Below, in pieces: positions 1 to 24,786 of a stretch of 24,786 nt of DNA. The stretch lies in IMG/VR virus record IMGVR_UViG_3300042559_001495, positions 1 to 24,786 of that record; one strand, written 5' to 3'. The stretch is from a virus. The translations under genes and the position numbers were made by a program. Numbering within the stretch: position 1 is the first letter of the stretch; each line of letters starts with the position of its first letter. The notes below the pieces were generated by a model, which did no database searches, was not told where the DNA came from, and saw only the letters and a list, made by a program, of their open reading frames with translations.

Positions 1-2
1 AG

Positions 3-2759
3 ACACTTGCTGAACGAATGCAGGAAGCATTTGAAGATAAATTTGGAGAAGATTTTGAAGAAGATGAAGATGATGACGATTTTGAGGAAATAGATTATGA
101 AGAAGTACTCAATAAAAAAAGAAAGGAAACAGGAACTAAAGAAAGAAAATCTTACTATGTTTCTAATACAAAACTACTGCAAGGTATCACCAAGAGTTTA
201 TTGGCAGTTACTGGGCAACTTGAGCAAGTAAATCAATCTTTAATTGAACAAAATCAATTACTTCAAACAAATGTTGATCTCAATTTAGCATCTCTTGAAG
301 CATTGCAAGCACAGGATGATATTCTAGCAACTAAATTTGATGCTATACTCAATGCATTCCAACAGCAGTATGAAGCAGCGCAGAAAGCAGAAGAAGAAGC
401 AAAGAGATTAAGAGCAGAGCAAAGATTAGAATCAAAGAATGGTAGTTCTGGATCAGAAACTCCAGATGATCTTACTAAAGGAGGAAAGGGTGGAGGAAGA
501 AAAAATAGAATATACCAATATTTTAGAGAAAAATTAATAAGACAATTATATAGAAAACTACCAAAACGAGTAAGAGCTTTGCGAACGAGAGGTAGAAAAT
601 TACAGAGAATGCCTGGTAGAGCAGTAGGAAGAGTTACAAATACTGTTGCCAGTAGAATTTCTAGAATGCTTCCTTCTAAAGTATCTAATTTTGGTAGGAA
701 TATTACTACAGCTAGATCTGCCGTGAAGGGCATGGGTGGATTCTCTAAGTTTAAAGGTGTTGGTAAAAATATTCCTGGGTTAAAACAAGCACTCGCTGTT
801 TGGGAATATGGAGATAGAAAAGCTGCAGGACAATCTGATATACAAGCGTCAATTGGTGTTGGTGGTGGACTTGCTGGTGCTGCTGCTGGCGCTGCAATCG
901 GAACAATGCTTTTCCCTGGTGTTGGAACTGTTGCTGGTCTTTTAATTGGTGCTGCATTTAGTGCTGCTGGTGGCTATGCTGGATCTAAAATTGCTGATAA
1001 ATTTACTGGAGTAAAAGATAAGCAATATGAAAGAGGCACTCAAAAAGCTAAGCCAGGAATGTCAGTGCTTCATGGAACTGAGTTATTAATCAGTGGTAAT
1101 AAAAATAATTTAGATCCAATTAATCAAACAGGACAATTGTTATTGGGAGCTACCTCTGGGTATATAAATTCATTGGGACCAGCTGGTGCTAGTATTGCTC
1201 CTGTATTCAAACAAAAAGCTGCACCATTAATTAAAATATTTGGTCTTCCTGCAACTATTGCTAGATCAAAAGTGGGAGGAAATTTCACAAATATAAAAGG
1301 AGCGTTTAAAAGTATAGATAAAAAAATTGATAGTGTCGATACAATGACAGAAGAAAATTTATCAATGGAAGAAAAGGATTTATTTAAATTAAAAAATTCT
1401 GATACTTTTGCTGATAAATTATTAAGTATATTAGATCCAGAAAATAGATTTCAAAATTTATTACAAAATTTAAATAGGCATTTTGATACTCCTCCTATAC
1501 CACTATCTGAAGGTGGATATGCTACATTTGGAAAAACTGGACGTGGCAGCAACGCTAAAGGATGGGTGCATGGGCATTTCCAAAATTCAAATAGTAAGGC
1601 AGAACTTTTAAGAGACACCTTTCCTTTTGTTAGAAAATTATTAGATCAAGGATCTGAGGTAGTTATTACTGGGGGAGTTGATAGACCATTAACTAAAGAT
1701 ATGGATGATAATGAAGTGAAAGAAATGATTTCTAAAGGAATAGACACACATTCCAATAGAACAAAAGGTTATTTTGCAGTTGATGTTTCTGTGAGAGAAG
1801 GAACTAAAGTTCCATTTGCTTTACAAGATGTTAGAAATACTGGAGGAAATGAAGGTATTAGTGGTTTAATTCCTGGAACAAATACTTTCATTGGACATTT
1901 AGCAGAAGGCTCTAGATCTGGAGGTCCATCAGGTTCCCCAGTGCTACCATCAACAACAGCGGTAAAACCATCTTCTGCTATAGTTAAAGACTTAGGTAAA
2001 CAAAATGTTATGTCTGCTAAAGATTTTGGACAAACTTCTGGAGTAGGAAGCAATGGATATATTATTATTCCTGGTCACGCTACTGGTGGTGGGGCTCCAG
2101 GAGAAAAGGAAATGGTTAAAAGTCTTGCTAGAAATGCATACAATAATATTAAAAGACAGAATCCATCAGCAAAAGTTTTGTTAATGGATTTAGATGAAAA
2201 GTTTCCAGATACTGATGCTGGATGGGAAGCACAGAAAAAATGGTATCAGCAAAAAGAGAAAGAGGGTTATGAGATACTGGAAGTGCATTTAGATGGTAAA
2301 GGAGGAACTGGTAAAGGTATTATTGTTCCTCATAGAGAATTGAATGCAGTTGAAGCAGAATTTGCAAGAACTCATGGAGCTTATCCTAGAGATTGGAGAT
2401 CTAAAAAAGGTGAAGAACCACTTGCTGGACCTAATAGAGGAATATCTTTAATTGAATTGGGCAATGTTCCTGAAAACTTAACTCAAGGAGTAATGAATTA
2501 TCTCACTAAACCATTGGAGGATTCTGTTTTAAAAGTTTCTGGTGGATCACTAAATTCAATTTCTTCATTGCAAGGTAACGATGGCAATCCAGATACAAAA
2601 TATTTAATCATAAATCAAAGACAAAAACCACAAGATTTACAAGTGCTTGGATTTAATAATGATGTTAAATTTATTTCCAATGGAAATGGTGGATGGAAAA
2701 CAACTAAAGAAATTAGTAAAACACTAAGACAATTATATTTACAAAGACTTTCCAAATAA
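3..2759 (+). CDS. Tail/virion-associated protein with glycine zipper and Amidase_3-like C-terminus (5' partial)
   Basis: The frame is open to the left edge (T-L-A-E-R precede the Met at 18), so the true start is probably upstream. Residues are numbered from that Met. In order: a very acidic N-terminus (1-30); a long alpha-helical, coiled-coil-like stretch (about 50-135); an ETPDD motif (147-151); a basic Arg/Lys-rich region (160-240); a Gly/Ala-rich glycine-zipper hydrophobic segment (about 278-328) that could enter a membrane; an LHGTE motif (351-355); and a C-terminal domain (about 678-830). The C-terminal domain matches the Amidase_3 pattern: PGH (H687), E696 or E698, EVH (H757) and LIELGN (E813) could be the zinc ligands and catalytic Glu of an N-acetylmuramoyl-L-alanine amidase. 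Residues 505-630 (VHGHF, H578, AVD589) faintly recall a metallopeptidase. Inferred role: murein cleavage and membrane passage during DNA entry. It shares motifs with the next gene. Amidase call moderate; virion location comes from context. Confidence 0.72.
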   Translation, partial: TLAERMQEAFEDKFGEDFEEDEDDDDFEEIDYEEVLNKKRKETGTKERKSYYVSNTKLLQGITKSLLAVTGQLEQVNQSLIEQNQLLQTNVDLNLASLEALQAQDDILATKFDAILNAFQQQYEAAQKAEEEAKRLRAEQRLESKNGSSGSETPDDLTKGGKGGGRKNRIYQYFREKLIRQLYRKLPKRVRALRTRGRKLQRMPGRAVGRVTNTVASRISRMLPSKVSNFGRNITTARSAVKGMGGFSKFKGVGKNIPGLKQALAVWEYGDRKAAGQSDIQASIGVGGGLAGAAAGAAIGTMLFPGVGTVAGLLIGAAFSAAGGYAGSKIADKFTGVKDKQYERGTQKAKPGMSVLHGTELLISGNKNNLDPINQTGQLLLGATSGYINSLGPAGASIAPVFKQKAAPLIKIFGLPATIARSKVGGNFTNIKGAFKSIDKKIDSVDTMTEENLSMEEKDLFKLKNSDTFADKLLSILDPENRFQNLLQNLNRHFDTPPIPLSEGGYATFGKTGRGSNAKGWVHGHFQNSNSKAELLRDTFPFVRKLLDQGSEVVITGGVDRPLTKDMDDNEVKEMISKGIDTHSNRTKGYFAVDVSVREGTKVPFALQDVRNTGGNEGISGLIPGTNTFIGHLAEGSRSGGPSGSPVLPSTTAVKPSSAIVKDLGKQNVMSAKDFGQTSGVGSNGYIIIPGHATGGGAPGEKEMVKSLARNAYNNIKRQNPSAKVLLMDLDEKFPDTDAGWEAQKKWYQQKEKEGYEILEVHLDGKGGTGKGIIVPHRELNAVEAEFARTHGAYPRDWRSKKGEEPLAGPNRGISLIELGNVPENLTQGVMNYLTKPLEDSVLKVSGGSLNSISSLQGNDGNPDTKYLIINQRQKPQDLQVLGFNNDVKFISNGNGGWKTTKEISKTLRQLYLQRLSK

Positions 2760-2762
2760 ATA
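2755..2762 (+). promoter_or_regulatory. Possible late promoter (AATAAATA)
   Basis: AATAAATA overlaps the TAA stop of the preceding gene and lies 21 nt before the next ATG. It is one base off the T4 late promoter TATAAATA. Such strings can arise by chance in AT-rich DNA, so support comes mainly from position. Confidence 0.35.
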
Positions 2763-2783
2763 AAAATTACGGGGTATAATTAA

Positions 2784-5390
2784 ATGTCTTCTGGTTACGA
2801 AACATCCACAGATACTAGGTTAAATAAAAATATTTTTGGAGATTCTGTAGGAGCATTAATTTCCAAAGTTCTTGCTGCAAAAGTTCTTGCCGATAAAGAA
2901 AGAAAGTTTGCTAAGAAAAAAGCACTTGATATAGGAATGGATGAGGCACAATTTGATGCCATGAATCCTCCTGGCTTCTTTTTTAAGAAAGCATTGGTTG
3001 GTGAATTTGGTGGGTTTAAATTAAAGAAAAAGAAACAAGAACTTACCGCACTTTATAGAAAAGCATTACTTGTTGGTAAAGTAACTAAGAATAAAAGATT
3101 ACGTGGTAAAGTTGTAGGACAACTCAAGCAGTCATTAATATATTCCAAAGCAAATTTAAAGAACTCAAAGAGATTTCGTAGTCAGTTTGATTATACTGAT
3201 TACGAAACATATTTTGAACCACAGAGTGAAAAGATTCCTAGTACTAGAAAGAAAACAAAGAATGCTATTGATGGTGGTGGTCGCAGTAAAAGAATTTCTA
3301 GGGAACAGATTATTGAATCGATTGATGCTATTGCAAAATCAATTGAGAAGACAGCACAATCAATTACACAATCATCTGCTTCTGTCTATGGAACATTAAT
3401 TACATCAAATCAATTACAAGCAGATGTAGCACAAGATCTCAAGGTTAGAAATACTACACTTGAAGATAAACTACAAAAGTTAGTTGATGCAATTTCTAAT
3501 CAAACACAAGTTCAAAAAAATATTGTTGACAAGCGAGAAGACATACAGCAAGAATCGCAGTTGGAAAGAAAAACTGTTGCTTCTGGTTTTGAAACTCCAG
3601 ATGATCTAAGTACAAGAGAGAATGAGCGTAAGATGCATTCATCTTTTGTGGATGAATCTGAGATGATGGCTGCTTATGGATATGGATATGAACCACCTGT
3701 AGTAAGACCAGTGAATAGTATGGTGAATGATATGGCAGCTATGGAAGCATATGGTTATCCACAAGCAGAAAAAGGAGGAGCATTCTCTGGTAAAGGCGGT
3801 GTGGAACTACATGGAACAGAAGCATTGCTTTCTTCAAATGGATCTGCTAAAATAGTTTCTGGTCCTGATAGTGGCTATTTACATAAAATTAACAAGCCTA
3901 CAACAGTAATTCCATTAGATAATAACTATACACAAGGTGAACCAAGTGCTGTTACTGGTAAAGTAGAAACGAAACCAAGAACATCAATGTTGCCGAAATT
4001 TAAACTTCCTCGATTTGAAATGGGAACATCAAATTTTTATAACAATTCTGTGAATATGAATAAAGATGTTTCAGAACCATTAATTGAAACTATGGATCTA
4101 TTAGCAATGACAACTGGAGGATCTATACTTGCTTTGAATACATCTTTCTTAAATGAAGTTGGAGATTCTGGTGAACAAATACGACCAGAAATAAATCAAA
4201 TATCTAGATCTATTGCAAACAATTATAATTTACCTCCTTCTGTTGTAAACAAAGCAGGAAAAGTTAGCTCTAAAACAAAGAAAAGTTTACAGGAAAAAAA
4301 TAGAACAGATAATCAAGAAGAGAAAAAATCTTTATTTGAAAAACTAAAAGAAGGATTTTCTAAATTATTAGAAAATCTTGGGAATAAGATAAATGAAAAT
4401 CCTCCTCCTAATAATCCACCTCCTGGATCCAAAGACTTAACGCCAGTAGATTTAAAAGGATTTAGTGAAAAAGAAGTTTCTGATCTTGGTAGAATGATAT
4501 ATGCAGAAGCAGGTGCAGATGAGAAAGGTGCATCACAAGTGATGAATACTATTTTAAATAGATATAGACAAGTAAAACAAGGAAAAGCAACACCACAAGC
4601 ATGGCGAGTCAGACGTGGAGTTACTTCTCAAACCATGACACTTACTGATTTGCTAATGGCACCAGGTCAATTTCAACCAACAACAGATGGAAGATTTAAT
4701 AAAGTTTCTTCAGAACAAGGAATACAAGCATTAAATGCTGCAATTAGTGGAGGTGGTCTTGATCCAAAACAAATATACGAAAAAGCTAAAGCATCTGGAT
4801 TGTCTGATGCTGATGCTAAAATAGTAGCAGTAGCAGATAGCTTTGCAAATGATTATGGTATGAGAAATAATAGACCTTTTGATTCTAAATTTGTTCGTAC
4901 AGATAATGGTCATTGGTTTGGATCTTCTCCATATACAGGATTCAAACCTTCCGATTTAAATACTTCTAAATTACCAGCATTCACGAAAGAAAGTTCGTCG
5001 CCAGAAAATATAACTAGAAATTATGGACAAGCTCCAGACACAAGAGTAAGATTTCAACTTAATGGTAAATGGTATAATGCATATAAACTTAATAATGGAT
5101 ACGACTTTTACGAAGAAACCCCAAATCCTCTTGATAGAGATAAAAGAATTACAGATCCAAAAGAATTGGCGCCCATTCAAGACGCTTTTATCAAATTAAA
5201 AGAAAGCAAATTACAACCTCCAAATAAAACAGATGTGAGCTACAATTTAAAGCCATCATCAAATGGAAATACTGATATTGCTTTATTAAATATTAGTAAT
5301 GATACAGAGACTTCTTCTGCATATTCTGTGCCATCTGATTATAAAGTGTCTGCCTTAACAAATCCAGTAAGTAATTTTTATATTTCATAA
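2784..5390 (+). CDS. Tail/virion-associated protein with SleB-like (Hydrolase_2) cell-wall hydrolase domain
   Basis: 868 residues; ATG at 2784 preceded by GGGG 9 nt upstream. The N-terminal part is basic, followed by a helical coiled-coil-like stretch (about 170-265) rich in Ile, Gln and Ser. An ETPDDL motif lies at 270-275 and an LHGTE motif at 342-346, both also found in the preceding protein in the same order. A Pro/Asn-rich linker (about 540-555) leads to a C-terminal domain (about 560-710) with RMIYAEAGADEKG followed by NTILNRYR. This is the signature of SleB/Hydrolase_2 cell-wall hydrolases, with E575 the likely catalytic Glu. The last 150 residues are low-complexity or of unknown fold. 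Inferred role: a tail-borne murein hydrolase acting on the host wall at infection. It sits 2 nt before the hub gene. Domain call fairly firm; place in the virion inferred. Confidence 0.78.
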   Translation: MSSGYETSTDTRLNKNIFGDSVGALISKVLAAKVLADKERKFAKKKALDIGMDEAQFDAMNPPGFFFKKALVGEFGGFKLKKKKQELTALYRKALLVGKVTKNKRLRGKVVGQLKQSLIYSKANLKNSKRFRSQFDYTDYETYFEPQSEKIPSTRKKTKNAIDGGGRSKRISREQIIESIDAIAKSIEKTAQSITQSSASVYGTLITSNQLQADVAQDLKVRNTTLEDKLQKLVDAISNQTQVQKNIVDKREDIQQESQLERKTVASGFETPDDLSTRENERKMHSSFVDESEMMAAYGYGYEPPVVRPVNSMVNDMAAMEAYGYPQAEKGGAFSGKGGVELHGTEALLSSNGSAKIVSGPDSGYLHKINKPTTVIPLDNNYTQGEPSAVTGKVETKPRTSMLPKFKLPRFEMGTSNFYNNSVNMNKDVSEPLIETMDLLAMTTGGSILALNTSFLNEVGDSGEQIRPEINQISRSIANNYNLPPSVVNKAGKVSSKTKKSLQEKNRTDNQEEKKSLFEKLKEGFSKLLENLGNKINENPPPNNPPPGSKDLTPVDLKGFSEKEVSDLGRMIYAEAGADEKGASQVMNTILNRYRQVKQGKATPQAWRVRRGVTSQTMTLTDLLMAPGQFQPTTDGRFNKVSSEQGIQALNAAISGGGLDPKQIYEKAKASGLSDADAKIVAVADSFANDYGMRNNRPFDSKFVRTDNGHWFGSSPYTGFKPSDLNTSKLPAFTKESSSPENITRNYGQAPDTRVRFQLNGKWYNAYKLNNGYDFYEETPNPLDRDKRITDPKELAPIQDAFIKLKESKLQPPNKTDVSYNLKPSSNGNTDIALLNISNDTETSSAYSVPSDYKVSALTNPVSNFYIS

Positions 5391-5392
5391 TA

Positions 5393-6814
5393 ATGGAAAA
5401 ATCACCATATGCTTCTAGTTTTAGCTTAGAAAAAGTAACTATAACTCAAGTAGAAACAAATAGAACTTTAGATATTACTGATTTGGTAATACAGTATAAT
5501 TATTTTGAGAGTATAAATTACCCTTCAATTGCTGGTATATTAACACTAGTAGATACAAATGAAAATTTAATATCTACCTTACCAATTCAAGGATTTGAAA
5601 AAATCAATATATCATTATCATCTTATGATAACAAAAAATATAATTATTCTTTTAGAGTTTATAAAATAGAAAATAGAATGAATTCTGATAGATTTCAAAC
5701 CTATACTTTGGGATTGGTATCAACAGAAGCATTACTTAATGAAGGTGTTCGAATTGGTAGAACATTAAAGGGAAAGCCTAACGATATTGTTAAAGAAATT
5801 CTTGAGAAATATTTGAATACTGATAAAGATATTTTTGTAGACCCATCAATATACAATGTGATATTTCAACCAGGAAAGAAGACACCATTTTCTATTATTG
5901 ATTCTTTAAAAACAAAAGCAGTTCCAGAAGGAAGTTCAATTAAATCATTAGCTAAATCTGCAACTAAAAAATCTAATACGGAAAGTACAGGAACATCTGA
6001 TATTTCTTCCACAGAAACATCAGATTATAAATCAGCTGGAGGAACAGCAGGATATTTTTTCTATGAAAATAGAGAAGGTTATTTTTTTAAATCTGTAGAC
6101 GGATTATGTTCATCTGATAAATTTAATGGAGAAGAACCTGTAGCAAAATATATTCAAGAACCCATTGACGTTGGTGGATTACCAGATAGAAAAATTTTAG
6201 AAATTGATTACAACAATGAAATAGATATTCTCAGTAAATTGAGAACAGGAGCATTCTCATCTTTGATTTGTTTCTATAACTATAGCACTGGTGCTTATGA
6301 AGAATATGTTTATTCTTTAGCGAAAGAATATGAAACTATGGGACATATGGGATCACAGAAAGGATTGCCATATGGTCAAAAAGAATTATCAAAGTATCCA
6401 ACTAGAATTATGAGTGTTCTTCTTGATCATGAAACATGGTTTAATGGAAAAGAACCAGCGTCACCTGAAGAAAGGGATGGAGCAAATGGAAAAACAACAG
6501 GCTTTCCAGATTTTCAAAAGTATTATATATCTCAGTCAATTTCTAGATATAATTCATTAGAAAATCAAACTGCAAATATAAGAGTTACTGGCAATCCACA
6601 ATTAAAAGTTGGGGATAAAATAGAAATTCTTATACCAAATCAAATACCAACTAGCAAAAGAGCTTCTCAAGTATACGATAATGAACATAGTGGAGTATAT
6701 TTAATTTCGGAACTACAACATGCCTTTAGTCCAAAAGAAAGGAAGTCTACTACATATATGACATTAATTAGAGATTCTTATGGAAGACAAAATAGTTCAT
6801 CTAGTGTTAAATAA
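5393..6814 (+). CDS. gp27-like baseplate hub protein
   Basis: 473 residues; ATG only 2 nt after the previous stop, suggesting translational coupling. The N-terminus (about 10-150) has the beta-rich pattern of hub proteins that form a tube-like domain below the tail tube, with a SINYPSIAGILTLVDTNENL segment and a following KINISL strand. The C-terminal part (about 330-470) ends with a GDKIEI stretch and an SGVYLISELQHAF strand typical of gp27/gpD-type hubs. T4 gp27 is 391 residues, so this one is longer. A Ser/Thr/Lys-rich loop at about 185-217 accounts for part of the difference. Its place just upstream of the gp5-like OB-fold gene fits a hub-spike pair. The alternative is another baseplate hub subunit of the same fold. 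Confidence 0.68.
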   Translation: MEKSPYASSFSLEKVTITQVETNRTLDITDLVIQYNYFESINYPSIAGILTLVDTNENLISTLPIQGFEKINISLSSYDNKKYNYSFRVYKIENRMNSDRFQTYTLGLVSTEALLNEGVRIGRTLKGKPNDIVKEILEKYLNTDKDIFVDPSIYNVIFQPGKKTPFSIIDSLKTKAVPEGSSIKSLAKSATKKSNTESTGTSDISSTETSDYKSAGGTAGYFFYENREGYFFKSVDGLCSSDKFNGEEPVAKYIQEPIDVGGLPDRKILEIDYNNEIDILSKLRTGAFSSLICFYNYSTGAYEEYVYSLAKEYETMGHMGSQKGLPYGQKELSKYPTRIMSVLLDHETWFNGKEPASPEERDGANGKTTGFPDFQKYYISQSISRYNSLENQTANIRVTGNPQLKVGDKIEILIPNQIPTSKRASQVYDNEHSGVYLISELQHAFSPKERKSTTYMTLIRDSYGRQNSSSSVK

Positions 6815-6817
6815 ATA
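6810..6817 (+). promoter_or_regulatory. Possible late promoter (AATAAATA)
   Basis: AATAAATA overlaps the stop codon of the gp27-like gene and lies 20 nt before the gp5-like ATG. This is the same arrangement as at 2755-2762. One base differs from TATAAATA; position is the main support. Confidence 0.35.
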
Positions 6818-6837
6818 GGTAATAAAACTACTTTAGT

Positions 6838-9800
6838 ATGGATCCAGTATTATCATCACTATTTCCTGTTCATCAGATTGGTGCTGACGGATTCAATTGG
6901 TGGATCGGTCAAGTTGAATCCAACAAGAACGACGACCCAAAGAATTCTGGTAGGTATCGAGTAAGAATTGTTGGACAACATTTAAAATCATGTGATGCTA
7001 CATCATCAGAAGAATTGCCTTGGGCAAATGTAATGATGCCTGTTACATCTCCATGGTCTGATGGTGGAGTAACTGGGGGATCAGTTAATCTTCAACTGGG
7101 AAATTGGGTACTTGGATTTTATTTAGATAATGATAAGCAGAAACCTATTATCATGGGATCTGTTGGACATACTGCTGGTGCTACATTACTTAAGAATGTA
7201 GAAGAAGATCCAAACCCAGGAGAAACATGCAAATCATTTACGACATTTCTTTCCCCAGACAGAGATCCATATCAGCACGAACCTTTACCAGAATCAGAAA
7301 AAACTAACCCATCAACTAATACCAATACAAACGAAAATAAAAATACAACAATAGGTCAAGCTGGTCTTCCTGCTAATGCTGTTCCAAATCAAAACGCAGC
7401 AAATTTTTATGCATTGTTTGCTCAAAATTCTTCAAATAATCCAAATGGTGCTAAGATATGTGTAGAAATTGCTGATCCAAAGTGTGGTTCTGAAAGTGAT
7501 CTCAAAGGAAGACTTACTAGTATTGTTGGTGATATGCTAGCCAATACCCAACAATCTGGAGGACAGCTAGGGGATTTTTATGTTAGTAAAGTTAATGGTG
7601 AACTTAATAGATATGTTGATATAGGAAGATACCATGTAAATAGAGCAATCAGATTGGTTAAAAGTTTTATTGCAAGGGTAAAAGGAGAATTAATTAAACT
7701 TATTAGAGAAGGAATAGATAAACTAATTGATACTGCTTTATATGCAAAAGTTCCTGATAAAGATGAGTTTGGAAATACTAATACAGGACCTATAAATCCA
7801 GACCTTGGAATAAAACCTTTTACACCAATCACAAAAAAAGAATCCAGATTAAAAAAAATTCAAGAATTTCTAGATAAAGTTTTGGAAGATCTTGGATGTA
7901 GCATTGAAGACATTACAGAAAAAATGTCTCAATGGATTACGGATACTTTAATGAGATATTTAATGCAAGCTTTTAATGCTGCAACTTGTTTGATTGATGG
8001 TTTAGTAAATGGTATTATTAACCAACTAATTGGATACTTAGAAGAATTAATATCTCTTGTCATGGGTCCATTGCAACAATTATTATCTACAGCAGCTTCG
8101 CCATTAAATTTAGTTGGCTCTGCAATTAATACTGTACTCGGAATGCTTGGTATATCTTGTGATGGAGCTTCAGAAAAATGTCAAAAAATTAAAAAGGAAT
8201 GTACTGAATGTGATGTAGAAGAAACTGAAGATTGGCTTGATAAATTAATTGATAGCATTGAAAGTGGTGAATTAGCTGGTGATAGTGTATGTTCTGAAGC
8301 AAAACAATTTGTAAAGCAAAAGCGTACAAAAGTTTTTGCTGTTGGTGGAATTTTTAAACCTCCTGTAGATAATAATATTCCAGGAGCAACATTGGGTCCA
8401 AAAAATGAGGTTTTAGATACCACAATTAACACTATATCTTATAGATGTTCTGATGTTACAGTAGTAGAAGGCAACAAAGCAGTTTTTGAAATTATTAGAT
8501 CTGGAAATATTTCATATCCTTCTAGCATTTCATACAATATTACAAATTTTACTGCAAAATATGGAGAAGATTATATTGGTACAACTTCAGGGGTGATTGG
8601 ATTTAGTTCAGGTCAAAAGAAAAAAACAATATCTGTATTGACTCTAAGAGATAATAAAAAAGAAGATGTCGAAGAGTTTAGAATATCATTTAAATCAAAT
8701 ACAGTTGCAGAACAAATTAGACCAAGATTTCCAGATGGCAATGTATTCCGTTGTTTAATAACCAATTTTAATAATTTTACAACAAACAAAAACATTGCAG
8801 ATTCTGTAAGATCAACTCCAGTAAAAAATACTTTAGTATTACCAACATCAGAACCTATAACAAGACAAAAACCTTTAGAGTATCCAACTTATAAAATTAC
8901 TTCTGATAAGAATTTTTACGTAAATGGAGAAACAATAGTTTTTACAATCAATACAAAAAATGTAAGCAACAATACAGAAATAAATTATGAAATATCTGGT
9001 TCAATATCAAGTAATGATATTGAACAAAATTTAACTGGTTCCATAACAATTTTTGATGATGTTGCTACGTTGGAAGTAAAAACAATAAATGATAGTGAAG
9101 TAACAAATGAAACATTAACATTGAGTCTAAATGGAATCAATGTTTCCAAAAGTGTATTGATTTTAGGAGATTCTCAAACAGATATTCAAACTCCTGTTTA
9201 CAATATTGAAGCAGATAAAGAGGTTGTTTCTGAAGGAGAAAGTATAATTTATACAATTTCTACATTAAATGTTTCAGATGGGACAGAACTCAACTATACT
9301 TTTTCTGGAAATGAAATTACAATAAATGATATTATAATCGATGAAAATGATCAGAACAATATCTACAACGTAACCCCTTCATCAGAAAATAATTTAGTTG
9401 GTAGTGTAAAAGTATTTAATAATAAATCAATCATAAAAGTTAAAGTATCAGAAGATAATGTTCTTGAAAAATCTGAGTTATTAACTCTGTCTATCGATGG
9501 GGTAGGAGTTTCTTCTAATGTTATAATTCTTGCTAATCTAAATGAGCAAGTGCAAGAAGATCCTGGTATAACTATAGAAGTTACCAGTGATAAGTTTTCT
9601 TACAATGAAGGAGAGACTATTATCTATAATATTACTACTACTAATGTAGAAGATGGTACTATTTTTTCTTATGCTTTATTTGGAAATAATATATCGGAAG
9701 ATGATTTTGTAAATAAATCTTTCTATGGTTCCTTTACTGTCGTGGAAAATTCTGCAAAGGTTTATGTTGGTATAGAAAAAGATTTAATTTTAGAACAAGA

Positions 9801-10443
9801 AGAAATTGTTACCTTCAATATAGTTGGTACTGAAGCGTTTGCTGAAATTGTAATAAATGGCGATGAAGTTATTGATGAAGTTATTGATGGACCTATTTCA
9901 TTACCCTGCATAACTCCACCAACTTTTGCAGAACCAATTACAGATGCTAGTGGTAACATTATTAGTATACCAGTGATTGATAATGGATGCCCATATCAAA
10001 ACCCACCAACGATAATAATTCAAGGAAATGGTTATGGAGCAAGAGCTATAGCATTGCTGGATGATAAAGGATATGTTAGTGAGATTAGAGTAACAAAAAC
10101 TGGAGCTAACTATACAAAAAATCTTCCAGATACAAATTTACGTTGTATAATAGATTCATTTACTTTACTATCTCCTGGTAGAGGTTACACTTCACCACCA
10201 ACTGTAATTATCAATGGAGAAAAAGGTATTGCTGAAGCTTTGGTAAATAGTAATGGTTTTGTTTATAGTGTGAGAATACTTGACAGGTCAAAAGAATATT
10301 ATGAAATACCTTCTATTATAATTCAAGGTGGTGGAGGATCTGGAGCAAGAATATTACCAAATATTGTTTGTAGTGATCCTATTGAACTTGAAAATATTGG
10401 TTATGCTAAAATCGGAACTGGTAAATATATTGATTGCCCATAA
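6838..10443 (+). CDS. gp5-like baseplate hub/spike protein with OB-fold and Calx-beta-type extensions
   Basis: 1201 residues. Residues 1-115 form the Gp5 OB-fold: WWIGQVESN, GRYRVRIVGQH, LPWANVMMP, GSVNLQLGNWVLGFYLD and KPIIMGSVG, which join gp27 to the spike. No T4 lysozyme catalytic pattern is visible after it. Instead there is a helical middle (about 215-480) ending in a Cys-rich patch (C441, then the KKECTECD stretch near 455). A Calx-beta-like domain follows (about 535-620). Three related beta-sandwich repeats (about 683-1005) carry the motif EGE-[ST]-I-[IV] and NV-[SE]-DGT. A C-terminal part (about 1025-1185) has repeated PPT-[IV]-I-I-x-G strands. The Calx-beta-like modules would lie outside the tube and may bind calcium or surface polymers; this is inferred. 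The gene ends in TAATG, overlapping the next start by one base. Confidence 0.78.
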   Translation: MDPVLSSLFPVHQIGADGFNWWIGQVESNKNDDPKNSGRYRVRIVGQHLKSCDATSSEELPWANVMMPVTSPWSDGGVTGGSVNLQLGNWVLGFYLDNDKQKPIIMGSVGHTAGATLLKNVEEDPNPGETCKSFTTFLSPDRDPYQHEPLPESEKTNPSTNTNTNENKNTTIGQAGLPANAVPNQNAANFYALFAQNSSNNPNGAKICVEIADPKCGSESDLKGRLTSIVGDMLANTQQSGGQLGDFYVSKVNGELNRYVDIGRYHVNRAIRLVKSFIARVKGELIKLIREGIDKLIDTALYAKVPDKDEFGNTNTGPINPDLGIKPFTPITKKESRLKKIQEFLDKVLEDLGCSIEDITEKMSQWITDTLMRYLMQAFNAATCLIDGLVNGIINQLIGYLEELISLVMGPLQQLLSTAASPLNLVGSAINTVLGMLGISCDGASEKCQKIKKECTECDVEETEDWLDKLIDSIESGELAGDSVCSEAKQFVKQKRTKVFAVGGIFKPPVDNNIPGATLGPKNEVLDTTINTISYRCSDVTVVEGNKAVFEIIRSGNISYPSSISYNITNFTAKYGEDYIGTTSGVIGFSSGQKKKTISVLTLRDNKKEDVEEFRISFKSNTVAEQIRPRFPDGNVFRCLITNFNNFTTNKNIADSVRSTPVKNTLVLPTSEPITRQKPLEYPTYKITSDKNFYVNGETIVFTINTKNVSNNTEINYEISGSISSNDIEQNLTGSITIFDDVATLEVKTINDSEVTNETLTLSLNGINVSKSVLILGDSQTDIQTPVYNIEADKEVVSEGESIIYTISTLNVSDGTELNYTFSGNEITINDIIIDENDQNNIYNVTPSSENNLVGSVKVFNNKSIIKVKVSEDNVLEKSELLTLSIDGVGVSSNVIILANLNEQVQEDPGITIEVTSDKFSYNEGETIIYNITTTNVEDGTIFSYALFGNNISEDDFVNKSFYGSFTVVENSAKVYVGIEKDLILEQEEIVTFNIVGTEAFAEIVINGDEVIDEVIDGPISLPCITPPTFAEPITDASGNIISIPVIDNGCPYQNPPTIIIQGNGYGARAIALLDDKGYVSEIRVTKTGANYTKNLPDTNLRCIIDSFTLLSPGRGYTSPPTVIINGEKGIAEALVNSNGFVYSVRILDRSKEYYEIPSIIIQGGGGSGARILPNIVCSDPIELENIGYAKIGTGKYIDCP
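8884..9860 (+). repeat. Three tandem beta-sandwich protein repeats in the gp5-like gene
   Basis: Units start near 8884, 9193 and 9568. Each has a [TA]-[SD]-[DK] opening, then GE[ST]I[IV][FY], N-V-x-[DN] with T-E-[LI]-N-Y or similar, and an E-x-E or E-L-L-T closing strand. Units are about 100-125 codons and clearly diverged in DNA sequence. They resemble Calx-beta-type domains of large cyanobacterial and phage surface proteins. Confidence 0.7.
9913..10380 (+). repeat. Short PPT-type beta repeats at the gp5-like C-terminus
   Basis: The pattern [NS]PPT[IV]IIxGxGxGA followed by a G-[YF]-V-x-[ES]-[IV]-R segment and a Gly-x-x-Tyr turn recurs. Clear copies are near 10003-10120 and 10183-10290, with a variant near 10309-10360. 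This suggests a repetitive beta domain. Confidence 0.6.
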
Positions 10444-11630
10444 TGTCTACTAATCAACCGTTATCTACTGAAACAGATAAAGCAGTAAAAGGAGAACTCC
10501 CAAAAGGCGAAGGGGAATATTCTGGATGGGCTGGTGGTCCAGAAGTAGAATATTTCAAACAACTTACTAAAGATATATCTTTTTCTGCATATAAATTTCC
10601 TGATGGTTCAACTGGAGCTGCCCTTTACTCTAAAGCCTGGGCTTTTCATGCTGACAATAATAATAATTTTATTTTTACAGCAGGTCCACCATCACAAGGT
10701 GGGTGTGGAGGAAAACTGATACAAAAAACAGAAGCTATTGTCCAGCAAACTGGTTCTGTTAGTACTCATGTAACAGGAAGGAAAGAAGATGGAGTTGTTG
10801 ATAAAAAAGTTAAAGATGGTGATGTTGAAGAATCAAAACTTCCAGCTTATTCACTAAAAGTAGAGGGTGATATTTTTATTGAATCTGTTGGTGGAGAAGT
10901 TGCTTTAAAGGGAGATGTAATTACTTTAAATGCATTGAACACATTGAATTTGAAGTCTGGGAAAGATATTAATATTCAAGCAGGAGATAATAGTGGAAAA
11001 GTAACTATTAATTGTAGTAAATATGATTTAAACGCAGCATTTTTTAATAAAAATGTAACTGGAGGTGAGTATTCAAAAGGCTCTGGTGAAAATGAAGTAG
11101 AACAATATAATTCTGGATCTACTACTACATTATCAACTCCAGGAAGTGTTAATTATGTAGTCAATGGTGACTATACAGTTGGGGTTAAAGGAGATTACAA
11201 ACAAATAGTTGATAAAAATTATAGCATAGAATCTAAAAAAGATTATGCTATAAAAATTGATGGTGACTATTCGATGGAAGTTGGCGGAAAGGCTAAAACA
11301 ATTTTCAACGGAGTTAATAAACAATCCACTCAAAAAGAAGCTTATCTTATGAAAATAGGTGCTTCTACTAAAAATATTCCTGGATTTTTAATTGATTCAG
11401 ATTCTCAAGTTAAAATACAAACAGCTATGGATGGAATTGTTGTAGAAACTTCCAAGCAAACAAGTAAACTAGAATTAAATCAAAAAGAATTTATAGTTTC
11501 TGTTGGCAAAAAAATGGGAGAGTTAGCAATTAACCAATTAGAAAGTAAACTATCGTTTGGTCAAACTGCTTCTATTTCAATGAGTGCATCAAAAACTAGC
11601 ATTAAAGGTACGGCTATCTATTTGAACTAA
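10443..11630 (+). CDS. Beta-helical spike/needle protein (gp5 C-terminal or VgrG-like)
   Basis: 395 residues from the ATG at 10443, which shares one base with the gp5-like stop (TAATG). A TTG nine bases upstream is open in frame but less likely. The N-terminal 90 residues include GGPEVEYFKQ and a Gly-rich segment. Residues about 135-300 are a chain of short beta strands with hydrophilic turns, including GDVITLNALNTLNLKSGKDI and repeated GDY steps (GDYTVGVKGDY, GDYSMEVGG). This is the pattern of the triple-stranded beta-helix at the tip of T4 gp5 and VgrG. Position directly after the OB-fold gene suggests a spike built from two polypeptides, OB-fold and needle. This is the last gene before the tRNA island. 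Role inferred from fold pattern and order. Confidence 0.68.
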   Translation: MSTNQPLSTETDKAVKGELPKGEGEYSGWAGGPEVEYFKQLTKDISFSAYKFPDGSTGAALYSKAWAFHADNNNNFIFTAGPPSQGGCGGKLIQKTEAIVQQTGSVSTHVTGRKEDGVVDKKVKDGDVEESKLPAYSLKVEGDIFIESVGGEVALKGDVITLNALNTLNLKSGKDINIQAGDNSGKVTINCSKYDLNAAFFNKNVTGGEYSKGSGENEVEQYNSGSTTTLSTPGSVNYVVNGDYTVGVKGDYKQIVDKNYSIESKKDYAIKIDGDYSMEVGGKAKTIFNGVNKQSTQKEAYLMKIGASTKNIPGFLIDSDSQVKIQTAMDGIVVETSKQTSKLELNQKEFIVSVGKKMGELAINQLESKLSFGQTASISMSASKTSIKGTAIYLN

Positions 11631-11631
11631 G

Positions 11632-11639
11632 TATAAATA
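11632..11639 (+). promoter_or_regulatory. Late promoter motif TATAAATA
   Basis: A perfect T4-type late promoter box starting two bases after the stop of the needle gene. It could give late transcription of the tRNA island in addition to the sigma70 promoters below. Confidence 0.5.
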
Positions 11640-11661
11640 AATGCACCACGGGCTAGGGGGG

Positions 11662-11690
11662 TTGACAAACCAAAGTTTTCGTGGTACAAT
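11662..11690 (+). promoter_or_regulatory. Sigma70 promoter P1 (TTGACA-17-TACAAT, extended -10)
   Basis: TTGACA at 11662-11667, a 17-nt spacer, and TACAAT at 11685-11690 preceded by TGG (extended -10). It lies 27 nt before the ATG of a short basic ORF and reads into the tRNA cluster. Host-type promoters of this quality are typical of phage early genes. Confidence 0.8.
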
Positions 11691-11716
11691 AAATACATAC
11701 ACGGGTCGAGGAAATC

Positions 11717-11848
11717 ATGAAAGTTCCAAATTGGCAACACCACAGCAAAAAAGAACAGAAGAGGCACCTCAAGCCCCAAGCGTTACGAAGTGCTAAGAAG
11801 CGCAGGCAAGCACTGAAAAACCTCTTGACAGCAACGGGTCGAATATGA
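11717..11848 (+). CDS. Small highly basic protein, 43 aa
   Basis: This short frame starts at ATG 11717 with GAGG 5 nt upstream, a good ribosome binding site, and is the first possible gene after P1. The product has 13 Lys/Arg and 3 His in 43 residues and only one acidic residue, with clusters such as HHSKKEQKRH and AKKRRQ. It is mostly predicted helix with no family I recognise. A small basic early protein could bind RNA or DNA, or a host protein; this is conjecture. Promoter P2 starts inside its 3' end, with the -35 box at 11825. It could also be a leader RNA without a protein. Confidence 0.5.
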   Translation: MKVPNWQHHSKKEQKRHLKPQALRSAKKRRQALKNLLTATGRI

Positions 11849-11854
11849 TACAAT
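11825..11854 (+). promoter_or_regulatory. Sigma70 promoter P2 (TTGACA-18-TACAAT, extended -10)
   Basis: TTGACA 11825-11830, 18-nt spacer, TACAAT 11849-11854 preceded by TGA. It ends 16 nt before the first tRNA, so it should drive the tRNA cluster directly. Confidence 0.8.
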
Positions 11855-11870
11855 ATACAGATAACCACAT

Positions 11871-11945
11871 GGGATTGTTGCTTATTGGTTAAAGCCCACT
11901 GCTTATAACGGTGTGAACGGGGTTCAATTCCCTGCAGTCCTACCA
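11871..11945 (+). tRNA. tRNA-Ile (anticodon UAU)
   Basis: Full cloverleaf: acceptor GGGATTG/CAGTCCT (G1-U72 wobble), D stem GCTT/AAGC, anticodon stem CACTG/CGGTG with loop CTTATAA, T stem CGGGG/CCCTG with loop TTCAATT. Anticodon TAT lies at 11904-11906 and reads AUA. The discriminator A and CCA (11943-11945) are encoded. The host normally reads AUA with a CAU-lysidine tRNA, so UAU is a different solution. The next gene has the same anticodon. Confidence 0.85.
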
Positions 11946-11946
11946 T

Positions 11947-12018
11947 GGGAGTATAGCTTAATGGTTAGAGCGGGCTCCTTATAAGGGCTTAGTCTGGGTT
12001 CAACTCCCAGTATTCCCA
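11947..12018 (+). tRNA. tRNA-Ile (anticodon UAU), second copy type
   Basis: Acceptor GGGAGTA/TATTCCC, D stem GCTT/GAGC, anticodon stem GGCTC/GGGCT with loop CTTATAA, T stem CTGGG/CCCAG. Anticodon TAT lies at 11980-11982. No CCA is encoded. It starts one base after the CCA of the previous tRNA. Stems differ from the first Ile-UAU gene, so this is not a recent duplicate. Confidence 0.82.
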
Positions 12019-12020
12019 TT

Positions 12021-12093
12021 GCTCCTTTAGCTCTCTGGCGAAAGCACCGAACTCATAATTCGGCTAAGGTCGGTTCGATCCCGACAAGGAGCA
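12021..12093 (+). tRNA. tRNA with anticodon CAU (Met, or Ile2 if lysidine-modified)
   Basis: Acceptor GCTCCTT/AAGGAGC, anticodon stem CCGAA/TTCGG with loop CTCATAA, T stem GTCGG/CCGAC. Anticodon CAT lies at 12054-12056. The D arm is short (3 pairs). Elongator Met and Ile2 both use the CTCATAA loop, so identity cannot be fixed by eye. The initiator type is less likely because the acceptor starts with a G-C pair. Confidence 0.82.
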
Positions 12094-12094
12094 C

Positions 12095-12123
12095 TTGACA
12101 ATTTAAGCAACCTATGCTACAAT
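12095..12123 (+). promoter_or_regulatory. Sigma70 promoter P3 (TTGACA-17-TACAAT, extended -10)
   Basis: TTGACA 12095-12100, 17-nt spacer, TACAAT 12118-12123 preceded by TGC. It sits in the 43-bp gap between the CAU tRNA and tRNA-Leu and would transcribe tRNA-Leu, the 90-aa gene and cpeT. Confidence 0.8.
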
Positions 12124-12136
12124 TGTCATATACCAC

Positions 12137-12220
12137 GGGGATGTGGTGGAAGTGGTAGACACACCAGACTTAAAATCTGTTGAGCGTATGCTCGTGGGGG
12201 TTCAAGTCCCCCCGTCCCTA
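12137..12220 (+). tRNA. tRNA-Leu (anticodon UAA)
   Basis: Acceptor GGGGATG/CGTCCCT (G-U at 1-72), anticodon loop CTTAAAA with TAA at 12171-12173, long variable arm GAGC-GTAT-GCTC typical of Leu, T stem GGGGG/CCCCC. The outermost anticodon-stem pair is a C-U mismatch. No CCA. It reads UUA, abundant in these genes. Confidence 0.88.
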
Positions 12221-12222
12221 TT

Positions 12223-12249
12223 CATCCACTAAATATTTCGTAGTGGATG
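12223..12249 (+). promoter_or_regulatory. Perfect 9-bp hairpin between tRNA-Leu and the next start codon
   Basis: CATCCACTA (12223-12231) and TAGTGGATG (12241-12249) form a 9-bp stem with a 9-nt loop. There is no T-run, so it is not a classic terminator. The 3' arm ends four bases before the ATG at 12254 and contains the only GGA-like ribosome site. It could limit translation or be an RNA processing site. Confidence 0.55.
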
Positions 12250-12253
12250 TATC

Positions 12254-12526
12254 ATGAAATACAAATACACATTATCTCAATCTTATGTCTTCTATATGGG
12301 AGAGGTAGTACGTATGTATTTCATACAAGGTGTACCATATACCTTTGATGAACTACCCCAAATAGTTCAAGATCACCCTTCTGTTCAGGCAGAAGCACTT
12401 CAGCATCGTGATTATGATGATGAATGTCTTTACATGGCATCAAATTATTTGGTGACTGAAGCTGCTCATCCACTTATGTTTGAACTTGAAGTTGACAATC
12501 CAGATCTATTGCCAAAAGATGATTGA
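12254..12526 (+). CDS. Hypothetical protein, 90 aa
   Basis: ATG at 12254 with a weak GGA ribosome site that can be buried in the preceding hairpin. In-frame Met codons at residues 15 and 21 are alternative starts. The product is acidic and soluble (DDE and DNP clusters), with no signal peptide or membrane segment. No family recognised. It overlaps the cpeT start by 8 nt, which suggests coupled translation and perhaps a related role. Typical of small uncharacterised cyanophage genes. Confidence 0.62.
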   Translation: MKYKYTLSQSYVFYMGEVVRMYFIQGVPYTFDELPQIVQDHPSVQAEALQHRDYDDECLYMASNYLVTEAAHPLMFELEVDNPDLLPKDD

Positions 12527-13070
12527 AAAATTTAAAGAACTTTTAGTTGGTAAATTTGATAATAAAAGACAAGCATTTTCTTTTCCAAGTAAGTTTGCTT
12601 TTATTAGAATCACGCATATAGATATTGGTAATAATCTTTATTATGGAGAACAAGCTTACAATCATCAACTTCACAGTCCATACAGACAATTTGTTCTTGA
12701 GACAATTCAAGAAGAAAATCAAATTCGTATTATCAACTACGAATTATTAGACAAAGATCAATTTAAAAACTGTCAAAACCTTGACAAAATTGATAGAAGT
12801 ATGCTAAAATTAAAGAGTGGTTGTGACGTTGTTGTAACACAAGATGGTGATTCATTTAAAGGAGGATTGACTGGTTGTGATTGTCATGTTGATTGGATGG
12901 GTAGAGATACTTATCTTCAAAATCAAATTGAACTAACTCCAGATTTTTATTATGTAATTGACAAAGGATTTTGTGCTAAAGATAACCATCAACTTTGGGG
13001 ATCTAAATATGGTAGATTTGAATTTGCAAGAATGCCTCTAAAGCATTGTGGTGATGTACCGCTCTTGTAA
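12519..13070 (+). CDS. cpeT: CpeT/CpcT-family phycobiliprotein lyase-like protein
   Basis: 183 residues from the ATG at 12519, which overlaps the preceding gene by 8 nt. An in-frame Met 13 codons upstream (12480) would lie deep in that gene and is less likely. Family hallmarks: YYGEQAYNHQ (41-50), SPYRQFVLE (53-61), NYELLD (73-78), SGCDVVV (100-106), GCDCH (119-123), LTPDFYYVIDKGF (139-151) and QLWGSKYGRFEFAR (158-171). Cellular CpeT and CpcT attach or help attach phycobilin chromophores to phycobiliprotein cysteines. Cyanophage homologues are known auxiliary genes whose exact activity is uncertain. The family domain ends at about residue 171. The last 11 residues are encoded by DNA that is also the 5' half of tRNA-Thr, and the TAA stop lies in the anticodon loop. 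Probably transcribed early from P3. Confidence 0.85.
   Translation: MIEKFKELLVGKFDNKRQAFSFPSKFAFIRITHIDIGNNLYYGEQAYNHQLHSPYRQFVLETIQEENQIRIINYELLDKDQFKNCQNLDKIDRSMLKLKSGCDVVVTQDGDSFKGGLTGCDCHVDWMGRDTYLQNQIELTPDFYYVIDKGFCAKDNHQLWGSKYGRFEFARMPLKHCGDVPLL
12781..12810 (+). promoter_or_regulatory. Sigma70 promoter P4 inside cpeT (TTGACA-18-TAAAAT, extended -10)
   Basis: TTGACA 12781-12786, 18-nt spacer, TAAAAT 12805-12810 preceded by TGC, the same TATGC context as P3. It lies in coding sequence, so conservation through protein sequence is possible. It could drive tRNA-Thr and the noncoding region beyond. Confidence 0.5.
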
Positions 13071-13104
13071 AGCGGAGAGTTCAGTTCAATTCTGAATAGA
13101 GGCT
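13034..13104 (+). tRNA. tRNA-Thr (anticodon UGU), overlapping the cpeT 3' end
   Basis: Acceptor GCCTCTA/TAGAGGC (7 Watson-Crick pairs), D stem GCAT/ATGT, anticodon stem CCGCT/AGCGG with loop CTTGTAA, T stem TTCAG/CTGAA with loop TTCAATT. Anticodon TGT lies at 13066-13068. Discriminator T; no CCA. Its first 37 bases overlap cpeT. Confidence 0.85.
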
Positions 13105-13153
13105 TCGCTTTCACATGGACTGGAAATATCTGGTCGTAGTGATAGCGTTCAAT

Positions 13154-13242
13154 GTAGGTGCCAAAACCGCTCCTCAGTCCTAGTATTCTGTGTCTGAGTG
13201 AATGTAAAGAGTGGGGACATAGGTAAAGTCCCCAACACCTAC
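13154..13242 (+). ncRNA. Possible multibranched structured RNA
   Basis: GTAGGTG (13154-13160) pairs with CACCTAC (13236-13242) and encloses two hairpins: CTCAG/CTGAG (13173-13177 with 13194-13198) and TGGGGAC/GTCCCCA (13212-13218 with 13228-13234). It fills the gap between tRNA-Thr and a tRNA-like element, where I see no good reading frame. It is not a normal tRNA. P4 or read-through could transcribe it. Bases 13105-13153 show nothing else clear. Confidence 0.35.
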
Positions 13243-13247
13243 CACAA

Positions 13248-13319
13248 CTTCTGGTAGTCTATTGGTAAGGACGGGTGGACAACACACATGGAAACTGGGT
13301 TCGATTCCCAGCCAGGGGA
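13248..13319 (+). pseudogene. Decayed tRNA or tRNA-like element
   Basis: Acceptor CTTCTGG/CCAGGGG (two G-U pairs), D stem GTCT/GGAC with ATTGGTAA loop, and a perfect T arm CTGGG-TTCGATT-CCCAG are intact. The segment between (13273-13294) gives no 5-bp anticodon stem and no loop with U33. It looks like a tRNA that has lost its anticodon arm, or a tRNA-like structure kept for another use. Confidence 0.55.
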
Positions 13320-13349
13320 CGATAGAGGGTAAGCCTCTGTTATATCCTT

Positions 13350-13508
13350 ATGAGGTATATTACGCTTACTCCATCAATAACACCCCTCAAGCCTATCTCC
13401 CATTCACGAGACCAATTTGTTGGCGCCAACAAAAAGGTTTTGGGGATGATGCTCAAACAGAGGGGTCACTACTATATTAACACACATACACACAAGAGAA
13501 AACAATGA
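13350..13508 (+). CDS. Possible small ORF, 52 aa
   Basis: ATG 13350 to TGA 13508; the stop overlaps the next ATG as ATGA. The product is basic with a His/Thr/Lys/Arg-rich tail (THTHKRKQ). No clear ribosome site precedes it and codon use (CTC, CCC, GCC) differs from the AT-rich genes around. An 18-bp palindrome lies inside. It may be real or just open by chance. No family recognised. Confidence 0.3.
   Translation: MRYITLTPSITPLKPISHSRDQFVGANKKVLGMMLKQRGHYYINTHTHKRKQ
13416..13433 (+). promoter_or_regulatory. Perfect 18-bp palindrome
   Basis: TTTGTTGGC/GCCAACAAA with no spacer. The absence of a loop and of a downstream T-run argues against a terminator; two-fold symmetry fits a binding site for a dimeric protein. 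It lies 72 bp before the 70-aa gene. Confidence 0.45.
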
Positions 13509-13717
13509 GTAAAACACCTTACGAACTTCGCTTTGAAATTTTCAAGCAAGCATATAATATGTTGAACGATGAGTTCTGCGTTGATTATGACTTTGCAAGA
13601 ACATGGAATGAAAATTCTATGAACAATGTTAAGATGGATCTTCCTGAGTTTCCATCTCTACGAAAAGTTTTGAAGCAAGCAGAAGTGATTAATGCTTTTG
13701 TAAGTTCAAACCCATAG
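13505..13717 (+). CDS. Hypothetical protein, 70 aa
   Basis: ATG at 13505 after a weak AGAG ribosome site. Soluble, mixed-charge, mostly helical product starting MSKTPYELRFEIFKQAY; no signal peptide or membrane segment. It has the look of the small conserved hypothetical proteins of T4-like cyanophages, but I cannot name a function. It ends three bases before tRNA-Leu(UAG), so it is likely co-transcribed with it and released by tRNA processing. Confidence 0.72.
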   Translation: MSKTPYELRFEIFKQAYNMLNDEFCVDYDFARTWNENSMNNVKMDLPEFPSLRKVLKQAEVINAFVSSNP

Positions 13718-13720
13718 TAT

Positions 13721-13802
13721 GTCGATGTGGCGGAATTGGTAGACGCACTGGGTTTAGGTTCCAGTGTCTTCGGACGTGGGGGTTCAAGTCCCTTCATCGA
13801 CA
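13721..13802 (+). tRNA. tRNA-Leu (anticodon UAG)
   Basis: Acceptor GTCGATG/CATCGAC, anticodon stem CTGGG/TCCAG with loop TTTAGGT and TAG at 13755-13757, a long variable region typical of Leu, and a T-arm with GTTCAAGTC. It reads CUA (and other CUN by wobble). No CCA. Directly followed by a terminator. Confidence 0.88.
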
Positions 13803-13830
13803 TGAATTTGGTTTTTCCAAATTCACTTTT
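13803..13830 (+). terminator. Rho-independent-like terminator after tRNA-Leu(UAG)
   Basis: TGAATTTGG (13803-13811) and CCAAATTCA (13817-13825) form a perfect 9-bp stem with a TTTTT loop, followed by CTTTT. The stem is AT-rich, so efficiency may be modest. It begins the base after the tRNA. Confidence 0.65.
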
Positions 13831-13844
13831 CAGTTACATAAATT

Positions 13845-13880
13845 CGGGAAAAAATTTCCCGCCAAAAAATCGCCAAAAAA
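13845..13880 (+). repeat. Hairpin plus tandem GCCAAAAAA repeats
   Basis: CGGGAAA/TTTCCCG (13845-13851 with 13855-13861) is a 7-bp stem, followed by two copies of GCCAAAAAA 11 bp apart (13861 and 13872). It separates the tRNA-Leu terminator from the 50-aa gene and has no T-run on the + strand. Role unknown. Confidence 0.45.
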
Positions 13881-13894
13881 GTCGAGGGTAAGTT

Positions 13895-14047
13895 ATGTCA
13901 CTACTTTCTAAAAAGGATCATGATATGGTTATTGAAGCACTTGATTTTTATCTATTCAATAAACAATTTGATATTCCTGACGAAAAAAAGATGGAACTTA
14001 ATGCTCTTCTTAATTGGGTGAAAATTAAATCAAAAAGTACTTTTTGA
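13895..14047 (+). CDS. Hypothetical protein, 50 aa
   Basis: This short frame begins at ATG 13895 with a strong GAGG ribosome site seven bases upstream, which makes it credible despite its size. The product (MSLLSKKDHD...KSTF) is charged and predicted helical, with no membrane segment. No family recognised. It ends 7 bp before tRNA-Asn, repeating the small-gene-then-tRNA arrangement seen at 13505-13802. Confidence 0.62.
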   Translation: MSLLSKKDHDMVIEALDFYLFNKQFDIPDEKKMELNALLNWVKIKSKSTF

Positions 14048-14054
14048 TCTATAT

Positions 14055-14126
14055 TCCAGAGTAGCTCAGTGGCAGAGCTGGCGGCTGTTAACCGCTCGGT
14101 CGCAGGTTCAAATCCTGCCTCTGGAG
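14055..14126 (+). tRNA. tRNA-Asn (anticodon GUU)
   Basis: Acceptor TCCAGAG/CTCTGGA, D stem GCTC/GAGC, anticodon loop CTGTTAA with GTT, T stem GCAGG/CCTGC with loop TTCAAAT. Discriminator G, as usual for Asn; no CCA. A small hairpin TTGGC/GCCAA follows at 14127-14142. It sits just before a very Asn-rich structural gene. Confidence 0.9.
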
Positions 14127-14168
14127 TTGGCGATACTGCCAAGAACCAACCCCTTCCGTGTGACTTTT

Positions 14169-14196
14169 AAACCTCCCTTAACAGGGGGGTTTTCTT
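14169..14196 (+). terminator. Rho-independent terminator closing the tRNA island
   Basis: AAACCTCCC (14169-14177) pairs with GGGGGGTTT (14184-14192) with one T-G pair and a 6-nt loop, followed by TCTT. It ends just before the late promoter at 14198, so it insulates the island from the late gene. Confidence 0.82.
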
Positions 14197-14197
14197 G

Positions 14198-14205
14198 TAT
14201 AAATA
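14198..14205 (+). promoter_or_regulatory. Late promoter TATAAATA
   Basis: A perfect T4-type late box, intergenic, 39 nt before the ATG of the 3300-residue virion gene and directly after the terminator. The placement is what a late promoter needs. Confidence 0.7.
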
Positions 14206-14244
14206 CATTGAAGAATAAAGTATAGCTCCAGGGTTTCGGTAATT

Positions 14245-17200
14245 ATGGCTCTTACAAGACTTGATAATCTTTACTCAAGTAAGACAGGAAAATATCTATA
14301 CGTATCCCCAGATGATTTTAATGCTACAGATGAATTAGATAATAGAGGAAATTCTCCTCTAAGACCATTCAAAACAATTCAAAGAGCTTTTATTGAAGTA
14401 GCAAGATACTCGTATTTACCTGGAAAGGATAACGATCGTTTTGACCAGTTTAGCATCATGCTAATGCCTGGTGATCACTATATTGATAATAGACCTGGAT
14501 TAATTAATCTAGATGACACTTCTAGACAAAGATATTTTGATGCTAGAAATTTAATTAATGGTAATCGCCAAGAAATTATCGATAGAGCTTTTGCACAGAT
14601 TGCTATTGATTATAATGAATCTTCATGGGGTGTTGATTGGGTAGTTCCTGGAGATCCTGTTGCCCAAGAAAAAAATAGATATTATGATTCATATCGTTTA
14701 ATTCAGAAAAATAGAACCAGTATTATTAATACAGCTTATGCTGTTGTTAGTCCAAATCCATCTATTCCTAATTTAGAATCTAAGTGTAAGAGAGATATTG
14801 GATATTTTATTGATGCTATTTCATTAGATGTTTCTCTTGGTGGAGGAAATGTATATACAAGAAAATTCCTGCAAAATTATTTTAATAATTCTGGAACATC
14901 TTGGTTAAGTAATACATTAGATGGGGAGCAAACCCAATCAATTGCTGCTTTTAATGCAGCAAAGAATCAAATGATTCTTGCAATAAAAAATGAACTAGCT
15001 TATACAGATTTAACAGTTACTATTGATACTGCACAAAATCCCTGTGAAAATGTACAGCAATTTATTACAAATTTAACAACAATAGTAACTGATACTATTA
15101 CTGATAATAATTTAGATAATTTACCAGCAGAACAATTAGCAGAACCAAACTTAGGTGAATCTAAGTGTAAAAGAGATATTGGTTACATTGTAGATGCTGT
15201 TGCTTCAGATTTACTTTCTGGTGGTAACTCAAATATTATTGCAGCGACAAAATCATATTTTGACAAAAATGGAGATCCAATTTCAAATGGATTGCTTGGA
15301 GAAGAATCTCAATCTATCATTGCTTTTAACGCAGCAAGAGATATGATGCATAAAGCTGTAACCAATCAGCTTTATTACAAAGATTTAACAATTGCTTCGG
15401 GACCAGCAATTTATGAAGATGGTGGAACAGTTATAGAGAATTTACCATCTGGAAATGCAGCAACATGTGTTGATGTACAAAATACTATTACCACATTAAT
15501 TTCAATCATTACTACTGTTTTAGATGATGGTAATTTAGACAATTTAGATGATGTTGTAGTTAGTGGTTCTTTACCAGTATTTAATTACAATAGATCTTTA
15601 GAAGAGTGGCAAGATAATAGTATTCTTGATCTTTCAAACCCAGATAACGTTCTTTATAAGTTTAACGCTTCTACTGGTGGTGCTATTGTTCCTAGAGGTT
15701 GTTCACTTATTGGTTATGACCTTCGTAGAACTATTGTCCGTCCTCTATATGTTCCAGATCCTGCAGATGGAACACAAACTAGAACTTCTATCTTTAACTT
15801 AACTGGTGGTTGCTATATTTGGCAGTTTACCATTAAAGATGGTGATTTAACTGAAAACTCACCTCTTTATGATCCAAATGATAGAGTAGGTAAAGTATAT
15901 TTCCAAAAAGGTAATAACAATCAGCTTGCGATTCCTGAATATTCGCACCATAAGATCACAATTATGGAATATGCTGATAATGATGAACTAGAAAAATATT
16001 ATCAAAAAATTGCTAGTGCATTTGCATTATTCCAACCAACGATTGATGATGGAGATTTCCAGGTACTTCCTCAAGAAAATAGAATTGTTGGTCCTCTTTC
16101 TGATACTAGAAGTATCATTAACTTAAAAATTCAAGCCAACGAAAGTCCAGATAAGACTACAGTAATTGCTACTACTAAAATTGCTCATGGATATTTCAAA
16201 GGTCAATATATTGCTATCATTGATAATGGTATTTCTGACCTATTAAATGGGACATTTAAAGTAGTAGAAATTGATGATGTAGATCCTAGAATATTTACAT
16301 ATGAAGTAGAGACAACTCCATCTGCATTAGGATTGACAAATCCTCCACCAGAAGGATATTCAATTTCAACAATTCCACAATTAGATATTAATTGTAGGGG
16401 ACAAGCTGAAATTGACTCGGTTGAGTCTGCTTCTCCATATGTTTTCAACTGCTCGATCCGTTCTACCTGGGGTCTATGTGGTATGTGGGCAGATGGTGCC
16501 AAGTCAACTGGTTTCCGTTCCATGGTTGTCGCTCAGTACACTGGTGTCTCGCTACAAAAAGACGACCGTGCATTTATTCGTTATGATGAATTTACAAACA
16601 CTTGGAATCAAGCATCATTAACTGATGCATTTGCTACTGTTCCATATCATACTAAGGGTGATGCTTATTGGAAGGATGATTGGAAAAACTTCCACATTCG
16701 TGCTTCTAATGATGCTTTCATTCAGTGCGTTTCTGTATTCGCCGTTGGATTCTTTGATCACTTCTTAATGGAGTCTGGTGGTGACATGTCGATCACCAAC
16801 TCAAACTCAAACTTTGGTAATACTTCACTTCACGCTACTGGTTTTAAAGGATTTGCATTCAACCAGGATAAGGGTGGATATATTACTCATATAGTACCAG
16901 CTAAAAAAATTGATACTTCATCATTCAATTATGAAAATATTAAATATTATACATTAGCAAATAATCCAACAAAAGCCCAGTCAAATACAAATAAGTTGTA
17001 TTATGGTGCTGATAATGTATATGATCCATTTGAAAAACCAACTGTTTCAATTGATGGATATAGAATTGGAGCAAAAACTAATGAAGAACTATTTGTTAAT
17101 TTAAGAACCAATACTGGAACTACTGAGCCTTATTCTGCTACTATTGAACCTTCTGGATTTTTAAAATATACAGCATCATTAGAAATTTTAAATCCATTTG

Positions 17201-20200
17201 GTCTTTCTATTAATAATAAAGCTCAGGATGCTGCCAATAGAATTGAAGACAATAAAAAATTCATTCAATCTGAAGCATATGGATATATTACTGCAAAGTA
17301 TCCAGATTTACTAACAAATACCAACATCACAATTACTAAATGCGAAAGAGACATCGGTTACTTTGTAGATGCTGTAGTTCAAGATCTAAGACTTGGCGGA
17401 AATATCAATACAATTCAAGCTGCTGAAGGATATTATGTTGGTGGTCAATTAGCATATATTGAAGAAGAACTTACAGAATCTATTGATGCGTATGCATATG
17501 TTAAGCAACTATGTATCTCATCAATGAGAAATTTTGATTATGTAATAAAAAATTGCTCATGTAATTCAGCAAGTGCTATTGTAAATGTTGGAGATACTAC
17601 AGGTTTACTTGTAGGAATGAAGGTAACTGAGTACACTACGAATGATTTTGAATATGGTTGGTTGAAATCTGGTTCTACTAGAGTAAGTAATAGTCCAATA
17701 CCAGAAAATACTTATATCAAGAGAATTGTAAGTAGTACAGAAATTGAGTTAGGAACCTATAGTAGCTATTTGACATTTGGTTCTACCGTAAATGCAACCT
17801 CATCAAAAAGCAATATGGTGCTTTATTTTGAGTTTGAAAAAACTGCGAATCAAAGCGATGCACAGACCAATCTACAAGGAAAATGGTCTGTTTACCCAGC
17901 AACACAAGATTTAACTATAAGTAAAGATACTTCATCTTGGGGTGTTGATGGTCCATATCCAGAATGTAGTGATATTGCTTCTACTATTTCTGGTTATTTT
18001 GATAATATTCTATTAATTTTAAACCAAGGAATTAATGCTGGAGTAGAAAGAATTGAGCCTGTTATAGATACTTCTTCTTTAGCATCAAGAGCGACACTAT
18101 TTACTATTAATACAGGATTAGGATTATCTAATCCACATAAATTTGAAACTGGAACACCAGTTAGACTTGTACCAAAAGCAAAGCAAGGAACTAACCCAGA
18201 TAAAAGATTAATAAGATTACCAAAAGGATTTTCTACAAATACTGTATATTATGTAATAGCTCCTGGAAGAACTACAACACCAGAAAATTATTCAGATTTT
18301 TCTAAATATCAGGATACATTTACTTCGGCTGCATCAACAAGATTGATGTTGGCTACAACTAAAGAAAATGCTGCTGCTGGAATTTATATTCATTCTCCAG
18401 AAGCAGAATCAATTGATGAAAATGTAGAAATTGAAATTTATCAATATGTATTAGATGTAAACTATGATTTACATCAATATAAGTGTAATTTTATTACTGG
18501 TCAAACTGATGTTATTAGAACTGATGTAAACCATATATTTGATATTCCATATTCTTCCGATACTGTTCAGAAAATATTCTTTAGAACTCTTCCTGGTTCA
18601 TCTGGAACATTACCACAAATTAATGTGGGTGGAGTTACTCAAGTTATTGATACAAACAAATATTATTATGCTAGATTTATAACCAAAGAAACATTTGCTG
18701 TTTTTGAAACTGCAGCTCAAGCAATAGCAGGCTCTCCACGTATAACATTTACTAATGGATTTGGACAAGATTTTTATGTTCTTTGTGATAAACGCAGATC
18801 TCCAATTAGATATGATGCAGAATTAGTCAATTCTGAAACCACCACTGGACAATGGTATATCAATTCAAAATCAGAAAATAATAATATTATTGATAGATTA
18901 CAAGAATTAGGAGCACTCATTAGAGATCCTAGAAGTAAGAATACATACTTCACTAGATTAATTGATGAAAGAGATAAATCTGATAGAATTTATAGAATTA
19001 GGTATGTTATTTCTGGGTATTCTGAAGGAGTTAGAGATCCATTACGTGGATTTGTACTCAAAGCAAAGACCGACGAAACAAGAAAACTATTACCACAACG
19101 TATATTATTAAAACCAGTAAGTAATGGAAGTCCAGAGTTTGCAACATTTAATGTAACATCACAAAGACCTACTGGTGGAACAATAACACAAAAACTTGGA
19201 ATTACTAAATCAGATCCATCATATGATGCAGATTTTACGTATGACCCATATTTCAGTCCAAAGATTATTGATAGTACAAAAACTCTAAGTAAAATAGCAT
19301 TCAGCATTCAATCTGCCAGAAAAGTAGGTAATAATTTAGAATTAACTATTTTTGATCATACTATCACAGAAGAAACTTTAAAGAATGAAATTTTTACAAT
19401 TGTAAAAATTGATCAACCACAAAATGGTACTGGAGCATTTTATTCAACAAATGGAATTAATCAAATATATTGGTCAGGAAATTCTGCTGGAAATGCATTG
19501 GTACATGGGTATTTTGTTGCTCCAACTACTCCAAATGAATATTATCTAATTTTAAAAAATGTTACAGGTTCAATAGATTATAGCTCAATTATTGATACAA
19601 CTTTCTATCAATCTGCTAGAGATAATAACAATGCAATTATTATTAATAATGGAGTTGAAGTAAAGATATTTGCTAAGCTTCTTGCCCCAGTTAATAGTGC
19701 TGGTAGTATTAATAATTCATTAAGTAAATCCGCAAAGAAAAATTACTTATACAGTAATAAATTTGCTAATGTTTTTAGTGCTGTTCCTGGTGATATTATA
19801 TCTGATGATACGGACACACAATATAAAATATATTCTGTAGAAGATTGTGTAGATATAGACGATACTTTCTACATATTTGATATCAATGAAATACAAAGAA
19901 GAATTGCTGGTCAGCAAGATGGAATTTACTATTTAACTTGCGTAAAGGGAAATATTTCTCCATATCCAACTGGAACTGGCATTTCAGAAAACTTCAGAAA
20001 ATATAGATTCTCTCAGCCAATTTCACAACTATATCCTCTAGATTATAAAAATGATCCATTATGGTTCCAAGTAAGAGCTGATGGAACTAGAGATGAAAAT
20101 ATTTTTGATCCTCCACAAGCAATTTGTGCAGCTGACAACTTTATCCATGGTTTAGTAACAACTAATGATTACAAAAATAGTTTAACAAAAGAAGCTGCAT

Positions 20201-23200
20201 CTGATTTAATAACTTCAAATACGTTTTCTAGATATTCTTACATTACTAATAGCTTAAATGCTCAAACTGGAAATGCAACATCTGGTTCTGAAAATAGATT
20301 AATTCCTATTTTTGGAGATACAGATTACCCAACAGAAAATCGTTTTTATGTAGAACTTCGTCGTCCATCTATCGCACGTTCTGGAAACCACACGTTCGAA
20401 TATCTTGGTTTCGGTCCTGGTAACTACTCAACTGGGTTTCCACTACGTCAGGAAGTTGTTCTTTCTGATACTCAAGATTTCTATGCTCAGGCAAAGCGTG
20501 AAGATGGTGGTATTGTATTCTATACTGGATTAAACTCTAACGGTGATCTTTATATTGGCAATCGTAAGATTAATGCTATTACTGGTGAAGAAACATTCCT
20601 TGAAAAAGCAGAATTACTTTCTTCTGATGATGAAGGAGGAGATTTAGGTGGACTTGTATCTACATTTGAATTACCTGTAGTATTCGAAAAAGAAATTACA
20701 GTAGATGGAGATGCAACATTTAATAATCCAGTAACAATTAATGTACAAGCATCAGAACCAAATTCATTAACAATAATTTCAAACATTGATACTGGAGCTG
20801 GAGATGATCCATCGATTGGAACTACTTCTTTTGAATTTAGTGATATTTTATCTAAGGGAGAAATTGTATTAGACAAAAATACTGTATACTCTGCAGTATT
20901 TGTATTAAATCCACGAGGCAACCAAGTTCTTCCTGGTCAAAATTATTCTATCAGAACTCATGCCAATAATACTGCTAGTTATGTTCCAACAAATAAGACA
21001 CCAAATCAAGAAAATTCTGCTTTAGGATTTGCGGTTTCTTATGGAAGTTTAGCTCCAAATTCTGGAGATATGCTGCTAAAAGGCGCTGAGATTGGATTAA
21101 GTGGTTCACTAGGTTGGATTTATTCAAATTATTATACTAATAGAACATCTAGTTTCAATACAGTCTCATCAAATGGATCTAGAACTATTACATTTACATT
21201 AAAATCTGGTACTACTGCAAATTCAATTGGAATATCGGTAAACAAAGATATTAAACTTTCTGGATTTATTGATAATTTTGAATCAATCAATGGTATTAGA
21301 AAAGTTTATAGTGTTGCACAAAATGGAGCTAGTTTTACAATAATAGCACCATTTACCATTTCTTCAGGAACTAATGCAATTGCGTCTGGTTCACAAATTA
21401 ATGCTAAAGTTGAAATTTCAACTGTTAAATGGAAAGAATTTGGAGTTTTAGGATCTGAGGCTTTAAGAACATATACAGAAGATAACGGTGATTACAGATT
21501 AGGTATTAATACTGTAGCAAGAGCAGATCATTCTGATAATAATACTGCTTTTGTTTCTGAAAATACAAAGCCAAGAGCGAATTTAGATGTAGTAGGAACT
21601 GCATTTATTAGTGGTAAGATACTTTCAATTGGAGAAGAAAATGAATTTAATTCAAATTCTTCTGCTTCAGCTAGAACTTTCAATGCAACAAATAATGCGT
21701 TTCTAGTTGGAGGTAATAGTGCTTCACCAGATGAACAAAGTGTATTTAGAATTTCTACTACAAATAATGGTAGAGTTGGTATTAATGTAACAAATAGCCA
21801 ACTAAATGGAACAGCAAATTCTGGTGTTTATAACAAGGCATTTGCTGTAAATGGGGAAGGATATTTTAGTAATAATTTAAGAACAGATGGTTCACTTGCG
21901 GTAAATGGAAGTACTATTTCTTCAACTAGTACTATTTTTAATATTACAAATAATAATGTTCTTTCTGCATTTGCTTTTGGTAGAGCGACTACTATTAAAT
22001 TTGGTCATGAACTGAATACTATAGACACTTTACAAGAAATTTTCATTGGATCACAAGCATATAAAAACAATACTTACATATCAACTACATCAACCGAAAC
22101 TGTATTCAATGTTCATACAAATTCTTTAAAGTCTAGAGTATCTATTGCAACAACTCCAGATGATTATGAAACTAATTTAAATTACAGTGTTATACAAATT
22201 GGTGGAGCTTTTAGTAGAGATAGTACTGATTTATTAACTGGAAGTGTATTTGGTATTAAAAATAGATACACTGAAGTAGATGGTAATTTAACTATTGGTA
22301 AAAATACAAACTTACAAAAAGTATTTTTACAAGCAGGAACAAATGAATTAGATTTATTTACTTTAAAAACATCAAGAATTAATTTTGCTTCTTCAACATC
22401 TCGCTTATATATTGGCGCTAGAGGAGGAGAATCTACCATTAATAATTCATTGAAAGTTTTAGCTTCTACTATTTTGGAAGGAGATACTACAATTAATGGT
22501 GGATTAAACACAGGACAATTCCAAGTCTTTAGAGGATCTTATAATGTAAGTCCACTAGAACATTCTAGAGGAAGTATTGATAATAACAATATTGATTTCT
22601 ATGAAAGAATAGATTTTATTAGTAATATTCAATTAAAAATTGATACTGCTGGATTACAAGTATGGGGAGGAACTACATTTAGACCAGATCCTACAAAAGT
22701 AGATGAATATCACTTACCTTTAAGTAATGTTGCAACTGGAGAATTGGAATTAGGGCAATTTATATTAATTGATAGATCAATTGCTGTAGATGGTCAAAAT
22801 ACTTCAGTTTCTCCTGTTGGTGAGCAGTATAGTGAATTACTAGAAGTTATTGGATTAACCAATTTAAATGATGTAAATAATACAATACGAGTACTAGTAA
22901 GAAGAGCTAGAAATGTACTGAATTCTGATGGTACTATGGTTACTTCTGAGGTATCTCCAAGTGGATATAAGTATCTAAGAACAGATCACCCAGATAATTG
23001 CAAACTAGTAAAATATAATTTAACTAGAAATGCAAGTTATATTAATAATACAAATGGATTATCAAGTGGTACTAATGATAATGTAGTATCTACTGGTATC
23101 TTTAGTGGTGACGTTGGGACAGGAGACTTATTCAGGTTATCTCCAAATTCTAATGGTTATGGTGGAGAATTAGTAAGAATCGTAACAGTTAACCAAACTT

Positions 23201-24147
23201 CTTCGCAAAAATTATCTATCAATGATGGTGGTTCACCAAATGTAGAAACATTTAGCGTAGAGTCTACAACTGGTAATACATTCATATTAGGTACTTTAGA
23301 AGTAAATAAATCAATTACTTTCAAAGGATCCAATACAGAAGATGCAGAATTTTTTGTAATCAAGAATCAGTCAAATGTTGATAAATTCTATATAGATAGT
23401 TCATCTGGATCAACCAAAATTTCTGGTAATTTATCAATAGGTTCTACCAACTTTGATAAATTTATTGTTAATAGTTCTACTGGCAATTTATCAATTAAAG
23501 GTGGCAACTTAACAATAACAGATAATTCATTAGTACAAAAATTATTCCTACAGAATTCTACTGGTAATTTAACTATCTCTGGTAATATAACTTCCAGTAC
23601 AACAAGTGGAGATAACTTATTTAATGCAAACATGATTGTAAATGGCGGTAATTTAACCGTCAATAAGATTGTTGATAATGAAGAAGAAAAATTATTTAAA
23701 GTTAATTCAAATGGATCTATTGATTTAGGTGGTACTGATGTATTTTACAGTTCAACAGGAGGTAGAAAATGGATTTATATTTCTTCTGGTCTAGAAATAG
23801 TTGATGCTGAAGTAAATACAAATTATTTTGTATCACCGTCTTCAAATCTAACAATTAAATTACCTTCAAATCCAAGAACAGGAGATATGATTAGAATTAT
23901 TGATGTTGGTGGAAATTTAACATATAATATTTCACTGAAAATTAGAGGTTATAGTGGACATAATGTTCAGGGAGATTCTCAAAATTCTGGAACTCCAGTT
24001 ATAACAGATTGGAATGGAGGCGAATTAGTTGTTCAGACACCAAACGCTGGATTTGGATTAGTTTATCTAGGTGATACATATCCAGATAGTAACAATCAAA
24101 CTGGCGCACCAGCTTCACAAAAAGGTTGGTGGCTAATGGAGATCTAA
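14245..24147 (+). CDS. Giant virion structural protein, fibre/baseplate-like, 3300 aa
   Basis: ATG at 14245 with AGGG 11 nt upstream and a late promoter in front. The N-terminus (ATDELDNRGNSPLRPFKTIQ, then IMLMPGDHY) resembles the entry to pectin-lyase-like beta-helix proteins. Residues about 178-436 and 1030-1260 hold three diverged copies of a module beginning K-C-[KE]-RDIGY (Cys181, Cys308, Cys1033) and ending with a second Cys (267, 408, 1241). A block at about 733-890 (STWGLCGMWADG, DGAKSTGF, WKDDWKNFHIRAS) is rich in Trp, Phe and Gly. Beta-rich regions follow, then fibre-like repeats (about 3000-3160) with F-x-V-x-S-[ST]-G-N, and a C-terminal domain ending WWLMEI. It precedes a tail-collar gene, so a baseplate-attached or fibre protein is likely. 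It is very Asn- and Ser-rich and has no hydrolase motif I recognise. Exact role unknown. Confidence 0.75.
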   Translation: MALTRLDNLYSSKTGKYLYVSPDDFNATDELDNRGNSPLRPFKTIQRAFIEVARYSYLPGKDNDRFDQFSIMLMPGDHYIDNRPGLINLDDTSRQRYFDARNLINGNRQEIIDRAFAQIAIDYNESSWGVDWVVPGDPVAQEKNRYYDSYRLIQKNRTSIINTAYAVVSPNPSIPNLESKCKRDIGYFIDAISLDVSLGGGNVYTRKFLQNYFNNSGTSWLSNTLDGEQTQSIAAFNAAKNQMILAIKNELAYTDLTVTIDTAQNPCENVQQFITNLTTIVTDTITDNNLDNLPAEQLAEPNLGESKCKRDIGYIVDAVASDLLSGGNSNIIAATKSYFDKNGDPISNGLLGEESQSIIAFNAARDMMHKAVTNQLYYKDLTIASGPAIYEDGGTVIENLPSGNAATCVDVQNTITTLISIITTVLDDGNLDNLDDVVVSGSLPVFNYNRSLEEWQDNSILDLSNPDNVLYKFNASTGGAIVPRGCSLIGYDLRRTIVRPLYVPDPADGTQTRTSIFNLTGGCYIWQFTIKDGDLTENSPLYDPNDRVGKVYFQKGNNNQLAIPEYSHHKITIMEYADNDELEKYYQKIASAFALFQPTIDDGDFQVLPQENRIVGPLSDTRSIINLKIQANESPDKTTVIATTKIAHGYFKGQYIAIIDNGISDLLNGTFKVVEIDDVDPRIFTYEVETTPSALGLTNPPPEGYSISTIPQLDINCRGQAEIDSVESASPYVFNCSIRSTWGLCGMWADGAKSTGFRSMVVAQYTGVSLQKDDRAFIRYDEFTNTWNQASLTDAFATVPYHTKGDAYWKDDWKNFHIRASNDAFIQCVSVFAVGFFDHFLMESGGDMSITNSNSNFGNTSLHATGFKGFAFNQDKGGYITHIVPAKKIDTSSFNYENIKYYTLANNPTKAQSNTNKLYYGADNVYDPFEKPTVSIDGYRIGAKTNEELFVNLRTNTGTTEPYSATIEPSGFLKYTASLEILNPFGLSINNKAQDAANRIEDNKKFIQSEAYGYITAKYPDLLTNTNITITKCERDIGYFVDAVVQDLRLGGNINTIQAAEGYYVGGQLAYIEEELTESIDAYAYVKQLCISSMRNFDYVIKNCSCNSASAIVNVGDTTGLLVGMKVTEYTTNDFEYGWLKSGSTRVSNSPIPENTYIKRIVSSTEIELGTYSSYLTFGSTVNATSSKSNMVLYFEFEKTANQSDAQTNLQGKWSVYPATQDLTISKDTSSWGVDGPYPECSDIASTISGYFDNILLILNQGINAGVERIEPVIDTSSLASRATLFTINTGLGLSNPHKFETGTPVRLVPKAKQGTNPDKRLIRLPKGFSTNTVYYVIAPGRTTTPENYSDFSKYQDTFTSAASTRLMLATTKENAAAGIYIHSPEAESIDENVEIEIYQYVLDVNYDLHQYKCNFITGQTDVIRTDVNHIFDIPYSSDTVQKIFFRTLPGSSGTLPQINVGGVTQVIDTNKYYYARFITKETFAVFETAAQAIAGSPRITFTNGFGQDFYVLCDKRRSPIRYDAELVNSETTTGQWYINSKSENNNIIDRLQELGALIRDPRSKNTYFTRLIDERDKSDRIYRIRYVISGYSEGVRDPLRGFVLKAKTDETRKLLPQRILLKPVSNGSPEFATFNVTSQRPTGGTITQKLGITKSDPSYDADFTYDPYFSPKIIDSTKTLSKIAFSIQSARKVGNNLELTIFDHTITEETLKNEIFTIVKIDQPQNGTGAFYSTNGINQIYWSGNSAGNALVHGYFVAPTTPNEYYLILKNVTGSIDYSSIIDTTFYQSARDNNNAIIINNGVEVKIFAKLLAPVNSAGSINNSLSKSAKKNYLYSNKFANVFSAVPGDIISDDTDTQYKIYSVEDCVDIDDTFYIFDINEIQRRIAGQQDGIYYLTCVKGNISPYPTGTGISENFRKYRFSQPISQLYPLDYKNDPLWFQVRADGTRDENIFDPPQAICAADNFIHGLVTTNDYKNSLTKEAASDLITSNTFSRYSYITNSLNAQTGNATSGSENRLIPIFGDTDYPTENRFYVELRRPSIARSGNHTFEYLGFGPGNYSTGFPLRQEVVLSDTQDFYAQAKREDGGIVFYTGLNSNGDLYIGNRKINAITGEETFLEKAELLSSDDEGGDLGGLVSTFELPVVFEKEITVDGDATFNNPVTINVQASEPNSLTIISNIDTGAGDDPSIGTTSFEFSDILSKGEIVLDKNTVYSAVFVLNPRGNQVLPGQNYSIRTHANNTASYVPTNKTPNQENSALGFAVSYGSLAPNSGDMLLKGAEIGLSGSLGWIYSNYYTNRTSSFNTVSSNGSRTITFTLKSGTTANSIGISVNKDIKLSGFIDNFESINGIRKVYSVAQNGASFTIIAPFTISSGTNAIASGSQINAKVEISTVKWKEFGVLGSEALRTYTEDNGDYRLGINTVARADHSDNNTAFVSENTKPRANLDVVGTAFISGKILSIGEENEFNSNSSASARTFNATNNAFLVGGNSASPDEQSVFRISTTNNGRVGINVTNSQLNGTANSGVYNKAFAVNGEGYFSNNLRTDGSLAVNGSTISSTSTIFNITNNNVLSAFAFGRATTIKFGHELNTIDTLQEIFIGSQAYKNNTYISTTSTETVFNVHTNSLKSRVSIATTPDDYETNLNYSVIQIGGAFSRDSTDLLTGSVFGIKNRYTEVDGNLTIGKNTNLQKVFLQAGTNELDLFTLKTSRINFASSTSRLYIGARGGESTINNSLKVLASTILEGDTTINGGLNTGQFQVFRGSYNVSPLEHSRGSIDNNNIDFYERIDFISNIQLKIDTAGLQVWGGTTFRPDPTKVDEYHLPLSNVATGELELGQFILIDRSIAVDGQNTSVSPVGEQYSELLEVIGLTNLNDVNNTIRVLVRRARNVLNSDGTMVTSEVSPSGYKYLRTDHPDNCKLVKYNLTRNASYINNTNGLSSGTNDNVVSTGIFSGDVGTGDLFRLSPNSNGYGGELVRIVTVNQTSSQKLSINDGGSPNVETFSVESTTGNTFILGTLEVNKSITFKGSNTEDAEFFVIKNQSNVDKFYIDSSSGSTKISGNLSIGSTNFDKFIVNSSTGNLSIKGGNLTITDNSLVQKLFLQNSTGNLTISGNITSSTTSGDNLFNANMIVNGGNLTVNKIVDNEEEKLFKVNSNGSIDLGGTDVFYSSTGGRKWIYISSGLEIVDAEVNTNYFVSPSSNLTIKLPSNPRTGDMIRIIDVGGNLTYNISLKIRGYSGHNVQGDSQNSGTPVITDWNGGELVVQTPNAGFGLVYLGDTYPDSNNQTGAPASQKGWWLMEI
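14776..18030 (+). repeat. Three-copy Cys-RDIGY protein module
   Basis: Copies near 14776-15130, 15158-15560 and 17335-18030. The first two are adjacent and share SKCKRDIGY, a D-A-x-[SA]-x-D helix, QS-I-[AI]-AFNAA, and a closing C-x-[ND]-V-Q segment ending D-N-L-D-N-L. The third has an extra segment of about 110 codons before its second Cys. Confidence 0.75.
23245..23730 (+). repeat. Fibre-like repeats near the 3' end of the giant gene
   Basis: Five copies of F-x-V-x-[SN]-[STN]-[TS]-G-N-x-x-[IV], starting about every 27-50 codons, for example NSSTGNLSIKGGNLTI and QNSTGNLTISGN. The DNA copies are diverged. The pattern is common in phage tail fibre shafts. Confidence 0.7.
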
Positions 24148-24148
24148 A

Positions 24149-24786
24149 ATGGCAGAATATGGAACTCTAAGAACTATGAAGGCTTTACCGATTGGTTCGG
24201 TACAGCCTTGGACTGGGAATTTAACAAGAATACCAAAAGGCTGGTTATTATGTAACGGAAGAATATTGGAGGCTAGGCAGTTTCCATTGTTGGCAAGAAT
24301 ACTGAGAAATACATATGGTGGAGATTTAATATCAGGAACATTTCCTAATTATTCTGGATCATTTAAATTACCAGAATTAAATCAAAAAGGTCTTGCTGAT
24401 ATATCACTAGATTACTTTAGTTTGAGTAGTAATTCTAATACAAATGTACTAGATGATTATGATACTGATTTATTGCCAAATATGATGGATACTGCTGAGG
24501 CAAAATCCATTATGGAGGATTATATTGGAGATGTTGGGGATATTGGTACTGTTGCTGCTATAAATTCAACAGTTGATTTGATCTTTACATATGAACCAGA
24601 TCCAGATGGAGTTATAAATAGATTTTCTTATACAGGAACTGCTCCAACAATAACAAATTCTCTAATACGTAGAAATATTTCAGCTACATTAACTACTTCT
24701 GGATTTGGACAAGGTGCAATATTTGATGTGGTAGTAAATACTAATGGTACATATAGTTTAAAAATAGTAAAAAAAGGCGAAGATTA
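24149..24786 (+). CDS. Tail-collar-domain fibre protein (3' partial)
   Basis: ATG at 24149, two bases after the stop of the giant gene; the frame stays open for 212 residues to the window edge. Residues about 12-85 match the phage tail collar domain found in T4 gp12-type short fibres: LPIGSVQPWTG, PKGWLLCNGR, FPLLARILRNTYGGD, then SFKLPELNQKG. The section after that (about 90-212) is Asn/Asp/Thr-rich and of unknown fold. T4 short fibres attach to the baseplate and bind the cell surface; the same is likely here. The collar call is firm, the full length unknown. A TATAAATA at 24613 inside it is probably chance. Confidence 0.85.
   Translation, partial: MAEYGTLRTMKALPIGSVQPWTGNLTRIPKGWLLCNGRILEARQFPLLARILRNTYGGDLISGTFPNYSGSFKLPELNQKGLADISLDYFSLSSNSNTNVLDDYDTDLLPNMMDTAEAKSIMEDYIGDVGDIGTVAAINSTVDLIFTYEPDPDGVINRFSYTGTAPTITNSLIRRNISATLTTSGFGQGAIFDVVVNTNGTYSLKIVKKGED

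Follow-up and report, generated by a model that had tools for sequence, protein, structure and literature searches.

Paired tail-hub carrier proteins with exchangeable and complementary murein hydrolase cassettes predicted in T4-like cyanophages

In phage T4, the wall cutter at the baseplate hub is the tail lysozyme, which belongs to a single family, is part of gp5 and lies in the gene neighbourhood of gp26, gp51 and gp27. The T4-like cyanophages rank with the most abundant viruses of the ocean, and we know of no worked-out account of the way in which they get through the wall of Synechococcus and Prochlorococcus cells. The hub protein gp15 of the Anabaena myophage A-1(L) contains lysozyme, endoglucanase and peptidase domains, of which the endoglucanase and peptidase lyse host cells (PMC10966104). 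That tail and tape measure proteins can contain hydrolase modules is well established, examples being the Tmp of mycobacteriophage TM4 (PMC1796659) and proteins from a survey of enterococcal phages (PMC10194240). According to the latter source, enterococcal myoviruses encode a tape-measure lytic transglycosylase adjoining an NlpC/P60 tail protein.

We analysed a stretch of 24,786 bases (IMG/VR record IMGVR_UViG_3300042559_001495; hereafter the window), in which two adjacent genes encode large proteins, A and B, each predicted to end in enzymes of murein degradation. The locus resembles that of T4 in its gene neighbourhood and in having wall cutters predicted at the baseplate hub, but it differs in containing several enzyme families on two other large carriers, next to a gp5 homologue without a detected lysozyme domain. 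As in A-1(L) gp15, glycan-type and peptidase domains are combined at a cyanophage tail hub; gp15, however, is one hub protein with fixed domains, whereas the cassettes described here are interchangeable and sit on two carriers separate from the hub barrel protein, the two systems being likened by description. The TM4 and enterococcal lysins share with the locus the presence of hydrolase modules in long tail proteins, but the accessible text of these sources describes neither neighbouring genes as paralogous carriers nor the presence of unrelated enzymes within the conserved flanks of almost identical carriers. Polymorphic toxins (PMC3482391) likewise consist of a conserved carrier with diverse C-terminal enzyme domains that arise through recombination; here, in contrast, the predicted target is murein, the cassettes are followed by a conserved tail and the pairs are complementary. 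The A/B pair appears to be a hypermodular variant of tail-associated lysins, its murein activity and tail position being predicted.

Gene content and closest relatives identify the window as part of a T4-like cyanophage and place it among the cyanomyoviruses (Kyanoviridae). It contains genes for a gp27-like hub protein (phrog_350), a split gp5 homologue, CpeT and a structural protein of 3300 residues, together with eight tRNA genes. The nearest annotated phages are Sf-FR1, S-CAM1, S-CAM3 and S-H9-1. The gene order is gp26-gp51-A-B-gp27, and in every intact locus examined the A/B slot has gp26/gp51 on one side and the gp27-like gene on the other, within a survey of loci reachable by sequence from the window, many of them fragmentary. 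Some phages, namely S-RSM4, ACG-2014i, ACG-2014j and S-WAM2, have a single gene instead of the pair. The two-carrier arrangement is a property of the cyanomyovirus group and not of the window phage alone. The features of the locus are listed in Table 1. The initial annotation took position 18 as the start of A, which proved to be an internal methionine: the reading frame is open to the start of the window and A is truncated, its good match to A of the relative L012 beginning only at L012 residue 478. The intact A of L012 has 1277 aa.

Table 1. Features of the A/B locus and its neighbours in the window
Feature	Position	Strand	Basis or remark
Protein A, at least 918 aa, first of the two cassette-bearing carriers; 5' end outside the window	3..2759	+	Open frame to window edge; synteny
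Segment of A with helical, coiled-coil-like sequence up to ETPDDL (456-473), predicted homologue of the matching B segment	156..476	+	BLASTP, profile-profile comparison
Hydrophobic glycine-zipper stretch, A residues 282-326; feature of A-type carriers, absent from B	846..980	+	Composition scan; weak Rick_17kDa_Anti match
LHGTE motif of A (residue 356)	1068..1082	+	Exact match; [LM]HGTE kept in A of L012, L013, Sf-FR1, S-CAM1 and S-CAM3
AX domain, A residues 504-645, unnamed, His/Asp-rich	1512..1937	+	Iterated HMM; AlphaFold pLDDT 78
Amidase_3-like domain, A residues 659-850; conserved H692, E701, H762, E818	1977..2552	+	AlphaFold pLDDT 83; Foldseek; conserved columns
Tail at the C-terminus of A, conserved past the exchanged cassette	2568..2756	+	40% to L012 A, 54% to L041 A
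Protein B, 868 aa, second of the two cassette-bearing carriers	2784..5390	+	
Carrier of B, residues 1-538	2784..4397	+	66-74% identical to L011, L012, L013 and L027
ETPDD motif of B	3591..3605	+	
LHGTE motif of B (residue 342)	3807..3821	+	Segment absent from more distant B proteins
Hydrolase_2 (SleB-like, PF07486) domain, B residues 570-745; conserved E575	4491..5018	+	Family profile; 51% identical to S-H9-1 X
Small module recurring behind the B enzyme, residues 742-809	5007..5210	+	Common to 50 tail proteins of the set
gp27-like hub protein	5393..6814	+	Directly 3' of B; phrog_350 E=5e-112
gp5-type protein with OB and Calx-beta domains, without detected lysozyme domain	6838..10443	+	Pfam Gp5_OB, Calx-beta
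Separate protein with gp5 C-terminal spike features	10434..11630	+	phrog_4540 E=4e-53; weak Gp5_C match

The C-terminal region of A had been described as Amidase_3-like, and both its predicted fold and its conserved residues bear this out. In a Foldseek search of the PDB with the model of residues 659-850, ranks 1-15 were all Amidase_3 structures, among them PlyPSA, Rv3717, AmiP, Ami1 and AmiA (best E 3.7e-5), and the model thus has the fold of zinc N-acetylmuramoyl-L-alanine amidases. The four conserved residues listed in Table 1, corresponding to H34, E43, H104 and E160 of A11, are invariant or nearly so in 21 sequences, and we take their order of H, E, H, E to represent the metal ligands and the catalytic glutamate of Amidase_3. 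In Pfam searches, two of the 21 members of the amidase alignment matched Amidase_3 (PF01520; best 4e-10), while the window member gave no match above the curated cut-off; because it falls under this threshold, we name the domain Amidase_3-like only and regard it as a divergent branch. Searches of PDB sequences with profiles built here gave nothing significant, the best match of the amidase profile being a phage endolysin (E=0.045).

The SleB-like nature proposed for the C-terminal region of B is likewise supported at the level of the family, as Hydrolase_2 (PF07486) was matched by nine of the nine members of its alignment (best 4e-6). The window member itself scores 6.8e-4 and 20.7 bits, under the curated cut-off of 27; B of L027, linked to it by profile comparison (E=8.2e-7), exceeds the cut-off with 29.5 bits. 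An AEAG motif containing E575 is invariant in the nine Hydrolase_2 sequences, and E575 is presumably the catalytic glutamate, as in SleB.

Protein A contains a second domain, AX, which precedes the amidase and was missing from the initial annotation. It was found by iterated HMM searches in 27 of the 177 tail proteins of the set, and column conservation identified H523, H583, D594 and H632 as invariant. The AX domain of the window is 78% identical to that of L041, where the A carrier is 42% identical and the amidase belongs to a different family. A Pfam search of AX gave no match. Its AlphaFold model found no convincing counterpart in the PDB: the matches were middling, those to ribosomal S10 and related proteins reaching a VIA Z of 6.1, which we take to reflect a common arrangement, and included no M23 or M15 fold, an absence that excludes neither. 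Among predicted viral structures (BFVD), clear matches were confined to other cyanophage tail proteins. By hhalign, the probability was 3.9 for M23, 4.5 for a doubled M23 profile and 0.25 for M15. Profile comparison did not support identity with M15. We also considered a circularly permuted M23, as the doubled profile aligned HxH, Asp and HL in permuted order; the probability of only 4.5 (0.15 for a reversed-profile control) and the ferredoxin-like matches of the AlphaFold model do not permit this claim. AX is probably a peptide or amide cutter, since it occupies the place of M23 or M15 peptidases in relatives and is paired with glycan cutters. It is a candidate new enzyme family.

The initial annotation proposed that the pair would cut both the amide and the glycan parts of murein. 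The kinds of domain agree with this, and relatives also combine amide or peptide with glycan domains; the cutting of murein itself we infer. Domains were assigned with HMMs built here and anchored in Pfam where possible (M23, Hydrolase_2, Glucosaminidase, Phage_lysozyme2, Peptidase_M15_4, DPBB_1); the muramidase-like class Mur4678 had no Pfam anchor for the members tested and rests on similarity to an S-T4 'putative muramidase'. Among 49 non-redundant pairs, 16 combined a peptide/amide domain in A with a glycan domain in B, and four had the reverse order. AX was paired with a glycan domain in 12 pairs, which count as complementary on the assumption that AX is a peptide cutter. Two pairs had AX plus a peptide/amide domain with a glycan domain, in one a peptide/amide domain was matched by a protein containing both kinds, and in three further pairs one protein held both kinds. 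In the remaining 11 pairs at least one protein had no assigned domain, and one or both kinds of cutter lack evidence. Same-kind pairs did not occur among the 49: every pair with both genes classified consisted of a peptide/amide domain (or AX) and a glycan domain. With the AX-only pairs left out, 23 of 23 were complementary, for which random dealing gives P=1e-6, a value to be read as a guide only, given shared ancestry and the drawing of classes after the first architectures had been seen. The rule is broken by S-CREM2, a phage outside the 49-pair set, whose GH19 and Phage_lysozyme domains are both of the glycan type; no peptidase domain was found in its pair. From these domain assignments, the pairing of a peptide or amide cutter with a sugar-chain cutter appears nearly constant among the relatives.

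S-CREM2 also bears on the location of the proteins. Its ORF208 and ORF209 are the two genes directly before its gp27-like gene and were detected in purified virions by mass spectrometry, with 73 and 71 unique peptides (PMC10665884). We equate this pair with A and B by position and domain type; sequence similarity to the carriers of the window was not detected, and the muramidase-type domain of ORF209 is common to other members of the set. The authors of that study list the pair as endolysins, possibly inside the capsid (PMC10665884), and 'endolysin' annotations are also found in ACG-2014i and RB11-B. That A and B are ordinary lysis endolysins, located in the tail region by chance, is nevertheless extremely unlikely in view of their fixed slot in all intact loci, their large non-enzymatic carriers and the presence of the S-CREM2 pair in virions.

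The gp5 lysozyme had been noted as seemingly absent, and Pfam searches agree: the gp5 homologues of the window, S-CAM1, S-H9-2, S-RSM4, Syn9 and Sf-FR1 contain the OB domain (Gp5_OB) but no detectable lysozyme domain. A predicted gp5 without lysozyme would fit the pair having taken over wall cutting.

Comparison among relatives revealed where the enzymes change. Between the B proteins of L011 and L012, identity is 89% over the carrier, drops to 24% over the enzyme region and returns to 86% in the tail (the last 121 residues); for L011 and L013 the values are 92%, 23% and 64%. B of the window shows the same contrast with its nearest relatives, since its carrier identity (Table 1) falls to 19-24%, the background level, in the enzyme region. 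At the DNA level, the B genes of L011-L013 share about 1.7 kb at 87-88% identity, followed by approximately 580-790 bp without detectable similarity and then by sequence at 90-92%. No such break occurs in the adjoining gp27-like gene, which is 95-98% identical overall (lowest 60-column window 87%). Both enzymes of the window recur in S-H9-1, each at 51% identity, on other carriers and in reversed gene order. The alignments thus show directly that enzyme cassettes have been exchanged, repeatedly among relatives, within conserved flanks, because near-identical carriers bear unrelated enzymes and the same enzymes occur on different carriers (S-H9-1, and AX in L041). A search of the open-access literature yielded no account of such exchange in cyanophages.

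This exchange formed one half of an earlier proposal, that a carrier was duplicated and its enzyme domain replaced. The layout described for both proteins, a helical N-terminal part, ETPDD, LHGTE and a wall-hydrolase domain, is present in A and B alike. The motif ETPDD lies at 456-470 in A and at the position given in Table 1 in B, and the same 17 bases, GAAACTCCAGATGATCT, indeed occur at 456-472 and 3591-3607; this identity tells little, however, about duplication. The codon usage of the window itself accounts for it, with a probability of 0.11 that all five codons are equal, and at this place in A the nearest relatives read EDPED or EDPVD. On these two grounds, we rejected the 17-base identity as a mark of recent duplication. 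Residues 13-158 of A align with 126-276 of B, in a stretch that ends in ETPDD, at 23% identity and E=2e-8 by BLASTP without composition correction (E=1.7e-5 in the search of the window); with composition correction and low-complexity masking, BLASTP of A against B gave no match at E<=1e-3. Profile-profile comparison with hhalign gave a probability of 98.1% (E=8.7e-14) over 59 columns only, in coiled-coil-like sequence. We conclude from these alignments that the stretches preceding ETPDD are related, with the caution that the sequence is coiled-coil-like and the match is lost under correction.

It could be argued that this likeness is convergent, as coiled coils and short motifs are common in tail proteins, and that only the swapping of enzymes is real. 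The similarity in the window is indeed short, coiled-coil-like and gone under composition correction; shared 5-mers are not unusual (at least two in 93 of 500 shuffles); and LHGTE has no conserved place in B, where it lies in a stretch of about 24 residues that Sf-FR1, S-CAM1 and S-CAM3 lack. Other phages argue against convergence, which we judge to be quite unlikely. The paralogy of the carriers is clear within S-H9-1 (56% over 147 residues, E=3e-40), Syn9 (2e-18), S-RIM44 (6e-16), Sf-FP1 (6e-15) and S-H9-2 (5e-13), and A and B of L012 contain collinear blocks (500-600 with 188-274 and 821-869 with 449-497); within S-CAM1 and in L012/L013 the similarity is weaker. A and B therefore appear to be distantly paralogous carriers, clearly so in several phages and weakly in the window, where homology is limited to the helical stretch and does not support a recent duplication. 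In S-H9-1, protein X is most similar in the set to its own neighbour Y, whereas for Y the higher identity is to S-RSM4 (66% over 112 residues), so that repeated duplication or recombination is possible.

The carriers also have features that are reminiscent of tape measure proteins. The hydrophobic glycine-zipper stretch of A, which is possibly membrane-active, recurs in the single protein of S-RSM4, as in A-type carriers, whereas B lacks it; together with the helical N-terminal segment and a weak match to the tape-measure PHROG phrog_167, it would fit a reading of A, or of A and B, as primarily the tape measure of cyanomyoviruses, with the hydrolase cassettes as passengers, as in the tape measure proteins of other phages. 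A motif of the type GEEGPE/GEAGAE, known from tape measure proteins, is present in A or in the single protein of relatives. The tail of S-CREM2 is the longest on record for a cyanomyovirus (418 nm), and its two proteins, of 1565 and 1456 aa, form the longest pair encountered here; the cyanomyophage tape measure was reported as not identifiable in a comparison of pelagi- and cyanomyophages (PMC7029224). On the other hand, the lengths of A and B vary widely (529 and 516 aa in P-SSM2), the phrog_167 match covers largely glycine-rich sequence, and one carrier can be missing. We consider a primary tape measure role somewhat unlikely, and it would be compatible with our preferred explanation. A joint reading, in which A and B are also a two-part tape measure with distal, hypermodular and complementary cassettes and AX is a new murein peptidase or amidase family with its own fold, seems rather improbable to us.

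Our preferred explanation, which we hold to be likely though not assured, is that A and B are paralogous hub carriers whose exchangeable, complementary murein hydrolase cassettes replace the gp5 lysozyme; we infer the activity, the place in the tail, the sequence in which events took place and what AX does. Each protein would be a tail-hub carrier with an exchangeable cassette near the C-terminus, followed by a short conserved tail, and the pair would stand in for the lysozyme of T4 gp5. At infection, A and B would enter the periplasm with the hub, where AX and the Amidase_3-like domain of A may open the peptide/amide side of murein and the Hydrolase_2 domain of B the glycan side, both cuts letting the tube reach the inner membrane. 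The cassettes would be swapped by recombination between the conserved flanks, with selection keeping one cutter of each kind.

As far as the open-access literature searched shows, the paralogous carrier pair, the cassette exchange with sharp borders, the nearly strict rule of one cutter of each kind and the AX family are apparently new. The locus provides a naturally occurring collection of diverse hydrolases borne by nearly identical carriers. It points to the parts with which T4-like cyanophages may breach the wall of their hosts, and predicts which bond would be cut by the product of each gene, that both cuts would be needed, and that the enzymes would be exchanged between conserved flanks.

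Across the compared set, 27 tail proteins of cyanophages contain the AX domain seen in the tail protein A (residues 504-645, ahead of the Amidase_3-like domain), and PDB matches to the AlphaFold model of this domain were ferredoxin-like and of middling quality only. Many B proteins, and also some A proteins (loci L012, L013 and L027 of relatives), have a small module (..YEAYKTENGFDIY..) after the enzyme; it is common to 50 tail proteins and is possibly a wall-binding or spacer module.

Features of the window
Feature	Position	Remarks
Glycine-zipper stretch	846-980	hydrophobic, within A
AX domain	1512-1937	His/Asp-rich, unnamed; occupies slot held by peptidases
Small module	5007-5210	3' of enzyme part in B
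gp5	6838-11630	as two proteins
tRNA cluster	11871-14127	8 genes

No lysozyme domain was found in the 1201-residue OB protein of the window, which constitutes the first gp5 part and carries a Calx-beta domain, and the second part is a separate spike-like protein. Among the window tRNA genes, two tRNA-Ile(TAT) genes abut (11871-11945 and 11946-12019), and small genes and a CpeT gene are interspersed.

In the S-B43 record (L008:5377-10345), both carriers lack annotation, and the annotated genes, fiber and structural, lie on the opposite strand of the same DNA. These are probably misannotated; tblastn places an amidase match at L008:7001-7477 on the + strand.

Most relatives have glycine-zipper stretches comparable to that of A in their A-type proteins, as does S-RSM4 in its single protein, which shares an 88-residue block around the stretch with S-H9-2 at 78% identity. 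The proteins at the A/B positions of S-CREM2 (L138:1484-10555) form the longest such pair among those compared (1565 and 1456 aa), and its tail is the longest known for cyanomyoviruses, which fits a tape-measure role, itself compatible with the proposed one as wall-cutter carriers.

Follow-up and report, generated by a model that had tools for sequence, protein, structure and literature searches.

The cpeT locus

The stretch of DNA analysed here, referred to as the window, is a virus record of 24,786 bases, and in gene content it is a T4-like cyanophage. Among annotated relatives, Synechococcus phage Sf-FR1 comes nearest over the first 8 kb. The features that matter for the present analysis are as follows:

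12095..12123, + strand: predicted sigma-70 promoter (TTGACA-N17-TACAAT), which precedes tRNA-Leu(TAA), a small gene and cpeT
12137..12220, + strand: tRNA-Leu(TAA), called by ARAGORN
12254..12526, + strand: small conserved gene (phrog_4134, function not known), whose own stop lies over the cpeT start in an 8-nt overlap
12519..13070, + strand: cpeT (CpeT/CpcT family, PF06206), 183 aa, open from ATG at 12519 to TAA at 13068-13070
12781..12810, + strand: predicted sigma-70 promoter inside cpeT (TTGACA-N18-TAAAAT, extended -10 TG, 11/12 consensus)
13032..13070, + strand: CpeT tail, MPLKHCGDVPLL followed by the stop, read from the tRNA 5' half
13034..13104, + strand: tRNA-Thr(UGU) of the A8/U14 lineage, called as tRNA-Thr(TGT) by ARAGORN and matching Rfam tRNA
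13248..13320, + strand: atypical tRNA-like gene 3' of tRNA-Thr (ARAGORN Leu CAA, weak)

The product of cpeT is a full-length family member, matching PF06206 with E=1e-36 over residues 5-171 and profile positions 2-181 of 181, and it is also classified as a CpeT-like antenna protein by PHROG. The role of the phage copy of CpeT has been called unresolved (PMC3037559). The phrog_4134 gene is kept 5' of cpeT in annotated relatives.

The surroundings are rich in tRNA-like sequences. Two tandem tRNA-Ile(TAT) genes at 11871-12019 abut each other directly and differ in sequence. The tRNA-like Leu(CAA) gene at 13248-13320 has no long variable arm and carries a deviating anticodon arm. It also occurs in L023 (2165-2236), L042 (2635-2706), L024 and phage DSL-LC03, and these near-identical copies in distant cyanophages point to a conserved element, though its identity is uncertain. 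Further downstream, positions 13383-13466 match the Rfam abiF RNA below threshold (29.6 bits against a gathering score of 37); no alignment to L023 or L024 was obtained for these positions.

Overlap of cpeT with tRNA-Thr

The reading frame of cpeT extends 37 nt into the tRNA-Thr gene. A preliminary description of this DNA had placed a tRNA within the 3' end of cpeT, the end of the CpeT domain at FEFAR, the last 11 residues in the 5' half of the tRNA and the stop in its anticodon loop, and the analysis agrees on each of these points. The Pfam match ends at residue 171 (base 13031), at FEFAR, which is the end of the profile as well. The tRNA begins (G1) with the final base of the M172 codon, and the 11 residues that come next (PLKHCGDVPLL) are entirely tRNA-encoded. 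The stop codon, TAA at 13068-13070, occupies index 35-37 of the tRNA, that is, U36-A37-A38. This UAA is near-invariant, as it follows from the UGU anticodon together with a purine at position 37 and A38.

The tRNA scores 53.3 bits against the Rfam tRNA model (cut-off 29), with every stem of the cloverleaf paired and a UGU anticodon. Its sequence has G1-C72, C2-G71, G35 and U36, which are threonine identity elements. In place of the canonical U8-A14 tertiary pair it carries A8 with U14, which comparison with other phage tRNAs (see below) marks as a consistent variant rather than decay. It appears to be a plausible working tRNA. In single-strand folding the cloverleaf was not the minimum for this tRNA, nor for that of a normal relative, and folding was left unused.

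In the closest relatives of a first scan (L023, L024 and L025), a TAG lies at tRNA positions 8-10. The 3' flank of cpeT in the window is near-identical to theirs up to G1, so that the gene abuts the tRNA 5' end. The usual UAG is absent from the window, and AAG (13041-13043; A8 A9 G10) stands at its site. The window junction thus reads as a derived variant of a junction with the stop at U8-A9-G10.

Survey of cpeT-tRNA junctions

In 117 cpeT loci readable to the stop, taken from isolates and IMG/VR, the stop and the next tRNA were located. Dereplication at 88% nucleotide identity left 71 loci, 56 of them with a tRNA within 200 nt; the loci share ancestry, and the counts given here are not numbers of independent events. 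The cpeT stop lies within the tRNA in 43 of these 56 loci and before it in 13. In 39 of the 43 overlapping loci (39/71 overall) it is UAG at U8-A9-G10, provided by tRNA-Thr in 32 cases, tRNA-Asp in 6 and tRNA-Ile in 1. The other four are S-PM2 (UGA at 4-6), L110 (UAA at 6-8), S-CAM3 (UAA at 37-39) and the window. Comparison of cyanophage cpeT 3' ends, proposed earlier as a check, therefore reveals a recurrent overlap and not the rare one that had been supposed; only its depth is unusual, the anticodon loop being reached in 2/43 overlapping loci (the window and S-CAM3). Where cpeT has no close 3' tRNA, its own stop follows soon after the same FxFxR motif.

Few tRNA bases are as constant as U8, A9 and G10. 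Because they are near-invariant, a gene that abuts a tRNA in the matching frame gets a ready-made stop. Comparison of the loci indicates an ancestral state in which cpeT continued directly into a tRNA gene, that of tRNA-Thr or sometimes of tRNA-Asp or tRNA-Ile, and ended at the UAG of U8-A9-G10. The same junction, with a stop at other positions of the tRNA, recurs in isolates and independent contigs by the dozen, and the arrangement in the window is not due to chance.

Cultured Kyanoviridae (S-CAM1, S-RSM4, S-WAM2, S-CAM4, S-PM2 and S-CAM3) have the same cpeT-tRNA synteny as the window, and their annotated coding sequences overlap the tRNA by 7-39 nt, usually 10 (stop at U8-A9-G10). The window differs from them in its A8-lineage tRNA, and its anticodon-loop stop is common only to S-CAM3. 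There, the annotated CpeT coding sequence (18135-18686) runs over tRNA-Thr (18648-18721), and the UAA at 37-39 is again U36-A37-A38, since the D-loop is two bases longer. The tRNA of S-CAM3 is of the U8 type, whereas that of the window is not, and cpeT enters the tRNA in another frame; by this comparison, S-CAM3 came to its anticodon-loop stop by another route.

The same junction is found at unrelated genes. U8-A9-G10 supplies the stop of a 2OG-Fe(II) oxygenase gene in S-CAM1 (tRNA-Ala) and of an HNH gene in S-WAM2 (tRNA-Asn). Genes assigned by motif only also end there, namely HNH-like genes in L031 and L046 (tRNA-Thr and tRNA-Met) and an oxygenase-like gene in L089 (tRNA-Thr).

Exchange of the tRNA and the A8/U14 lineage

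The window and L024 are identical at 40/41 bases 5' of the tRNA and at 210/216 bases 3' of it (flanks about 97%). Between these flanks, the two tRNA-Thr genes share about 65% identity with gaps, that of L024 being of the ordinary U8 type. This comparison shows that in the window lineage a U8-type tRNA-Thr was exchanged, near-exactly at its ends, for one of the A8 lineage. With the exchange UAG became AAG (Lys), and so the cpeT frame stays open until the anticodon loop supplies an in-frame stop; the gain amounts to nine codons up to the UAA. The possibility that a single U8-to-A substitution had altered the resident tRNA was considered and rejected, as the difference extends over the whole tRNA. 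Despite the exactness of the exchange, the incoming and resident types share only a few bases at the tRNA ends. The donor of the window tRNA is inferred.

An A8-type tRNA lies at the same cpeT site in three other contigs, L059, L108 and L110, where the lost stop was solved otherwise: L110 uses a UAA at 6-8, and cpeT of L108 and L059 stops before the tRNA. More widely, the A8/U14 lineage occurs in the freshwater Synechococcus phage DSL-LC03, in Pseudomonas phage Astolliot and in many IMG/VR contigs. Among the matches listed to the D-arm pattern of the window tRNA, 57 distinct sequences comprise 54 with A8 and U14 and 3 with U8 and A14, so that A8 always goes with U14 and U8 always with A14. In 30 distinct A8 sequences among the matches listed, the stems vary and pairing is mostly kept. 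Within the tRNA-Thr set, again among the matches listed, all three frames are closed within 39 nt in 17/27 A8 and 21/52 U8 sequences.

The genes 5' of A8 tRNA-Thr are mostly HNH endonucleases, with the stop at index 6, 7, 19 or 35 depending on frame. HNH 3' ends overlap this tRNA in several frames in L042, L137, L142, L144, L162, L172, L180, L187, L220 and L224. The DSL-LC03 locus, like L137, L144, L162, L172, L180 and L220, resembles the window in that a window-type A8 tRNA-Thr closes the upstream gene; it differs in that this gene is an HNH endonuclease instead of cpeT and in the use of other stops (index 6, 7, 19). In L144 the HNH gene (PHROG E=9e-24) shares its anticodon-loop UAA stop with cpeT of the window, and its tail is PPYKHCGDAAVL. 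These associations suggest co-mobility of HNH genes and A8 tRNA-Thr, and the frequent presence of an HNH gene beside the tRNA suggests homing with partial conversion; in the window itself no HNH gene was identified beside tRNA-Thr.

Over the overlapped 37 nt, the A8 tRNAs closest to the window among the matches listed, several of them behind HNH genes, differ from it by 1 base. It is thus the tRNA that dictates the sequence of the tail. When the 37 nt of the window were compared with A8 tRNAs in other contigs, no sign of selection on the tail peptide was seen, and the CpeT tail is probably a tolerated by-product.

Predicted promoters within and upstream of cpeT

Four near-consensus sigma-70 promoters (11/12, with TG before the -10 element) are predicted on the + strand of the window, at 11662, 11825, 12095 and 12781, and two of the four sit just ahead of tRNA genes. 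All promoters reported here are consensus matches. An equally strong site is present inside cpeT in most relatives with a nearby tRNA, where it occupies one of three locations that differ in reading frame. When codons were shuffled synonymously, the promoter score reached p<=0.05 in 29/57 near-tRNA loci (a count that shared ancestry of the loci inflates), against 0/50 for the upstream gene and 0/57 for the first 246 nt of cpeT. By this measure, conservation of the predicted internal promoter exceeds what protein conservation alone explains. A good internal site was found in 49/57 near-tRNA loci and in 9/14 others, and a good match also in 3/6 loci without a tRNA in the stretch examined; the link between promoter strength and tRNA presence is thus suggestive and not significant by itself. 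The internal promoter likely transcribes the tRNA, with a predicted start near 12817.

Origin and possible meaning of the overlap

The explanation that we consider probable is that gene and tRNA form a modular junction, where the stop codon for translation of the gene comes from the tRNA gene that lies downstream. Long transcripts, which may start from the 12095-12123 promoter, would be translated to CpeT, with ribosomes stopping inside the tRNA sequence, and CpeT would probably be made from these longer transcripts before the RNase P cut. The tRNA would probably come largely from a shorter RNA started at the promoter within cpeT and then processed. An RNase P cut of the long transcript would leave a nonstop cpeT message.

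The main alternative is a regulatory switch, in which RNase P cuts the transcript where the tRNA begins and leaves a cpeT message without its stop, CpeT is turned off as the tRNA builds up, and the overlap is kept for that purpose. The preliminary description had argued along these lines that tRNA maturation and CpeT synthesis compete. One part of that argument is right by logic, as the same RNA molecule cannot serve as a complete cpeT message and also be matured to tRNA. The argument is weakened by the predicted internal promoter, a separate source of tRNA without cpeT: with two promoters, one of them inside cpeT, direct competition is avoidable. In favour of a switch, the overlap is widespread and has been retained through tRNA exchange, and in human mitochondria messages flanked by tRNAs show impaired termination when they have no processed stop, which a tRNA-encoded in-frame stop can remedy (PMC9674279). 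Against it, the depth and frame of the overlap vary (stop at 4, 6, 8, 35 or 37, or before the tRNA, the last in 13/56 loci), unrelated genes share the junction, and the tail, set by the tRNA, bears no sign of coding selection. The comparative evidence thus leans against a tRNA/mRNA switch, which we consider unlikely, and a switch in time, as had been suggested, finds no support.

It is very unlikely that the tRNA-Thr is a pseudogene, with an odd A8 and a short D-loop, into which cpeT drifted. A8 and the 71-nt length are indeed unusual next to the U8-type cyanophage tRNA-Thr, but A8/U14 defines a lineage conserved in phages whose hosts differ; many paired changes occur in its acceptor, anticodon and T stems, the anticodon is TGT in 30/30 distinct sequences among the matches listed, and the Rfam score is well above the cut-off. 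Since this lineage is conserved with paired stem changes, the tRNA was exchanged and not degraded; sequence decay was rejected once the lineage had been found. That assembly wrongly fused a cpeT contig with a foreign tRNA, the error of which the preliminary description had warned, is very improbable. The exact junction was not seen in a second contig among the IMG/VR records searched, but a chimera needs two switches within 71 nt while both flanks match L024; three other contigs (L059, L108 and L110) have a tRNA of this type in this position, and the overlap is equally deep in S-CAM3, an isolate of which several strains have been sequenced.

Relation to known systems

The abutment of genes and tRNAs is classic in mitochondria. 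In human mitochondria, six mRNAs abut tRNAs without overlap, their stop is formed by polyadenylation after RNase P cleavage, and an in-frame stop read from tRNA sequence can restore termination (PMC9674279). The window resembles this tRNA punctuation in that a coding sequence abuts a tRNA from which an in-frame stop can be read; it differs in that its stop belongs to the tRNA, so that cleavage would remove it. Overlaps of coding sequences with tRNAs are already present in the GenBank annotation of cyanophages, and in the open-access literature subset searched no description was found of a phage gene stop at tRNA U8-A9-G10 or of stop loss by tRNA exchange.

On the modular reading, cpeT is a case of a gene that cedes its stop codon to a neighbouring tRNA, with one ancestral state and several repairs after tRNA exchange. 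The conserved predicted promoter within a coding gene makes a testable proposal for how phage tRNAs are transcribed, and the ties of this tRNA-Thr lineage to HNH endonuclease genes suggest a hint of how phage tRNAs move. A broader and rather doubtful generalization would be that in T4-like cyanophages tRNAs serve as exchangeable stop cassettes driven by hidden conserved promoters, with RNase P creating nonstop messages that limit the upstream protein.

Annotation pipelines that bar overlaps of coding sequences with tRNAs may miss such genes. In S-H9-1 and S-H9-2 (L006 and L014), cpeT is unannotated and was found by tblastn; perhaps the overlap with the tRNA is the cause.
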